Of a DNA stretch of 64,000 nucleotides, positions 1-64,000 are shown piece by piece. The position numbers were made by a program, and so were the translations under genes. Numbering within the stretch: the first letter of the stretch is position 1; the number at the start of each line of letters is the position of its first letter. The notes beneath the pieces were generated by a model. It was not told where the DNA came from and did not search any database. It saw only the letters and a program-made list of their open reading frames with translations. The stretch comes from Moorella thermoacetica (GTDB lineage: Bacteria > Bacillota > DSM-521 > Neomoorellales > Neomoorellaceae), in contig NZ_CP012369.1 in NCBI RefSeq assembly GCF_001267405.1, positions 770,001-834,000 of the forward strand, read 5' to 3'.

Positions 1-1
1 G

Positions 2-712
2 GCAGACAACCGCCAGCGCCTGGGTGACCTGGCCCAGGGCCTGGGACCTTACCTGGCCCTGCTGGCTGTAGTCTGCCTGTTAATCCTGGCCCAGCCTGAC
101 CTGGGAACAGCCGTGGCTGTCGCCGGTACTACTTTCCTGATGCTGGCGATAGCTGGAGCCGACAAACGGCACCTGGCTTTCCTGGCCGCCCTGGGGTTGG
201 GGGCGGTGGCCCTGGCGATTATTATTGCTCCTTACCGGATGGCCCGGTTTACCGCCTTTATCGATCCCTGGGCCGATCCCCGGGGGAACGGCTACCAGAC
301 TATCCAATCCCTGCTGGCCGTTGGCTCCGGCGGCCTCTTCGGTACCGGGTTGGGTCAGGGCCGCCAGAAGCTCTATTACGTCCCGGAAAACCATACCGAC
401 TTTATTTTTGCCATCCTCAGTGAAGAGCTGGGCTTTATTGGTGCCGCCCTGGTGATAATCCTCTTTCTGATCCTGGTCTGGCGGGGTTTCCAAACCGCCT
501 TCAAGGCGCCAGATACCTTTGGCACCCTGCTGGCCGCCGGTCTCACCTCTATGCTGGCTCTCCAGGCGATTATAAATATGGGTGTAGTCACCGGCCTGCT
601 GCCGGTAACGGGAATTACTCTACCCCTGGTGAGCTACGGCGGTTCCTCCCTTATCTTCTCTTTGCTGGGTATAGGTATTTTGCTCAATATATCCCGTTAT
701 GCCGGCAGTTAG
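2..712 (+). CDS. ftsW: FtsW/SpoVE-family lipid II polymerase (SEDS), C-terminal part
   Basis: The gene enters from the left edge; 236 residues of its C-terminal part are visible, ending in TAG. SEDS proteins are multi-spanning membrane glycosyltransferases that polymerise lipid II during septum or spore-cortex synthesis. The visible part has several hydrophobic helices and the family signatures AQPDLGTA near its start and LLPVTGITLPLVSYGGSS near its end. It lies 12 bp before murG, the usual position of spoVE/ftsW in spore formers. Division FtsW and sporulation SpoVE cannot be told apart from this fragment. Confidence 0.93.
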   Translation, partial: ADNRQRLGDLAQGLGPYLALLAVVCLLILAQPDLGTAVAVAGTTFLMLAIAGADKRHLAFLAALGLGAVALAIIIAPYRMARFTAFIDPWADPRGNGYQTIQSLLAVGSGGLFGTGLGQGRQKLYYVPENHTDFIFAILSEELGFIGAALVIILFLILVWRGFQTAFKAPDTFGTLLAAGLTSMLALQAIINMGVVTGLLPVTGITLPLVSYGGSSLIFSLLGIGILLNISRYAGS

Positions 713-724
713 GGGGGATAGGTT

Positions 725-1840
725 TTGCGGGTGATAATTACCGGCGGCGGTACCGGGGGCCATGTTTACCCGGCCCTGGCCATTGCTCGCGGCCTTAAAG
801 AGGCCAGGCCGGGGGTAGAGTTACTGTATATCGGGACGGCCAGGGGTCTGGAAGCTGACGTGGTACCCCGGGCTGGCCTGACCCTGGCCACCATTACCGT
901 CCAGGGGCTGGTGCGACGGCAAGTATGGAAGAACATTCCCGCCCTGGTGAAGACCGGCCGGGGGCTTGGCGAGGCCTGGCAGCAGGTGCGCCGTTTTCGA
1001 CCAGACGTAGTAGTCGGCACCGGTGGCTATGTCAGCGGCCCGGTGTGCCTGGCTGCCGCCCTCCAGGGCGTACCGGTAATCCTCCATGAACAGAATGCCT
1101 TTCCGGGTGTTACCAATCGGCTGCTGGCGATCCTGGCTCGCTGCGTCTGCCTGACCTTTCCCGAGGCAGCCTCCCGTTTCCCTCGCCGGGCAAAACTGGT
1201 TACCACCGGGCTACCGGTACGGCCGGAGATAATCCAGGCGGACCGGGATTCATGCCGGCAGCATTTCGGCCTGCGGCCGGAGCAACTCTTCCTGGTAACT
1301 GTTGGTGGCAGCCAGGGGGCCAGGAGTATTAACGGGGCCATGTTACCTATTTTGAAGGAACTGGCCGGGTGCCAGGATGTCAGCCTTCTCCAGGTAACAG
1401 GACGCCGGGACTATGAGGCTTATTTACAGCAGGTGCGCACCCAGGGAATAGATCTGGCTAAATATGGCAACATTACCATTGAACCCTATGTCTATAACCT
1501 GGAGCAGGCCCTGGCTGCAGCCGACCTGGTCATCGGCCGGGCCGGGGCCTCCTTTTTAGCCGAAGTACTGGCCCGGGGTCTGCCGTCCGTCCTGGTTCCC
1601 TATCCCCATGCGGCAGCCAATCATCAGGAGTATAATGCCCGGGCCGTGGCCCGGCAGGGGGCGGCCGTGGTGGTCCTGGACCGGGAACTAAAAGGAGGGC
1701 GGCTTTACCAGGTTGTATTCGAACTCCTGAGATCAAGGGAAAAGCTAAAGGCCATGGCGGCTGCCGCCGCTTCATTAGGTCGTCCCGGAGCCCTGGAGGC
1801 TATTATCCAGGTTATCTTGAAAACGGTCGAATCAGGTTAG
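725..1840 (+). CDS. murG: MurG, lipid I N-acetylglucosaminyltransferase
   Basis: MurG transfers GlcNAc from UDP-GlcNAc to lipid I at the inner face of the membrane, giving lipid II. The 371-residue length is normal for the family. The N-terminal glycine-rich loop GGGTGGHVYP (residues 7-16) and the C-terminal UDP-sugar site GRAGASFLAEVLARGLPS are intact. The start is TTG, preceded by a GGGGGGATAGG ribosome-binding stretch. It is co-directional with ftsW upstream and murC downstream. Confidence 0.97.
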   Translation: MRVIITGGGTGGHVYPALAIARGLKEARPGVELLYIGTARGLEADVVPRAGLTLATITVQGLVRRQVWKNIPALVKTGRGLGEAWQQVRRFRPDVVVGTGGYVSGPVCLAAALQGVPVILHEQNAFPGVTNRLLAILARCVCLTFPEAASRFPRRAKLVTTGLPVRPEIIQADRDSCRQHFGLRPEQLFLVTVGGSQGARSINGAMLPILKELAGCQDVSLLQVTGRRDYEAYLQQVRTQGIDLAKYGNITIEPYVYNLEQALAAADLVIGRAGASFLAEVLARGLPSVLVPYPHAAANHQEYNARAVARQGAAVVVLDRELKGGRLYQVVFELLRSREKLKAMAAAAASLGRPGALEAIIQVILKTVESG

Positions 1841-1942
1841 CATAAAGGTTTTAAGGGGGACAGGCCCCTGTCACCTGTGGCGTTACCTCTGCATATGATA
1901 CAGGTGTAGCAGCCCGGTCAGGGGTTTACCCCAGGGAAGGAG

Positions 1943-3349
1943 ATGGCAGATTTGGAAACAGGGGGTTGGACCCATTTTGTCGGCATCGGTGGTGTGGGTA
2001 TGAGCGCCCTGGCACGCATCTTGTTGGCCCAGGGTTACCGGGTCTCAGGATCGGACCCGAAGGAGAACCAGTTTACCCGGAGCCTGGAGGCAGCCGGGGC
2101 CATCATTTACCACCAGCATGATGCCGCCAATCTGGCCCCTGGAGTCCAGGAAGTAGTAATTTCTTCGGCAGTACCGTCGTCCAATCCCGAAGTGGTGGCT
2201 GCCCGGCAGCGTTCGCTGCCGGTGGTTAAACGTGGGGAGCTGCTGGCCCGGCTCTTTAACGCCCGCCGGGGTATTGCCGTAGCCGGCGCCCACGGTAAAA
2301 CGACAACCTCGGCCCTGGTTGCCCTGGTAATGAAGGAAGGCGGTTTAGAACCGGCGGCGGTCATCGGCGGTTATGTCCGGGAGTTTGCCAGTAATGCCTA
2401 CCCCGGCCGGGGGGATTTTCTGGTGGCGGAGGCTGATGAAAGCGACGGTTCTTTCCTCTGGTTAAAGCCGGAGATAGCCCTCATAACCAATATTGAAGCC
2501 GACCATCTGGAACATTACGGGAGCCTGGACCGGATTGTCGCTGCCTTTAAAGACTTTATCGATCAGATCCGGCCCGGCGGCAAGGCCATCCTGTGTGCTG
2601 AAGATCCCCGAGTTGCCGGGCTGGTTGCCTGTAGTCCCAGACAGGTAATTACTTACGGCCTCAATGGCAGGCCGGATTACAGGGCGACGGGGGTGCAAAT
2701 GGCCGGAATGGGCGGGCGGGCCGCTATTTATTACCGGGAACAGTATCTGGGGCAACTCACTATGGCGGTACCCGGACGCCACAATATCTTGAATGCCCTG
2801 GGGGCCATTGCCGCAGGTCACCAGCTGGGGATACCCTTTGCCGTTATGGCCCGCGCCCTGGGTCAGTTCCGGGGAGTGGGGCGGCGTTTCGAAATCCTCT
2901 GGGATGACGGTACTACCAGGGTGGTGGATGACTATGCCCATCACCCGACGGAAATCAGGGCGACCCTGGCGGCCGCCAGCCAGGTGGGAGCGAAACGGGT
3001 GGTGGCTGTTTTTCAACCCCATCGCTATACCAGGACCCACCACCTGTACCGCGAGTTCGGGCAGGCCTTCAGGCAGGCTGATGTAGTAATCGTTAATGAT
3101 ATTTACCCGGCCGGCGAAGCCCCCCTGCCGGGGGTTAATTCCCAATTAATAACCGGAGAAATCAAAGGTAGTGGCCATCAGCAGGTGTACTACCTGCCCA
3201 CCCTGGAAGAAACCCTGGCTTTTTTAAAGAAATCCTGCCGTCCCGGGGATCTGGTTTTAACCCTGGGAGCGGGGGACGTCTGGCGGGTGGGGATGGGCCT
3301 GGCGCAGTACCTGGAGGCCAAGCAAATTTTGCCCGGAGTAGGAGCGTAG
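1943..3349 (+). CDS. murC: MurC, UDP-N-acetylmuramate--L-alanine ligase
   Basis: MurC is the cytoplasmic ATP-dependent ligase that adds L-alanine to UDP-MurNAc. The 468-residue protein has the N-terminal nucleotide fold [12 protein letters not shown], the Mur-ligase P-loop [10 protein letters not shown] near residue 115, and the C-terminal [10 protein letters not shown] motif. AAGGAG lies just ahead of the ATG. The roughly 100-bp gap after murG contains a GACAGG/CCTGTC inverted repeat and no gene. murB follows 2 bp later, so the two are probably translationally coupled. Confidence 0.97.
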
Positions 3350-3351
3350 AG

Positions 3352-4260
3352 ATGGATTTAACGGCCCTGGCCGGGGAGTTGCAAACCGGCCTAAAGTTAC
3401 AGGTCTTAACCAATGAACCCTTAAGCCGCCATACTACCTGGCGCCTGGGCGGCCCGGCCGATCTCCTGGCCCGACCCCGGAGCCGGGAAGAGCTGGACTA
3501 CTGCCTGTCCTTTGCCAGGAGGAAGGGCTTGCCCCTGCATATTCTGGGCAATGGTTCCAATCTTTTAGTTCTCGATGGCGGGGTGCGGGGTCTGGTGGTG
3601 CAAACCCGGGAATGGCGCCAGGTGATAATTGAAGGGAGAAAAATTCTGGCTACGGCCGGCACCTTGCTCCCCGGGCTCCTCCAGGTTGCCAGCAAGAAGG
3701 GCCTGGGAGGTCTGGAGTTTGCCGCTGGCATCCCGGCCACCGTTGGCGGGGCCGTGGTCATGAATGCCGGGACACCGGCCGGGTGCCTGGGGGATCTGGT
3801 GGTAGGGGTGGAAGTCCTGGACTATGATGGTCGCAGGCATATCCTGGAAAATAGGGAGATCACCTTTACCTACCGCCACAGCTCCCTGCACCGGGCGGGA
3901 ACGGTGGTAACTGTAACCCTGGAATTAGTTCCCGACGAGGTGCCGGCCATTCGGGAACGGATCGAGGCCAACCTGCACCGCCGGCGGTCCCGCCAGCCCC
4001 TGGAATGGCCTAATGCCGGCAGCGTTTTTAAAAATCCACCGGGTTATTATGCCGGCCGGCTGATCGAGGCGGTAGGAGCCAAGGGCTGGCGGGTCGGCGG
4101 GGCCGAGGTCGCGGAGAAACACGCCAATTTTATTATTAACCGGGGCCAGGCGACTGCCGCCGACGTTATGGAGCTTATCGACAGGGTAAGGGAGGCTGTA
4201 GCTCGCCAGCTGGGGATTGACCTGGAGTTGGAGATTGAGGTTTGGGGTGAAGGCCTATAG
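3352..4260 (+). CDS. murB: MurB, UDP-N-acetylenolpyruvoylglucosamine reductase
   Basis: MurB is the FAD enzyme that reduces the enolpyruvyl product of MurA to UDP-MurNAc using NADPH. At 302 residues it is the normal length. FAD-binding segments GNGSNLLV and GIPATVGGAVVMNAG are present, as are the substrate-site residues of NAGSVFKNP and the C-terminal AEKHANFIIN. It sits between murC and murA, so three successive cytoplasmic wall-precursor enzymes are encoded together, though not in pathway order. Confidence 0.97.
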   Translation: MDLTALAGELQTGLKLQVLTNEPLSRHTTWRLGGPADLLARPRSREELDYCLSFARRKGLPLHILGNGSNLLVLDGGVRGLVVQTREWRQVIIEGRKILATAGTLLPGLLQVASKKGLGGLEFAAGIPATVGGAVVMNAGTPAGCLGDLVVGVEVLDYDGRRHILENREITFTYRHSSLHRAGTVVTVTLELVPDEVPAIRERIEANLHRRRSRQPLEWPNAGSVFKNPPGYYAGRLIEAVGAKGWRVGGAEVAEKHANFIINRGQATAADVMELIDRVREAVARQLGIDLELEIEVWGEGL

Positions 4261-4278
4261 TTTGGGGAGGGGTAGGCC

Positions 4279-5535
4279 TTGGAGGTTCTAGTCATCAATG
4301 GGGGCCAGCGCCTGGAGGGGGTAGTGGTTGTCCAGGGGGCAAAGAATGCCGCATTGCCCATCATGGCAGCCACCCTCCTGGCCACCGGGGAATGCCGCCT
4401 CCAGCGGGTACCCCGCCTGCAGGATGTCAGTGTCATGGCAGCTGTTATTCGTTCCCTGGGGATGAAGGTGGAGCACCGGGGCGAGGAACTGCTGGTGGCT
4501 CCGGAGTCCACGGTAACGCCGGAAGTACCGGCAGAATTGATGCGGCAACTGCGGGCTTCCAATCTGGTTATGGGCCCCCTGCTGGGGCGGTGGCACTACT
4601 TCCGGGTACCCTATCCAGGGGGCTGCGCTATTGGCTCCCGGCCCATGGACCTGCACATCAAGGGTTTGATGGCCATGGGGGCTGAAGTGATGGAAAAGCT
4701 GGGCTATATCGAGGCCCGGACCACCGGGCTCCGGGGAACCAGCTTCTACCTGGATTTTCCCAGCGTCGGGGCGACGGAAAACCTGATGATGGCCGCCGCC
4801 CTGGCGGAAGGGGTGACAACCCTGTATAATGCGGCCCGGGAACCGGAGATTGTCGACCTGCAAAATTTCCTGAACGCTATGGGAGCCAGGATTCGCGGCG
4901 CCGGCCGGGATACCATCCGCATCGAAGGGGTGAGGGAACTCAAGGGATGCGATTATAAGATAATTCCCGACCGGATCGAAGCCGGTACCTTCCTGGCCGC
5001 AGCAGCGGCCACCGGAGGCGATGTCCTGGTCCAGGATTGCCAGCCCGAGCATCTCATGGCCGTCCTGGCAAAACTGCGGGAAATGGGGGCCAGGATAATT
5101 ATAAAAAAAGAGGCCATCCATATCCAGGGCCCGGGGAGGCCAAGGGCCGTCGATTGTAAGACCCTCCCTTACCCCGGTTTTCCCACCGATATGCAACCCC
5201 AGTTTATGGCCCTTATGAGTGTAGCCGACGGTACGAGTATTATGGTTGAAAGCATTTTTGAAAACAGATTTAAACATGCGGCTGAATTAAGGCGCCTGGG
5301 AGCCGATATAAAAATAGAAGGACGGGTAGCAGTGATCAACGGCGTTCCAGGCTTAAGCGGGAGTATGGTGGAAGCCTCCGACCTGAGGGCCGGGGCGGCC
5401 CTGGTGATCGCCGGCCTCCTGGCCGAAGGGCAGACCCTGGTGGAGGGCGTCCACCACCTGGATCGCGGTTACGAACAATTGGAGAAACGCCTGGGCGACC
5501 TGGGAGCCGATATTCAGCGCCTGAATAAGAAGTGA
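4279..5535 (+). CDS. murA: MurA, UDP-N-acetylglucosamine 1-carboxyvinyltransferase
   Basis: MurA transfers enolpyruvate from PEP to UDP-GlcNAc, the committed step of murein synthesis and the fosfomycin target. The 418-residue protein has KNAALP near its start and the catalytic loop PGGCAIGSRP, whose cysteine is residue 116. The Cys form is the fosfomycin-sensitive type. Translation starts at TTG after GGGGAGGGG. A perfect 10-bp inverted repeat spans the stop codon. Confidence 0.96.
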   Translation: MEVLVINGGQRLEGVVVVQGAKNAALPIMAATLLATGECRLQRVPRLQDVSVMAAVIRSLGMKVEHRGEELLVAPESTVTPEVPAELMRQLRASNLVMGPLLGRWHYFRVPYPGGCAIGSRPMDLHIKGLMAMGAEVMEKLGYIEARTTGLRGTSFYLDFPSVGATENLMMAAALAEGVTTLYNAAREPEIVDLQNFLNAMGARIRGAGRDTIRIEGVRELKGCDYKIIPDRIEAGTFLAAAAATGGDVLVQDCQPEHLMAVLAKLREMGARIIIKKEAIHIQGPGRPRAVDCKTLPYPGFPTDMQPQFMALMSVADGTSIMVESIFENRFKHAAELRRLGADIKIEGRVAVINGVPGLSGSMVEASDLRAGAALVIAGLLAEGQTLVEGVHHLDRGYEQLEKRLGDLGADIQRLNKK

Positions 5536-5553
5536 GATAACTTCTCACTTCTT
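5527..5553 (+). terminator. Hairpin across the murA stop codon
   Basis: AAGAAGTGAG pairs perfectly with CTCACTTCTT around a 7-nt loop, and the TGA stop of murA lies in the 5' arm. No real U-tract follows, only TCC, so this may be a weak terminator or an mRNA 3'-end stabiliser rather than a strong intrinsic terminator. It lies directly before a good promoter, which suggests a transcription-unit boundary between the mur and fts parts. Confidence 0.4.
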
Positions 5554-5557
5554 CCAG

Positions 5558-5585
5558 TGGACAGGCCTAATCTTTCTGGTATAAT
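5558..5585 (+). promoter_or_regulatory. Probable sigma-A promoter for ftsQ
   Basis: TGGACA (5558-5563) and TATAAT (5580-5585) are 16 bp apart, and the -10 is preceded by TGG, giving an extended -10 (TGNTATAAT). The ftsQ start is about 20 bp downstream. This would give ftsQ-sbp-ftsA-ftsZ expression separate from the mur genes. Confidence 0.65.
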
Positions 5586-5606
5586 GGCAGTAAACGAGGT
5601 GGGAAG

Positions 5607-6392
5607 ATGGCTGTCCCAGCCCACTCGCCCCGGGTTTACCGGCGGCGCCGGCAGCGGGTTCGTCGTGCCCTGTTTTTTTTCTTGCTGGTTACGGCTTTAT
5701 TTTATTTTATTCATTCCGGCTTTTTCTCCCTGGAAAAAATCGTTATTACCGGTAATGAGCACATAGCTGCCTCCGAGCTGGAAACCTTAATGGGGGTAAC
5801 CATGGGCACCAACCTCTGGCAGATAGATACCGGCACCCTGGCCCGGCGGCTAGCAACCAACCCCCTGGTAGCCTCGGCCCACGTCTCCCGGCGCTGGCCC
5901 CATACCCTCCTGGTAAGGATCCAGGAAAGGGTACCGGTAGCCCTCCTTGTGGACCAGGGCAGCTTCCTCCTGGTCGACGCCACAGGTGTGGTCATGGAAA
6001 GGGTCCAGCAAATTGGCTCCCTGAACCTGCCCCTTATTTCCGGCATAGGCCAACTGGGAAAGGTAGGCCCCGGTTCACGGATTGAGGATCAGGGACTCCA
6101 GGCCGCCCTGGCAGTGTTACAACAGGTGCCACCCACCACTTTAAACCAGCTCCAGGAAATAATCGCCCCCTCGCCTGTTAACCTGCAGCTAATCTGGGCC
6201 GGCCAGATCAGGGTAAAATTCGGCGACAGCAGGGATGTGCCCGCCAAGCTGGAAAGGTTGCAGGAAGCCCTGCAGGGCCTGCCCGGTGACAGCGTAGTGG
6301 AATATATTGATGTTAGCTTTGCCGGACCGCCGGTTATTAAGTTCACCCAGTCAACCAGCCAGGCACAAGCCGGGAAAGGAGTGAAGCGGTGA
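5607..6392 (+). CDS. ftsQ: FtsQ/DivIB cell-division protein
   Basis: This is a bitopic membrane protein of the divisome. The 261 residues start with a basic cytoplasmic tail (RVYRRRRQRVRRA), then one membrane helix (about residues 21-40), then a POTRA region beginning FFSLEKIVITGNEHI and an extracytoplasmic beta domain. DivIB stabilises the FtsL/DivIC complex in Bacillus. The ATG follows GAGGTGGGAAG. The stop overlaps the start of the next gene by one base (TGATG). Confidence 0.93.
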   Translation: MAVPAHSPRVYRRRRQRVRRALFFFLLVTALFYFIHSGFFSLEKIVITGNEHIAASELETLMGVTMGTNLWQIDTGTLARRLATNPLVASAHVSRRWPHTLLVRIQERVPVALLVDQGSFLLVDATGVVMERVQQIGSLNLPLISGIGQLGKVGPGSRIEDQGLQAALAVLQQVPPTTLNQLQEIIAPSPVNLQLIWAGQIRVKFGDSRDVPAKLERLQEALQGLPGDSVVEYIDVSFAGPPVIKFTQSTSQAQAGKGVKR

Positions 6393-6721
6393 TGTGGATC
6401 CCATTAATAGGTCTTATCGTGGGTGTAGTGGCCGGGCTCCTGCTGCCGGTAAAGATACCGGTTGTCTATAGCAAGTATATGTCGGTAGCCGTACTGGCAG
6501 CCCTGGATTCGGTATTCGGGGGCCTGCGGGCGAGTATGGAAGATAATTTCGATAATGCCATATTCCTGACCGGTTTTTTCTCTAATACTTTACTGGCGGC
6601 CTTCCTGGCTTATATCGGTGACCAGCTGGGAGTAGAGCTTTACCTGGCAGCAGTTCTGGTCTTCGGCGTGCGTTTGTTCCAGAACCTGGCGATTATCCGG
6701 CGGCACCTGTTAAAAAGATAA
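6392..6721 (+). CDS. sbp: Small basic protein Sbp (DUF1290)
   Basis: A protein of 109 residues with three to four hydrophobic segments, conserved between ftsQ/divIB and ftsA in Firmicutes. Its molecular role is not established. Landmarks are PVVYSKYMSVAVLAALD and LYLAAVLVFGVRLFQNLAIIR. ATG at 6392 overlaps the ftsQ stop by one base; an in-frame GTG lies just upstream at 6389 and could also serve. The basic C-terminus (RRHLLKR) fits the family name. Confidence 0.9.
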   Translation: MWIPLIGLIVGVVAGLLLPVKIPVVYSKYMSVAVLAALDSVFGGLRASMEDNFDNAIFLTGFFSNTLLAAFLAYIGDQLGVELYLAAVLVFGVRLFQNLAIIRRHLLKR

Positions 6722-6808
6722 GAAAAACCCCTTGTAAAAAAAGGGAAATAGAAAGTTATGTTGAATTCTCCTTCGTAAGAAATGGGGGGAACCTGGAGGT
6801 GCCGGAGT

Positions 6809-8041
6809 TTGCCCAAAGACAATATAGTTGCCGGTATCGATATTGGCACCACCAAGGTGGTCGCGGTAGTAGCGGAAGTTATGCCGGAAGGCCGCCTGAA
6901 TATCATCGGCCTGGGGGAAACTCCGTCCGGGGGCCTGCGCAAAGGGATTATTGTTGACATTGAAAATACGTCCCGGGCCATAGCCGGAGCCATAGAGCAG
7001 GCCGAACGCATGAGCGGTTGCCAGGTCCATTCGGCCTTCGTCGGTTTGACGGGACCCCATATCGACTCCCTCAACAACCGGGGAGTGGTGGCTGTTACCG
7101 GTGAAGACGGTGAGATAAGCCTTGAGGACGTAGAGAGGGTCCTCCAGGCCGCCCGGGTGATACCCCTGGCGGCGGAACGGCGCATTATTCACGTCCTGCC
7201 TCGCCAGTACATAGTTGATGGCTATGATGGCGTTATGGACCCTGTAGGTATGTGCGGTTCCCGCCTGGAGGTCGAAACCCAAATAGTCACCGCCGCCGGG
7301 GCCGCGGTCCAGAATATAATGAAAAGCGTCCAGCGAGCCGGGCTGGCAGTGGACGAGCTGGTTTTAAATCCCCTGGCCTCGGCCGGGGCCGTCCTCCAAC
7401 AGGCGGAAAGGGAACTGGGGTCCGTGGTGGTGGATATTGGCGGTGGCACTACGGAAATCGCCCTTATCTCCCAGGGCAGCCTGTGGTTTGCGTCGGTCCT
7501 GCCCATCGGCAGTGAACATATAACCAGTGACCTGGCTGTGGGCCTGCGGACCCCCATTGTCCAGGCAGAAGTAATAAAAAAGGAGTATGGCTGCGTCCCG
7601 GCGGACGCCGTTCCTGATAACGAGGCCGTTGAAGTCCCGCCTGTAGGGGGAAGGGAAAAACGCCGGGTCTCCAGGAAAGCCCTGGCGGCAATTATTGAAC
7701 CCAGGGTCGAGGAGATATTCACCTTGGTCCGCCGGGAGCTAAGCTCCGCTCACTTTCAAGGCCTGCTGCCGGGAGGGGTGGTCCTTACCGGCGGTGGTGC
7801 CTTGCTGGAAGGTATAACCGGGATGGCAGCCGAGATTCTCGCCATGCCGGTGCGCCTGGGCTGGCCGGAAGGGGGCAGCGGTCTGGCCGACATGGTAGCT
7901 GCGCCTCCCTATGCTACGGCAGTTGGCCTGGTAAACTATGGTGCCCGCCGCCTGGCCCATCCCCAGGCGGCAGCCACACGGGAAACAGGGTGGGAAAATT
8001 TCTGGTCACGGCTAAAGAGCTGGTGGCGTGAACTTTTTTAA
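6809..8041 (+). CDS. ftsA: FtsA, actin-like membrane tether for FtsZ
   Basis: FtsA is an ATP-binding actin homologue that anchors FtsZ to the membrane through a C-terminal amphipathic helix. Seen here: the N-terminal phosphate-1 motif AGIDIGTTKVVAVVAE, the phosphate-2 motif VVDIGGGTTEIAL, and a tryptophan-rich C-terminus (WENFWSRLKSWWRELF) suited to be the membrane helix. TTG at 6809 is chosen because GGAGGT is 9 bases upstream and the protein then begins LPKDNIVAGIDIG as in homologues; an ATG at 6782 would add nine residues and has no clear ribosome-binding site. Confidence 0.93.
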   Translation: MPKDNIVAGIDIGTTKVVAVVAEVMPEGRLNIIGLGETPSGGLRKGIIVDIENTSRAIAGAIEQAERMSGCQVHSAFVGLTGPHIDSLNNRGVVAVTGEDGEISLEDVERVLQAARVIPLAAERRIIHVLPRQYIVDGYDGVMDPVGMCGSRLEVETQIVTAAGAAVQNIMKSVQRAGLAVDELVLNPLASAGAVLQQAERELGSVVVDIGGGTTEIALISQGSLWFASVLPIGSEHITSDLAVGLRTPIVQAEVIKKEYGCVPADAVPDNEAVEVPPVGGREKRRVSRKALAAIIEPRVEEIFTLVRRELSSAHFQGLLPGGVVLTGGGALLEGITGMAAEILAMPVRLGWPEGGSGLADMVAAPPYATAVGLVNYGARRLAHPQAAATRETGWENFWSRLKSWWRELF

Positions 8042-8061
8042 GATAAAAGGAGGAGTACCGG

Positions 8062-9129
8062 GTGCTGGAATTTGAGGACGGCGATCTCAACCAGTTTGCC
8101 GCCATTAAGGTGGTGGGAGTAGGTGGCGGCGGTAGTAATGCCGTTAACCGGATGATTGCTGCCGGCTTGCGAGGAGTAGAGTTTATCAGCGTTAATACCG
8201 ATGCCCAGGCCCTGCGCCTCTGCCAGGCGGAACAAAAGATCCAGATCGGCGCCAAGCTCACCAAGGGTCTGGGAGCCGGCGCCAACCCGGAGATTGGCAA
8301 AAAGGCGGCGGAAGAGAGCCGGGAGGAGCTGGCCCAGCGACTTCAGGGAGCTGATATGGTCTTTGTCACCGCCGGTATGGGCGGCGGCACAGGTACTGGA
8401 GCTGCACCGGTAGTGGCTCAGATTGCCAAGGAAGCCGGTGCCCTGACGGTGGGTGTAGTTACCCGCCCCTTTAGCTTCGAGGGCCGCAAGAGGGCCAAGC
8501 AGGCCGAAGCCGGGGTAGAGGAATTAAAGACCAAGGTAGATACGTTGATTATTATCCCCAACGACCGCCTGCTCCAAGTGGCCGATAAACAGACCTCCAT
8601 ACTCGAAGCCTTCCGGATTGCCGACGATGTACTCCGCCAGGGTGTCCAGGGGATTTCTGATCTTATCGCCGTACCGGGGCTGATCAACCTGGATTTCGCC
8701 GATGTCAAGACCATTATGACGGATACCGGTTCGGCCCTCATGGGCATTGGCCGGGCTACCGGGGAAAAGCGGGCCGTTGAGGCGGCCCGGATGGCCATCT
8801 CCAGCCCCCTGCTGGAAACCTCCATTGAGGGGGCCCGCGGGGTACTGTTAAACATCACCGGCGGCAGCAATCTGGGCCTGCTGGAAGTGAACGAAGCGGC
8901 GGAAATAGTCGCGGCGGCAGCCGATCCCGAGGCTAACATTATCTTCGGCGCCGTTATAGATGAGAGCCTGAAGGACGAGATCCGGGTCACCGTCATTGCC
9001 ACCGGCTTTGAGGGGAAGACTGCCGAGCCGGCGGCCGACCAGGCGGCGGCGACCCGGGAGGCTGAACTGGATGTTAAACCATTTAACATTGACGACCTCG
9101 ACATACCGGCCTTCCTCCGCCGGCGCTAG
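8062..9129 (+). CDS. ftsZ: FtsZ, tubulin-like division GTPase
   Basis: FtsZ polymerises into the division ring. The 355-residue protein has the tubulin signature [13 protein letters not shown], the early nucleotide loop [14 protein letters not shown], and the C-terminal partner-binding tail [10 protein letters not shown] that contacts FtsA and SepF. The start is GTG, preceded by AAAAGGAGGAG. ftsA lies 20 bp upstream and a strong intrinsic terminator follows 20 bp downstream, ending the division operon. Confidence 0.98.
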
Positions 9130-9148
9130 GTACGGTTGGGATCGTCAG

Positions 9149-9177
9149 AACTGTTACCTTGCGGTAACAGTTTTTTT
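9149..9177 (+). terminator. Intrinsic terminator after ftsZ
   Basis: AACTGTTACC and GGTAACAGTT form a perfect 10-bp stem with a TTGC loop, followed by five further T residues. It separates ftsZ from the spoIIGA-sigE sporulation unit. Confidence 0.9.
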
Positions 9178-9187
9178 ATATCCATCA

Positions 9188-9221
9188 TCTGACAAATTTT
9201 TCCTGATGGAAGGAATATAAT
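9188..9221 (+). promoter_or_regulatory. Candidate Spo0A-controlled promoter of spoIIGA-sigE
   Basis: CTGACA (9189-9194) and a perfect TATAAT (9216-9221) are separated by 21 bp, too long for an ordinary sigma-A promoter. The Bacillus subtilis spoIIG promoter is known for a similarly long (22-bp) spacer and depends on Spo0A~P. On the opposite strand, 9196-9188 reads TTTGTCAGA, matching eight of nine positions of the 0A box TTTGTCRAA and overlapping the -35. That this promoter is Spo0A-driven is an inference from this resemblance and from the gene it precedes. Confidence 0.5.
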
Positions 9222-9296
9222 TACTGTAGTTATGAATCTGCCATAAAGCTCATATCATGGTAATAATTAGGCCTACCATCTCCGGGGTGATGCCAC

Positions 9297-10217
9297 TTGC
9301 CTGTGGTCTATATGGACGTGGTTCTGGTAATTAACCTGGTTATGGATTACTTTATCCTCTGGGCCACAGCCAGACTGGGGCAATTGCCGGCTTCTTGCTG
9401 GCGGCTCCTGGCCGGAGCCACCGTCGGGGCGGCTTATTCCCTGGCGCTCTTATTTCCCGGCCAGGAACCGGCCCTTACCATGGTGGTAAAGGTCCTCTTT
9501 TCCCTGGTTATGATTCTGGCGGCTTTTTATCCCCTCAGCTGGCGCCGTTTTTTTCAGGCGGTGGTTTATTTTTACCTGGTTGCCTTCGCCATGGGGGGGG
9601 CCATGCTGGGAGGCATCTACCTTTCCGGTGGTGGCAAGAGCCTGCAGTTAATGGGCGGTGCCATGATGGCGGCTTCAGGACTCCACTATACCTGGCTCCT
9701 GGTAGCCCTGGCGGCTGCCATGGTGCTGGTTCGCTGGGGTGCAGGCTGGCTGAAAAAAAACATCTGGCAGCAGATGCTCCGGCTGCCAGTGGTGATAACC
9801 TTCGGCGGCCGTCACCTGGCCGTCAAGGCCCTGGTTGATACCGGCAACAGCCTGCGGGAACCCCTTTCCCAGCGGCCGGTGATTATCGTGGAATATAGCG
9901 CCTTAAAGGAGATCATGCCTCCGGAGATTATTAAAGCCTATGACAGCCAGGGGGGATTTGACCTGGATAGCCTAGTGAACTCCTTGGCCGCCACTCCCTG
10001 GGCAACCCGGTTACGGTTGATCCCCTATCACTCTCTGGGACAGGAACGGGGGATGCTCTTGGGTTTACGCCCGGATGAGGTGGTTATTGTAACCGGCCAG
10101 GGGATGATCAAGGTAAAGGAGGTTTTAATCGGCCTCTACCGGGAGCGGTTATCGCCGGAGGGCAATTACCGGGCCCTGCTGCACCCGGATTTGCTGGAAC
10201 TGAGTATGAGCTTCTGA
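9297..10217 (+). CDS. spoIIGA: SpoIIGA, membrane aspartic protease that processes pro-sigma-E
   Basis: SpoIIGA sits in the mother-cell septal membrane and cleaves pro-sigma-E when signalled by SpoIIR. The 306-residue protein has about five hydrophobic helices in its first 150 residues and then a soluble protease domain with the aspartic-protease signature ALVDTGNSL; the active-site Asp is residue 181. The start is TTG after GGGGTGAT. It is directly followed by its substrate gene sigE, and spoIIR lies in the same cluster, so the whole activation circuit is linked here. Confidence 0.93.
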
Positions 10218-10230
10218 GGGGGAAAGACCG

Positions 10231-10962
10231 GTGGTCCAGCGCTTATTGAACCTTGCCAGAATAAAGCTCCAGTTCCTCTACAACCACCTGGCCCTGAGGT
10301 TGAGGTGGCTGGCGGAAATTTTTTATGTGGGCAGTAGCGAAGCCCTGCCACCACCCCTTTCCAGCGATGAGGAATCGGACCTCCTCCTGCGCCTGGAAGA
10401 CGGCGACGCCGCCGTTAAAAAGGTTCTCATTGAACGCAACCTACGCCTGGTAGTTTATATAGCCCGCAAGTTTGAAAATACCGGCGTTGGCATTGAGGAC
10501 CTGGTCTCCATAGGTACCATCGGTCTGATTAAGGCTGTCAATACCTTTGACCCCAAGAAGCGGATCAAGCTGGCTACCTATGCCTCTCGCTGTATCGAGA
10601 ATGAGATTCTTATGTACCTGCGCCGTAATAATAAAACCCGGGCGGAGGTATCTTTCGATGAACCCTTGAACATCGACTGGGACGGCAACGAACTCCTCCT
10701 CTCCGATGTCCTGGGGACGGACAATGATATTATTTATAAATCCATAGAGGAAGAAGTCGACCATAAACTGCTGCAACTGGCCATGCGCAAGCTCTCCTCC
10801 CGGGAGCGCAAGATCATGGAGTTTCGCTTCGGCCTCCTGGATGGCGTAGAGAAAACCCAGAAGGAGGTAGCCGACATCCTGGGCATCTCCCAGTCCTATA
10901 TCTCCCGTCTGGAGAAGCGCATTATCAAGCGCCTGCGCAAAGAGATCGCCAGGATGGAGTAG
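10231..10962 (+). CDS. sigE: Pro-sigma-E, early mother-cell sporulation sigma factor
   Basis: A sigma-70 family factor that directs early mother-cell transcription. The 243 residues keep an N-terminal pro-sequence (about residues 1-28, amphipathic, [20 protein letters not shown]...) before [14 protein letters not shown], the known processing region. Region 2 ([30 protein letters not shown]) and region 4 helix-turn-helix ([20 protein letters not shown]) are intact. GTG start, 13 bp after spoIIGA. Co-transcription with its protease is the standard arrangement. Confidence 0.96.
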
Positions 10963-10974
10963 AACACTTATGAG

Positions 10975-11015
10975 GGAGGAGCCCCCCATGGGGGCTAATA
11001 CCTTCACCATCGAAC
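10975..11015 (+). repeat. Dispersed ~45-bp repeat, copy A
   Basis: GGAGGAGCCCCCCATG GGGGCTAATACC and a tail ending CATCGAA. This is one of four related copies in the window (others near 17798, 43860 and 47817). The first half can fold as an AGCCCC/GGGGCT hairpin. It lies between sigE and sigG, about 180 bp upstream of sigG and in the same direction. This copy is the most divergent in its second half. Confidence 0.6.
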
Positions 11016-11088
11016 CAGGTCGAGGAGCTGTACCTGCCAGCCCTTAACAAAAGGATTGCCAATTGTGTCCATCAAGTATCTTCTTACG

Positions 11089-11107
11089 GCCCTATCAGGG
11101 CTTTTTT
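11089..11107 (+). terminator. Short hairpin with T-tract between sigE and sigG
   Basis: GCCCT and AGGGC pair around ATC and are followed by six T residues. The 5-bp stem is short, so termination may be partial. It would separate spoIIGA-sigE from the later-expressed sigG. Confidence 0.6.
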
Positions 11108-11195
11108 ATTATGCCCCTTTTGCCGGGCCGTATAAAAGCAGGTAGCCATGGCAATAATTATCCCAGGACCAAGGTCGGGAGGTTTCTCGCCAGGA

Positions 11196-11966
11196 ATGCT
11201 GAACAAAGTAGAAATCTGCGGTGTGAATACCTCCAAATTACCCCTGCTGAAGAGTGATGAGATCCGCCAGCTCTTTCAACAGATGCAGGCCGGAGAAACC
11301 GGAGCCCGGGAAAAGCTCATTACAGGCAACCTGCGCCTGGTTTTAAGCGTCATCCAGCGCTTCACCAACCGCGGCGAACACGTGGACGACCTGTTCCAGG
11401 TGGGTTGTATTGGCCTCATGAAGGCCATTGATAACTTTGATCTGAGCCAGAACGTCAAGTTTTCCACCTACGCCGTGCCCATGATTATCGGCGAGATCCG
11501 GCGTTACTTGCGGGACAATAACCCTATCCGGGTCAGTCGTTCCTTGCGGGACGTGGCCTACAAGGCCCTCCAGATAAGGGACACCCTGGTGAATAAGCTC
11601 GCCAGGGAACCCTCTCTGGCGGAAGTAGCCCAGCAACTGGACCTGCCCCAGGAAGAAGTAATCTTCGCCCTGGATGCCATTCAGGAGCCGGTGTCCCTTT
11701 TCGAACCGATTTATCATGACGGCGGCGATCCCATCTTTGTCATGGACCAGATTGGGGACGAAAAGAACCAGGACAGCAGCTGGCTGGAGAATATCGCCAT
11801 CAAAGAGGCCATGAACAAGTTGAATCCCCGGGAGCGCCTCATCCTATCCTTACGTTTCTTTGAAGGCAAGACCCAGATGGAAGTCGCAGACGAAATCGGC
11901 ATATCCCAGGCCCAGGTCTCCCGGCTGGAAAAAGCAGCCCTGCAGCATATGCGGAAATATATTTAA
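11196..11966 (+). CDS. sigG: Sigma-G, late forespore sporulation sigma factor
   Basis: Sigma-G runs late transcription in the forespore. The protein begins MLNKVEICGVNTSKLP, which matches the start of Bacillus sigma-G, so ATG 11196 (GGGAGGT 12 bases upstream) is preferred over ATG 11148, which would add 16 unrelated residues. Region 2 (VDDLFQVGCIGLMKAIDNFDL) and region 4 (TQMEVADEIGISQAQVSRLE) are intact, as is DPIFVMDQIGDE between them. The final length is 256 residues. Confidence 0.95.
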   Translation: MLNKVEICGVNTSKLPLLKSDEIRQLFQQMQAGETGAREKLITGNLRLVLSVIQRFTNRGEHVDDLFQVGCIGLMKAIDNFDLSQNVKFSTYAVPMIIGEIRRYLRDNNPIRVSRSLRDVAYKALQIRDTLVNKLAREPSLAEVAQQLDLPQEEVIFALDAIQEPVSLFEPIYHDGGDPIFVMDQIGDEKNQDSSWLENIAIKEAMNKLNPRERLILSLRFFEGKTQMEVADEIGISQAQVSRLEKAALQHMRKYI

Positions 11967-11991
11967 ATAAGGTGAGGAGGAGTGTCAAGGA

Positions 11992-12636
11992 GTGTCTCGA
12001 TGGAAAAAATCCTTGCTGGCAATGTTGCTGGCCGGGATAGTAATCATGGCTGGAGGTTCAAACTGGCAGGAAGCCCGGGTTGTTCCGGCATATAATTCGC
12101 ATAATTTAATCAGATTGCATGTCATCGCCAACAGCGATACGCCCGGCGACCAGGAGTTAAAACGTCACGTCAGGGATGCCGTCCTGGCCAGTGTTGGTCA
12201 GCGTCTGGCGGGGGCCGGGGACATAACTACAGCCAGGAAACTTGTTAGCACCAACCTGGCAACCATAACCGCCGCCGCGGAAGCCCAGATCAAGCGGGAA
12301 GGCCGTAGCTACACCGTCCGCACGGAATTTGGCGATTTTCCCTTCCCGATCCGGGCTTACGGGGACCTAACTCTGCCGGCAGGAAACTACGAGGCCGTCC
12401 GCCTGGTAATCGGGGAGGGCCGGGGGCAGAACTGGTGGTGTGTCCTATTCCCACCCCTGTGCCTGGTGGACGTTGCCAGTAAGGGCAACCCCGGACCGGT
12501 TGCCGCCGGCCCGCCTGCTATGGTGGCAGGAATGGCTTCTGAAGCAGGGCCGGCACCGGGAGCCTTTCAGGTTCGCTGGAAGATAATAGAGGTATTTAAA
12601 ACCTCGCGCCAGTACCTGGCCAGCCTGTGGCCCTGA
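11992..12636 (+). CDS. spoIIR: SpoIIR, secreted signal activating SpoIIGA
   Basis: SpoIIR is made in the forespore and signals across the septum to SpoIIGA so that sigma-E becomes active. The 214-residue protein has a signal-peptide-like N-terminus (KKSLLAMLLAGIVIMAGG) and the family core LIRLHVIANSDTPGDQELK, with GQNWWCVLFPPLCLVD later. GTG start with an upstream GAGGAGG. In Bacillus spoIIR is far from spoIIG; here it sits just behind sigG. Confidence 0.92.
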   Translation: MSRWKKSLLAMLLAGIVIMAGGSNWQEARVVPAYNSHNLIRLHVIANSDTPGDQELKRHVRDAVLASVGQRLAGAGDITTARKLVSTNLATITAAAEAQIKREGRSYTVRTEFGDFPFPIRAYGDLTLPAGNYEAVRLVIGEGRGQNWWCVLFPPLCLVDVASKGNPGPVAAGPPAMVAGMASEAGPAPGAFQVRWKIIEVFKTSRQYLASLWP

Positions 12637-12657
12637 ACCACCGGAGGTGGTTTTTTT
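12636..12657 (+). terminator. Intrinsic terminator after spoIIR
   Basis: AACCACC and GGTGGTT form a 7-bp stem with a GGA loop, followed by a T-rich run. It begins on the last base of the spoIIR stop codon. Confidence 0.88.
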
Positions 12658-12726
12658 CTTTTTTAACCAGGACCAGTCATATAATTTAGTTAACAGGACC
12701 CTCGGGTCACGGCGGAGGTGGGGGCG

Positions 12727-12996
12727 ATGATCCGGGTGGCTGAGCTGCGGCAGCGCGAGGTAATTAATGTCATTGACGGGCGGCGCCTGGGGACAATTAA
12801 AGATATTGACCTGGACCTGGAGGAAGGGCGGGTCAGGGCCCTCATTGTTCCCGGACAGGGTAGCAAGTTTCTTTTCTTCTTTGGCCGGGAGGAGGACCTG
12901 GTCATTCCCTGGGAGAATGTCGTTAAAATAGGGGTAGACGTCATCCTCGTCGAGAGTTACAGCAGTACAGCGCCGGTACACCGGGAAAAGGCTTAA
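12727..12996 (+). CDS. ylmC: YlmC/YmxH-family PRC-barrel sporulation protein
   Basis: A protein of 89 residues with a PRC-barrel fold pattern: VINVIDGRRLGTIKDIDLDLEEGRVRAL and later VIPWENVVKIGVDVILVE. Members are widespread in spore formers; some are induced during sporulation, but no precise role is known. ATG 12727 is chosen because GGAGGTG ends 6-7 bases upstream; GTG 12718 overlaps that site. It begins the ylm cluster. Confidence 0.88.
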   Translation: MIRVAELRQREVINVIDGRRLGTIKDIDLDLEEGRVRALIVPGQGSKFLFFFGREEDLVIPWENVVKIGVDVILVESYSSTAPVHREKA

Positions 12997-13020
12997 GATC
13001 CCCGGTCTTTATGTTATAAT
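12993..13020 (+). promoter_or_regulatory. Possible promoter for ylmD
   Basis: A perfect TATAAT (13015-13020) lies 11 bp before the ylmD start. The best -35 is TTAAGA, 16 bp upstream, a weak match. The start codon is so close that the transcript would be nearly leaderless, which lowers confidence. Confidence 0.35.
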
Positions 13021-13031
13021 AAAGCCCGGGG

Positions 13032-13868
13032 GTGGTTTCTTTGGCGACCTTCACCGGGGAGGAAAGAGAAGGCATTTTTTTCTTAAGGGTCACTTTTCTA
13101 GAATCCCGGGCACCGGTAAAAGCCGTCTATACCAGCCGCCGGGGAGGGGTGAGCAACGCCCCATATGACGGTTTAAACCTGGGCCTTCATGTCGGCGACA
13201 ACCCCCGGGCTGTTCTGGCCAACAGGAATCTGCTGGCCGGTGTCCTGGACCTGCCCCTGGGGAGCTGGGTTATCGGCGAGCAGGTTCACGGGAACGAAGT
13301 GGCCCGGGTGGGCAGGGAACAGGCCGGCAGCGGAGTGCAGGAACTGACTACCGCCCTGAAGGGCATCGATGCCCTGGTTACCAATGAGCCCGATGTAACC
13401 CTGGTTGCCTTTTTTGCTGATTGTGTTCCCATATATATAGTCGACCCTGTCAACCGGGCCCTGGGCCTGGCCCACGCCGGCTGGCGGGGAACGGTCCTCC
13501 AGGTGGGGGCCCGGATGGTGGCGCGTATGGCGACCGAGTTTGGCAGCCGGCCTGGAGACCTCCTGGCTGCCATAGGACCGGCTGTAGGCCCCTGTTGCTA
13601 CCAGGTAGACGCCAGGGTGGTAGATAAGGTACAGGAACACCTCCCCTTTGCCGGTGAACTGCTGGCGGCGGACGGTCCCGGGCACTGGCGCCTGGACCTG
13701 CCCCGGGCGAATTACCTGAGCCTGGTGGCTGCCGGTTTGCAGCCTGACCGGATAGCGGTTGCCGGTATCTGCACTCACTGCCAAGCTGAAACCTTTTTCT
13801 CCCACCGAGCCTCCGGCGGTATTACCGGGCGCCAGGCGGCTATGCTGGCCCTGGGGGAACAGGTATGA
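13032..13868 (+). CDS. ylmD: YlmD/PgeF-family protein (laccase-domain, COG1496)
   Basis: The family was named for a copper-oxidase-like activity; several members are purine nucleoside phosphorylases/adenosine deaminases, and E. coli PgeF (YfiH) corrects wrong residues in murein precursors. Seen: TSRRGGVSNAPYDGLNLGLHVGD, GEQVHGN, FFADCVPIYIVDP with the conserved Cys, LAHAGWRGT, and GICTHCQAETFFSHRA. The metal/nucleoside-site His and Cys residues are all present. GTG 13032 or TTG 13041 (GGGGGTGG 5 bases upstream) may be the start. The gene overlaps the next by 4 bp. Confidence 0.9.
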   Translation: MVSLATFTGEEREGIFFLRVTFLESRAPVKAVYTSRRGGVSNAPYDGLNLGLHVGDNPRAVLANRNLLAGVLDLPLGSWVIGEQVHGNEVARVGREQAGSGVQELTTALKGIDALVTNEPDVTLVAFFADCVPIYIVDPVNRALGLAHAGWRGTVLQVGARMVARMATEFGSRPGDLLAAIGPAVGPCCYQVDARVVDKVQEHLPFAGELLAADGPGHWRLDLPRANYLSLVAAGLQPDRIAVAGICTHCQAETFFSHRASGGITGRQAAMLALGEQV

Positions 13869-14836
13869 AGACGGCCAATAATCCATCACCACCCCCGGTC
13901 AAAACCCGGCCGCGACGGCGCCGCCGGCCCGGGCGATTCATTGTGCGGGTAGCCCTCCTGATTTTATTGCTCCTGGTGGCCTGGTCCGGCATCAGGGGAG
14001 CGGCCCGGGCAGTTGCGTGGCACTTTTTACTTACCCGGCAGGTGGATACCGGTACCCTGGAGGACAACCTCCCCCTGGAGGTGTATATTGCCCGGGAGGA
14101 AAAGGTCCTGACGGCGCCGGTAACCGGTACCCTGACCCCGGTGGTACCGGAAGGGGAACGAGTACCGGTAGGAGCCACCATCGCCAATCTTCTCCCTGTG
14201 GCGGCCGGGACAAACCCGGTGGCCATTAAAGCCCCTTACCCGGGCCAGGTCTCTTACGAGGTTGACGGCCTGGAAGCAAATTTGCAGCCGGCCACCCTGG
14301 GCAACATCAGCTACCAGGATTTAAAACGCCTGATAGCCCTGGCCAGGCCGGTGACCGCACGCGGCCAGGTTAAGGAAGGAGAACCCGTAGTTCGCCTGGT
14401 TAATAACCTGGACCCCCTGCGGCTCTATGTCCCCCTGGAAAACTGGCCGGCTGGCTGGAAGGTAGGCCAGGAGGTTACCTTGAAGGTACCAGGGGATAAT
14501 GGCGAGGTCCGGGCCCGGATTATCCGCCTTCAGGATGAAGGTAACCAGCGGGCTGCTGTGATGGAGGTGGCTACCTGGGACAATAGCTGGCTTCTTCCCC
14601 GCCAGATGGCCGTGGTGGCGGTATTGAGGCGTTACCGGGGGATAATACTGCCGGCGTCAGCCCTGGATGTCGGACCGGGGGGAGAGAAAGGGGTATATGT
14701 CCTGGGAGCCAATAGCTTCAAGTGGCAGCCGGTTACCATCGTGGGCCAGGTGGGAGACCAGGTGGCCGTCCGGGGCCTGGAAGCGGGCGCCGAGGTGGTT
14801 CTCCGGCCTCGTCTGGCACGATGGTTGATGAATTAG
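13865..14836 (+). CDS. HlyD-like membrane-anchored protein of the ylm cluster
   Basis: A 323-residue protein with a very basic N-terminus (TRPRRRRRPGRF), one membrane helix (about residues 20-45) and an extracytoplasmic part rich in beta strands resembling HlyD-type adaptor domains (VLTAPVTGTLTPVVPEGERVPVGATIA is a typical lipoyl/hairpin edge). Proteins of this type are found beside ylmD/ylmE in many clostridia, but no transport partner lies here, so an export role is not supported. ATGA overlap with ylmD suggests coupling. Function unknown. Confidence 0.75.
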   Translation: MKTANNPSPPPVKTRPRRRRRPGRFIVRVALLILLLLVAWSGIRGAARAVAWHFLLTRQVDTGTLEDNLPLEVYIAREEKVLTAPVTGTLTPVVPEGERVPVGATIANLLPVAAGTNPVAIKAPYPGQVSYEVDGLEANLQPATLGNISYQDLKRLIALARPVTARGQVKEGEPVVRLVNNLDPLRLYVPLENWPAGWKVGQEVTLKVPGDNGEVRARIIRLQDEGNQRAAVMEVATWDNSWLLPRQMAVVAVLRRYRGIILPASALDVGPGGEKGVYVLGANSFKWQPVTIVGQVGDQVAVRGLEAGAEVVLRPRLARWLMN

Positions 14837-14899
14837 GGCGGGGAAGCAGGATTTACAATAAATATGTAGAAAGTATAAAGAATTACGCGGGGGAAAAAC

Positions 14900-15610
14900 A
14901 TGGTTAACGTGTCAGAAAATATTACCAGGGTGTTGGAAAGAATAGCCGCTGCAGCCAGACGCAGCGGCCGCCGGCCAGAGGATATCACTTTGGTGGCAGT
15001 TACCAAGACTGTTCCCGTGGAACGCATCCGGGAAGCTGTTGCCTGCGGCCTGAAGGACCTGGGGGAAAACCGGGTCCAGGAACTCCTGTCCAAACAACCC
15101 CATGTCGAGGGAGTCAACTGGCACCTCATCGGCCACCTGCAGCGTAACAAAGTTCGCCAGGTCTGGGACCGGGTTTGCCTGATCCACTCCGTAGACAGCC
15201 TGGAGCTTGCCCGGGAGATAAATAAGCGGGCGACTGCCGCCGGACGCCGGGTGGACATTCTCCTGGAGGTCAACATAGCCGGGGAAGAGAGCAAGTTCGG
15301 CCTGGTTCCCGACGCCGTTATCCCTCTGGTGCGGGAGATAGCTGGCTGGCCGGGGCTACATATCTGCGGCCTGATGACGGTGGCGCCCCTGGTGGCGGAT
15401 CCCGAAGAGGTACGCCCGGTTTTCCTCCGTCTGGCCGCTTTACGGCGGGAAGTGGAGGCCCTGCGCCTTCCCGGCGTAGACATGGCCTATCTTTCCATGG
15501 GAATGACCAACGATTTTGAGGTGGCCATTGAGGCCGGAGCCAACATGGTCCGTATTGGCTCCGCCATTTTTGGTTCCCGTGACTATCAAACTAAGGTGGA
15601 GGTGCATTAA
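14900..15610 (+). CDS. ylmE: YggS/YlmE-family PLP-binding protein
   Basis: Members bind pyridoxal 5'-phosphate without known enzyme activity and help balance free PLP and amino-acid pools. The 236-residue TIM-barrel protein has the PLP lysine in [10 protein letters not shown], then [25 protein letters not shown], and the phosphate-binding end [28 protein letters not shown]. It is followed 2 bp later by sepF, the conserved arrangement in Gram-positive bacteria. Confidence 0.93.
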
Positions 15611-15612
15611 GG

Positions 15613-16053
15613 GTGGCATTCTGGCAGGGTTTAATCAACTGGCTGGGGTACGGTCATGAAGGGGAGGAGCCGGTAATGGAGAAACCGGTGCTTGAGGCGG
15701 AAACAACTCCAGTTACCCCGGCTAAAGGAAAACTGGTAGGCTTACCGACTGCGCGTAACGCCATGCGCCTGGTAATTGCCCGGCCCCAGTCTTTCGAACA
15801 GGCCGCTGGCCTGGCGGAGAATCTGAAAAACTACCGGCCGTTAATTGTCAACGTCGAGGGCATACCCGTTGAGGAAGCAAGGCGGATTATTGATTTCTTG
15901 AGCGGTGCCGCCTATGCCCTGGGGGGCAGGGTGCGCAAGGTGACCAGCGGTATCTTTTTATTTACTACCAGCAATGTCGACCTGAGTGGCGATCTGGAAG
16001 ATCAAATACCGGGTGGCCTGAACTGGCTGGAGGCAGCAGGCCGGGGTAGATAG
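15613..16053 (+). CDS. sepF: SepF, cell-division protein linking FtsZ to the membrane
   Basis: SepF binds membrane and the FtsZ tail and helps align protofilaments. The 146-residue protein has the expected short N-terminal amphipathic helix ([14 protein letters not shown]), a variable acidic linker and the SepF core ([18 protein letters not shown]..., [29 protein letters not shown]). GTG start. Together with ftsA in the same window this gives two FtsZ membrane anchors. Confidence 0.94.
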
Positions 16054-16070
16054 CGGAGGCTAAAGAAAAG

Positions 16071-16865
16071 GTGGACGTAAAAATCGGTTTTCTTGGTGCC
16101 GGGGCTATGGCCGAGGCCCTTATTCGCGGTATCATCCAGGCCAGGCTGGTGCAGCCGGAGCGGTTATGGGCCTATGACATCCGGGCTGCAAGGTTGAAGG
16201 AACTGGAGCAACGATTCGGATTGGTGGCGGCAGCTAGCAGGGAAGAACTGGCGGCCGCTGCGGACATCATAATTCTGGCCGTAAAACCCCAGAATGTGGA
16301 AGCGGCTCTGACTGGATTGCAGGTCAAGGGGGATAAGCTGGTGATCTCCATTATTGCCGGCGTAACCCTTTCCCGCCTGGCGGGATACCTGGGTGACGTG
16401 CCTTTAGTCAGGGTAGTGCCCAATACCCCGGCCCTGGTTGGTGCTGGGGTTTCCGCCCTGGCCGCGGGCGCCCGGGTGGGACAGGAAGACCTGGAGAAAG
16501 CCTTGGCCATTTTCCGCTCTGTAGGCGAGGCCATGGTGTTACCGGAAGAACAGCTAAACGCCGTGACCGGCCTGAGTGGGAGCGGGCCGGCTTACGTTTA
16601 TATGATCATTGAAGCCCTGGCCGACGGCGGCGTGCGCCAGGGACTGGCCAGGCCGGTAGCCCTGGAACTGGCGGCCAGGACCCTCTTAGGAGGAGCACAG
16701 ATGGTCCTGGCCACCGGTGAGCACCCGGGGGTCCTGAAGGATAGGGTAACCTCCCCGGCGGGGACAACTATAGCCGGCCTCGCCGTACTGGAAGACCGGG
16801 GCGTGCGGGGAGCCCTCATCCGGGCTGTCGAGGCTGCTACCCTGCGGGCCGGCGAACTTGAATAA
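16071..16865 (+). CDS. proC: ProC, pyrroline-5-carboxylate reductase
   Basis: ProC performs the last step of proline synthesis, NAD(P)H-dependent reduction of pyrroline-5-carboxylate. The 264-residue protein has the Rossmann start VKIGFLGAGAMAEALIRG, AVKPQN, VVPNTPALVGAGVSAL, and the signature region AVTGLSGSGPAYVYMIIEALADGGVRQGL. GTG start. Its placement between sepF and yggT is recurrent in clostridia; a link to division is not known. Confidence 0.96.
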   Translation: MDVKIGFLGAGAMAEALIRGIIQARLVQPERLWAYDIRAARLKELEQRFGLVAAASREELAAAADIIILAVKPQNVEAALTGLQVKGDKLVISIIAGVTLSRLAGYLGDVPLVRVVPNTPALVGAGVSALAAGARVGQEDLEKALAIFRSVGEAMVLPEEQLNAVTGLSGSGPAYVYMIIEALADGGVRQGLARPVALELAARTLLGGAQMVLATGEHPGVLKDRVTSPAGTTIAGLAVLEDRGVRGALIRAVEAATLRAGELE

Positions 16866-16877
16866 GGAGTAGATGGC

Positions 16878-17144
16878 ATGCAGACCCTGGCAGTCCTGGT
16901 CCGGGTGGCCTTTGAGGTTTTAAACTGGCTGATTATCGCCCGGATCCTCATTTCATGGTTTCCCCACGATCCCAATCACCCCATCATGCGGTTTATTTAT
17001 GAGATTACGGAACCGGTCCTGGCCCCTTTTCGCCGGATCATGCCCCGCACAACCATGCCCATTGATTTCTCACCCATTATTGCCGTCCTGGTATTACAGC
17101 TGGTGGAGCACCTGCTGATCAACTTCATCATGCGCTTGGGATAG
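16878..17144 (+). CDS. ylmG: YggT/YlmG-family small membrane protein
   Basis: A protein of 88 residues with two membrane helices flanking the family segment LISWFPHDPNHPIMRFIYEITEPVLAPFRRIMPR. YggT proteins are linked to division, membrane organisation and osmotic tolerance, with no defined mechanism. ATG start with AAGGAG upstream. ylmH, which lies between ylmG and divIVA in Bacillus, is missing here: divIVA begins only 13 bp later. Confidence 0.9.
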   Translation: MQTLAVLVRVAFEVLNWLIIARILISWFPHDPNHPIMRFIYEITEPVLAPFRRIMPRTTMPIDFSPIIAVLVLQLVEHLLINFIMRLG

Positions 17145-17157
17145 GAGGCCCCTAAAG

Positions 17158-17712
17158 GTGCTGACTCCCCTGGATATCAATAAAAAAGAGTTTCACCGCA
17201 GTTTCCGCGGCTATAACTGCGAAGAAGTAGATGAATTCCTGGAGCAGATCTTGCGCGATTACGGCCAGGTTTACCGCGAAAACCAGGAAATGCGGGAAAA
17301 GAACCAGCGCCTCAGCGAAGAACTGGAGCGTTATGCCCACTTGGAACAAACCTTGAAGGATGCCCTGGTAATGGCCCAGCAGGCGGCTGATGAAATGCGC
17401 CAGAACGCCCAGAGGGAAGCAGAACTGAAACTCCGGGAGGCGGAGAACAAAGCCCGGGAGATTTTAAACCAGGCCCGGGCCCAGGCGGAAAAGGTTGAAC
17501 GCTACCAGCGGGACCTGGAGGCAAGTACCAGGGCCTTTAAAATGCGCCTGCGCTCCCTCCTTAAAGCACAATTGGAACTCCTGGAGGACCAGGTGGAGGC
17601 TGAAGCAGCGGCGACGGCTGACCGGCAGGGGGAAACGCTCCGGGAGCCTGGCCCGGGTGAGGAAGAAATAACGGACTGTGAACTTGACCCCTGCCGCCAG
17701 GAACAGGTATGA
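17158..17712 (+). CDS. divIVA: DivIVA, polar/septal coiled-coil scaffold
   Basis: DivIVA recognises curved membrane at poles and septa and recruits partners. The 184-residue protein starts with the conserved membrane-binding domain LTPLDINKKEFHRSFRGYNCEEVDEFLEQI, followed by a long coiled coil (about residues 30-150) rich in E, Q, R and A. The C-terminus is acidic and variable, ending EITDCELDPCRQEQV. GTG start. It closes the ylm cluster; about 190 bp without a gene follow before ileS. Confidence 0.93.
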   Translation: MLTPLDINKKEFHRSFRGYNCEEVDEFLEQILRDYGQVYRENQEMREKNQRLSEELERYAHLEQTLKDALVMAQQAADEMRQNAQREAELKLREAENKAREILNQARAQAEKVERYQRDLEASTRAFKMRLRSLLKAQLELLEDQVEAEAAATADRQGETLREPGPGEEEITDCELDPCRQEQV

Positions 17713-17797
17713 TTGAAAAAAGAATCAAGGGTATTAAAGGAAGCAATTATGCCAGGTAAAGTAACGGCATGATAAGCCCCTGGAAGGAGCTTTTATC

Positions 17798-17842
17798 GGA
17801 GGAGCCCCTCATGGCGGCTGATGCCCCCGCCAGCGAATTATG
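17798..17842 (+). repeat. Dispersed ~45-bp repeat, copy B
   Basis: Begins GGAGGAGCCCCTCATGG, continues GCTGATGCCCCCGCC and ends AGCGAATTATG. It lies 64 bp upstream of ileS in the same direction. The internal ATG, 7 bases after GGAGGAG, opens a 10-codon frame (MAADAPASEL, then TGA). No T-box features (AGGGTGGTACCGCG or a specifier loop) are present in the ileS leader. Confidence 0.7.
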
Positions 17843-17905
17843 AAAATGTGGGTTAAGGCAAAATTATTTTTGGTAGGACCCTATTTGGAGGAGTGGCGAG
17901 ACTAA

Positions 17906-20698
17906 GTGGATTATAGTAAAACCTTAAATCTACCCCGTACAGATTTTCCTATGCGGGCCAATCTGCCCCAGCGTGAACCCGAGATCCTTAAGTTCTGGGA
18001 GGAAAACGACATCTACGGCAAGGTTCAGGAGGCCAACAGGGGTAAACCCAAGTTTATCCTCCACGACGGCCCGCCCTATGCCAATGGTCACCTGCACCTG
18101 GGTCATACCTTAAATAAAATCCTTAAAGATATTATTATCAAGTATCATTCAATGAACGGTTATGACGCCCCCTATGTACCCGGGTGGGATACCCACGGCC
18201 TTCCCATTGAACAGCAGGCCATTAAGAATCTGGGACTCAACCGCCACGCCGTCGACGTTGTTGAGTTCCGTAACCGCTGCCGGGACTATGCTCTGAAGTA
18301 TGTCAATATCCAGCGGGAAGAATTTAAACGCCTGGGGGTGCGGGGCGACTGGGAGCATCCCTATTTAACCCTGGAACCGGAGTACGAAGCCATCCAGATA
18401 GGTATATTTGGCGAGATGGCCAAAAAGGGCTATATCTACAAGGGTTTAAAGCCAGTCTACTGGTGCACCGACTGTGAGACAGCCCTGGCGGAAGCCGAAG
18501 TGGAGTACGGCGAGGAACGCTCACCCTCTATTTATGTTAAATTTCCGGTAGCCGACGCCAGGGGCCTCTTTGAGCCCCGGGGGAGTTCCATCGTTATCTG
18601 GACCACCACCCCCTGGACCCTACCGGCCAACGTAGCCATCGCCCTGCACCCGGAGTTTAAGTATGTTCTCATCCAGGTAGGGGAGGAAAGGCTGCTCATG
18701 GCCGCCGAACTGGTTCGGCCGGTGCTGGAGCTTTTGGGAGTAAAGGATTACCAGGTGGTGGCTACCTTTACCGGCAGCGAGCTGGAAGGGGTCGTCTGCC
18801 GTAATCCCCTCATGGACCGGGATTCCGTGGTGATTTTAGGAGAACACGTTACATTGGAACAGGGTACCGGGTGCGTGCATACCGCTCCCGGACACGGTCT
18901 GGAAGACTATGAGGTGGGCATGCGTTACCATCTGCCGGTACTTTCCCCCCTTGACGACCGGGGCCGCTTTACGGAGGAAGGAGGCCAGTTCGCCGGGCTC
19001 TTTATCGATGAGGCCAACAAAGCCGTGGTCAAGGAATTGGAAGCCCGGGGAGCCCTCTTGCACTTTGGTTTTATCAAGCACCAGTACCCCCATTGCTGGC
19101 GTTGTAAGCATCCCATTATCTTCCGGGCGACGGAACAGTGGTTTGCGTCAATTGAAGGGTTCCGGCAAGAAGCCCTGGAAGCCATCAAGAAAGTCAAATG
19201 GATCCCATCCTGGGGCGAAGACCGGATTTATAACATGGTAGCTGACAGGAGCGACTGGTGCATCTCCCGTCAGCGCACCTGGGGTGTACCCATTCCCATC
19301 TTTTACTGTGCCAACTGCGGCCGGGAGATAATCAACGACGCCACCATCAGCCACCTCCAGGAACTCTTCCGGAAGCACGGTTCGAACGTCTGGTTTGCCC
19401 GGGAAGCCGGGGAACTGGTGCCGCCGGGGCTGAAATGTCCCGAATGCGGCAGCAAAGAATTCCGCAAGGAAACGGATATTATGGATGTCTGGTTCGATTC
19501 CGGTTCCAGCCATGCCGCCGTGCTGGCCACCCGTCCGGAACTGGCCTGGCCGGCCGACCTTTACCTGGAGGGTAGCGACCAGCACCGTGGCTGGTTTAAT
19601 TCCTCCCTGTCAACGGCTGTGGCTACCAGGGGTCGCGCCCCTTACCGCCAGGTTCTGACCCATGGTTTCCTGGTGGACGAAGAGGGTCGCAAGATGTCCA
19701 AGTCACTGGGCAACGGTATTGACCCGGCGGATGTTATCCGGCAAAGGGGAGCCGACGTCCTGCGCCTCTGGGTGGCTTCGGCCGATTACCGGCGGGATGT
19801 GGCTGCCTCGGAGAATATCATGCGCCAGATTACCGAGGCTTACCGTAAGATTCGCAATACCTGTCGCTTCCTCCTGGCCAACCTGGCCGATTTTGATCCC
19901 GGGAAGGACCAGGTCCCAAGGGAGGAGATGCTGGAGCTGGATCGCTGGGCCATGAATCGCCTGCAACGCCTGATAGCCAGGGTTACCATGGCCTACGACG
20001 ATTATGAGTTCCATGTGGTCTACCATACTATCCATAACTTCTGCGCGGTAGATCTAAGCGCCGTCTATCTGGATATCATTAAAGATCGTCTCTATACCTG
20101 GCCGGCGGCTTCCAAGGGTCGGCGTTCGGCCCAGACTGTCCTTTACGAAACCATTAACGTCCTGGTACGCCTCCTCACCCCCATCCTGGCCTTTACGACA
20201 GAAGAGATCTGGCGTTACCTTCCCGGTGAGGACGACCGGCCAATCAGCGTCCAACTGGCCGGTTGGCCCCAGGTAAAAACCGAGTTTCTCGATGATGAGC
20301 TGGAGGAAAAATGGAAAAGGATTCTTCAAGTTCGCGATGTCGTCGCCCGGGCCCTGGAGCGCGCCCGCCAGGAGCAGGATCTGGGGAATTCCTTAAACGC
20401 CGCCGTCCATCTCTACCCTGATGCCGACATGTACCAGTTCCTGAAACCCCTCGGGGATGAACTGGCAACTATCATGATCGTGTCCAGGGTTGACCTGCAC
20501 CAGCCGGGAGAGGAAGCACCGGCGGGCAGCCTGGAGGCACCTGAACTGCCGGGCCTGAGGGTCTATGTCACCGGTGCTCCGGGGCAGAAGTGTGAGCGCT
20601 GCTGGATGGTCAGTGAAACAGTGGGGCAAGACACCGATCACCCCACCCTTTGCCGCCGCTGTGCCACCGTTGTTAAGGAGATGTATATGAACGGGTAA
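17906..20698 (+). CDS. ileS: Isoleucyl-tRNA synthetase
   Basis: A class I synthetase that charges tRNA-Ile, with an editing domain that removes valine. The 930-residue protein has the HIGH-type motif [13 protein letters not shown], editing-domain segments [11 protein letters not shown] and [12 protein letters not shown], the KMSKS motif ([11 protein letters not shown]), and a C-terminal zinc site with two CxxC pairs (CERCWM ... CRRCA). GTG start with GGAGGAG upstream. The Cys-rich C-terminus and length mark it as the bacterial mupirocin-sensitive type. Confidence 0.97.
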
Positions 20699-20796
20699 AA
20701 AAGCTGCGTCGGGTCTATACTAAGAAGGTCAGGCCGGAAGGCCCGGGCACCTCCCCGGAAGGGAGTTATTTCAAGGCGAAAGGGTGGTCCGGTCCG

Positions 20797-21399
20797 GTGA
20801 TGACGTTCCGGGACGAGGACTTTTTGCCTGTTGAAGTACCCGTAGGGGTTTCCAACCGCCATATCCACCTGTGCCGTCAGGATCTCGATACCCTATTCGG
20901 CCCCGGTTACGAACTGACAGTGTATCGTCAACTCAGCCAGCCGGGGGAATACGCCGCCAGGGAAACAGTCACCATCGTCGGCCCTCGCGGTGTCCTGGAA
21001 GGTGTCAGGGTCCTGGGGCCGGTGCGGTCCTACTCCCAGGTGGAGATAGCCATGACCGACGGTTTCCGCCTGGGACTAAAGCCCCCTGTAAGGGAATCCG
21101 GCGACCTGGAGGGCACACCGGGGATCGCCGTTGTCGGCCCGTCCGGGGCCCTGACTCTGCACCGGGGAGTTATCCTGGCCGCCCGCCATATCCACATGGA
21201 GGCCGAGCGAGCCGCGTCCCTTAACCTCCATGACGACCAGCGGGTCCAGGTTCTGGTACCGGGCATGAGGGGGATGATCTTTAATAACGTAATCGTCCGG
21301 GTGAGCCCCAACTTTCGCCTGGAGCTACACTTGGATACCGACGAGGCCAATGCCGCCCTGCTGGCCAACGGCGATAAAGTAAAAATCCTGCGTCCCTGA
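20797..21399 (+). CDS. pduL: PduL-type phosphotransacylase (phosphotransacetylase)
   Basis: PduL interconverts acyl-CoA and acyl-phosphate. Moorella thermoacetica has no classical Pta and uses PduL proteins to make acetyl-phosphate from acetyl-CoA in acetogenesis. The 200-residue protein shows both zinc-site segments, VGVSNRHIHL near the start and LAARHIHM near residue 130, plus GPRGVLEGVRVLGPVR and GPSGALTLHRGVI. It lacks the extra N-terminal encapsulation helix of microcompartment PduL, so it should be cytosolic. It stands alone between ileS and a DUF5665 gene, with its own terminator and no ackA nearby. Confidence 0.92.
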   Translation: MMTFRDEDFLPVEVPVGVSNRHIHLCRQDLDTLFGPGYELTVYRQLSQPGEYAARETVTIVGPRGVLEGVRVLGPVRSYSQVEIAMTDGFRLGLKPPVRESGDLEGTPGIAVVGPSGALTLHRGVILAARHIHMEAERAASLNLHDDQRVQVLVPGMRGMIFNNVIVRVSPNFRLELHLDTDEANAALLANGDKVKILRP

Positions 21400-21412
21400 C
21401 GCGGGATTTTTT
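21382..21412 (+). terminator. Intrinsic terminator overlapping the pduL stop
   Basis: AAAATCCTGCGTC and GACGCGGGATTTT form a 13-bp stem with one G-U pair and a CCT loop, and T residues continue to 21412. The pduL stop codon lies at the loop, so coding and termination signals are superimposed. Confidence 0.88.
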
Positions 21413-21488
21413 GTTATAAGCACCGTGGGTCAGGGAAAGCTATCTTTTAAGCGCGGTGGAACGCGTAGCTCCTGGGCGGTGCGGGGAT

Positions 21489-21824
21489 ATGACGCCGTCC
21501 GGAGAAAAGACTTTACGGGGTGTTCGCTTCTTGAATGAAGTAGAGCGCGGCACTGCCTTCCTGGCCGATAAAGTGCAACAACTGATTACCACCATCGAAA
21601 AAGCTAATGTCGCGGAGTGGGTTGAACTTTACCGCCGGCCAGGCCGGCTGCTTTACTTGAACTTCGCCGCTGGCATAGCCCGGGGCCTGGGGATCGCCGT
21701 TGGTTTCACCATCCTGGGCGCCATTGTAATCTACATTATCCGCGAGCTGGCCCTGTTGAACCTGCCGGTCATCGGCAAACTCATTGCCGAGATCGTACGC
21801 ATGGTCCAGCAGGAGGTGTATTAG
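21489..21824 (+). CDS. DUF5665 small membrane protein
   Basis: A protein of 111 residues: a soluble N-terminal half (FLADKVQQLITTIEKANVAEWVELYRRPGRLLYLNFAAG) then one hydrophobic segment (IAVGFTILGAIVIYIIREL) and an amphipathic end. This pattern matches the DUF5665 family of Firmicutes, whose function is unknown. ATG 21489 after CGGGGATAT is preferred; an upstream in-frame GTG at 21456 has no good ribosome-binding site. Confidence 0.75.
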   Translation: MTPSGEKTLRGVRFLNEVERGTAFLADKVQQLITTIEKANVAEWVELYRRPGRLLYLNFAAGIARGLGIAVGFTILGAIVIYIIRELALLNLPVIGKLIAEIVRMVQQEVY

Positions 21825-21921
21825 TGTCCCCTAAAGTTTCCCAGCCGAGAACCCCGAAGCCAGGAAGGCTGTACCTGGAGAGGGGGCATCTAGGGAATTG
21901 ATAAAAAAGGAGGAAACCACC

Positions 21922-22677
21922 ATGGACCGACAGTCCCTGGCCCATTTTCGCCAGAAGCTGCTGGAGGAAAAAGCGGGCCTGGAAGAACAGCTTGATTCCT
22001 TAAACAGCGGTGGCCTGGGGGAGTCCCTGCTGGAATCCACCCAGGAATTATCCCGCTACGACAACCACCCCGGGGACCTGGGCACGGAGGAATTCGAGCG
22101 CGGTAAAGACCTGGCCCTGCGGGACAACGTCCAGGTCCAGTTACGAAAAATTGAAGACGCCCTGCAAAGCATAGCCGAAGGTACCTACGGTTACTGTCGC
22201 CGCTGCGGCCGGGAGATCCCCCGGGAGCGCCTGGAGGCCATACCGGAGACTACCCTCTGCCTGGAGTGCCGCCGGAAAATGGAGGGGAAGGCTGATAAAC
22301 ACTCCCGCCCCGTGGAAGAGGCCGTCATCCTGCCTCCCTTTGGCGGCCAGACTACGGATCCCCACCAGAAACACGCCGACGAGGAAGAGGCTGTTGAGTA
22401 TGACGGTGAGGACGTCTGGCAGGAACTGGGCCGGACCATCGAACACGCTTCCGAGGCCCGCAGCGGTTCCTACTTCGGTCCCCTGGACCTCGATGAAGAT
22501 CAGGGCTTTGTGGAAGCCGTAGAGAATATCCCTTATTTCAGGGGCGCCGACGGCATGTTTTACGAAGACACCGGGGCCTACCTCGAAGACGAAGGGGCCC
22601 CGGAGGAAAAGGTGATCGGCGACGCCGGCTGGGATCGGGTGCTGAAGGGAGAAGGGGATAGGGAACATCAGTCGTAG
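21922..22677 (+). CDS. YteA-type TraR/DksA zinc-finger protein
   Basis: A 251-residue protein with an N-terminal coiled coil (LAHFRQKLLEEKAGLEEQLDSL), the HPGDLGTEEFERGKDLALRDN segment, and a C4 zinc finger (YGYCRRCGREIP ... TLCLECRRKM) typical of the DksA/TraR fold. The long acidic C-terminal part with YFRGADGMFYEDTG is characteristic of the YteA group in spore formers. Whether it binds RNA polymerase is untested. ATG 21922 is chosen for its AAAAAAGGAGGAAAC site. Its 3' end overlaps a convergent gene by 10 bp. Confidence 0.85.
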   Translation: MDRQSLAHFRQKLLEEKAGLEEQLDSLNSGGLGESLLESTQELSRYDNHPGDLGTEEFERGKDLALRDNVQVQLRKIEDALQSIAEGTYGYCRRCGREIPRERLEAIPETTLCLECRRKMEGKADKHSRPVEEAVILPPFGGQTTDPHQKHADEEEAVEYDGEDVWQELGRTIEHASEARSGSYFGPLDLDEDQGFVEAVENIPYFRGADGMFYEDTGAYLEDEGAPEEKVIGDAGWDRVLKGEGDREHQS

Positions 22678-22871
22678 GGCATAGTTTCCAGGGTGTCATT
22701 GGCTTTGCCGAAGGAGAAGACCTTAGTGGTATCCTCTTCCGGCAGATGGCGCTCAAAGTCGCCACAGTTGGTATCCAGGCCGTTCCTGGTCACATGGATG
22801 GTGTCCAGCCGGCAGAAGCCGCTGCCATCGTGATGGACGCAGAAGTAAACCTCACAGGGTATCCGGGGCAA
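22668..22871 (-). CDS. Small Cys/His-rich protein (DUF1540-like)
   Basis: A protein of 67 residues on the minus strand, opposite its neighbours. The Cys/His pattern (PCEVYFCVHHDGSGFCRLDTIHV and TNCGDFE) resembles DUF1540-type small proteins that probably bind a metal. TTG start with a strong GGAGGTGATT site 6 bases upstream on that strand. It converges with the yteA-like gene, overlapping by 10 bp. Function unknown. Confidence 0.72.
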   Translation of the reverse strand: MPRIPCEVYFCVHHDGSGFCRLDTIHVTRNGLDTNCGDFERHLPEEDTTKVFSFGKANDTLETMPYD

Positions 22872-22949
22872 GGCAAATCACCTCCAAAAGATAGTTTACC
22901 CCCGCAGGTTATCGTGGTATGATTAGAAATTGAATAGGGGGTTAAGCGG

Positions 22950-23744
22950 ATGTATAAAGCCCTGACCATTGCCGGTTCCGATTCCGGCGGCGGTGCCGGC
23001 ATTGAGGCTGACCTGAAGACCTTTGCCGCCCTGCGTGTTTACGGTACCTGTGCCATAACCTCGGTCACGGCCCAGAATACCCTGGGAGTTCAGGGTACCT
23101 TTGACCTGCCGCCCGAGTTTGTCGGCCGCCAGCTGGATTCCATCCTGAGCGATATCGGCGCCGATGCCGCCAAAACAGGCATGCTGGCCAACACCGGTAT
23201 CATCGAAGTCGTGGCCGCCAAAGTCCGGGAATACGGCTTGCAAAAGCTGGTTATCGACCCGGTTATGGTAGCCAAGAGCGGCGACCTCCTCCTGGCCCGG
23301 GATGCCCGCCAGGCTTTGAAGGAAAAGCTGCTGCCCCTGGCGCTGGTGATTACGCCCAACCTTGACGAGGCCGGGGTATTGACCGGCCGGGAGATCGCTA
23401 CGGAAAAGGAGATGGCAGATGCCGCCCGGGAGCTTTATGACCTGGGTGTCCCCTATGTGGTGATCAAGGGCGGCCACCTGGCCGGGGAGGCTACGGATAT
23501 TCTCTTTGACGGAAGGGAAATCCGGACTTTTACCACCCCGCGGCTGGACAACCGCCATACTCACGGTACCGGCTGTACCTTTTCCGCCGCCCTGGCGGCC
23601 CTCCTCGCCCGGGGCCTGGCGGTAGCGGAGGCGGTGGCCGGGGCCAAGGAATATATCACCCGGGCCATCAGCCAGGCCAGGCCTATCGGTAAGGGTTACG
23701 GGCCGGTCCATCACCTGGTGGATTACTACTCCTGGGGGGATTAG
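22950..23744 (+). CDS. thiD: Hydroxymethylpyrimidine/phosphomethylpyrimidine kinase
   Basis: ThiD phosphorylates HMP and HMP-P for thiamine synthesis; some relatives also phosphorylate pyridoxal. The 264-residue ribokinase-fold protein has AGSDSGGGAGIEADLKT, DPVMVAKSG, TPNLDEA, VIKGGH and the catalytic anion-hole motif HTHGTGCTFSAALAA. It is separated from other thiamine genes and followed 1 bp later by lspA. Confidence 0.93.
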   Translation: MYKALTIAGSDSGGGAGIEADLKTFAALRVYGTCAITSVTAQNTLGVQGTFDLPPEFVGRQLDSILSDIGADAAKTGMLANTGIIEVVAAKVREYGLQKLVIDPVMVAKSGDLLLARDARQALKEKLLPLALVITPNLDEAGVLTGREIATEKEMADAARELYDLGVPYVVIKGGHLAGEATDILFDGREIRTFTTPRLDNRHTHGTGCTFSAALAALLARGLAVAEAVAGAKEYITRAISQARPIGKGYGPVHHLVDYYSWGD

Positions 23745-23745
23745 C

Positions 23746-24198
23746 TTGCCCTTTTTACTCCTGGCGCTTCTGGTCCTGGCCATCGACCAGCTCAGCAAGT
23801 ATATGATTCGGACCAACTTCCAACCCAATGAGAGCCTGCCGGTAATCGGGTCTTTTTTCCACCTGACCTATGTCCACAATCCCGGGGCGGCCTTTGGCCT
23901 GCTGGCCAATAAAACCCAGGTCTTTGTAGGGGTTACCGTGCTAGTGGCCATCATCATCCTGGCTGCCTATCGTTATTTACCACCGGACCGGCCCTTGCTG
24001 CGCCTGTCCCTGGCCCTGATGCTGGGTGGCGCCCTGGGTAACCTTATCGACCGGCTGCGTTTCGGCTACGTAGTGGACTTTTTAGACCTGCGTATCTGGC
24101 CGGTCTTTAACCTGGCCGACATGGCCATTGTTTTCGGGGTGATCATCCTTTGCTGGCAGTTATTGCTGCCGGCCGGGGAGCAGGGCAGGGAACCGTGA
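23746..24198 (+). CDS. lspA: Lipoprotein signal peptidase (signal peptidase II)
   Basis: LspA is a four-helix membrane aspartic protease that removes the signal peptide of prolipoproteins. The 150-residue protein has VLAIDQLSKY, NPGAAFG, the first catalytic Asp in RFGYVVDFLDL and the second in FNLADMAIVFG. TTG start directly after thiD. rluD overlaps it (GTGA), the common lspA-rluD pairing. Confidence 0.95.
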   Translation: MPFLLLALLVLAIDQLSKYMIRTNFQPNESLPVIGSFFHLTYVHNPGAAFGLLANKTQVFVGVTVLVAIIILAAYRYLPPDRPLLRLSLALMLGGALGNLIDRLRFGYVVDFLDLRIWPVFNLADMAIVFGVIILCWQLLLPAGEQGREP

Positions 24199-25127
24199 CC
24201 AGGGAAGTGGAAGTCGTGGTTCCACCGGAAGCCAGGGGCCGGCGTATCGATGCCTGGCTGGCCGGCGAACTGCCGGAGGTATCCCGTTCCCGCATCCAGC
24301 AGCTCCTGGAGGCCGGGGAGATTACCCTGGCCCTCCCGGGCCGTCTCAAAGCCAACTACCGTCTCCGGGGTGGTGAAAGGGTCCGGGTGCGGTTACCGGA
24401 GCCAACCCTGCTGGCGGCCAGACCGGAAGCCATTCCCCTGGACATCCTCTATGAGGACGAGGATATAATCGTCGTCAACAAACCCCAGGGAATGGTAGTG
24501 CACCCGGCGCCGGGGAGCGAGGGTGGCACCCTGGTAAACGCTCTATTGTATCACTGCGGGGACCTGTCGGGGATTAACGGCGTCTTACGGCCCGGCATTG
24601 TCCACCGCCTGGACAAGGATACCTCGGGCATCCTGGTGGCGGCCAAGAACGACGCCGCCCACCGCGGCCTGGCGGCCCAGATCAAGGATCACAGTATGAA
24701 AAGGATTTACCTGGCCCTGGTCCACGGTGAGGTGGCCGAACCCCGGGGCCGGGTGGAAGCCCCCATCGGCCGCCACCCGGTGGACCGCCAGCGCATGGCC
24801 GTTACCCTGAAGAACTCCCGGCCGGCCGTTACCCATTACCGGGTGGTGGAGCATTTTCCCGGCTATACCCTCCTGGAAGCGCGCCTGGAAACGGGCCGTA
24901 CCCACCAGATCCGGGTCCATATGGCCTTTATCGGCCACCCGGTAGTAGGAGATCCCAAATATGGTCCCCGCCGTTGCCCCTTTGCGGTTCCCGGACAACT
25001 CCTCCACGCCGGGTGCCTGGGGTTTGTTCACCCTGTACGGGGCGATTACCTGGAGTTCACGACACCACCCCCGTCGATTTTTTTACAGGTCCTGGAGCAG
25101 TTACGCCGGGCAAAAGGAGAGAAGTAG
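24195..25127 (+). CDS. rluD: RluD-family 23S rRNA pseudouridine synthase
   Basis: This enzyme isomerises specific uridines of 23S rRNA. It has an N-terminal S4 RNA-binding domain (RRIDAWLAGELPEVSRSRIQQLLEAG), the catalytic Asp in VHRLDKDTSGILVAAKN, and GRTHQIRVHMAFIGHPVVGD near the end. GTG 24195 overlapping the lspA stop is chosen over an upstream start inside lspA, giving 310 residues. The exact uridines modified cannot be read from sequence. Confidence 0.94.
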   Translation: MTREVEVVVPPEARGRRIDAWLAGELPEVSRSRIQQLLEAGEITLALPGRLKANYRLRGGERVRVRLPEPTLLAARPEAIPLDILYEDEDIIVVNKPQGMVVHPAPGSEGGTLVNALLYHCGDLSGINGVLRPGIVHRLDKDTSGILVAAKNDAAHRGLAAQIKDHSMKRIYLALVHGEVAEPRGRVEAPIGRHPVDRQRMAVTLKNSRPAVTHYRVVEHFPGYTLLEARLETGRTHQIRVHMAFIGHPVVGDPKYGPRRCPFAVPGQLLHAGCLGFVHPVRGDYLEFTTPPPSIFLQVLEQLRRAKGEK

Positions 25128-25367
25128 ATGCCGGATCAATGGGTAACCGTCGCCGTCCGGGATTGGATTGAAGCCCAGTTGATCAAGGGCCTGCTGGAAT
25201 CCTCGGGCTTCCTGGTCCGCCTGCAGGCTGAGCCCCTGGGAAAGGTTTATGGATTAACTGTGAGTCCCATGGGCATGGTCCTGATCCAGGTGCCGGAGTC
25301 GCTGGCTGAACAGGCGCGGACGCTCCTGGCGGCGGAAAAGGGGGAGGAAACCTCCGGTGCCGGGTAA
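25128..25367 (+). CDS. DUF2007-like small protein
   Basis: A protein of 79 residues; VAVRDWIEAQLIKGLLESSGFLVRLQAEP fits the DUF2007 domain (putative signal-transducing domain, often about 70 residues), with the second half VLIQVPESLAEQARTLLAAEK. It immediately follows rluD and overlaps the next gene by 11 bp. Function unknown. Confidence 0.7.
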   Translation: MPDQWVTVAVRDWIEAQLIKGLLESSGFLVRLQAEPLGKVYGLTVSPMGMVLIQVPESLAEQARTLLAAEKGEETSGAG

Positions 25368-26202
25368 ACTCCAGAACAGGCTGAATGATCTCGACGGCCG
25401 GGAATGGCTCTACTGGACCGACACCCTCTATATCACCGCCTACCCTCCCGATGCCACCCACCCTTTGCGAAAAAAACACGGGGCCATGAAACCGCCGGAG
25501 GTAATGGCCGAAATAATACGTTTTTTTACTAAAAAAGGAGAACTGGTCTTGGACCCCTTTGCCGGGGTAGGGGGAACCCTCCTGGGGGCGGCCCTGGCCG
25601 GGCGGGCCAGCCTGGGCTTTGAACTGGATCCCCGCTGGGTGGATATCTACCGGACCATCCAGAGGGATTTTGTAATCGCCGGTGGCGTTTTCCGCCGCCG
25701 GGAGGAAACGGTATCTACAGGGACGGAGGTAGACGGGGAGATGCGCCAGGGCGACTGCCTGGAACTCTTACGCCAGCTAGAGGGGGAATCTGTGGCGGCG
25801 GTAATTACCGATCCCCCCTACGGCATTAACCACGGTGCCCGGGGTTTTCCCGGAGAGACCAACTTTAATATGACTTCCCCCCGGAGAAGCGGTGACCTGG
25901 GGCAGGCCCCCGACCTGGAGTCTTTCTTAGCCCGCCTGCAGGATATAGGGCGGGAGATCCATCGGGTCCTCTGGCCGGGACGCTACCTGGTCATGCTGGT
26001 TGGGGACCGTTACCAGGAGGGGGAGTACGTCCCCCTGGGGTTCCTGGTGGCTGAGGCCATGCGCCAGGTCGGCTTTAAATTTAAGGGGGTTAAAATCTGG
26101 TCCAATAAGGCCACCCGTCGGCCCTTAAAACCTTATGCCGTCAAATCTGTCTTTGTCCCCAATATTACCCACCAGAATATCCTCATTTTGCGGAAGGAAT
26201 AA
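25357..26202 (+). CDS. DPPY-type nucleic-acid methyltransferase
   Basis: A protein of 281 residues with the SAM-binding motif LDPFAGVGGTLLGAAL (about residues 66-81), FELDPRWV, and the catalytic motif VITDPPYGIN (about residue 150). DPPY enzymes methylate exocyclic amino groups: adenine N6 or cytosine N4 in DNA, or guanine N2 in RNA. No restriction endonuclease lies next to it, so it is an orphan. Motif I precedes motif IV with only a short segment between them. Overlap with the DUF2007 gene points to co-translation. DNA versus RNA substrate is undecided. Confidence 0.8.
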   Translation: MPGKLQNRLNDLDGREWLYWTDTLYITAYPPDATHPLRKKHGAMKPPEVMAEIIRFFTKKGELVLDPFAGVGGTLLGAALAGRASLGFELDPRWVDIYRTIQRDFVIAGGVFRRREETVSTGTEVDGEMRQGDCLELLRQLEGESVAAVITDPPYGINHGARGFPGETNFNMTSPRRSGDLGQAPDLESFLARLQDIGREIHRVLWPGRYLVMLVGDRYQEGEYVPLGFLVAEAMRQVGFKFKGVKIWSNKATRRPLKPYAVKSVFVPNITHQNILILRKE

Positions 26203-26204
26203 CC

Positions 26205-27143
26205 ATGCGAGAGTTGCTATCTGTCGGAGCCCAGGTAGGTTCCCTTTTTTTCTATGTTGCCCTGGGCTTCCTCGGGCGACGGCAACAGATCCTGAACGCC
26301 CGGGGTGATAAGGTCGTCTCGGATATTATCTTTTACTTTACCATGCCGGCCCTGACGGTTACCTCCATGAACCTTAAGGTATCCGGAACCGAATTAATAA
26401 ACGCCTGGCTGATCCTGGCCGCCTCCCTGGTGCTGGTGGTGTTTTCTTATGCCCTGACCGTCCTGGTGGCGGCCTGGTTACGCCTGCCGCCCCGGGCCGG
26501 CTATGCCTTCCAGTTCACCACCGCCTTTGGCAATGTAGCTTACCTGGGTTTCCCGGTGGCCTATATCCTTTTCAGACGGCTGGGGGTCTTTTACGCCGCC
26601 ATGTATGCCCTGGGCCATAACCTCCTTTTCTGGACCCTGGGGGTGTGGCTGATGCAGGACCACGAGCACCAGGGCCCGGTCTGGCGCCAGGTATTTAATA
26701 TCAACGTCCTGGCCATTATCCTGGGTTTTGCCCTGGCCCTTCTCCACTGGCAGATACCGGAGCTTCTTTTCCATCCCCTGGACAGTCTGGGCCAGGCTAC
26801 GGTTCCCCTGGCCCTCCTCCTGGTGGGCTCCATGCTGGCCGAGTCGCCGGTCCGCACCTGGGCGGGGAATAAAAACGTCTACCTGATGACTGCCATCAGG
26901 TTAATAATCTTCCCGGCCCTGGCCTTCCTGGCCATGCTCTTACTACCGGGCTGGGATAAAACCGCCCGGGCCCTTATAGTCATGCAGATGGCCATGCCGG
27001 CGGCAGCTATCGCCCCGGCGGTCGCCCGGAAGTATAATGGCGACTACAACCTTATATCCGAAGGGGTGGTGGCAACCACCTTGATTTCCCTGTTAACTAT
27101 CCCTTTCTGGTCTTGGTTGGCAAATTACCAAATTATGACATAA
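26205..27143 (+). CDS. AEC-family (auxin efflux carrier-like) transporter
   Basis: A 312-residue membrane protein with about ten helices and a central loop, as in bacterial AEC carriers that export organic acids or amino-acid derivatives. Landmarks: FYVALGFLGRRQQILN, FYFTMPALTVTSMNL, FQFTTAFGNVAYLGFPVAY, and the C-terminal MQMAMPAAAIAPAVARKYNGD. ATG start 2 bp after the methyltransferase. The substrate is unknown. Confidence 0.85.
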   Translation: MRELLSVGAQVGSLFFYVALGFLGRRQQILNARGDKVVSDIIFYFTMPALTVTSMNLKVSGTELINAWLILAASLVLVVFSYALTVLVAAWLRLPPRAGYAFQFTTAFGNVAYLGFPVAYILFRRLGVFYAAMYALGHNLLFWTLGVWLMQDHEHQGPVWRQVFNINVLAIILGFALALLHWQIPELLFHPLDSLGQATVPLALLLVGSMLAESPVRTWAGNKNVYLMTAIRLIIFPALAFLAMLLLPGWDKTARALIVMQMAMPAAAIAPAVARKYNGDYNLISEGVVATTLISLLTIPFWSWLANYQIMT

Positions 27144-27237
27144 AAAATTATTTTTCTAGCAGGAAAAATTTACCTGGGTGTCAAACCTTATCTGGTAATT
27201 TATGGTTAACCCTAAAAACCAGGAAGAGGTGACACCC

Positions 27238-28722
27238 ATGGCCAAAAAACCTAAAAGTATGCCGGTACCCAAAATAACTAAAGTAAAAGTGACGGGAAAA
27301 ATAGATTCCCTCACCGACTTTTTGAAGCTGCGCCTCTTTGAATACTCCCCCCAGTCTGTAGAAGAATTGATTCACGAGGCCCGGCATCGCCTCTTGCCCA
27401 ACCAGCTACCGGCCAAAGTGCAAAAAAACGTCAACCGCTGCCTGACCAAGAACCCCTGCTTCCGCAGTGAAGGGAAGGGCCTCTGGTGCCTGCGCCTGGA
27501 CGGCTTGAAGGAAAACGACGCCGGCCACCGGGTGCTCCAGGCCCAGGGAGATGCTTTACGCTTAAACGAGATTAACCAGGAGTTGAAGGAGGCGGGGAAG
27601 CCAGAAATACAGGGCGAGCAGAAACTGGTATCTGACGGCCGCTTTATCCGGCTCAAGGACGGCCGCTGGGGGTTGATCCACTGGACCTATATTGAGCCGG
27701 AACCCGCCATTGAAATAGACAGGGGACAGATGGAAGTCGCGGCGACTGCCGGAAAGACTACCCCCGGAAATAACCCGGCAGCAGTAGCGCCGGCGGCAGC
27801 CGCAACCGGCGGCAAACCCGCACCCGCCGCCGTGGCAGCGCCACCCACCGGTGGGAAAATGGCAACAGCGAATTCCATGAAAACAGGACCCGGAAGCGAC
27901 CCGGCGCCCCAACCTGCAACCGGCAAGCCTGCCCCTGACGGCCGGGTAGACGACCCGCCCACGATCTTGCCCCTGGCCAGGCCTGCCCTGGCCGGTGGCC
28001 AGGAGAATAAGGATACCGATTTCTGGGATAAACTCTTCCTCTTGAAACATACAGGGGAAAAAACGTCCCCGGCGACTCCGGCCGCTACCAGGGAGATTAG
28101 GGAGCAGCCGGCCTGGGAAGAGATAGCCGCCGGTGCCGAGGCGGCCAGCCTATCCCTGGATACGGGTCTGCCCGGCCGGGCGCTCAAGGAATTCAGCCTG
28201 ATTAACGGCGGCAAGTCCGGTTCCGGACGTCAGGTGGAGCTAAAGGACAGTGAACGGGAAAAACTGCAGCAGGAGATCCAGGACCTGCGCCAGGAGAATA
28301 AAAACCTCCTCGGGGATCTGGAGAAGCTCCACCGGCGCAAGGAGGAACTGCGCCAGGAGCTCACCCAGCTGGAAGAGCAACTGGTTAACCTGCGGGTCGA
28401 GCGGGATACCTTGAAAAAGCGGGTCAGCCATCTGGAAACGCGCCTGATGCAGCTTCAGGGCACCCTGAATAAAACCGTCAGCGACGCCCAGGCGGAACAA
28501 TCCCGCCTGAAGCAGCAACTGCGGGAGCAGGAGTACCGCCTCCAGACTACCCTCATCGCCAATGAGGATCTGGAGCGAACGGTGGCCGACCTGCAAAAGG
28601 AGCGCCAGGACCTGAAACGCCAGCTCTCCTTCTGGCCGGTACGCCTGGCCCTGCGCCTCGCTTCCCTCCTGGGCTTCAGCCTGCCCCGAGAAAGGGCACG
28701 GGCCAGGGCCTATGGCCGTTAG
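27238..28722 (+). CDS. Winged-helix-like plus coiled-coil protein of unknown function
   Basis: A protein of 494 residues with three zones: a globular N-terminal region (about 20-95) that resembles HARE-type winged-helix domains (SPQSVEELIHEARHRLL ... GKGLWCLRL); a low-complexity linker rich in Ala, Pro, Gly and Thr (about 155-330); and a strong coiled coil (about 340-460) ending in basic residues. ATG 27238 follows GAGGTGAC. No catalytic motif was seen. It could be a DNA-binding or scaffold protein; this is inference. It stands alone between the AEC gene and an ABC exporter. Confidence 0.7.
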   Translation: MAKKPKSMPVPKITKVKVTGKIDSLTDFLKLRLFEYSPQSVEELIHEARHRLLPNQLPAKVQKNVNRCLTKNPCFRSEGKGLWCLRLDGLKENDAGHRVLQAQGDALRLNEINQELKEAGKPEIQGEQKLVSDGRFIRLKDGRWGLIHWTYIEPEPAIEIDRGQMEVAATAGKTTPGNNPAAVAPAAAATGGKPAPAAVAAPPTGGKMATANSMKTGPGSDPAPQPATGKPAPDGRVDDPPTILPLARPALAGGQENKDTDFWDKLFLLKHTGEKTSPATPAATREIREQPAWEEIAAGAEAASLSLDTGLPGRALKEFSLINGGKSGSGRQVELKDSEREKLQQEIQDLRQENKNLLGDLEKLHRRKEELRQELTQLEEQLVNLRVERDTLKKRVSHLETRLMQLQGTLNKTVSDAQAEQSRLKQQLREQEYRLQTTLIANEDLERTVADLQKERQDLKRQLSFWPVRLALRLASLLGFSLPRERARARAYGR

Positions 28723-28750
28723 CTTTATTTAAAGCAGCCGTTGCTGACTA

Positions 28751-28780
28751 TTGATAATAACAGCAACAATGATTTATAAT
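28751..28780 (+). promoter_or_regulatory. Promoter for the ABC exporter operon
   Basis: TTGATA (28751-28756) and TATAAT (28775-28780) are separated by 18 bp. The predicted start, near 28787, lies only about 8 bases before a terminator-like hairpin, so that hairpin would be at the 5' end of the ABC mRNA. Confidence 0.6.
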
Positions 28781-28794
28781 ATCCTTGATAAACT

Positions 28795-28819
28795 TACCCC
28801 GAGGTATCGGGGTATTTTT
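28795..28819 (+). terminator. Terminator-like hairpin ahead of the ABC genes
   Basis: TACCCCGA and TCGGGGTA make an 8-bp stem with a GGTA loop, followed by five T residues. It may end the upstream coiled-coil gene. Because a promoter precedes it, it may also act as a 5' mRNA hairpin or attenuator for the ABC operon. Confidence 0.75.
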
Positions 28820-28835
28820 GTGGAGGATTAGGCCA

Positions 28836-29756
28836 TTGACCGAGGTTGTTCGGGCTCGGGGCCTGGTAAAAAGGTATAACGGCTTCCCGGCTGTCAAGGG
28901 AATAGACTTCGACGTGCGGCCAGGTGAGTGTTTTGGCTTCCTGGGTCCTAACGGCGCCGGGAAGACTACCACCATTAAAATGATCCACTGTTTCACCCCG
29001 GTGAGCGACGGTACCCTGGAGGTGCTGGGGTATGACGTCCGCAGGCAACCCCGCCAGATCAAGGCCCGGCTGGGGGTGGTGCCCCAGGAGGACAACCTGG
29101 ACCCGGAGCTGACGGTAGTAGAAAACCTGCTCCTCTACGCCAGCTATTTCGACCTTCCCCGTGGAGTCGCCCGGGAGCGGGTAGGGGAACTCCTGGTCTT
29201 CGCCAACCTGGAGGATAAAGCAGGGGTAGAAGTCGAACACCTCTCCGGGGGGATGAAGAGGCGCCTGGCCATCGCCAGGGGGCTCATCAACAACCCCGGG
29301 CTCCTCATCCTGGATGAGCCAACCACCGGCCTGGACCCGGAGGCCCGGCATCTGGTGTGGGAGAAGATGCGTCAGTTGAAGGCCGGTGGGGTGACCCTGA
29401 TCCTGACCACCCATTATCTGGAAGAAGCGGCCCAGCTCTGTGACCGCCTAGTGATCATGGATCACGGGATAATTCTGGAAGAAGGCTCGCCGCAGGAGCT
29501 GGTAGAACGCCACGTCGGTCGGGAGGTCCTGGAACTTAGCCCCGTCGATGGCCGCGGCCGGGAGATCCTGAACCTGGTAGATGGCATGATCCTGGCTTCC
29601 CAGTTTATAGGCCGGACCCTTTACCTGTACACCACCAGGGGGCGGGAGGTCTGGCGCCGGATCCAGGATGGTAACGGTCACTTCAGCCACCAGGTGTTGC
29701 GGCCGGCCACCCTGGAAGACGTCTTCCTGAAACTTACCGGCAGGAATCTTTCCTAG
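28836..29756 (+). CDS. ABC transporter ATP-binding protein (DrrA/NodI-like)
   Basis: The ATPase subunit of an ABC-2 exporter. Walker A GPNGAGKTTTIKM, Q-loop VPQEDNLDPELTV, signature LSGGMKRRLAIARGLI, Walker B LLILDEPTTGLDP and the H-loop THYLEEA are all intact. Start TTG 28836 with GGAGG 9 bases upstream; the 17-residue extension upstream crosses the terminator hairpin and is rejected. Length 306 residues. Its permease follows 80 bp later. The substrate is unknown. Confidence 0.93.
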   Translation: MTEVVRARGLVKRYNGFPAVKGIDFDVRPGECFGFLGPNGAGKTTTIKMIHCFTPVSDGTLEVLGYDVRRQPRQIKARLGVVPQEDNLDPELTVVENLLLYASYFDLPRGVARERVGELLVFANLEDKAGVEVEHLSGGMKRRLAIARGLINNPGLLILDEPTTGLDPEARHLVWEKMRQLKAGGVTLILTTHYLEEAAQLCDRLVIMDHGIILEEGSPQELVERHVGREVLELSPVDGRGREILNLVDGMILASQFIGRTLYLYTTRGREVWRRIQDGNGHFSHQVLRPATLEDVFLKLTGRNLS

Positions 29757-29836
29757 CCTGCAAGCAGCGCCGGAAAGGGGGCCTGCCCCGCCCGGCAGTA
29801 TCCGCCGGTTGGAAAAATAGGTTCGGAGGCCTGAGG

Positions 29837-30604
29837 ATGGAGTTGGATCTCTCTTACCGCGCCTGGAAGGTCTTCTGGCGCAACTTTGTCGTCTTTCGCA
29901 AGACCTGGCTGACCAACATCATGTTTAATTTCCTTGAGCCCCTCCTCTACCTGGCGGCCATGGGCTACGGCATGGGCCATTACATCCCGGCCATCAAGGG
30001 GATGAGCTATCTCCAGTTCCTGGCTCCCGGCCTTATCGCCTCCTCGGCCATGTGGGCCACGGCCTCGGAGTGTACCTATGACAGCTTCGTGCGCATGAAG
30101 TTTCAAAAGACCTATCATGCCATAGTGGCCACCCCGGTGAGCCTGGATGAAGTGGTCGTCGGCGAGATGCTTTTCGGGACCTTTAAAAGCGTCCTTTACG
30201 GCACGGTGATTTTGTTGGTCATCCTGCTCCTGGGCCTGGTGCCGTCACCGGCAGCCCTGCTGGTACCGCCGGTCCTGGTATTATGTGGCTTTGCCTTTGC
30301 CGAACTGGGCATGATCTGGACCGGCCTGGTTCCCAAGATAGATACCTTTAGCTACTTCTTCACCCTGATTATTACCCCCATGTTTCTTTTTGCCGGGGTT
30401 TTCTTCCCCCTGGATGCTATGCCGTTAATTGTCCAGCGCCTGGCCTGGTTGATTCCTCTTTACCACATAGTGGAATTGGTGCGCCCCCTGGTCCTGGGGC
30501 AATTGAGCTGGGGGCTACTGGGGCACGTTGCCTGGTTGGTAATCTTCATTGCCATTTTTTTCTATCCGCCCATTTATCTGTTGCGCCGTCGTTTGACCGG
30601 TTAA
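29837..30604 (+). CDS. ABC-2 type permease (NodJ/DrrB-like)
   Basis: The 255-residue membrane partner of the preceding ATPase, with six helices. Conserved ABC-2 segments are seen: EPLLYLAAMGYGMGHY, FLAPGLIASSAMWATASECTYD, ATPVSLDEVVVGEMLFGTFK, and FFPLDAMPLIVQRLAWLIPLYHIVELVRPL. The last segment is typical of NodJ/DrrB-like exporters of lipid-linked or hydrophobic compounds. ATG start, 80 bp after the ATPase. Confidence 0.92.
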   Translation: MELDLSYRAWKVFWRNFVVFRKTWLTNIMFNFLEPLLYLAAMGYGMGHYIPAIKGMSYLQFLAPGLIASSAMWATASECTYDSFVRMKFQKTYHAIVATPVSLDEVVVGEMLFGTFKSVLYGTVILLVILLLGLVPSPAALLVPPVLVLCGFAFAELGMIWTGLVPKIDTFSYFFTLIITPMFLFAGVFFPLDAMPLIVQRLAWLIPLYHIVELVRPLVLGQLSWGLLGHVAWLVIFIAIFFYPPIYLLRRRLTG

Positions 30605-30678
30605 CAGGTTGTCCCTGGCAGCGGGATGTGCTATCCTAGTTTTGGTTTTGAAAGTAATTTGAACAGGGGGCAACTACC

Positions 30679-30849
30679 ATTATTACCTTCGGTACACTTT
30701 TCAGTCCCTATGCGTGGGTGTTGATCATCGGTGCCGCCCTGGTAATCTTTGGCCCTAAAAGGTTGCCGGAAATAGGCCGCGGCCTGGGCCGGACGGTCAA
30801 AGAATTCAAAAACGGCCTGGATGACAGCGAAAAAAATAAAAAGGAGTAA
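30679..30849 (+). CDS. tatA: TatA/TatE twin-arginine translocase subunit, probable ATT start
   Basis: A short reading frame of 56 residues that is clearly TatA: one membrane helix ([20 protein letters not shown]), the hinge [20 protein letters not shown] and a charged tail ending EKNKKE. TatA forms the protein-conducting part of the Tat system. The frame is open back to a TAA at 30655 but contains no ATG, GTG or TTG before GTG 30718, which would cut into the membrane helix. ATT at 30679 (or 30682) is correctly placed 8 bases after GGGGG. Initiation at AUU is rare but known (infC). No tatC is nearby. A base error at this codon is the alternative. Confidence 0.82.
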
Positions 30850-30852
30850 GGT

Positions 30853-31902
30853 TTGCCGATGCTCAACCGTCCACTTCTGGCCATCGATATCGGCGGCGGT
30901 ACCCAGGACATCCTCCTCTACCGGCCGGATCAGCCCCTGGAAAACTGCGTCCAGCTTATTTTGCCCTCACCCACGGTCATCTGCGGCCGGCAGGTGGAGG
31001 CGGCCACGGCCGCCAGGCAGGACGTATTCTTAAGGGGGCATCTCATGGGCGGCGGCGCCCTGGTGGGTGCCCTGCGTCGGCACCTGGCCGCCGGCTGCCG
31101 GGTTTACGCTACCCCGGAGGCGGCGCGGACGGTCTACGACGACCTGGAGCGGGTGCGCCAGCTGGGTATAGTTATAACTGACCAACCGCCGGAGGACGCT
31201 GTTACTATCAAAACCGGCGACGTGGACCTGGCCACCCTGGCCGGAAGCCTGGCGCCCTACGGTGTGAAGCTGCCGGCAGAGGTGGCCATCGCCGTCCTCG
31301 ACCACGGCGAGGCGCCACAGGGTATGAGCGACCGCGTTTTTCGTTTCCAGCACTGGCAGCGCTTCGTGGCCGGCGGCGGCCGTCTGGAGGACCTCCTATA
31401 TCGGGAACCGCCCTCCTACCTCACCCGGATGAAGGCCGTCAGGGAACAGGCCCTTGGCGCCTGGCTCATGGACACCGGGGCGGCCGCCCTGTGGGGCGCC
31501 CTCGAAGATGCCAGGGTGGCGGCCCGCAGTGAGGAAGGCCTGGTTATCATCAACTGCGGCAACCAGCACACCATCGGCGTCCTGCTTAAGGGGCAACGGG
31601 TGCTGGGACTGTTCGAGCATCATACCAGCTGCCTGAGTGGCCACAAACTGGCCGCCTTTATCGAGAAGCTACGGGCCGGGAAGCTTACCAACGAAGAGAT
31701 CTTTAACGACGGCGGCCACGGCTGCTATATTGATCCATCCTATCAGCCGGGAGATGGTTTTCGCTTTGTAGCCGTGACGGGACCGCAACGCCGGCTGACC
31801 ATTCACCAGGACTACTACTGGGCCGCCCCTTACGGCGACATGATGCTCAGCGGCTGTTTCGGCCTGATAGCAGCCGTAGCCGGGGTGAAAATTAACCCTT
31901 GA
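30853..31902 (+). CDS. DUF1786 protein, ASKHA-like fold
   Basis: A protein of 349 residues beginning LNRPLLAIDIGGGTQDILLY, a phosphate-binding loop of the actin/Hsp70/sugar-kinase (ASKHA) type, with a second such segment LVIINCGNQHTIGVLL and a C-terminal PYGDMMLSGCFGLIAAV. DUF1786 members are sometimes mislabelled as pyruvate-formate-lyase activating enzyme, but there is no radical-SAM CxxxCxxC motif. Function unknown. TTG 30853 has AAGGAG 6 bases upstream; ATG 30859 is possible. The pyr promoter overlaps its stop codon. Confidence 0.8.
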   Translation: MPMLNRPLLAIDIGGGTQDILLYRPDQPLENCVQLILPSPTVICGRQVEAATAARQDVFLRGHLMGGGALVGALRRHLAAGCRVYATPEAARTVYDDLERVRQLGIVITDQPPEDAVTIKTGDVDLATLAGSLAPYGVKLPAEVAIAVLDHGEAPQGMSDRVFRFQHWQRFVAGGGRLEDLLYREPPSYLTRMKAVREQALGAWLMDTGAAALWGALEDARVAARSEEGLVIINCGNQHTIGVLLKGQRVLGLFEHHTSCLSGHKLAAFIEKLRAGKLTNEEIFNDGGHGCYIDPSYQPGDGFRFVAVTGPQRRLTIHQDYYWAAPYGDMMLSGCFGLIAAVAGVKINP

Positions 31903-31927
31903 CAGGGGACAAAGGATGGTCTAAACT
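31899..31927 (+). promoter_or_regulatory. Promoter of the pyr operon
   Basis: A perfect TTGACA (31899-31904) and TAAACT (31922-31927) are 17 bp apart. The -35 overlaps the TGA of the DUF1786 gene. Transcription would begin near 31934, about 20 bases before the first PyrR-binding sequence. Confidence 0.75.
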
Positions 31928-31952
31928 ACGGCCTTGAGGGTCCTTTTAAGTT

Positions 31953-32033
31953 AGTCCGGCGAGGCTAGCAAGGGAGTAAGAAATTGAAACTCGTGGTACG
32001 CTAAGCCTGCGCCAGCAACAGCGCAGGCTTTTT
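31953..32033 (+). promoter_or_regulatory. PyrR-dependent attenuator upstream of pyrR
   Basis: AGTCCGGCGAGGCTAGCAAG matches the RNA bound by PyrR in Bacillus (AGTCC-N-GAGAGGCT-RNAAGG). It is followed by an intrinsic terminator, AGCCTGCGC/GCGCAGGCT (32004-32012 with 32021-32029) and T residues to 32033. GGCTAGC can pair, with one bulged base, with GCTAAGCC that overlaps the terminator's 5' arm, giving the competing antiterminator. In the known mechanism UMP-bound PyrR stabilises the upstream loop and so favours termination. Confidence 0.87.
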
Positions 32034-32035
32034 AG

Positions 32036-32623
<588 letters not shown>

Positions 32624-32627
32624 AATT

Positions 32628-32702
32628 AGTCCGGCGAGGCTAATAAGGATGGGGGCGGCAACGTTCTCCTTATTAGCCGGCAGAGCAATAAGGAGTTTTT
32701 TT
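32628..32702 (+). promoter_or_regulatory. PyrR-dependent attenuator between pyrR and pyrB
   Basis: AGTCCGGCGAGGCTAATAAGG (32628-32648) is a second PyrR-binding sequence. Its end, GGCTAATAAGG (32638-32648), pairs perfectly over 11 bp with CCTTATTAGCC (32668-32678), the antiterminator. That pairing excludes the terminator CTCCTTATT/AATAAGGAG (32666-32674 with 32687-32695), which is followed by seven T residues. All three competing structures can be read directly. Confidence 0.92.
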
Positions 32703-32727
32703 ATGCCTGGAAACGGAGGGATTGCAC

Positions 32728-33651
32728 TTGCGCCTGCAGCGTAAAGACCTGCTGGGATTAAAGGACCTCTCGGCAGAAGAAATTGAACTCATCCTGGAGA
32801 CGGCAGCCCCCATGAAGGAGATTCTGGGCCGCGATATTAAAAAGGTTCCCACCCTGCGGGGTAAGCTGGTAGTTACCATGTTCTACGAGCCTAGTACCCG
32901 GACGCGAACATCCTTCGAACTGGCCGCCAAGTATATGGGCGCCGACACTATGAGCATCGCCACGGCTACCAGCAGTGTCCAGAAGGGGGAATCCCTGCGG
33001 GATACCGCTCGCACCCTGGCGGCCATGGGTACCGATGCCGTCATCATCCGCCACAGCGCCGCCGGCAGCCCGGCTTTACTCGCCCGGACCATCGAGGCCT
33101 CGGTCTTAAACGGCGGCGACGGCATGCATGAGCATCCCACCCAGGCCCTCCTGGATATGTTTACCATCAAGGAAAAGCTGGGCGGTTTTAAGGGGCTCAA
33201 GGTAGCTATCCTGGGGGACATCCTCCACAGCCGGGTGGCCCGCTCCAATATCTGGGGCCTGACGAAAATGGGGGCGGAGGTAAGGGTTGTCGGCCCGGCC
33301 ACCCTTATACCTCCGGAAATTGAAAACCTGGGCGTCAAGGTCTACTACAACGCCGAGGAAGCTCTGAAAGGTGTGGACGTGATCAACGTCCTGCGCATCC
33401 AGAGGGAACGGCAGAAGAAGGGCCTCTTCCCGTCCCTGCGGGAGTACGCCCGTCTCTATGAACTTACCCCCGAGCGCCTGAAACTGGCCCGGCCCGGCGC
33501 CCTGGTCCTGCATCCCGGTCCCATGAACCGGGGCATTGAGATCGCCCCGGCGGTGGCCGACGGCCTGCAGGCGGCTATTACTGAGCAGGTCACCAACGGG
33601 GTGGCCGTGCGCATGGCCCTGCTTTACCTGTTGATTGGAGGTGCCAACTGA
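32728..33651 (+). CDS. pyrB: Aspartate carbamoyltransferase catalytic chain
   Basis: PyrB joins carbamoyl phosphate and aspartate, the first committed pyrimidine step. The 307-residue protein has the carbamoyl-phosphate motif [46 protein letters not shown] and LHPGPMNRG. There is no pyrI regulatory chain, consistent with Gram-positive enzymes. TTG 32728 is chosen because GGAGGG ends 7 bases upstream; TTG 32722 is too close to it. It overlaps pyrC by one base. Confidence 0.96.
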
Positions 33652-34946
33652 TGGCGATTTTAATAAAAGGCGGGCGGGTTATTGACCCGGCTCGAAACCT
33701 GGATGGACGGCAGGACATACTCATCGAAGGCGAGAAAATAACTACCTTGGCAGCCAATCTCGAGGCCCCGGCCGGAGCGCGGGTCATCGACGCGGGAGGC
33801 ATGATTGTCACCCCCGGCCTTATTGATATGCATGTGCACCTGCGCGAACCGGGCTACGAGCAGAAGGAGACCATCGCCAGCGGCACCCGGGCGGCGGCTG
33901 CCGGCGGCTTTACGGCCGTGGCCTGCATGGCCAATACCAACCCGGTGGCCGACAGCGCCAGTGTTATCTACTTTATCAAAGAAAAGGCTCGGCAGGAGGG
34001 GGTAGTCCGGGTTTACCCGGTGGGCGCCCTTTCCAAAGGCCTGGAAGGTAAAGAAATCGCCGAGATCGGCGACCTGGCGGCAGCCGGGGCGGTAGCCATC
34101 TCCGACGACGGCCGCCCGGTCATGAACGCCCTGGTCATGCGCCATGCCCTGGAGTACGCCAAAATGTTCAACCTGCCGGTAATCAGCCACTGCGAAGACG
34201 AAGCCCTGGCCAACGACGGCCTGATGCATGAAGGCCTGGTGGCCACCATCCTGGGCCTCAGGGGCATCCCGGCGGCAGCCGAGGAGGTCATGGTGGCCCG
34301 GGATCTCATCCTGGCGGAATTGACCGGGGGAAGGCTGCACCTGGCCCATGTCAGCACGGCCGGGTCCGTCCGCCTCCTTAAGGAGGCCCGGGCCCGGGGG
34401 GTCAGGGTAACGGCCGAAGCCACGCCCCACCACCTCTGCCTAACGGACATGCTGGTCCAGAGTTACGATACCAGCACTAAAGTTAACCCGCCCCTGCGAC
34501 CGGCCGGCGATGTGGCGGCAGTGGCGGCGGCCCTGGCGGCCGGCGACATCGACGTCATTGCCTCCGATCACGCCCCCCACGCCGACGAGGATAAGGACGT
34601 GGAATACGATTATGCACCCTTCGGCATGGTCGGCCTGGAAACAGCCGTGCCCCTGGTGGTGACGGAACTGATCCTACCCGGCAAATTAACCTGGCAACAG
34701 GCCATCAAGTCCTGGACGGCAAACCCGGCCCGGATTCTCAACATACCCGGCGGCAGCCTGGTCCCGGGCGGGGTGGCCGACGTGACCATAATCGACCCCG
34801 ACATGGAGAAGGAAGTCGATGTCAACGAGTTCTATTCCCGAGGCCACAACTCGCCCCTGCAGGGCCGGAAGCTCAAAGGCTGGCCGGTATTGACCATTGT
34901 AGGCGGCCGGGTAGTGATGGAGAATGGGAAGATCATTGAGGAATGA
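33651..34946 (+). CDS. pyrC: Dihydroorotase (type I, multifunctional-complex type)
   Basis: PyrC cyclises carbamoyl-aspartate to dihydroorotate. The 431-residue amidohydrolase has the metal site DMHVHLREPGYEQKET, the histidine in ISHCEDEAL, a further one in LAHVSTA, and the catalytic Asp in IASDHAPH. The start ATG overlaps the pyrB stop (TGATG), so the two are translationally coupled; class I enzymes of this kind often bind PyrB. Confidence 0.96.
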   Translation: MAILIKGGRVIDPARNLDGRQDILIEGEKITTLAANLEAPAGARVIDAGGMIVTPGLIDMHVHLREPGYEQKETIASGTRAAAAGGFTAVACMANTNPVADSASVIYFIKEKARQEGVVRVYPVGALSKGLEGKEIAEIGDLAAAGAVAISDDGRPVMNALVMRHALEYAKMFNLPVISHCEDEALANDGLMHEGLVATILGLRGIPAAAEEVMVARDLILAELTGGRLHLAHVSTAGSVRLLKEARARGVRVTAEATPHHLCLTDMLVQSYDTSTKVNPPLRPAGDVAAVAAALAAGDIDVIASDHAPHADEDKDVEYDYAPFGMVGLETAVPLVVTELILPGKLTWQQAIKSWTANPARILNIPGGSLVPGGVADVTIIDPDMEKEVDVNEFYSRGHNSPLQGRKLKGWPVLTIVGGRVVMENGKIIEE

Positions 34947-35006
34947 ACACGAGATTTTAGCTGCAAGGCTCGTAAAAAAATCGGGTTAAAAAGGGAGTGA
35001 GTGCCA

Positions 35007-36086
35007 GTGCGCGGGTTTTTGGTGCTGGAGGACGGAACGGTATATAGCGGCGAGGCCTTTGGTTACCCCGGCCGCTCTCACGGGGAGGTCGTTTTCAATA
35101 CCAGCATGACCGGTTATCAAGAGATCCTGACCGACCCCTCCTATTGCGGCCAGATTGTAGCCCTGACCTACCCCCTGATCGGCAACTACGGCATTAACGA
35201 TGAGGATCTCGAGTCGGATGGCCCCCGGGTAGCCGGCTTCGTCGTCCATGAAGCCTGCCCGCGGCCCAGCAACTGGCGGTCAACGGGTAGCCTTGATCAT
35301 TACCTCCGGGAAAACCGCATCCCGGCCCTGCAAGGGGTGGATACCCGCGCCCTCACAAGGCACCTGCGCCGACGGGGCACCATGCGGGGCATCCTGGCCA
35401 CGGGCGAGATGGATTTGGAGGAAATCAAGGCCCTGGCCGCTACCCGGCCGGCCCTGAGCGGCGCCAAACTGGTACCGGCGGTTACCAATGCCAAGCCGTA
35501 TACCGTCGAGGGAGGGCCGCGCCGGGTAGTTCTCTATAATTTCGGCGTCAAGGAGAATATCATCCGCTGGCTGCGCCGGGAGGGATGCACCGTTACCGTC
35601 ATGCCGGCCCGAAGTACAGCAGCCGCTATTCTGGCCCTCAACCCCGAAGGGGTGGTCGTTTCCAATGGCCCGGGCGACCCCAAGGACGTTCCCTACGGTG
35701 TGGCCACCGTCCGGGAACTACTGGGCCGGGTACCACTGATGGGCATTTGCCTGGGCCACCAGCTCCTGGCTCTGGCCCTGGGAGGCGATACCTACAAACT
35801 CCCCTTCGGCCACCGCGGCGGCAACCACCCGGTTAAGGATTTAAGCACCGGTCGGGTCTATATTACCTCCCAGAACCATGGTTACGCCGTCCGGGCTGAC
35901 TCCCTGCCGACAGGGGCGGTCGTCTCCCATATCAACCTCAACGACGGCATGGTGGAAGGCCTGCGCCATCGGGAGTTGCCCGCCTTCTCCGTGCAGTATC
36001 ACCCCGAATCCTCGCCGGGACCGACGGATTCCGAGTACCTCTTCCACGAATTTATCAGGCTGGTAGACGAACACCGGGGGCAATAA
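35007..36086 (+). CDS. carA: Carbamoyl-phosphate synthase small (glutaminase) chain
   Basis: CarA releases ammonia from glutamine for the large chain. The 359-residue protein has the N-terminal domain start FLVLEDGTVYSGEAFG, the conserved NTSMTGYQEILTDPSY, and the class I amidotransferase triad: Cys in MGICLGHQLLAL, and His and Glu in VQYHPESSPGP. GTG 35007 is 9 bases after AAGGGAG; GTG 35001 is too close. The gene is in the pyr operon, so it is the pyrimidine-controlled form (pyrAA). Confidence 0.96.
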   Translation: MRGFLVLEDGTVYSGEAFGYPGRSHGEVVFNTSMTGYQEILTDPSYCGQIVALTYPLIGNYGINDEDLESDGPRVAGFVVHEACPRPSNWRSTGSLDHYLRENRIPALQGVDTRALTRHLRRRGTMRGILATGEMDLEEIKALAATRPALSGAKLVPAVTNAKPYTVEGGPRRVVLYNFGVKENIIRWLRREGCTVTVMPARSTAAAILALNPEGVVVSNGPGDPKDVPYGVATVRELLGRVPLMGICLGHQLLALALGGDTYKLPFGHRGGNHPVKDLSTGRVYITSQNHGYAVRADSLPTGAVVSHINLNDGMVEGLRHRELPAFSVQYHPESSPGPTDSEYLFHEFIRLVDEHRGQ

Positions 36087-36153
36087 CTATAATGACACCT
36101 GTTCGCAGTAGCCGGTGCTTAACGCTACCGGGAACTGAAAGGGGAGAAAGAAA

Positions 36154-39100
36154 GTGCCTATAAAACCGGGGTTAAAAAAGATAATGGTCATCGGTTCCGG
36201 CCCCATCATCATCGGTCAGGCGGCGGAATTTGATTATGCCGGTACCCAGGCCTGCCGGGCTTTAAAGGAAGAAGGAATGGAGGTCGTCCTGGTCAATTCC
36301 AACCCGGCGACCATCATGACCGACAGGGATATAGCCGACCGCGTTCACTTGGAACCCCTGACCCTGGATTTTGTAGCGAAGATTGTCCGCCAGGAGCGGC
36401 CCGACGGTCTGATACCCACCCTTGGCGGTCAAATGGGGCTGAACCTGGCCATGGAACTGGCCGAAGCCGGGGTTCTAGAAGAAACGGGAGTCGAACTCCT
36501 GGGAACACCCCTGACGGCCATCCAGCGGGCCGAGGACCGGGAGCAGTTTAAGGAGATGATGCTGGCCATCGACGAACCGGTACCTGAGAGCCGGATTGTC
36601 AATCGGGTGGAGGAGGCCCTGGAGTTCGCCCGGGAAATCGGCTATCCGGTCATCGTGAGGCCGGCCTATACCCTGGGCGGCACCGGGGGCGGCGTGGCCC
36701 ATAACGAGGCCGAGCTCCGTTCCATTGCCCTGAAAGGGCTGAAGTTGAGCCTGATCCAGCAGGTCCTGGTGGAGCGCTCCGTTGCCGGCTGGAAGGAGAT
36801 CGAGTACGAGGTCATCCGCGACAGTAACGATAACTGCATTACCGTCTGCAATATGGAGAATATCGACCCGGTGGGCATTCATACCGGCGACAGCATCGTC
36901 GTCGCCCCTTCCCAGACCCTTTCCGACCGGGAGTATCACCTGTTGCGGCGCTCGGCCCTGAAAATCATCCGCGCCCTGGGTATCGAAGGGGGTTGCAACG
37001 TCCAGTTCGCCCTGGACCCCGGGAGCATGCGCTATTACGTTATCGAGGTCAACCCCAGGGTCAGCCGTTCCAGCGCCCTGGCCTCCAAGGCCACCGGTTA
37101 TCCCATCGCCAGGGTGGCCACCAAGATCGCGTTAGGGTTGACCCTGGACGAGATCCCCAACGCCGTCACCCGGGAAACAAAGGCCTGCTTTGAACCGGCC
37201 CTGGACTACGTCGTCGTCAAGATCCCGCGTTTCCCCTTCGATAAATTCTCCCTGGCCGAGCGTATCCTCGGCACCCAGATGAAGGCCACCGGGGAGGTCA
37301 TGGCCATCGACCGCACCTTCAGCGGCGCCCTGTTAAAGGCCGTCCGCTCCCTGGAGTTGAAGCTTGACGGCCTTAAGGTGGCGGCCTTCCAGCGTTTCAG
37401 CGACAGCGCCCTGCGCCGCAAGATGGCTGAGGCGGACGACGAGAGGCTCTTTGTCGTCGCCGAAGCCCTGCGCCGCGGCTGGACCATCGCTTCCATCCAC
37501 GAAATTACCGGCATCGACCCCTATTTCCTGGGTGAAATCGAGGCCATTGTGGCCATGGAAGAGAAACTCGTCGCCGCCGGTCCCGCCCTGGACGCGGCCA
37601 CCTTAAAGCGCGCCAAAGCCATGGGCTTCAGCGACGGCGAGATTGCCAACTTTACCGGCCTGCCGCCGGCGGACATTACCCGGCTGCGGCAGGAAGAAGG
37701 CATCCGCCCCACCTTTAAGATGGTGGATACCTGCGCCGCCGAGTTTGAGGCCGTCACGCCCTATTATTACTCCTGCTATGACGTGGAAGATGAGGTACAC
37801 CCCCTGGAGGGCCGCAAGGTGGCCGTCCTGGGGGCGGGGCCTATCCGCATCGGCCAGGGAATCGAGTTCGACTACTGTTCGGTCCATGCCGCCTGGGCCC
37901 TGCGCCGGGCCGGCGTGCACCCCATAATGATCAACAACAACCCGGAGACAGTCAGCACCGATTTCGACACCTCCGACCGCCTCTACTTTGAACCCCTGAC
38001 ACCGGAAAATGTCTTGAATGTCCTGGAAAAGGAGCAGCCGGAAGGGGTGATCGTCCAGTTCGGCGGCCAGACGGCCATCAACCTGGCGCAAACGGTGGCC
38101 GGCGCCGGTTTTCCGGTCCTGGGGACGGCGGTGGTCGATATCGACCGGGCCGAAGACCGGGAGAAGTTCGACGCTTTGCTGAACGAACTGGGTATACCCC
38201 GGCCGCGGGGCGGGACGGCAACCTCCGTGGGTGAAGTGGTAAAGATCGCCAAGGAGCTCGGTTTCCCGGTACTGGTACGGCCTTCTTACGTCCTGGGCGG
38301 CAGGGCCATGGAGATCGTCCACAGCGAAGGCGAGCTCCTAGAGTACGCCACCACCGCCGTCCGGGTGGCCCCGGAACACCCCGTCCTGGTGGACAAATAC
38401 CTGCCTGGCACCGAGGTGGAGGTAGACGCCGTGAGCGACGGCGAGACCGTCCTCATCCCCGGTATCATGGAGCACGTCGAACGGGCCGGCGTCCACTCCG
38501 GCGACAGCATCGCTATTTACCCGGCCCACAGCCTGCCGCCGGGGGTGACGGAAAAGATCGTCGCTTACACCGAGCAGCTGGCCCGGGCCCTCCGGGTGCG
38601 CGGCCTCCTCAATATTCAATTTGTCATCCACCGGGGCGAGGTCTACGTCCTGGAGGTAAATCCCCGTTCCAGCCGCACGGTACCCTACCTCTCCAAGATT
38701 ACCGGCGTGCCCATGGTGGCCCTGGCCACCAACGTCATGCTGGGCAAAAGCCTGCCGGAGCAGGGCTACCGGGGCGGCTTAATGCCGCCGCCGGATTTTA
38801 CCGCCGTAAAGGTCCCCGTCTTTTCCTTCGGCAAGCTGTTGCAGGTGGACACCTCCCTGGGACCGGAGATGAAGTCCACCGGCGAGGTAATGGGGATTGA
38901 TCCCGTCTTCGAACGCGCCCTCTATAAAGGCCTGGTAGCCGCCGGCTGCTCCATCCCCCATCACGGCACCCTGCTGGCGACCATCGCCGATAAGGACAAG
39001 GCGGAAGCAGTGCCCATCATCAAGGGCTTTGCCGAACTGGGCTTCCAGGTGGTGGCTACCGCCGGCACCGCCGGCGCCCTGGCCGCAGCGGGACTCTTCG

Positions 39101-39375
39101 TAGAGAGGGTGGGGAAGATCCGCGAGGGTTCGCCCCACATTATCGACTATATCCGGGAAGGGAAGGTCCACTTTGTCCTCAACACCCTCACCAGGGGCAA
39201 GATGCCCGGCCGGGACGGTTTTAAGATCCGCCGCGCCGCGGCCGAACTGGGCATCCCCTGCCTGACTTCCCTGGATACGGCCCGGGCCCTGCTCAAAGTC
39301 CTCCAGTCCCTGAAGTCCGGCGACGGGTTTAACCTCAAACCCCTGCAGGAGTATGTACCCCTTTCCCGTCCTTAA
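36154..39375 (+). CDS. carB: Carbamoyl-phosphate synthase large chain
   Basis: CarB makes carbamoyl phosphate from bicarbonate, ammonia and two ATP. The 1073-residue protein has two homologous ATP-grasp halves ([19 protein letters not shown] at the start, [19 protein letters not shown] near residue 560) and a C-terminal methylglyoxal-synthase-like allosteric domain (about 940-1073), where UMP usually inhibits. GTG start after GGGGAG. It is the last recognisable gene of the operon before the gap in which pyrK and pyrD would be expected. Confidence 0.97.
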
Positions 39376-39699
39376 CGGAGGAGCGCCAAATCGCCTCCGC
39401 CCCACCCCGGCAGGAGCAGCAGCCCGCGGCTGCACCGGCCGGGCGGTTTCCCGGCCGGCCCTTCAAGCACCAGGCGAGATGGCCGGGCCGCCGCCATTTA
39501 GCATATCAAGAGCGCCGGAAGGGAAGGGCTTTTCCGGTTTTTACCGGTCGGGGTTAAGCCTGACTTAAGGGCCGGTACCGGACCCTCCCCATATTCACTC
39601 CGCTTACACTCCGTTTTTTGAACTATAAGATCATAAAGCGATATTTAAGGGCTTCTGGCCTGCTTGCCAACACTAATGTACCTGCAGGAGATGATCCGC
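39376..39699 (+). other. Gene-less gap between carB and pyrF; possible pyrK remnant
   Basis: In most Firmicutes pyrK and pyrD lie here; neither is present. A GGAGGAG site follows carB at once. The frame 39386-39568 contains PALQAPGEMAG and PFSISRAPEGKGFSGFYR, which loosely resemble the LxAPEIA and PxSIxxxxxEKGxxxLLYRV segments near the start of PyrK. The match is short and could be chance. Downstream of 39568 there is an A+T-richer stretch without clear signals. Confidence 0.3.
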
Positions 39700-40422
39700 A
39701 TGCATGCCAAGGACAAAATAATCGTCGCCCTGGATGTTCCCGACCTGGCTGCCGGGGAAAAGCTGGTGGACCGGCTTTCCCCCTACGCCGGCATGTTTAA
39801 AGTCGGCCTGGAGTTTTTCACCGCCGCCGGGCCGGCGGCCGTCCGGATGGTAAAGGAGCGTGGTGGCCGGGTATTTGCCGACCTGAAGTTCCACGACATC
39901 CCCAACACCGTGGCCGGAGCGGCGCGGGCCCTGGTGCGCCTGGGCGTGGATATGCTCAACGTTCACGCCGCCGGCGGCAAGGCCATGCTGCAGGCTGCCG
40001 CCGCCGCCGTCCGGGAGGAGGCCGCGGCCTTAAACCGCCCGGCGCCGGTAATAATCGCGGTCACTGTTTTGACCAGCCTGGACAGGGAAGCTCTACGCTG
40101 CGAGGTGGGTATCGAGCGAGAGGTAGAAGAACAGGTGGCCCGCTGGGCGCTCCTGGCCCGGGAGGCCGGCCTGGACGGCGTAGTAGCCTCGCCCCGGGAG
40201 ATCCGGGCCATCCGGGAGGCCTGCGGGCCGGAGTTCGTCATCGTGACCCCGGGCGTGCGCCCGGCTGGGTCCGACCGGGGCGACCAGCGCCGGGTCATGA
40301 CCCCGGCCGAGGCCCTGCGGGAGGGCGCCTCCTACCTGGTCATCGGCCGGCCCATCACCGCGGCCCCCGACCCCGTCGCCGCCGCCCGGGCCATCGCGGC
40401 GGAAATAGAGATGGTGAAATAA
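39700..40422 (+). CDS. pyrF: Orotidine 5'-phosphate decarboxylase
   Basis: PyrF decarboxylates OMP to UMP, the last step of the pathway. The 240-residue TIM-barrel protein has IVALDVPDLAAGEKLVDRL, the catalytic DLKFHDIPNTVAGAAR (Lys and Asp residues), TVLTSLD and VTPGVRP. ATG 39700 is chosen (GCAGGAG 11 bases upstream); ATG 39691 is nearly adjacent to the ribosome-binding site. pyrE, the usual next gene, is absent and a toxin-antitoxin pair follows. Confidence 0.95.
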   Translation: MHAKDKIIVALDVPDLAAGEKLVDRLSPYAGMFKVGLEFFTAAGPAAVRMVKERGGRVFADLKFHDIPNTVAGAARALVRLGVDMLNVHAAGGKAMLQAAAAAVREEAAALNRPAPVIIAVTVLTSLDREALRCEVGIEREVEEQVARWALLAREAGLDGVVASPREIRAIREACGPEFVIVTPGVRPAGSDRGDQRRVMTPAEALREGASYLVIGRPITAAPDPVAAARAIAAEIEMVK

Positions 40423-40444
40423 TAACTTCGGCCTGCTTTCATGC

Positions 40445-40474
40445 TTGATAATTTTTGTCATGTAGGGCTACAAT
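40445..40474 (+). promoter_or_regulatory. Promoter for the toxin-antitoxin pair
   Basis: TTGATA (40445-40450) and TACAAT (40469-40474) are 18 bp apart, each matching five of six consensus bases. It lies just after pyrF and 23 bp before the antitoxin start, so the pair has its own transcription. Confidence 0.6.
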
Positions 40475-40496
40475 GATAGTAACAGGTGATGACACG

Positions 40497-40856
40497 ATGG
40501 AACGAATTAACTTTATCAATACCCGGGAGTTTAAAAATAGAGCAACCCAAATCTTGAGGCAGGTACAAAAAGACCAGGTTATTATTATAACCAATCGCGG
40601 TAAACCTGTAGCCACTTTAAAAGGTTTCAATCCACGTGACCTGGTTGTTGCAGAAGATAGACATGATAGCCTTTACCAGCATTTGCGGCAACAAATTTTA
40701 AAAGAAAGTCCAGAACTGGCTGCCAGGGATACCAGGCAAATCGCCACTGATTTTGAAAAGATAACAGCTAAAATGAGAAAACAGATTGCCTACAGGACCT
40801 GGGAAGAAATGGACCGGCACTTAAAAGGGGATCCTTATGATCTTACTGGATACTAA
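40497..40856 (+). CDS. Phd/YefM-like antitoxin
   Basis: A protein of 119 residues. The N-terminal part INTREFKNRATQILRQVQKDQVIIITNRGKPVATLKGF follows the Phd/YefM antitoxin pattern (DNA-binding dimer), and the charged C-terminal part would bind the toxin. ATG 40497 has AGGTGAT upstream. The coding sequence is visibly richer in A+T than the surrounding pyr and rqcH genes, which suggests acquisition by transfer. It overlaps the PIN-domain gene by 20 bp. Such pairs normally repress their own promoter. Confidence 0.82.
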   Translation: MERINFINTREFKNRATQILRQVQKDQVIIITNRGKPVATLKGFNPRDLVVAEDRHDSLYQHLRQQILKESPELAARDTRQIATDFEKITAKMRKQIAYRTWEEMDRHLKGDPYDLTGY

Positions 40857-41295
40857 TATTTTTATAATCGATCGTTTTTTTCCAGGGGATAGTCATTACG
40901 CTATAAACAAGGAATTCATTCAAGAGTTATCGCGGCTCGAGGCGGGGTTTTCTATTTTTTCGTTATTAGAACTTACCGGCATTGCTTCTTTTAACCTTTC
41001 AGCCAAAGAATTGCAGCAATGGTTGTTTGATTTTGCCTCCGTTTATCCTATTCGTATTCTTGATCCCTATGATTTAAAGATTGATTCTGCCAAGGAATGG
41101 TATACTAAATTTTTGCAGGAACTAATGGCAAAAGTTACCCACCAAATGACTTTTGGCGACGCTATTTTTTTACGTGAAGCTGAAGGTTATCAAGTAGAGT
41201 ATATTATTAGCTGGAATAAGAAACATTTTCTTTCACGTACGACAATCAAAGTGCTCAACCCTGAAGAGTTTTTGACAATATGGAAACCGCAATAA
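40837..41295 (+). CDS. PIN-domain toxin (VapC-like ribonuclease)
   Basis: A 152-residue PIN-fold protein. The acidic metal-binding residues are in MILLDTNIFIIDRF (Asp), LLELTG (Glu), and TFGDAIFLREAEGYQVEYIISWNKKHF (Asp and neighbours). VapC-type toxins cut tRNA or rRNA. It overlaps the antitoxin gene by 20 bp. Base composition is A+T-rich like its partner. Nuclease activity is inferred from the family. Confidence 0.85.
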   Translation: MILLDTNIFIIDRFFPGDSHYAINKEFIQELSRLEAGFSIFSLLELTGIASFNLSAKELQQWLFDFASVYPIRILDPYDLKIDSAKEWYTKFLQELMAKVTHQMTFGDAIFLREAEGYQVEYIISWNKKHFLSRTTIKVLNPEEFLTIWKPQ

Positions 41296-41396
41296 TTCCT
41301 TTGGTCATAAGCAAGGCGTGGGCTTTTTTAATCTCGTTGGAATGGGTAACTTTATGGGGTTAGCTCCCGGCAACCTAAATCGGAAGGTGCATAAGC

Positions 41397-41591
41397 TTGG
41401 ACAAATTCTTTACCAGTACCGCCTGGAACACTTTTATCCTCGTTGTTATGGGTATAATTGCCTTTTTTACAAAGGAAATAATAACTTTCTTTATGCTGGG
41501 GTTTATAATAATCATCCTGACCAACATCTACGGGGTTCTCAAGGATATTGCCCGTAAGATTGACCGGAGCGGCCGTAACGACAGACTCTAA
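41397..41591 (+). CDS. Small membrane protein, hypothetical
   Basis: A protein of 64 residues with two hydrophobic stretches (TFILVVMGIIAFFTKEIITFFMLGFIIIILTNIYGVL) and a basic, hydrophilic tail (RKIDRSGRNDRL). TTG start after AAGGTG. No family is recognised. It follows the toxin gene by 101 bp and shares its A+T-richer composition in part. Confidence 0.55.
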   Translation: MDKFFTSTAWNTFILVVMGIIAFFTKEIITFFMLGFIIIILTNIYGVLKDIARKIDRSGRNDRL

Positions 41592-41687
41592 TCAGCACGG
41601 CAGGAACGGGGGGCCGGTACCAGGCCGGGTATTTACCCCGGCCGCGGGAAAAACTAACGCTAGACTTTCTTATCCTGGAGGTGCGGT

Positions 41688-41852
41688 ATGGGCGAAGAGG
41701 AAATCCGTGACGAGCAGAAGACCTTTCGGCACGAGCTTGTCCGGGAAGAGTCCCCCCGGGATCTGTGGGACCTGGAGACAAAAGGTGAAAATCTGAGGGA
41801 AAACCCGTATAAGACGCCGCCCAATAACCTGACGACAAAAAGGAAAAAATAA
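41688..41852 (+). CDS. Small hydrophilic protein, hypothetical
   Basis: A frame of 54 residues, highly charged (starts MGEEEIRDEQKTFRHEL, ends LTTKRKK), with an excellent TGGAGGTG ribosome-binding site 6 bases before ATG and a strong terminator 5 bp after its stop. This favours a real gene. No family is recognised; small charged proteins of this type are frequent in spore formers. Confidence 0.6.
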   Translation: MGEEEIRDEQKTFRHELVREESPRDLWDLETKGENLRENPYKTPPNNLTTKRKK

Positions 41853-41856
41853 AGGG

Positions 41857-41905
41857 AAAAGCCCCGGCCGGGGTTAAGTGCTCTAGCAACCGGCCGGGGC
41901 TTTTT
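41857..41905. terminator. Bidirectional terminator between convergent genes
   Basis: AAAAGCCCCGGCCGG and CCGGCCGGGGCTTTT form a perfect 15-bp stem with an 18-nt loop. A-runs on one side and T-runs on the other let it serve both the plus-strand small gene and the minus-strand rqcH. Confidence 0.92.
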
Positions 41906-41935
41906 CTTCCTGCCAGGGGCACTGCCGCCGGCATT

Positions 41936-43690
41936 CTACTCCGCCGGCGTGACATAAACCGTCCGCTGGTGGTCGTAGATGACCATTCCCGGTCTGGCGC
42001 CGGGGGGCTTCCGGACGTGTTTCACCAGGGTGTAATCTACCGGCACCCGGCTGGACTGGCCGGCGCGGCTGTAGCGGGCCGCCAGGCGGGCGGCCGTTTC
42101 CAGGGTGGTAGCGGGCACCTCCCGGCCCCCGGTGCGGATAATTACGTGGGAACCTGGGATATCCTTGGCGTGGAGCCAGAGGTCGCCATCCGCGGCCTGT
42201 TTCAGGGTCAGCCAGTCGTTCTGGCGGTTGTTTTTGCCCACCAGGATCTTGAAACCATCCGGGGAAGTAAACTCCAGGGGCCGGGAGGGCTGATGCGCTT
42301 CTGGTTTAGCGGCCTTTTTACCGGGTTTTTGTTTGTCCCTTTCCTCAGGCAGGTAACCGGCCTGGCGCAATTCCCGGCGGATCTCTTCCAGGTCGTCCCT
42401 GGTGGCGGCCATGCTGACGGCCTGGGCGATGCTCTCCAGGTAGGCTATTTCAGCCTTGGTTTGTTCCAGCTGGGCGGCTGCCAGGCGGGCGGCGTGCTTG
42501 GCCTTGTTGTAGCGGTTGAAGTACCACTGGGCGTTTTCCGCCGGGGTACGGGAAGGGTCGAGCTCGATGGTAACGGGCTCGCCGTCCGGGTCGTAGAAAT
42601 TGGCCGCCGTCAGGCTGGCCTGGCCCTTTTTAATGCGGTAGATATTGGCGGTGATGAGCTCCCCGGCCAGGCGGAACTCCTCCGCCCCGGCGGCTTCGGC
42701 TACGGTGGCGGCCTGGAGGCCCTCCTTTTTGCGGCAGCGCTTTAACTCCTTTTCCAGGATATGCTCCAGGCTTCGCCGGGTACCTTCCAGGAGCTGGTGC
42801 TCCCGGCGGAGGGAGTAGAAGTAATCGCAGGCGGCGCCCGGAGTGGCCGGGTGCTCCCGGGGCAAACCCTGGTACTGGTGGAGCTCAAAGGAGGCGAAGG
42901 CCAGGGGTTCCCCCTCCGGCCGGAGGATGACCTCCGGCTTCCAGGCGGCGGGGCCGGTGGCCGCCAGCACCTCCCCCAGGGCCTGGTAGAGGCGGTTCAC
43001 TTCATACGCGCCGCAGCCCTCCAGGGTCGTCCCGGCCGGCAGGCCGGCGCGGTGGATAATCTCCCGGGCCGTTTCCGGCCCCACGCCGGCCAGCCTGTTT
43101 ACCAGCAGACGCTCCAGGGGATCGCCCCAGTTACCCTCATAGAGGAGGCGAGTGAAGGCCTCGTCGTCGAGTTTTCGGGGATCGGCCTTGTCCTGGGCCG
43201 GTGGCGGGACGTAGGGCCGGCCGGGCAGGACCTCCCGGTGGCGGCTGACGGCATGGGTGTAGCGGCGGGCGGCGTCGATGATGCTACCTTCCGGGTTGAG
43301 CAGGATGATGTTGGAGTGCTTACCCATGATTTCAATTAACAGCAAGCGGGGGGCCTGCCGTCCCAGCTCGTCGGTGGTGTTAAAGTGGAGTTTCAGCACC
43401 CGTTCCAGGCCCGGCTGCTCGACGGCCGTCAAAATACCCCCTTCCAGGTGCTTGCGCAGGACCATGCAGAAAAGGGGCGGGGTGGGGGGATTGGTAAAAC
43501 TGGCCGTCGTCAGGTGGACCCGGGCCTGGTCGGAAAGGCTGCAAAGAAGCAGCTTCCTGGTGTCGCGACCTTTACGCAGGTGGAGGATAACGGTCTCCTT
43601 TTCCGGTTGAAAGATGCGGTCCACCCGGCTGCCTGTCAGGCCGGATAGTTCTGCGCTGATGGCGGCCAGGAAAAGGCCATCAAATGCCAT
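41936..43690 (-). CDS. rqcH: RqcH (NFACT/FbpA family), ribosome quality-control factor
   Basis: RqcH binds stalled 50S subunits and adds alanine tails to incomplete chains, marking them for degradation; older names are FbpA or fibronectin-binding protein. The 584-residue protein has the NFACT-N start AFDGLFLAAISAELSGLTGSRVDRIFQPEKE, HhH-type middle (RLAGVGPETAREIIHRAG), coiled coil (about 380-450) and NFACT-R end (GFKILVGKNNRQNDWLTLK ... DLWLHAKDIPGSHVIIR). ATG 43690 has GGAGGAG upstream; a longer frame starting at 43726 is less likely. It runs opposite to its neighbours. Confidence 0.93.
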   Translation of the reverse strand: MAFDGLFLAAISAELSGLTGSRVDRIFQPEKETVILHLRKGRDTRKLLLCSLSDQARVHLTTASFTNPPTPPLFCMVLRKHLEGGILTAVEQPGLERVLKLHFNTTDELGRQAPRLLLIEIMGKHSNIILLNPEGSIIDAARRYTHAVSRHREVLPGRPYVPPPAQDKADPRKLDDEAFTRLLYEGNWGDPLERLLVNRLAGVGPETAREIIHRAGLPAGTTLEGCGAYEVNRLYQALGEVLAATGPAAWKPEVILRPEGEPLAFASFELHQYQGLPREHPATPGAACDYFYSLRREHQLLEGTRRSLEHILEKELKRCRKKEGLQAATVAEAAGAEEFRLAGELITANIYRIKKGQASLTAANFYDPDGEPVTIELDPSRTPAENAQWYFNRYNKAKHAARLAAAQLEQTKAEIAYLESIAQAVSMAATRDDLEEIRRELRQAGYLPEERDKQKPGKKAAKPEAHQPSRPLEFTSPDGFKILVGKNNRQNDWLTLKQAADGDLWLHAKDIPGSHVIIRTGGREVPATTLETAARLAARYSRAGQSSRVPVDYTLVKHVRKPPGARPGMVIYDHQRTVYVTPAE

Positions 43691-44017
43691 GGCTGTGGTG
43701 CTCCTCCAAAAATAGGGTTTTGCCAAAAAGGTGATTGCTGTTTCAGGTGTATTCCAGCTTCTTTGGGGCTGGGGGTACAGGCTCTGGGCTCCGGTGGTTC
43801 TCGGCTAGCAAACTTTACGCTCAGCCTTGCTCGGCGGCGGGGGTGGCTTGGCTTTATCTCATTGTTCGTTGGCAAAGGCGTTAGCCCCATGAGGGGCTCC
43901 TGCGATTTACTATACCACATAAACTGGCCGGCTGGAAACTCCTCGCCCGTCTGTTCTTTTCTTCCAGGGACAGGCATAGACTGATGGTGATTCCGGAAGA
44001 AAGAAGGGGCGAGGGGA
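43691..44017. other. Divergent intergenic region rqcH / Ca2+-ATPase
   Basis: 327 bp between divergent genes. It holds repeat copy C on the minus strand (43860-43904) and, just upstream of it on that strand, TATAGT as a possible -10 for rqcH. No convincing promoter was seen for the ATPase. Open frames here have no ribosome-binding sites or recognisable product. Confidence 0.5.
43860..43904 (-). repeat. Dispersed ~45-bp repeat, copy C
   Basis: Read on the minus strand it runs CGCAGGAGCCCCTCATGGGG, CTAACGCCTTTGCC, AACGAACAATG. It is oriented toward rqcH, about 170 bp upstream of it. It lacks one G relative to copies A, B and D in the GGGG(G) run, so any short reading frame is not conserved, which favours a structural or DNA-level role. 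Confidence 0.7.
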
Positions 44018-46816
44018 ATGCAGTCACGACCATGGTACCAGTTGAGTCCTGAAGAAGCCTTAATGGTCCTGGGGGTCGACGCCGGCCGGGGTCTGGCGAC
44101 AATAGAGGCCCGGCGGCGCCTGGAAGAAAAGGGGCCCAACCAGCTCCAGGCCCGGCCGGGGGTCCCGCCGTACAGGTTATTTCTGTCCCAATTTCAGGAC
44201 CTCATGGTCCTGGTCCTCCTGGCGGCCACGGCCGTATCAGCCTTCCTGGGGGAAGTGGCCGATGCCATTACCATCGTCGCCATCGTCATCATCAACGCCA
44301 TCCTGGGCTTTATCCAGGAATACCGGGCCGAACGTTCCCTGGAGGCTTTGAAGGAGATGGCGGCGCCCGAGGCCAGGGTGCGGCGGGACGGCGAGATCCG
44401 CCGGGTACCGGCGCGGGAGATAGTGCCCGGCGACATCCTTCTCCTGGAAAGCGGCGACCGGGTGGCCGCCGACGCCCTGGTCCTCACCGGCAGCAACCTC
44501 CAGGCCGATGAAGCGGCCCTGACGGGCGAGTCGACCCCGGTGCCCAAGGCGCCCGGGGCCCTGGCGGGCGAGGTGGCCCTGGGCGACCGGCGTAATATGG
44601 TGCACCAGGGAACGGTGATTACCGGCGGCCGGGGCGTGGCTGTGGTGGTGGCTACCGGCATGGCTACGGAGTTCGGCAAGATCGCCGGCCTGCTCCAGGA
44701 AGTGGAGGCCGAGGAGACCCCCCTGCAAAAACGCCTGGCCGCCCTGGGCCGCTGGCTGGTCCTGGCCTGTCTGGCCATCTGCATAGCTGTGGTGGTTGCC
44801 GGTACCTTACGCGGGGAAGACCTCTACGGCATGTTCCTGGCGGGCGTCAGCCTGGCGGTGGCAGCCATCCCCGAGGGCCTGCCGGCCATCGTCACCGTCT
44901 GCCTGGCCCTGGGGGTGCAGAAAATGGTACAGCGCCAGGCTATTATCCGCAAACTGCCGGCTGTAGAAACTCTGGGTTGTGCCACGGTCATCTGCTCGGA
45001 CAAAACCGGCACCCTGACCCGGAACCAGATGACGGTGCGTCGGGTCTGGGTGGGAGGCCGCAGCCTCCAGGTAAGCGGGACGGGCTATAACCCCCGGGGG
45101 GAATACCAGGAGAAGGGCCGGCGGGCAGCCGTCACCGGGGACCTGAAGATGCTTCTGACCATAGCCGCCCAGTGCAACAACGCCCAGCTGCAAAAGGCAG
45201 GCCTTACCATCGGCGGCTGGCTGCGCGGGGGCGGGGGTAAAAGGGATAAAGGTGAGAAGAAGGGCGGCGGTATTTTCGGTAAGCTTTTCGACGGCCGCGA
45301 CGGCGGCGAATGGACCATCAGCGGCGACCCAACGGAAGGCGCCCTGCTGGTGGCGGCCGCCAAGGGCGGTCTCTGGCGGGAACGGCTGGAACGGGAGGAA
45401 CCCCGGCTAGCCGAGATCCCCTTTGATTCCGACCGCAAGCGTATGAGCGTCATCTGCCGGGTGGGTAAAGGCCTCAGGGCCTATGTCAAGGGCGCCCCGG
45501 ACGTCATCTTCGACCTCTGCGACACCATCCTCCTGGACGGGCAGGTCGTGCCCCTGGATGCCGCCCGGCGCCGGGAGATCCAGGAGGAGAATGAAGCCAT
45601 GGCCAGCAGGGCCCTGCGGGTCCTGGCCGTGGCCTACCGCGATCTGGAGCCCGGGACGGACCTTCAGGCGGCAGCAGTGGAGAAAAACCTGGTCCTAGTG
45701 GGGCTCATAGGTATGATCGACCCGCCCCGGACCGAGGCGGCGGCGGCGATCTAGGTCTGCCGCCAGGCGGGAATCAAGGTGGTCATGATTACCGGCGACC
45801 ATCAGGTCACCGCCCGGGCCGTGGCCCGGGAACTGGGACTGCCGGCAGGGGAGGGTGAGGTCTTAAACGGCCAGCAGCTGGAAGCCATGGACGATGCCGA
45901 CCTCGCCCGGATGGCGCCGGGGGTCAATGTCTACGCCCGGGTGGCGCCCCACCATAAGCTGCGCCTGGTGCGGGCCCTGAAGGCCAGCGGCCATATCGTG
46001 GTCATGACCGGGGACGGCGTTAACGACGCTCCGGCCATTAAAGAGGCCGACATCGGCATCGCCATGGGGCAGAGCGGTACCGATGTAACCCGGGAGGCCG
46101 CCGCCATGATCCTGGCCGACGATAATTTCGCCACCATCGTGGCCGCCATCGAAGAGGGACGTGGTATCTATGACAACGTCCGTAAATTTATCCGTTACCT
46201 GCTCTCGTGTAATATCGGCGAGGTAATGACCATGTTCGTGGCCGTCATCAGCGGCCTGCCCCTGCCCCTGCTGCCCATCCAGATCCTCTGGATGAACCTG
46301 GTGACCGACGGCCTGCCGGCCATGGCCCTGGGGATAGACAATAAAGAACCGGGCCTCATGAAACGGCCGCCCCACCCGCCGGGGGAAAGCGTCTTTGCCC
46401 GCGGCCTGGGTAAGGCCATGGCCTTCCTGGGTCTGCAGATAGGCCTGGCTACCCTGGGTGTCTTTATCCTGGGCTTATACCTGGGCGACGGCGATCTCAT
46501 CACCGCCCGCACCCTGGCCTTTACCACCCTGGTCATGGCCCAGCTCTTCGCCGTCTTTGAGTGCCGCTCGGAACACCTGTCCCCCTTTGCGGTAGGTTAC
46601 TTCTCCAACCCCTACCTGGTAATGGCGGTGGCCGCTTCTCTGGCCATGCAGCTTCTGGTGCTCTACCTGCCGCCCCTCCAGGTTGTTTTTAAAACAGTTC
46701 CTTTGAATCTTTTCCACTGGGGCGTTATCTTGCTGGCCGCCGGCTGGCGCACCCTCCTGGGGGGTGTTAATTACTACCTGGTGGCCCAGGTCCGGCGCCT
46801 GGTTTGGGAGCGTTAA
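44018..46816 (+). pseudogene. Ca2+-transporting P-type ATPase gene interrupted by one in-frame TAG
   Basis: 933 codons, the normal length of a type IIA (SERCA-like) calcium pump, with a single TAG at codon 579 (45752-45754). Every catalytic element is present across the two parts: ALTGESTPV (actuator), [12 protein letters not shown] in M4, [14 protein letters not shown] phosphorylation site, KGAPDVIF nucleotide site, then after the stop MITGDH, GDGVNDAPAIKEADIG, and Ca2+-site helices SCNIGEV and WMNLVTDGLPA. Reading frame is kept throughout. ATG start after GAGGGG. Either a recent nonsense mutation (CAG to TAG), read-through, or a base error; with the stop obeyed, the product lacks its last membrane domain. 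Confidence 0.88.
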
Positions 46817-46888
46817 AATAGTGGTGGTAAAAGTAAGAGGGTAATGTTAAAATAAAACAAGATGCTTGTAGAGTAAGGGTGATCAGGT

Positions 46889-47728
46889 TTGCATTTTGTC
46901 AAAATGCACGGCCTGGGCAATGACTTTGTCCTGGTAAACGCCATGACGGAAAAGGTGCCCGGCGATTTACCTGGCCTGGCGCGGCGGGTCTGCCACCGCC
47001 GTTTCGGTATTGGCGCCGACGGCCTGATCCTGGTCCTGCCCTCCGAACAGGCCCGGCTCAGGATGCGGATCTTTAACCCCGACGGGAGCGAGCCGGAGAT
47101 GTGCGGCAACGGCATTCGCTGTTTCGCCCGCTACGTTTATGAAACCGGCCTGGCGGAGGGAGAAGAACTTCAGGTGGAGACCCTGGCCGGCATTATTAAA
47201 CCCCGGCTGATCCTTGAGGGCGGCCGGGTGGCCGGCGTCCGGGTGGATATGGGCGCGCCCCACCTGGAGCGGGAGCAGATTCCCATGGCCGGTACGGGCT
47301 CGCCGGTGCTGGACGAACCGATAGAGGTTAATGGGGAAACCTGGCGGGGCACCTGTGTCTCCATGGGCAATCCCCACTGCGTTTTTTTTGTTGAGGATGT
47401 TACCGGGGCGCCTGTAACCACGGTGGGCCCCGTGGTGGAGCACCACCCCCTCTTCCCCCGGCGCACCAATGTAGAGTTTATCCAGGTGCTTAACCGGGAA
47501 GAACTGCGGATGCGCGTCTGGGAGCGGGGGGCCGGCGAGACCATGGCCTGCGGCACCGGGGCCTGCGCCGCCGCTGTGGCCGGGGCCCTCACCGGCCGCA
47601 GCAACAGGAAGGTAACAGTGCACCTGGCCGCCGGGGACCTGCAGATAGAATGGTCGCCGGTGGATAACCATGTCTATATGACTGGCCCGGCCGTAGAGGT
47701 GTTCCGGGGCGATTTTCCCCTGGATTAA
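46889..47728 (+). CDS. dapF: Diaminopimelate epimerase
   Basis: DapF converts LL- to meso-diaminopimelate for murein and lysine. The 279-residue protein has both catalytic cysteines: PEMCGNGIRCFARY and ETMACGTGACAAAVAG, plus the start HFVKMHGLGNDFVLV. TTG start after AAGGGTGAT. dapL, whose product feeds DapF, lies 400 bp downstream. Confidence 0.96.
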   Translation: MHFVKMHGLGNDFVLVNAMTEKVPGDLPGLARRVCHRRFGIGADGLILVLPSEQARLRMRIFNPDGSEPEMCGNGIRCFARYVYETGLAEGEELQVETLAGIIKPRLILEGGRVAGVRVDMGAPHLEREQIPMAGTGSPVLDEPIEVNGETWRGTCVSMGNPHCVFFVEDVTGAPVTTVGPVVEHHPLFPRRTNVEFIQVLNREELRMRVWERGAGETMACGTGACAAAVAGALTGRSNRKVTVHLAAGDLQIEWSPVDNHVYMTGPAVEVFRGDFPLD

Positions 47729-47816
47729 GCGCCCGGCGGCAAAACGAGGATACGGGAACTATGCCGCGCTTACCGTAAGTGACGATCTAAGCATTTTCGG
47801 GAAGCCTTTATTAACA

Positions 47817-47860
47817 GAGGAGCCCCTCATAGGGGTTGACGTCCCCGCCAGCGAACAATG
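47817..47860 (+). repeat. Dispersed ~45-bp repeat, copy D
   Basis: GAGGAGCCCCTCATAGGGG, TTGACGTCCCCGCC, AGCGAACAATG. It sits about 15 bp before the structured RNA candidate upstream of dapL and in the same direction. The ATG of copies A-C is ATA here, another argument against a conserved short peptide. Confidence 0.7.
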
Positions 47861-47872
47861 GAATATGAGCAT

Positions 47873-48064
47873 TAGAGGGGGTGAGGCAGGTTCCCGGAGG
47901 GCGCCTTTGCGCTTAGTTCAGAAGAACGAGGACGGCTGAGGAATAGCGCGGCCACCCTGTTTGAGGCCCGCAGGGCCGAGTTGTGGCCGCGCCCGAAGCC
48001 GGCCGAGTTCGACACAAGTATAATGGCGCAACCAGCGCCCGAAGGGAACCTGCCTCACCCCTAG
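47873..48064 (+). ncRNA. Candidate structured RNA (~190 nt) between dapF and dapL
   Basis: The outer arms GGGGTGAGGCAGGTTCCC and GGGAACCTGCCTCACCCC (18 bp, ending near 48061) pair perfectly. Inside are a GGA/GAA internal loop, GGGCGC/GCGCCC, TGCGC/GCGCA, a large bubble holding a GTTC-AGAA-GAAC hairpin on its 5' side, CGGCT/AGCCG, GCGCGGCCAC/GTGGCCGCGC and an apical GGCCC-GCA-GGGCC hairpin. This long rod with a central bubble resembles 6S RNA in size and outline. Its place before dapL also raises a regulatory leader such as a lysine riboswitch, but the known lysine-riboswitch signature is not convincingly present. The rest of the 47729-48127 gap holds repeat copy D and the dapL ribosome-binding site. 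Confidence 0.65.
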
Positions 48065-48127
48065 CGGCAGATTGACGTTAATATCCTTTTTTGCCAGAAC
48101 CCTATTTCCATAAGGAGGACGCGCACC

Positions 48128-49300
48128 ATGCAGGAAGCCAGAAGGATTCGCGAACTACCGCCATACCTCTTTGCCCGTATCGAGAAAAAAATCGCCGAGG
48201 CCCGGGAGCGGGGAGTGGATATCATCAGCCTTGGCATCGGCGACCCCGATATGCCAACTCCGTCCCACGTGATAGACAAGCTGGTCGCCGAGGCCCACAA
48301 CCCGGAGAACCACCGCTACCCCACCTCCGAAGGCCTGCTGGCCTTCCGCCAGGCGGTGGCCGATTGGTACCAGAGGCTTTATGGTGTCGACCTCGATCCC
48401 CGGCGGGAGGTGGTCACCCTCATCGGCTCCAAGGAGGGTATCGCCCACATCTCCCTCTGCTACGTCGACCCCGGGGACATCAACCTGGTGCCGGACCCCG
48501 GCTATCCCGTCTACAATATCGGCACCCTCCTGGCCGGCGGGGAATCCTACTTTATGCCCCTGACGGCGGCCAACGGTTTTCTGCCGGATCTGGGGGCCAT
48601 CCCTAGCGATGTAGCCCGCCGGGCGAAACTCATGTTTATCAATTATCCCAACAACCCCACCGGCGCCGTGGCCGACCTCAAGTTCTTCCAGGAAGTCGTC
48701 GAGTTTGCCAGGAGCTACGATTTAATTGTCTGCCACGACGCTGCCTACAGCGAAATCACCTACGACGGCTACCGCGCCCCCTCCTTCCTGCAGGCTCCCG
48801 GTGCCAAAGAGGTGGGTATCGAGTTTAATTCCGTATCCAAACCCTATAACATGACGGGGTGGCGCCTGGGATGGGCCTGCGGCCGGGCCGACGTCATCGA
48901 GGCTCTGGCCCGCATCAAGTCCAACATCGATTCTGGGGCCTTCCAGGCTGTCCAGTATGCCGGCATCGCCGCCCTGACGGGACCCCAGGAGGGCCTGGCC
49001 GAAGTCCGGCGGGTTTATCAGGAACGGCGTGATATCATCGTCGAAGGCTTTAACTCCCTGGGCTGGCATCTGGAAAAGCCCAAAGCCACCTTCTACGTCT
49101 GGGCCCCGGTGCCCCGGGGGTATACCTCGGCCAGCTTTGCCGAGATGGTCCTGGAAAAGGCGGGGGTCATCATCACCCCGGGGAACGGTTACGGTAACTA
49201 CGGGGAAGGCTATTTCCGCATCGCCCTGACCATCAGCAAGGAGAGGATGCAGGAGGCCATCGAGCGCCTGCGCCGGGTCCTGGGGAAGGTCGAATTTTAA
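48128..49300 (+). CDS. dapL: LL-diaminopimelate aminotransferase
   Basis: DapL converts tetrahydrodipicolinate directly to LL-DAP, a shortcut replacing the acylated DapD/C/E route. The 390-residue fold-type I aminotransferase has [36 protein letters not shown] and the PLP lysine in [20 protein letters not shown] start after AAGGAGG. With dapF nearby this gives two successive steps of meso-DAP synthesis. Confidence 0.95.
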
Positions 49301-49302
49301 CT

Positions 49303-50181
49303 ATGTTGAACAGCATGACGGGCTACGGCCGGGGCGAGGCCAGCGGCGCCGGCAAAACCGTGAGCGTCGAGATCCGGGCCGTCAACCAGCGCTTCCTGGA
49401 CGTAGTAGTGCGCCTGCCCCGGGCCTACGGCGCCCTGGAAGAAAAGATCCGTCAGGAGTTGAAAAAAAGCCTCAACCGGGGCCGTGTCGAGGTAGTACTG
49501 ACTATAAAGGAAGATAATGCGGAAAAACGGCCCGTCAACGTTGACACGGGACTGGCAATGGCGTATTATAATGCTTTGAAGGAATTGGCTCAAAAATTGT
49601 CTATTTCGGCGGATATTACCGCTGCCGGGCTGTTATCCCTGCCGGAAGTCATCACAGTAGCCGAACCGGAGTGGGACGAGGCTACTTTATGGCCGGTGGT
49701 AGCCAGGGCCCTGGCAGCGGCCCTGGCAGGTCTCCTGGAAATGCGCCGGGCCGAGGGGCAGCGCCTCCAGGCCGACCTGGAGGCCCGGGCCGCTTTTGTC
49801 CGCCGCCAGGTGGAAGCCATCCGCGAGCGCGCGCCGGAGGTGCCGCGGGAATACGCCGCCCGCCTGCGGGAGCGCGTGGACGAACTGACCGGCGGTATGG
49901 CCCTCGACCCGGGCCGCCTGGAGATGGAAGTAGCCCTGATGGCGGAGCGCGCTGACATCACCGAAGAGGTCGTCCGTCTTACCAGCCACCTGGAGCAGAT
50001 GCAGGCCGCCATGGCTGGCGCCGAACCGGCCGGGAGGCGGCTGGACTTTATCCTCCAGGAAATGTGGCGGGAGATAAATACCATCGGGTCCAAGGCCGGC
50101 GATCTGACCATCAGCCACCTGGTAGTAGCGGTCAAGGGCGAGCTGGAAAAGATGCGCGAGCAGGTCCAGAACATCGAGTAG
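49303..50181 (+). CDS. yicC: YicC/YloC-family endoribonuclease
   Basis: A protein of 292 residues with the family start MLNSMTGYGRGEA, IRAVNQRFLDVVVRLPR, and the C-terminal LDFILQEMWREINTIGSKAGD. YicC proteins are endoribonucleases. It is 2 bp after dapL and begins the conserved yicC-remA-(gmk)-rpoZ-coaBC-priA-def-fmt order of Firmicutes. Confidence 0.94.
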   Translation: MLNSMTGYGRGEASGAGKTVSVEIRAVNQRFLDVVVRLPRAYGALEEKIRQELKKSLNRGRVEVVLTIKEDNAEKRPVNVDTGLAMAYYNALKELAQKLSISADITAAGLLSLPEVITVAEPEWDEATLWPVVARALAAALAGLLEMRRAEGQRLQADLEARAAFVRRQVEAIRERAPEVPREYAARLRERVDELTGGMALDPGRLEMEVALMAERADITEEVVRLTSHLEQMQAAMAGAEPAGRRLDFILQEMWREINTIGSKAGDLTISHLVVAVKGELEKMREQVQNIE

Positions 50182-50197
50182 CTGAGGAGGGGGAGTT

Positions 50198-50473
50198 ATG
50201 GACATCAAGTTGATCAACATCGGCTTTGGCAACATCGTGTCCGCCCGGCGCATAGTGGCTATCGTCAGCCCGGAATCGGCGCCTATAAAGCGGATTATCC
50301 AGGAAGCCCGCGACCGGGGCATGTTAATCGACGCCACCTACGGCCGCCGGACCAGGGCCGTGATTATCACCGACAGCGATCACATTATCCTCTCGGCGGT
50401 CCAGCCGGAGACGGTAGCCCACCGCCTGTCTTCCAGGGAACCTCTTGCCTCCGCAGAGGAACCCGTGGATTAA
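50198..50473 (+). CDS. remA: RemA/DUF370 regulator
   Basis: A protein of 91 residues, [34 protein letters not shown]..., a close match to the RemA family. In Bacillus RemA is a DNA-binding activator of biofilm-matrix and osmoprotection genes. ATG start after GAGGAGGGGGAG. The expected next gene, gmk (guanylate kinase), is absent; only 42 bp separate it from rpoZ. Confidence 0.93.
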
Positions 50474-50515
50474 AAACCGGATGGACAACTGAGAACGTCC
50501 CTGGGGGGATGGAGT

Positions 50516-50719
50516 ATGAAGCAGCCATCATTGGATGAACTGGAAAAGCGGGCCGGCAGTAAATACGCCCTGGCGGTCCTGGCGGCCAAGAGGGCGCGGA
50601 TGTTGACCGAGAGCCAATTCGCGGCCCAGTATCCGAAAGGTACCAAACCCGTGACCATAGCTCTCATGGAAATCGCCGCCGGCAAGATTAAATATGAATG
50701 GGGCAAGAAGAAGGCGTGA
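50516..50719 (+). CDS. rpoZ: RNA polymerase omega subunit
   Basis: Omega assists assembly of the beta' subunit. The 67-residue protein has PSLDELEKRAGSKYALAVLAAKRARML, the conserved pattern of the family, and PVTIALMEIAAGKIKYEW. ATG start with GGGGGGATGGAG upstream. Its stop overlaps the coaBC start (GTGA). Confidence 0.92.
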   Translation: MKQPSLDELEKRAGSKYALAVLAAKRARMLTESQFAAQYPKGTKPVTIALMEIAAGKIKYEWGKKKA

Positions 50720-51948
50720 GGGTTCTCGAGGGTAAAAACATCATCTTAGGGGTGAGCGGTGGTATCGCCGCCTATAAGGGGGCGGAACTCTGCCGCCTCC
50801 TCGTCCAGGAAGGGGCCACCGTGAGGGTGATTATGACCCGGGCGGCCCGGGAGTTTATCACCCCCCTGACCTTCAGCACCCTGACGGGGCACCCGGCCCT
50901 GACTGAAACTTTCGGGGAGGGAAGCGGGGGTCCCCTCACCCACATCGACCTGGCCCGGGGGGCCGACCTCTTCCTGGTGGCCCCGGCTACGGCCAATATC
51001 CTGGGTAAGCTGGCCGCCGGTATAGCCGACGACCTGCTGACCACCACCGCCCTGGCGGTAGACTGCCCCACCCTGGTGGCCCCGGCTATGAACGTCCATA
51101 TGTTCGCCAAGGCTGCCGTCCAGGAGAACCTGGCGACGCTGAAGAGACGGGGCTGGGGCATCGTTGAGCCGGAGGAGGGCTTCCTGGCCTGCGGTGCCAC
51201 GGGCAAGGGCCGCCTGGCAGCCTTGGAGCGGATCGTCGCCGCCTGCCGCCGCGCCCTGGCTCCCCAGGATTTCCGGGATCGGGTGGTGCTGGTGACGGCC
51301 GGGGGCACCCGGGAACCCCTGGACCCGGTGCGATACATTGGCAACTATAGTTCCGGCAAGATGGGACACGCCCTGGCCCGGGCGGCCTGGGAGCGGGGCG
51401 CCCGGGTGACCCTCATCACCGCCAGCCAGTTGCCGCCGCCGCCCGGGGTGACAGCGGTCCCGGTCCGGACGGCGGCCGAGATGCTCGCCAGTCTAAAGGA
51501 GCGCTTCAATGGGGCCGATGTGGTTATCATGGCCGCGGCTGTTGCCGATTTCCGGCCTGGGAGAGTAGCAGACCGGAAGATAAAAAAAGAAACCCTGGAG
51601 GAATTAACCATCAGCCTTGAGCCGACGGAAGACATCCTGGCCGCCCTGGGGCGGGTACGGGAACAGCAACTGCTCGTCGGCTTTGCTGCCGAAACGGAGG
51701 ACCTCCTGGCCAACGCCAGGCATAAACTGGCGGCCAAGGGCCTCGACCTGGTGGTAGCCAACGACGTCACCCGGCCCGGGGCGGGATTCGGCAGCGATAC
51801 GAATATTGTCACCCTGCTTTACCCAGGCGGCCGTTACGAAGAATTACCCCGGCTGCCCAAATTAGAAGCGGCCTACCGCATCCTGGATGCCGTCGCCGCC
51901 CTCCCGCGCTTTTGCAGGGGAGAGAGAGGGCCGGAAAGGGAGGACTAA
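50716..51948 (+). CDS. coaBC: Bifunctional phosphopantothenoylcysteine decarboxylase/synthetase
   Basis: CoaBC performs two steps of coenzyme A synthesis. The N-terminal flavoprotein half has NIILGVSGGIAAYKGAEL, the PAMNVHM motif and the decarboxylase Cys in FLACGATGKGR; the C-terminal half starts RVVLVTAGGTREPLDPVRYIGN and has AAAVADFRP and the lysine-rich KIKKE strand. GTG 50716 overlapping the rpoZ stop is chosen; 410 residues. A six-residue longer frame lies within rpoZ. Confidence 0.95.
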   Translation: MRVLEGKNIILGVSGGIAAYKGAELCRLLVQEGATVRVIMTRAAREFITPLTFSTLTGHPALTETFGEGSGGPLTHIDLARGADLFLVAPATANILGKLAAGIADDLLTTTALAVDCPTLVAPAMNVHMFAKAAVQENLATLKRRGWGIVEPEEGFLACGATGKGRLAALERIVAACRRALAPQDFRDRVVLVTAGGTREPLDPVRYIGNYSSGKMGHALARAAWERGARVTLITASQLPPPPGVTAVPVRTAAEMLASLKERFNGADVVIMAAAVADFRPGRVADRKIKKETLEELTISLEPTEDILAALGRVREQQLLVGFAAETEDLLANARHKLAAKGLDLVVANDVTRPGAGFGSDTNIVTLLYPGGRYEELPRLPKLEAAYRILDAVAALPRFCRGERGPERED

Positions 51949-51951
51949 AAT

Positions 51952-53139
51952 ATGACGCGTAAGCTGTTTACATCAGAATCGGTTACCGAGGGGCATCCCG
52001 ATAAAATAGCCGACCGGATAGCCGACGCCGTACTAGACGCCATATATGCCAAGGACAATCAGGCCAGGGTGGCCTGCGAATGCCTGGTGAGCACCGGCCT
52101 GATCCTGGTGGCCGGCCAGATAACGACTGACTGCTATGTGGACATCCCCCGGGTGGCCCGGGAGACGGTCCGGGAGATCGGCTACACCCGCGCCAAGTTC
52201 GGTTTCGACTGCGATACCTGCGCCGTGATCACCTCCATAGACGAGCAGTCGCCGGACATCGCCATGGGCGTCAACGAGGCCTGGGAGAAAAAGCAGGGGG
52301 AAGCCCGGGACGAGGTGGAAACCCTGGGCGCCGGCGACCAGGGCATGATGTTCGGTTACGCCACCAGCGAGACGCCGGAGTTCATGCCCATGCCCATCGC
52401 CCTGGCCCACGCCCTGACCAGGCGGCTGGCAGCGGTGCGCAAGGAACGTATTCTGCCCTACCTGCGGCCGGACGGAAAGTCCCAGGTGACGGTGGAGTAC
52501 GAGGACGGCCGGCCCGTCCGGGTGGATACGGTGGTCATCTCTACCCAGCACCGGCCCGACATCGACATGGCCACCCTGCGGGACGAGGTCCTGGAAACAG
52601 TCATTAAGCCGGTCATCCCGGCGGAGATGCTGGACAACCGTACCCGCTACTTTATCAACCCCACCGGCCGCTTCATCATCGGCGGTCCCCAGGGCGACAC
52701 CGGCCTTACCGGCCGGAAGCTCATCGTCGACACCTACGGCGGCATGGCCCGCCACGGCGGCGGCGCCCTTTCCGGTAAAGACCCCACCAAGGTCGACCGC
52801 TCGGCCGCCTACGCCGCCCGCTACGTGGCCAAAAACGTGGTGGCCGCCGGCCTGGCCGACCGCTGCGAGGTCCAGGTGGCCTACGCCATCGGCGTGGCCC
52901 GGCCGGTGTCCATCAGCGTGGAAACCTTCGGCACGGGTAAGGTCAGCGACGACCGCCTGGTGGAGCTGATCCGCGCCCACTTTGACCTGCGGCCGGGTGC
53001 GATTATCCGCGACCTGGACCTGCGCCGCCCCATCTACAAAGCGGTTTCCGTCTACGGCCACTTCGGCCGGCCCGACCTGGACCTCCCCTGGGAGCGCCTG
53101 GACAAGGTCGAGGCCCTGCGGGCCGACGCCGGGCTGTAG
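51952..53139 (+). CDS. metK: S-adenosylmethionine synthetase
   Basis: MetK makes SAM from methionine and ATP. The 395-residue protein has [20 protein letters not shown], the hexapeptide [12 protein letters not shown], and the P-loop-like [22 protein letters not shown] start with AAGGGAGG upstream. No S-box riboswitch precedes it; it follows coaBC by 3 bp and is closed by a strong terminator. Confidence 0.97.
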
Positions 53140-53155
53140 TAGTAGAAATAATAAT

Positions 53156-53197
53156 CGGCCCCCCAGAGCTTTAAATTAGCCCGGGGGCCGGTTTTTT
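53156..53197 (+). terminator. Intrinsic terminator after metK
   Basis: CGGCCCCC and GGGGGCCG pair around a 19-nt loop and are followed by a G and six T residues. It ends the yicC-metK operon. Confidence 0.88.
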
Positions 53198-53336
53198 AAC
53201 CATCCGGCCGGGGGGCCAATGGACTGGCGGGCCTTTTTACCGGCGGGATATATCGACCTCACATTCTGCACCCTGGAGCATACAAAAATATTGTAAGGCT
53301 TCCTCCTACTTCCACCTAATCAAATCCGCCTGTCCC

Positions 53337-53365
53337 TTGACAGGCACCTCCCTGGTCGTCATAAT
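53337..53365 (+). promoter_or_regulatory. Sigma-A promoter for the gntP-like gene
   Basis: TTGACA (53337-53342) and CATAAT (53360-53365), exactly 17 bp apart. The predicted start leaves a leader of about 115 nt before gntP. Confidence 0.75.
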
Positions 53366-53428
53366 AAAGGGAGTTCCGGGAAAAGACATACTTAAATCTG
53401 GGGGTTTGCTATAGGAGGGAGGAAGAAT

Positions 53429-53470
53429 TTGCTAGAGAAAATTGCGAAAGTATTTTTAAAGTCTATTTAA
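53429..53470 (+). CDS. Possible 13-residue leader peptide
   Basis: TTG opens MLEKIAKVFLKSI, stopped by TAA, 18 bp before the gntP start. AGGAGGGAGGAAG lies immediately upstream. The peptide would be an amphipathic, basic helix. No attenuator hairpin was recognised behind it, so this is a weak call resting on the ribosome-binding site. Confidence 0.3.
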   Translation: MLEKIAKVFLKSI

Positions 53471-53488
53471 GTCTGGGGGGTAGAGTAA

Positions 53489-54874
53489 ATGACACCGGAA
53501 CAGCTAGCTGCCGCAAAGACGGTTATGGTACACGGTCCCATGCTGCTTGTGATAGTGGTCCTGGCGATCCTGTTTATAATTTTCGCTACTGCCAGGCTAA
53601 AACTTCATCCGTTCCTCGCCCTTATCCTGGCGGCATACGGCGTGGGTTTTCTCAGTAAGATGCCCGTCGAGTTCGTCGGTTCCGTAGTTGCCCAGGGATT
53701 TGGTAATTTAATGACGAACATCGGCCTCGTGATAGTCTTCGGGACGATAATAGGCACCATCATGGAAAAATCCGGAGCGGCCCTGAAAATGGCCGAGGTG
53801 GTGCTTAATATAGTAGGGATTAAAAGATCGCCCCTGGCCATGAGCATAATAGGTTATATCACCAGCATACCGGTTTTCTGTGATTCGGGGTACGTTATTT
53901 TGACTCCCCTCAATAAAGCCCTGGCCAGGAGGGCTGAGATCCCTATGGCCGTAATGGCCGTCGCTTTGTCTACCGGCCTTTACGCCACCCACACGCTGGT
54001 ACCGCCAACGCCGGGGCCGATAGCTGCCGCAGGAAACGTGGGCGCGGACCTGGGGCTTGTCATCCTGATAGGCGTGCTGGTATCGATACCGGCGGCTCTT
54101 ACGGGACTCTGGTGGGCCTATAGGGTTGGTAAAAATATCACGTCGGAAGTAGACCAGACCGGTCTGAGTTACGACGAACTGAAAAAACAGTTCTAGGAGC
54201 TACCCGGAGCAGTAAAATCCTTTTTGCCTATCGTGGTGCCGATCATACTTATAGCCATCGCTTCGGTGGCCAAGTTTACAAAGTATGCCGGCCCGGGGAA
54301 CAATTTTATTATATTTCTGGGCACGCCGGTCAACGCCCTTATGATAGGCGTTCTGCTGTCATTTACGCTCCTCCCCAGGTTTGACGAAGAGACGCTCATG
54401 AACTGGGTGGGGCAGGGGATTAAGGATTCAGCGATTATTTTACTCATAACCGGCGCAGGCGGCTCTCTCGGGGCCGTGCTGTCAGCCACTCCTATTTCGG
54501 ATTATATTAAGTCTTTAGCTGGAGGAAACATTGCGGGGGGTCCCTTGGCTATTATCCTTGTATTTATCATAGCAGCCATGCTCAAAACCGCCCAGGGCTC
54601 CTCGACGGTGGCCCTTGTTACCACCTCGAGCCTTATAGCTCCCCTGCTGCCGCAGCTAGGGTTGACGTCTCCAATGGATCTTGTCCTGACGGTAATGGCA
54701 ATAGGCGCCGGGGCTATGACCGTCTCCCATGTTAACGACAGTTACTTCTGGGTAGTGTCGCAGTTTTCGGGTTTGGAGGTCACCGATGCCTATAAGGCCC
54801 AGACAGCGGCTACCCTGCTGGAAGGCCTGGTAACGATTGTGACCACGATCGTGCTCTTCATGATATTCCATTGA
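53489..54874 (+). pseudogene. GntP-family (gluconate/organic-acid) permease gene interrupted by one in-frame TAG
   Basis: 462 codons, the normal GntP length, with one TAG at codon 236 (54194-54196). The two parts are in the same frame and together give a complete 12-14 helix permease: MLLVIVVLAILFIIFATARLKLHPF, IPVFCDSGYVILTPLNKALARR and THTLVPPTPGPIAAAGNVGAD before the stop; LLITGAGGSLGAVL, TAQGSSTVALVTTSSL and VSHVNDSYFWVVSQF after it. The stop falls in the central cytoplasmic loop after LSYDELKKQF. GntP proteins import gluconate or related acids with protons. ATG start after GGGGGGTAG. Confidence 0.87.
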
Positions 54875-54894
54875 ACAATAAGGAGAAGGACGAA

Positions 54895-54922
54895 AGCCCG
54901 TGCCATCGAGCACGGGCTGTTT
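54895..54922 (+). terminator. Intrinsic terminator after the gntP-like gene
   Basis: AGCCCGTG and CACGGGCT pair around an 8-nt loop, followed by GTTT. The intact terminator fits recent loss of gntP function. Confidence 0.75.
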
Positions 54923-55255
54923 CTAATCTCCCCGGATCCCAATTAACCCGCAGGCCGGACATGAACAAGCGGGTTGGCAACCACCCCTCGTAGTCTCGCC
55001 AGAGGGCAAAGTGGGATATGCCCTGGTATGCCCTATAACTTACACATCAAAGGGTACCCTTTGAGGCTGCATTACCCCAGGAGGAGTCAGAGATTTGTTT
55101 CTTGAGAAAGGAGCCGACCGATTAACCATTTTGGCACGGATAGGCACTATCCACTCATACTTGGGCCGGGGCCGGTGGTTCTGTAGTAAAACGTGGATTA
55201 GAGGGGCGGGTTATTTTGCTAAAATATGGAATGGCACCAAATGGGCACCAATTCA
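54923..55255. other. Gene-less region with an 18-bp palindrome
   Basis: No gene is supported. It contains TCAAAGGGTACCCTTTGA (55047-55064), a perfect 18-bp palindrome, and an AACCCGC/GCGGGTT inverted repeat near 54945-54976. A plus-strand frame from 55095 (about 65 codons) has no recognisable product. On the minus strand the stretch behind the tRNA terminator may be worn-down mobile DNA, but no integrase motif can be shown. Confidence 0.45.
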
Positions 55256-55290
55256 CAAAAACGGCCTCCTGGGCGATCCTCGGAGGCCTT
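55256..55290 (-). terminator. Terminator of tRNA-Thr
   Basis: On the minus strand GGCCTCC and GGAGGCC pair around a 12-nt loop, followed by GTTTTTG. It lies 8 bp behind the tRNA 3' end. Confidence 0.8.
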
Positions 55291-55298
55291 GATTTAGC

Positions 55299-55373
55299 TG
55301 GAGCTGATGGAGGGATTCGAACCCTCGACCTGCGCATTACGAGTGCGCTGCTCTACCACTGAGCCACATCAGC
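55299..55373 (-). tRNA. tRNA-Thr (anticodon CGT)
   Basis: 75 nt including an encoded CCA. The acceptor stem is GCTGATG/CATCAGC, the D-arm GGCTCAGTGGTAGAGC, and the anticodon arm GCGCA-CTCGTAA-TGCGC with anticodon CGT at positions 34-36, reading codon ACG. The T-arm has GGTTCGAATCC. All four stems pair fully. Confidence 0.97.
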
Positions 55374-55389
55374 GTTTGTCACAGTCGAT

Positions 55390-55418
55390 ATTATATCACC
55401 CCCCGGCACCGGAATCAA
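55390..55418 (-). promoter_or_regulatory. Promoter for tRNA-Thr
   Basis: On the minus strand TTGATT (55418-55413) and TATAAT (55395-55390) are 17 bp apart, the -10 lying 16 bp before the tRNA 5' end. Confidence 0.7.
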
Positions 55419-55509
55419 CCGTTATGGAGCTTTATGAGTTCTATATTTTAGCTTCTGCCGCACCGTGCTGGATGCATGTATTGACGGGGGATTGAAGGAT
55501 TGAGGAATG

Positions 55510-55623
55510 TCAGGCTGTCTTTCCGGCCTCTCCGGCAGCCGTTTTTCGGGTCTGGAACCAGCCCCAGGTGAAAACGGCTGCTGCCATGGCCCAGGGGATG
55601 AGGACGGCGGCCGGGAACAGCAA
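55510..55623 (-). CDS. Possible 37-residue membrane peptide
   Basis: TTG at 55623 after CAAGGTT opens MLFPAAVLIPWAMAAAVFTW, then a basic tail ending GKTA. One hydrophobic helix. No family is recognised and the start is weak, so it may not be expressed. Confidence 0.22.
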   Translation of the reverse strand: MLFPAAVLIPWAMAAAVFTWGWFQTRKTAAGEAGKTA

Positions 55624-55710
55624 TTTAACCTTGAGCCGCCACGGCCCCTTGGCCAGGCCTGGAAAGAATAGAGGCCGCCGCTATTTACAAAAACGGAAGG
55701 AGGCTATTCC

Positions 55711-55746
55711 ATGGAGTCGCGTGGTTTGAAGAGCATTCCCGGATAA
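55711..55746 (+). CDS. Possible 11-residue peptide with strong ribosome-binding site
   Basis: GGAAGGAGGCTATTCC precedes ATG, which opens MESRGLKSIPG and a TAA. The site is as good as any in the window, yet the frame is tiny. It may be a relic of a lost gene. It lies upstream of the priA promoter. Confidence 0.2.
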   Translation: MESRGLKSIPG

Positions 55747-55777
55747 ATGATCTGGAGTTCCCTTAAAGGGCCGTATC

Positions 55778-55786
55778 TGGTATAAT
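55778..55786 (+). promoter_or_regulatory. Extended -10 promoter for priA
   Basis: TGGTATAAT is a perfect extended -10 (TGNTATAAT). The -35 region (TTCCCT) is poor, as is common for extended -10 promoters. The priA start is 34 bp downstream. Confidence 0.55.
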
Positions 55787-55819
55787 ACTGGTGGATTAGG
55801 AAACCAGGAGGGGGTCGAG

Positions 55820-58285
55820 TTGGCGGATTTGCTAGTAGAGGTGGCAGTCAACTCGGCCCCTGGTGCTATAGATAAGACCCTGACCTACCGGGTGCCGCCG
55901 GAGATGGCTGCCGGGGTCCGGGTGGGTTCCCTGGTTCTGGTGACGGTTGGCAAGCAGATGGCCACCGGCCTGGTGGTAGACCTGCAGGGCGGTACGGGGC
56001 ATTCCAGCCTGAAGGATATCAGGGACGTCCTGGAGGCCGATTTTCTGCCCCCACATTTAGTGGAACTCGGCCGTTACATGGCGGAGCGGTACTTTTGTCC
56101 CCTGGCCGTTGCTTTGAGCGCAATGTTACCGCCGGCAACGGGCCGGCGTCTGGAGCGCCGCTGGCGCTGGGTGCCGACGTCGGGGGAGGAAACGGCGGCG
56201 GCCCTCAACCTGGCCGGGTACCTGCCATCGCCCGCCCGGGCAGTAGCTGCCTACCTGGCCGAAGTGGCCGTGGCCGGGGAAAGCCAGTTGCGGCCCTTTG
56301 CCCGGGGGCGGGAATTGGCAGGAGCCCTGAAGATCCTGGCGACCCACGGTCTGATCCGGGAAGAGTGGAACTGGCGGCAGGCACCCGGCGTGCGCCGGCC
56401 CTACTGGGCGGTGCCGCGTCCCGGGGCGGCGGCGGCCCTGGCAGGTATGGAGCGGCGGGCGCCGCGCCAGGCGAGGATTCTTAGAGCTCTCCTGGAAGGG
56501 GGCCCCCGGCCGGCCGCGGACCTGGCGGCAGGGAACGGTTATACCGCCCTGCGGCGCCTGGAGGAGATGGGGTTAATCGAGCTAACCCTCGGGCCGCCAG
56601 CCGGTGCGGAGGGGATGCCTCCTTCGCGTTTTGAGGGAGGGAGCGAGGAGTACGGTAACCATGGGGGTGCCGGCGGTGGGGTTGCTCCCCTGCAGCTTAA
56701 CAGGGACCAGGAGGAAGCCCTCAGGGCAATAGAAGGCGCTCTGTCCCAGGGGGGCACCTTTTTACTATATGGGGTCACCGGGAGCGGCAAAACCGAGGTC
56801 TACCTGCGGGCGACCAGGGCGGCCCTGGCCCGGGGGCGGCGGGCCCTTTTCCTGGTGCCGGAGCATTCCCTGATACCCCAGGTGGTGGCCAGGCTGAGAC
56901 AGGCCGTGGGGGATGGGGTGGCCGTCATCCACGGGAATCTTTCCCCGGGCGAAAGGGCGGCCATCTGGGAACGGGCGCGCCGGGGGGAGATCCGGGTTAT
57001 CGCCGGCAGCCGGTCGGCCCTCTTCGCACCCCTGCCGGATCTGGGCCTGATTATCGTCGACGAGGAACACGCCGGCAGCTACAAGCAGGACGCGGCTCCC
57101 CGCTACGATGCCCGGGAGGTGGCTATCAAACGGGGCCATCTGGAGGGGGCGGTGGTCGTCCTGGGCAGCGCCACCCCGAGCACAGAAACCTTTTACCTGG
57201 CCCGCCGGGGCGCGATAAACCTGTTACAGTTGCCCCGCCGGGTGGAAAACTTAAGCCTGCCGGCGGTGGAGATCGTCGACCTGCGGGAGGAGTTCCGGGC
57301 CGGCCACCAGGGTTACTTGAGCCGTCGGCTCCGACAGGAAGTAGCTGCCGCCCTGGCGGCGGGCAGGCAGGCAATTCTTTTCTTGAACCGGCGCGGCTAT
57401 GCCCCCCATGTCCTCTGCCGCCGTTGCGGCTACGTACCCTTGTGCCGGCATTGCGACGTAGCCCTGACCTACCACCAGGATGGAACCTTACGCTGCCATT
57501 ACTGCGGCCGCGGTGAACCGGCTAGGGCCAACTGTCCCGCATGCGGCGGCTCCCTGGTACGCTTGGGGGCCGGCACCCAGAGGGTGGAGGCTGAAGCCCG
57601 GGCCCTGTGGCCCGGGACGCGAATTATCCGCGCCGATGGAGATACTACTGCTAGAAAGGGCCGGTGGGAGGAGATCTACCGGACCTTTGCCGGAGGCCAC
57701 GCCGATATCCTCGTCGGTACCCAGACTATAGCTCGGGGTATGGATTTTCCCGGGGTGACCCTGGTGGGGGTCGTCAATGCTGATTTATCCCTGTACCAGC
57801 CGGATTTCCGGGCCCGGGAGCGTACTTTCCAGCTTTTAACCCAGGTGGCCGGGCGGGCCGGACGAAAATCGGCCGGGAAGGTTATTATCCAGACCTATAA
57901 CCCCGCCGACCCGGCCATTACCCTGGCAGCGGCCCAGGACTACCGGAGGTTCTACGAGCAGGAGATAGCCGGCCGCCGGGCGGGGGGTTATCCTCCCTTT
58001 GTGAAGCTGGTACGGGTAGGCTTTAGCGGGCGTGACGAGGCCGGGGTAATCGAAGCCGCCCATGACCTGGCCGGGTCCATCAAAGGAGCCGGCGCACAGA
58101 TTGAAGTGCTTGGTCCCGCCCCCGGCTTTCCCGTGCGGGTCCAGGATAACTACCGCTGGCAACTGGTGTTGAAGGTCCCCGCCTGGTCCCGGAATAAGGC
58201 CCGGCTGGCCGGTTGCCTGGCAAATTACCGGCCCCGTCACGATATCCGGATGATCGTCGACGTGGGGCCCGTCAATCCCTGGTAG
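55820..58285 (+). CDS. priA: Primosomal protein N' (PriA helicase)
   Basis: PriA reloads the replicative helicase at stalled forks. The 821-residue protein has an N-terminal fork-binding domain (VEVAVNSAPGAIDKTLTYRVPP), Walker A LYGVTGSGKTEVYLRA, Walker B IIVDEEH, the helicase motif VLGSATPSTET, the paired zinc sites (CRRCGYVPLCRHCD and CHYCGRGEPARANCPACGG), and GTQTIARGMDFPGVTLVGV. TTG start after AGGAGGGGG. It heads the priA-def-fmt group. Confidence 0.96.
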   Translation: MADLLVEVAVNSAPGAIDKTLTYRVPPEMAAGVRVGSLVLVTVGKQMATGLVVDLQGGTGHSSLKDIRDVLEADFLPPHLVELGRYMAERYFCPLAVALSAMLPPATGRRLERRWRWVPTSGEETAAALNLAGYLPSPARAVAAYLAEVAVAGESQLRPFARGRELAGALKILATHGLIREEWNWRQAPGVRRPYWAVPRPGAAAALAGMERRAPRQARILRALLEGGPRPAADLAAGNGYTALRRLEEMGLIELTLGPPAGAEGMPPSRFEGGSEEYGNHGGAGGGVAPLQLNRDQEEALRAIEGALSQGGTFLLYGVTGSGKTEVYLRATRAALARGRRALFLVPEHSLIPQVVARLRQAVGDGVAVIHGNLSPGERAAIWERARRGEIRVIAGSRSALFAPLPDLGLIIVDEEHAGSYKQDAAPRYDAREVAIKRGHLEGAVVVLGSATPSTETFYLARRGAINLLQLPRRVENLSLPAVEIVDLREEFRAGHQGYLSRRLRQEVAAALAAGRQAILFLNRRGYAPHVLCRRCGYVPLCRHCDVALTYHQDGTLRCHYCGRGEPARANCPACGGSLVRLGAGTQRVEAEARALWPGTRIIRADGDTTARKGRWEEIYRTFAGGHADILVGTQTIARGMDFPGVTLVGVVNADLSLYQPDFRARERTFQLLTQVAGRAGRKSAGKVIIQTYNPADPAITLAAAQDYRRFYEQEIAGRRAGGYPPFVKLVRVGFSGRDEAGVIEAAHDLAGSIKGAGAQIEVLGPAPGFPVRVQDNYRWQLVLKVPAWSRNKARLAGCLANYRPRHDIRMIVDVGPVNPW

Positions 58286-58303
58286 CGTTAGGAGGCACGT
58301 TTC

Positions 58304-58771
58304 TTGGCAATTCATAAGATCTTAACCCTGGGGGACCCTCTCCTGCGGGAGAAGTCCCAACCGGTAAGGAAAATAACCTCCAATGTTTGGAAACTACTGG
58401 ATAACCTGGCTGATACCATGTACGATGCCCCGGGGGTGGGGCTGGCCGCACCCCAGATCGGCGTCCTGAAAAGGGTGATAGTCGTTGATGTCGGGGAAGG
58501 ACTGACCGAGCTTATCAACCCGGAGGTAATTGCCGCCAGCGGAGAAGAAGTCGGCGCGGAGGGGTGTTTGAGCATCCCCGGTGCCCAGGGGGAGGTGCCG
58601 CGGGCAGCGGTAGTCACCGTCCGGGGCCTGGATCGCCACGGCCGGGTGCGGGAGATCCGGGCGGAGGGCCTGTACGCCAGGGCACTGCAGCATGAAATAG
58701 ACCACCTGGATGGGATCCTGTTTATTGATAAAGTCGTACGCTGGCTCGAGAACCAGCCGGGGGAGCGGTAG
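58304..58771 (+). CDS. def: Peptide deformylase
   Basis: Def removes the N-formyl group from new proteins. The 155-residue metalloenzyme has all three motifs: [18 protein letters not shown] with the metal Cys, and [13 protein letters not shown] with the metal His pair and catalytic Glu. TTG start. fmt follows 2 bp later. Confidence 0.96.
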
Positions 58772-58773
58772 AG

Positions 58774-59709
58774 ATGCGGTTAGTGTTCATGGGAACCCCC
58801 GATTTTGCCGTTCCCTCCCTGCAGGCTCTGGTGGCAGCTGGCCATGAATTTGCTGCCGTAATCACCCAGCCCGATCGGCCTCGGGGGCGGGGCAAGAAAC
58901 TCCTGCCGCCACCCGTAAAGAGTACGGCCCTGGCCGCCGGGCTGCCGGTGCGCCAGCCATCTGACATGAAGGACAGGGAGTTTTTGGAGGACTTGCGGCT
59001 ATTGCAGCCGGAGTTAATCGTGGTAGTGGCCTTCGGCCGCATTCTCTCGCGGGAGATCCTGGACCTGCCGGCGCGGGGATGCGTTAACCTGCACGCCTCC
59101 TTGTTACCGCGCTACCGGGGAGCGGCTCCCATCCACCGGGCCGTGATGAACGGGGAAGTTGAAACCGGGGTGACCACCATGTGGATGGCACCGCAACTGG
59201 ACGCCGGCGACATCATCCTCCAGGAGAAGCTGCCCATCCCACCGGAGGCCACGACGGGGGAGATCCATGACCGTCTGGCTGAGGTGGGGGCCGGACTCCT
59301 GGTACATACCCTGGAATTGATAGCAGCCAGCCGGGCGCCGCGCCTACCCCAGGACGAGGCCCTGGCCACCTACGCACCGCCGCTTAAACCGGAGGAAGAA
59401 GTAATTCACTGGGAGCAGCCGGCGCAGGTTATCTATAACCAAATCCGGGGCCTGAACCCCTGGCCGGGGGCTTATACCCTGCGGTCCGGGGAACGGCTAA
59501 AGATATACGGCGCCCGGCTAACTGACCCGTCTGCCATCGGCAGGGCGGGGCGGGTCGTGGAGGTCGGCCGGGAAGGGTTCGTGGTCCAGGCCGGGACCGG
59601 TCGGCTACTGGTCACCTCCGTGCAGCCGCCGGGGAAGAAGATCATGCCGGCCTCCGCCTACCTGCAAGGGTACCCCATGGTACCCGGGGAGATTCTGGGA
59701 TGCGTATAA
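58774..59709 (+). CDS. fmt: Methionyl-tRNA formyltransferase
   Basis: Fmt formylates initiator Met-tRNA. The 311-residue protein has RLVFMGTPDFAVPSLQAL, QPDRPRGRGKKL, the folate-site segment CVNLHASLLPRYRGAAPIHRAV and the catalytic DAGDIILQ. def and fmt, acting at opposite ends of the formyl-methionine cycle, are adjacent as usual. The next gene starts inside its last 10 bp. Confidence 0.96.
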   Translation: MRLVFMGTPDFAVPSLQALVAAGHEFAAVITQPDRPRGRGKKLLPPPVKSTALAAGLPVRQPSDMKDREFLEDLRLLQPELIVVVAFGRILSREILDLPARGCVNLHASLLPRYRGAAPIHRAVMNGEVETGVTTMWMAPQLDAGDIILQEKLPIPPEATTGEIHDRLAEVGAGLLVHTLELIAASRAPRLPQDEALATYAPPLKPEEEVIHWEQPAQVIYNQIRGLNPWPGAYTLRSGERLKIYGARLTDPSAIGRAGRVVEVGREGFVVQAGTGRLLVTSVQPPGKKIMPASAYLQGYPMVPGEILGCV

Positions 59710-60509
59710 AAAAACGCCTCTTCATCGGCCTCCTGGCTTTGAGCCTCATGTTTATAACGGCGGTCCTGGCAGGCAGCTGGTATTTACTGATTAACCATAG
59801 CAGCCTTTTTAACCGGGTCCTCCTGGCCCTGGGCTTTTTTACCCTGGCGGTGCTCTTCCTGCTCATTGCCCTGGGTATAATCAGCCTGGTACTCATGCTC
59901 TGGCAGGGGCGCAGCCGTCCCCTTTTCCAGCACCTGGGGTTGATGGCGGTGAATATTCTTTTTCCGGTGGCCCTGGCCCTGGGGAAACGTCTGGGGGTCG
60001 AGGCGGCTACTATCAAGGCTTCTTTCATCGAAATGAATAACCAGCTCGTGCGCCTGCAGAGGCTGCAGGTCGCCCCGCGAGAAATCCTGATCCTGGCCCC
60101 CCATTGCTTGCAATGGAGCGGCTGTCCCCATAAGATCACCATTGACGTTAACAACTGCCGCCGTTGCGGGCGCTGCCCCATTGACGCTCTCCACGCCCTA
60201 GCGGCCAGGTACGGTGTCCGTCTGGCGGTGGCCACAGGAGGTACCCTGGCCCGCCACTTTGTGAAGCAATACCGTCCCCGGGCGGTTGTGGCTATAGCCT
60301 GCGAGCGCGACCTGACTAGCGGCATCCAGGATACCCAACCCCTGCCGGTACTGGGGGTGCTGAACTTAAGACCCCATGGGCCCTGCCTCAATACCCAGGT
60401 TAATTTAAACCAGGTTGAGCAGGCCGTCCAGTTTTTCCTGACCGGCAGGACGGTGCCCCAGGTTCAGGCCTGCAGCGAGGGGTGGGTCGAAGTAACCCAC
60501 GGTAGCTAG
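59700..60509 (+). CDS. DUF116 membrane-anchored cysteine-rich protein
   Basis: A 269-residue protein with two membrane helices (about residues 8-65) and a cytoplasmic part bearing cysteines: HCLQWSGCPHKITIDVNNCRRCGRCPIDAL, then VAIACERDL and PHGPCLNTQVN. The Cys spacing suggests a metal or Fe-S site. DUF116 genes recur between fmt and rsmB in Firmicutes; the function is unknown. ATG start overlapping the end of fmt. Confidence 0.88.
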   Translation: MRIKKRLFIGLLALSLMFITAVLAGSWYLLINHSSLFNRVLLALGFFTLAVLFLLIALGIISLVLMLWQGRSRPLFQHLGLMAVNILFPVALALGKRLGVEAATIKASFIEMNNQLVRLQRLQVAPREILILAPHCLQWSGCPHKITIDVNNCRRCGRCPIDALHALAARYGVRLAVATGGTLARHFVKQYRPRAVVAIACERDLTSGIQDTQPLPVLGVLNLRPHGPCLNTQVNLNQVEQAVQFFLTGRTVPQVQACSEGWVEVTHGS

Positions 60510-60575
60510 ACTGTATCAACAGGGATAGAGGGAAGCGGAGAAACATTATCTACCGGCGTAAATGGAGGCAATAGC

Positions 60576-61949
60576 TTGGGTAAAATCAAGCCCGCCGTTT
60601 CGGCCCGGGAGGCGGCATTGCAGGTAATTTACCGGGTAACTGAGGAAGGGGCCTATGCCGGCCTGGCTCTGGATGAGGTGTTGAAGTCCGCCGGCCTGGA
60701 TGGCCGCGAGAGGGCCCTGGCTACTGAACTGGCTTATAGCGCCATTAAGGCCTGGGGAACCCTGGATTGGGCTCTGGGCCTTTTTTTACGGCAACCCTTG
60801 GAGAAACTGCCGCCCTGGATTCGCTGTGTTCTGCGCCTGGGAGCCACCCAGTTGCTGTATGTGCCCCGGATACCGCCCCGGGCGGCCATTTATGAAACAG
60901 TGGAGCTGGCCAAAAAGTACGGTCACCGGGGTACGACGGGCCTGGTCAACGGTGTCCTGCGCCACCTGGACCGGCAAAAGGACGCCCTGCCCTATCCCGA
61001 TTGGAAAACCGACCCGGCCGGCTACCTGGCCCTGCGCTATTATCACCCTCGCTGGCTGGTAGAACGCTGGCTGGAAGAGTTCGGGTACCAGGAGACCGAA
61101 TATCTCTGCCGGGCGGATAATGAACCCCCTCCCACAATAGCCCGGGTCAACACCCTGAAGACGAGAAAAGATGTACTGGCCGCGCGCCTCCAGGCGGAGG
61201 GGGCGACCGTCAGGCCGGCCCGTTACGCCCCGGAAGGGCTGGTGGTCGAGGGGCTGGGAGCGCTAGAGGCCAGTCCCTCCTTCCAGGAGGGGTTGTTTTA
61301 TGTCCAGGACGAGGGTTCCCAGCTGGTCAGCCATGCCCTGCACCCGGACTCTGGTGCCTGGGTAATCGATGCCAGCGCCGCACCGGGCGGTAAGACAACC
61401 CATCTGGCCCAGCTGATGGCCGATCGGGGGACGATTCTGGCCTGCGATGTTCACCGGGGGAGGTTGGATTTGATCGCCGCCAACTGCCGTCGCCTGGGGG
61501 TTACCTGCGTTCGCACCGTCCTGGTAGATGCCCGGGAACTGGGGGAACGCTACCCGGCGGCTGCAGATTACCTCCTAATTGATGCCCCCTGCTCCGGGCT
61601 GGGGGTATTGCGGCGGCGGCCCGACGCCCGCTGGCGGAAAGAAGCCCCCCGCACCCGGGAGCTGGCCCGGCTACAACTGGCCATTCTGATGGGAGCCAGG
61701 CAGGCCCTGAAACCGGGAGGTGTCCTGGTTTACAGTACCTGCACCCTGCTGCCGGAAGAAAACCAGGAGGTGGTACGGGAGTTTCTGGAACGGGCGGGGG
61801 AATTCAGACCGGACTCCCTGGAGCCTTGGTTGCCGGTCCTGCCACCGGACCTGATGGTCACCGCCCGCCAGGGCTGGGTCCAGTTTTTGCCCCAGCGTCA
61901 CGGGACGGACGGCTTTTTTATCGCCAGGATAAAAAAGCTAGAAAAATAA
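60576..61949 (+). CDS. rsmB: RsmB, 16S rRNA C967 methyltransferase
   Basis: RsmB makes m5C967 in 16S rRNA. The 457-residue protein has an N-terminal NusB-like RNA-binding domain (AREAALQVIYRVTEEGAYAGLAL) and a C-terminal SAM-dependent domain: DASAAPGGKTTHLAQLM, DAPCSGLGVLRRRPDARW and the catalytic Cys in VYSTCTLLPEENQEVV. TTG start. Confidence 0.95.
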   Translation: MGKIKPAVSAREAALQVIYRVTEEGAYAGLALDEVLKSAGLDGRERALATELAYSAIKAWGTLDWALGLFLRQPLEKLPPWIRCVLRLGATQLLYVPRIPPRAAIYETVELAKKYGHRGTTGLVNGVLRHLDRQKDALPYPDWKTDPAGYLALRYYHPRWLVERWLEEFGYQETEYLCRADNEPPPTIARVNTLKTRKDVLAARLQAEGATVRPARYAPEGLVVEGLGALEASPSFQEGLFYVQDEGSQLVSHALHPDSGAWVIDASAAPGGKTTHLAQLMADRGTILACDVHRGRLDLIAANCRRLGVTCVRTVLVDARELGERYPAAADYLLIDAPCSGLGVLRRRPDARWRKEAPRTRELARLQLAILMGARQALKPGGVLVYSTCTLLPEENQEVVREFLERAGEFRPDSLEPWLPVLPPDLMVTARQGWVQFLPQRHGTDGFFIARIKKLEK

Positions 61950-62014
61950 AGGATTCTGTCCCCTTATGCAGAATATGGTTCAGGGATATTCGGTAAACTG
62001 GGGGAAGGTAGAGT

Positions 62015-62509
62015 ATGGATTTCATGCCGTGGACGGCTCTGGTTTTTCAATCCATACCGGAAGAGATTATTCAAGTGGCGCTGGGTTTAGGTCTCATTGG
62101 ACGCTACCCACGCATGAGATTTATTACGGCGATAGGCATAGGCGGGGGTGTCTTTTCATTTTTCTTTCGGCGTTTGCCTTATGATTTTGGCGTTCATACC
62201 CTGGCGCAATTGATTGTCTTGATCTTGCTTTTACACTTCATTGTTCGAGTGGATTATTTTGAGGCAACCATGGCGGCCTTTTTAGGGGTATTGGCTGTGG
62301 GCATTGTTGAGGGTATATCTATCCCCACAGTTTCATACTTAACCGGTATTAGTTTCGAAACGGCCCTGCATGACCCGTGGCTCAGGGTACTCTTTCCCAT
62401 TCCAGATGAAATCATCCTGGGGGCGGCAGCCTACCTCTGCCGGCGGTGGCGCCTTTCCCTCGTCTTCAGCAGGAGCCTTCTTGAGAACCGGGACCGAAAG
62501 GAACAATGA
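62015..62509 (+). CDS. Multi-spanning membrane protein, hypothetical
   Basis: A protein of 164 residues with about five hydrophobic segments (QVALGLGLIGRYPRMRFITAIGIGGGVF, TLAQLIVLILLLHFIVRVDYFEATMAAFLGVLAVGIVEGISI, PDEIILGAAAYLCRRWRL). No family is recognised for certain; such proteins are sometimes found before Spo0B-like sensor kinases in clostridia. ATG start after GGGAAGG. It overlaps the next small frame (ATGA), so the two are coupled. The IS element follows and may have separated this pair from further genes. Confidence 0.6.
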   Translation: MDFMPWTALVFQSIPEEIIQVALGLGLIGRYPRMRFITAIGIGGGVFSFFFRRLPYDFGVHTLAQLIVLILLLHFIVRVDYFEATMAAFLGVLAVGIVEGISIPTVSYLTGISFETALHDPWLRVLFPIPDEIILGAAAYLCRRWRLSLVFSRSLLENRDRKEQ

Positions 62510-62613
62510 AGATGAAGAATAGAAATTTTACTCTGGTGATCCTGATTTTGGTCCTGCTCCAGACCTTCTTAATTTGCCTGCTGAATCTTAGTTACTACGC
62601 CCAGGCGGATTAA
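62506..62613 (+). CDS. Small single-helix membrane peptide (35 residues)
   Basis: MKMKNRNFTLVILILVLLQTF continues to LLNLSYYAQAD and TAA. A positively charged start and one hydrophobic helix. ATG overlaps the upstream stop, with AAAGGA before it. The stop lies about 12 bp before the likely IS end, so the IS did not create it. It could be a full small protein or the detached start of a sensor protein. Confidence 0.5.
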   Translation: MKMKNRNFTLVILILVLLQTFLICLLNLSYYAQAD

Positions 62614-62712
62614 CCCCCGCAGATTGGACATATGCACCCGACATTAAGCTCTCTTGCAATTTTTCTTCAAGCTTTTAAGGGGCAAAGGCTTCCGGATACG
62701 CACCAATTTACG

Positions 62713-63597
62713 TCACACCCTCACGGGATATCTGGGCTGCAATCCTGTCTCGATATGACGACGGTAAAACTTGGCCGGCGACAGGTAGTGTAAACTAGAG
62801 TGCAATCGGCGGTTGTTATAACGGCTAACGAATTCCACGACCGCCTGATATGCCTCCGCGTAGGTCCCAAACTCGCCCATCGACAAGCATTCATCCTCAA
62901 GAAGCCGATGGTACGATTCGATATATGCGTTCATATTCGGTGTCTTGGGCGGTATTCTCTCGTGTAGGACATTCCATCGCTCACATTCCGATTCAAACAG
63001 ATGGCTTACAAACTGGGGTCCATTATCCGAACGGATGATGGGTAATGGTAAATTCCTTTGAAGAATCTGACGTTTCCACAATGCTGCTCGAAAAGTTTCA
63101 ACGGCATGTCTGGCTTCACAGGTTAGACCAATATGATAGCCCACAATCTGCCTGTCATAGACGTCAATGTACGACAGCACAAAGAAAAACCGGTCTTCTC
63201 CTGCAATGTATCCGTACTTGACATCGACCTCCCAGAGCTGGTTTGGCGCTGTGATAGTGCGGTTCTGGGCCAAATTCCGCGGGTGTTTCCGACGGAGGTT
63301 CCGTTGTGGCCGCAGAATATCCAGTTCCTTACACAAGCGGTATACCTTTTTCTCGTTCACCACCAGCTCATGATCTTGTCGAAGCATATGAGTGAGCTTA
63401 CGGTACCCGTAGGCGTAACCATCACCGGAAATAGACTCCATAATCCATTCCTTAATCTGTTCATCACTGACCTTGCGGCCGCCCACAGTCAGTGAATGAC
63501 CAGGAAACGGACGTCCACCCGTCGTGGTATGCGGCTTGGGTTCATGTGTTAATTGATAATAATAGGTGGATCGAGAAACCCCCACTATGCGCAGCAC
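62713..63597 (-). CDS. IS3-family transposase OrfB (DDE catalytic part)
   Basis: A 294-residue integrase-core protein. HTH_21-like start, DEQIKEWIMESI and YGYRKLTHMLR, then the DDE residues in LWEVDVKYGYI, IRSDNGPQFVS and NMNAYIESYHRLLEDE. Made most likely as the OrfAB fusion: the same frame continues upstream (SQPSLADKVAIAHKWITAG) to the slippery site at 63669-63675. GTG 63597 is only the first start codon in the frame. Confidence 0.93.
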   Translation of the reverse strand: MLRIVGVSRSTYYYQLTHEPKPHTTTGGRPFPGHSLTVGGRKVSDEQIKEWIMESISGDGYAYGYRKLTHMLRQDHELVVNEKKVYRLCKELDILRPQRNLRRKHPRNLAQNRTITAPNQLWEVDVKYGYIAGEDRFFFVLSYIDVYDRQIVGYHIGLTCEARHAVETFRAALWKRQILQRNLPLPIIRSDNGPQFVSHLFESECERWNVLHERIPPKTPNMNAYIESYHRLLEDECLSMGEFGTYAEAYQAVVEFVSRYNNRRLHSSLHYLSPAKFYRRHIETGLQPRYPVRV

Positions 63598-63641
63598 GAG
63601 AGTAGCGTTGTACCCGGCTGTGATCCACTTGTGCGCAATGG

Positions 63642-63983
63642 CTACTTTATCTGCAAGTGAGGGTTGGCTTTTTTTAATAGGTCACGCAATATAGCAATTT
63701 CAAGGTCTTTTTCGCCCAGAAGTTGCTTTAGATGGGTATTCTGTTTGTCTAACTCACGGTTCTCTGCAACGAGTCGGGCGTGTTCCTGCTGAGTAACGTG
63801 GGTGGCGTTTCCCTTTGGGCTACTGCCTTGCATGGGTTGGCCGGCTTTGTACTGACGAACCCATCGGCTGACAATATTCGGCCGGATATCATACTTCCGA
63901 GCAACGACGGAATTATTTCCGGCAGCGATGGCCTGTTCGACGACCTGGCGCTTGAACTCTAGGGTAAATTTCCGACGTTCCAC
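63642..63983 (-). CDS. IS3-family transposase OrfA (helix-turn-helix)
   Basis: A protein of 113 residues with a DNA-binding helix-turn-helix (FTLEFKRQVVEQAIAAGNNSVVARKYDI, PNIVSRWVRQYKAG) and a leucine-zipper-like end (LVAENRELDKQNTHLKQLLGEKDLEIAILRDLLKKA). GTG start after AGGAGGTTATTCAA. The A7 run in its last codons (TTAAAAAAAGCC) lets ribosomes shift to the -1 frame of OrfB. Confidence 0.92.
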   Translation of the reverse strand: MERRKFTLEFKRQVVEQAIAAGNNSVVARKYDIRPNIVSRWVRQYKAGQPMQGSSPKGNATHVTQQEHARLVAENRELDKQNTHLKQLLGEKDLEIAILRDLLKKANPHLQIK

Positions 63984-64000
63984 TTGAATAACCTCCTGAC

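What the first reader, a model, noticed from the sequence alone, without database searches (positions are those of the whole stretch)
47873..48064. Large rod-shaped RNA candidate between dapF and dapL
An 18-bp perfect closing helix encloses nested helices, a GGA/GAA loop and a central bubble over about 190 nt. Nothing coding fits. Size and outline resemble 6S RNA, but position before dapL would suit a lysine/DAP-linked regulatory RNA; the known lysine-riboswitch signature is not clear, so it may be a new class.
Basis: partly seen in the sequence, partly recalled or inferred. Interest (0 to 1): 0.7.

Follow-up and report, generated by a model that had tools for sequence, protein, structure and literature searches.

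The report
Jumping RNA-like element at ribosome-binding sites
The hairpin before dapL is not a dapL switch but one copy of a small mobile element, common across the bacterial genus Moorella, that inserts exactly at the ribosome-binding sequence in front of genes and whose ends match a transposon steered by a guide RNA, so it appears to spread through operons without cutting genes off from their start signal.

Summary
The rod is real: 192 nt, -120 kcal/mol, z = -10. Its helices show compensatory changes across 22 copies. It is neither 6S RNA nor a lysine riboswitch: both families ring strongly elsewhere in the same genome and not here. It is not dapL-specific.

It is the cargo of a 287-bp dispersed element (47823-48109). 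Relatives with the same ends and other cargo (A, B, minimal) occur in all 11 Moorella genomes searched, with dozens of copies in some. They sit in sense orientation directly upstream of a native Shine-Dalgarno (SD) sequence, with a second AGGAG at the left junction. Orthologous loci without the element have short gaps with an intact SD. The window holds four such elements.

The element's left end matches the left end of an IS110-family transposon. One Moorella genome has nine copies of that transposon, all inserted at AGGAG. Its bridge-RNA guide position reads AGGAGGAG. In 20 related IS110 loci the same guide position matches the left target (0/5000 shuffles).

Best explanation: a natural non-autonomous mini-IS110, moved in trans to SD sites by a bridge-RNA recombinase. 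Open points: no close intact partner was found in the two most colonised genomes, and the role of the rod itself is unknown.

The parts
47816..47822 (+). left SD-like sequence AGAGGAG flanking the element
   Evidence: 40 of 42 left flanks carry G at the fourth position of a GGAGGAG-like 7-mer; same position in 9/9 IS110 copies of G008
47823..48109 (+). complete non-autonomous element (A type): left end + rod + right end CTATTTCC
   Evidence: boundaries from alignment of dispersed copies and empty orthologous sites
47823..47867 (+). left-end frame: CCCCTCAT(G) hairpin, GCCAGCGAAC, AATGGAATATG; homologous to IS110 left ends. In this copy the conserved ATG is ATA
   Evidence: frame HMM hits the 5' end of the G008 IS110 (E 5e-6) and the G014 IS110 (E 2e-8); ATG in 40/44 copies
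47877..48062 (+). rod A: the finding; structured cargo with covarying helices
48100..48109 (+). right end CCCTATTTCC (consensus CCTATTTTC), resembling right ends of related IS110s (ATTTC / TTATTTTC / CTATTTTC)
48112..48118 (+). native SD AAGGAGG of dapL, same as in element-free orthologs (TAAGGAGGA)
48128..49300 (+). dapL, downstream gene
   Evidence: ORF; relatives
46889..47728 (+). dapF, upstream gene
   Evidence: ORF
17805..17886 (+). second family member in the window: minimal 82-bp frame without rod, between CGGAGGAG and GGAGGAG, before an ileS-like gene
43708..43896 (-). third family member: B-type derivative before an rqcH/FbpA-like gene, flanked by GCAGGAG and GGAGGAG
21833..21876 (+). 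fourth, degenerate B-type remnant upstream of a gene start
   Evidence: (E 3e-4), sequence

Best explanation
The rod is the structured cargo of a non-autonomous mobile element, in effect a natural mini-IS110. The element consists of the left and right ends of an IS110-family transposon with a non-coding cargo between them. SHOWN by sequence: it is dispersed, with same-framed relatives carrying different cargo; copies sit at SD sequences in the sense direction; orthologous sites exist without it; its left end equals that of an IS110 transposon that also sits at SDs; the guide position of that transposon's non-coding RNA spells the SD; guide and target covary in relatives. INFERRED: an IS110 recombinase with an SD-programmed bridge RNA acts in trans on the element ends and recombines the circular form (right end-CGG-AGGAG-left end) into the SD of a gene. 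AGGAG then remains on the left and the right copy continues into the native start region, so the downstream gene keeps an SD about 10 nt before its start codon. This makes insertion into operons nearly neutral and fixes orientation. The rod is then co-transcribed between dapF and dapL and folds in the mRNA. Its most likely direct effects are local mRNA stability/processing and physical spacing of the two cistrons. It is not ligand sensing.
For: Dispersed copies: 3 A-type in the own genome, many in relatives; B-type relatives in 11/11 Moorella genomes, at least 35 matches in the own genome and 44 in G009 with a scoring cap. Sense orientation at gene starts: 54 of 70 right ends are followed within 75 nt by a same-strand ORF start, and 8 of the other 16 run into another element. 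Left flank SD-like in 40/42. Empty sites: pheT, larC, argG, glmM orthologs have short gaps with an SD; dapL orthologs lack the rod. IS110 link: 9 copies of a 1712-bp, 425-aa IS110 in G008, all beginning AGGAG|CCCCCCATGGGGGCTGGCGCCCCC and ending ATTTCGG|AGGAG, 8/9 directly before a same-strand ORF. Frame HMM without the SD hits exactly that terminus at E 5e-6, and a second IS110 (81% identical recombinase) at E 2e-8; control IS110s do not match. Guide: after GAGCCCG the IS110 RNA reads AGGAGGAG; over 20 loci guide/left-target common substrings sum to 140 against 82.9 shuffled, 0/5000. Published: IS110 bridge RNA left target guide (PMC11208160); mini-IS with 29-bp LE and 16-bp RE moved with its seekRNA and transposase (PMC11187229).
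Against: No close intact partner (E <= 1e-70) was found in G009, the most colonised genome; in the own genome only 46%-identical relatives with a different target turned up. The right-end similarity is short (about 8 nt; the 3' HMM gave no hit). An HMM of distant IS110 left ends finds only 6 of 40 element loci weakly, against 1 hit in 506 kb of control, and nothing in the window. Rod A and module B show no homology to the IS110 non-coding RNA. Some left and right SD copies share non-consensus letters (8 against 3.8 expected, p = 0.02), which would also fit a classical target-site duplication. The 20 guide loci include a duplicate and a few doubtful picks. No transcript, protein or movement data.
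Confidence: 0.8

Rival explanations
1. Classical MITE moved by a DDE-type or other transposase that happens to prefer SD-like sequences and makes a short target duplication (AGGAG).
For: Direct AGGAG repeats on both sides; left/right non-consensus letters shared slightly above chance (p 0.02); BOX/RUP-like modularity (PMC3049150).
Against: The frame has no terminal inverted repeats (the inverted repeat is internal, in the rod); no such transposase with these ends found; the one transposon with matching left end and the same target is IS110-type.
Confidence: 0.1
2. Conserved cis-regulatory leader RNA (new riboswitch-like or protein-binding class) present before many genes as a regulon.
For: Strong covariation; always sense and upstream of genes.
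Against: Unrelated downstream genes, species-specific positions, empty orthologous sites, swapped cargo at the same site (larC: A module in G000, B module in G005), near-identical paralogs inside one genome.
Confidence: 0.07
3. 6S RNA, lysine riboswitch or other known RNA.
For: Size and outline only.
Against: No Rfam match; real 6S at G000:C1:1606879-1607063 (116.5 bits) and real lysine riboswitch at 987941-988112 (119 bits).
Confidence: 0.01
4. IS200/IS605 (Y1) palindrome-associated element.
For: Fixed target and orientation, hairpin near the left end.
Against: Y1 transposases absent from the own genome and G009; the Y1 loci inspected have unrelated ends; the right SD is native sequence, not part of the element.
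Confidence: 0.02

Closest known systems
IS110-family transposons with bridge RNA / seekRNA (IS621, ISEc21)
   Same: Left-end hairpin and terminal motif, sequence-specific target encoded in a guide loop, fixed orientation, non-coding RNA involved, ends suffice for movement in trans in published mini-IS assays (PMC11187229)
   Different: These elements carry no recombinase gene and no recognisable guide; they carry rod-shaped cargo; the target is the SD, whereas the paper read here reports REP targets for IS621
MIRU (mycobacterial interspersed repetitive units)
   Same: Short mobile repeats inserted at gene starts in the gene direction with little harm to the gene (PMC12548453)
   Different: MIRUs are described as supplying an ORF coupled to the next gene; here the native SD is preserved at the right junction and a start codon is set 6 nt after the left SD; no sequence relation tested
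BOX/RUP/SPRITE of pneumococcus and other MITEs
   Same: Modular, highly folded, intergenic, non-coding, many copies, likely effects when co-transcribed (PMC3049150)
   Different: BOX/RUP have terminal inverted repeats and TSDs; here orientation and target are fixed and the ends are IS110-like without TIRs

Membership tests
IS110-family element (non-autonomous) | left end homologous to an IS110 left end | tested here: met
   frame HMM hits nt 6-45 of the G008 IS110 (E 5e-6) and G014 IS110 (E 2e-8)
IS110-family element (non-autonomous) | right end homologous to an IS110 right end | tested here: inconclusive
   only about 8 nt shared (ATTTC/CTATTTTC before the SD); HMM no hit
IS110-family element (non-autonomous) | same target and orientation as the partner IS110 | tested here: met
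   9/9 IS110 copies at AGGAG, 8/9 before a same-strand ORF; 40/42 small elements with SD-like left flank
IS110-family element (non-autonomous) | partner bridge RNA guide matches the target | tested here: met
   guide AGGAGGAG; 20-locus guide/target test 140 vs 82.9, 0/5000
IS110-family element (non-autonomous) | movement depends on DEDD recombinase and bridge RNA | not testable with these tools
   needs a transposition assay
IS110-family element (non-autonomous) | close intact partner in the same genome | tested here: not met
   none at E <= 1e-70 in G009; own genome has 46%-identical relatives with another target
MITE (DDE type) | terminal inverted repeats at the element ends | tested here: not met
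   ends CCCCTCATGG / CCTATTTTC are not inverted repeats
MITE (DDE type) | target-site duplication | tested here: inconclusive
   AGGAG on both sides, weak left-right correlation p 0.02; may be shared core/target sequence
6S RNA RF00013 | covariance-model score above gathering | tested here: not met
   no hit at the locus; true 6S elsewhere
Lysine riboswitch RF00168 | covariance-model score above gathering | tested here: not met
   no hit at the locus; true one elsewhere
MIRU | internal ORF coupled to the downstream gene | tested here: not met
   mini-ORFs of variable length mostly stop early within the element, far from the next gene; this copy has ATA instead of ATG

The most novel reading that the evidence does not exclude
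A class of structured non-coding parasites (rods A, B and others) that have captured bridge-RNA transposon ends, use an SD-programmed bridge RNA supplied in trans, and colonise ribosome-binding sites genus-wide; the covarying rod would be needed as RNA or folded DNA, either for mobilisation by the IS110 complex or to keep the host mRNA working, making these RNA-dependent mobile elements in their own right.
Probability: 0.25. Interest if true: 0.9.

Novelty: new variant of a known kind. Interest (0 to 1): 0.74.

Why it matters
If right, a guide-RNA-directed recombinase has evolved to target the Shine-Dalgarno sequence, a site present in front of many genes, in a way that leaves the gene's SD intact. 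That would explain how dozens of copies are tolerated inside operons of one genome. It also supplies a natural example of trans-mobilised mini-IS110 elements, natural guide reprogramming that can be read directly from sequence, and a ready source of SD-specific bridge RNAs. It warns that conserved, covarying structures before genes can be mobile elements rather than riboswitches.

Tried and rejected
6S and lysine riboswitch: rejected. dapL-specific leader: rejected by empty orthologs and unrelated downstream genes. IS200/IS605 mobiliser: Y1 families searched, not in the own genome or G009, unrelated ends. Plasmid or phage origin: no match to the element in either collection. Homology of rod A or module B to the IS110 non-coding RNA: none found. 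Right-end HMM against IS110: no hit. Distant IS110 left-end HMM: weak only. Strand-of-function test by G-U versus A-C: 57 to 39 in favour of the plus strand, suggestive only and not independent counts. Literature: terms on Moorella repeats, and on IS110 with SD or with miniature elements, gave no description of this family in the held library; subscription papers and ISfinder were not searchable.

Full report
OBSERVATION. The 192-nt rod is present and far more stable than chance. No curated RNA family covers it on either strand.

IT IS A DISPERSED ELEMENT. A search of the own genome found two further copies. Ten of 61 related genomes had matches, with more than ten in some. Aligning copies with their flanks showed that similarity extends beyond the rod. 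The 5' part (CCCCTCATGGGGGCTGACGCCCCCGCCAGCGAACAATGAAAATG) and the 3' part (ATTTTTGGCAGAACCCTATTTTC) are shared by elements whose interior differs: rod A (this finding), module B (a different rod of about 350 nt in total), short forms without the inner arm, and a minimal 82-bp form. B-type relatives occur in all 11 Moorella genomes searched. Outside the genus only two other genera of the family give matches. The window holds four members, all before gene starts.

WHERE IT SITS. With anchors that exclude the SD itself, 70 right ends were collected; 54 are followed within 75 nt by a same-strand ORF of at least 60 codons, and 8 of the remaining 16 run into another element. The left flank is SD-like in 40 of 42. 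Empty orthologous sites show short natural gaps with an intact SD at pheT, larC, argG and glmM; at dapL the relatives also lack the rod. The right-hand SD continues into the native sequence (for example dapL TAAGGAGGA in relatives, ATAAGGAGGA here), so the element ends just before it. At larC the same site carries rod A in one species and a truncated B module in another. In 40 of 44 copies the left end puts an ATG six nt after the left SD. This could be hairpin conservation or could make short leader peptides; the window copy has ATA.

STRUCTURE. Over 22 rods, 90.7% of cells pair and 21 of 64 pairs have double changes. Shuffles and slid structures do not reach this. This supports selection on the folded form; it does not say whether as RNA or as folded DNA. 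G-U exceeds A-C on the plus strand, 57 to 39, weakly favouring RNA from the gene strand.

THE PARTNER. IS110-type recombinases are present in 9 of 11 genomes. In G008, nine copies (at least 99.8% identical) of one 1712-bp element (425-aa ORF) all start AGGAG|CCCCCCATGGGGGCTGGCGCCCCC...CATGAAAT and end ATTTCGG|AGGAG, with unrelated outer flanks. Eight of nine lie directly before a same-strand ORF. The HMM of the small elements' left end, built without the SD, hits this terminus (E 5e-6) and the left end of an 81%-identical recombinase's element in G014 (E 2e-8), and not other IS110s. Related IS110s across the phylum have the same layout, CATG-hairpin-ACCA...GATGAAAATG on the left and (T)TATTTTC on the right in several.

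THE GUIDE. In IS110 elements a bridge RNA left target guide specifies the target (PMC11208160). In the loci here the nucleotides after (A/G)GCCCG repeat the left flank of each element (CTATTTAGAC/CTATTTAGAC, CAAATAGAC/CAAATAGAC, AAAAAAGTC/AAAAAAGTC). Over 20 loci the match sum is 140 against 82.9 in shuffles, 0 of 5000. In the Moorella IS110 the same position reads AGGAGGAG. The SD preference is therefore most simply a programmed guide. A published mini-IS with 29-bp left and 16-bp right ends plus target flanks moved when its transposase and seekRNA were supplied (PMC11187229), which is the configuration proposed for these elements.

WEAK POINTS. The two genomes richest in small elements lack a close intact partner. 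The right-end match is short, and the cargo is unrelated to the IS110 RNA. The AGGAG repeats might still include a duplication. Nothing here shows transcription, effect on dapL, or movement.

VERDICT. Ordinary readings (6S, lysine, dapL switch) are excluded. The best reading is a natural, cargo-bearing mini-IS110 that targets Shine-Dalgarno sequences.

Noticed in passing
window 17805-17886, 21833-21876, 43708-43896: Three further family members in the same 64-kb window, all in sense orientation upstream of gene starts (ileS-like, unnamed, rqcH/FbpA-like).
   Followed up: yes
L355 (G041 IS110 relative): An IS110 in an unrelated genus whose left flank is TTTTCGAAGGAG and whose RNA contains GTGAAGGAG: possibly an independent SD-programmed bridge RNA.
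   Followed up: no
L282, L285, L094 (G009): A third cargo type (GGGAGAAATGAGAGGC...GCCTCCCACCTCTCACC...CATCTCATTTC) in the same left-end frame, often in tandem with B elements at the next SD.
   Followed up: partly
L180, L181 (G002, G008 glmM locus): A further element type (GCATGAAAATGCCTGGCTGGCATTTG...AATGCCAGCCTG...TTATTTTC) abutting the native SD of glmM.
   Followed up: no
left ends of 40/44 elements: ATG six nt after the captured SD, often a 10-codon ORF (MGADAPASEQ) ending in ATGA: possible leader peptide.
   Followed up: partly
L135 (G009:C1:2276442-2276531): A short rod A form lies just before a gene that looks like mtrB (TRAP).
   Followed up: no
G000:C1:1606879-1607063 and 987941-988112: Genuine 6S RNA and lysine riboswitch of this genome.
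   Followed up: yes
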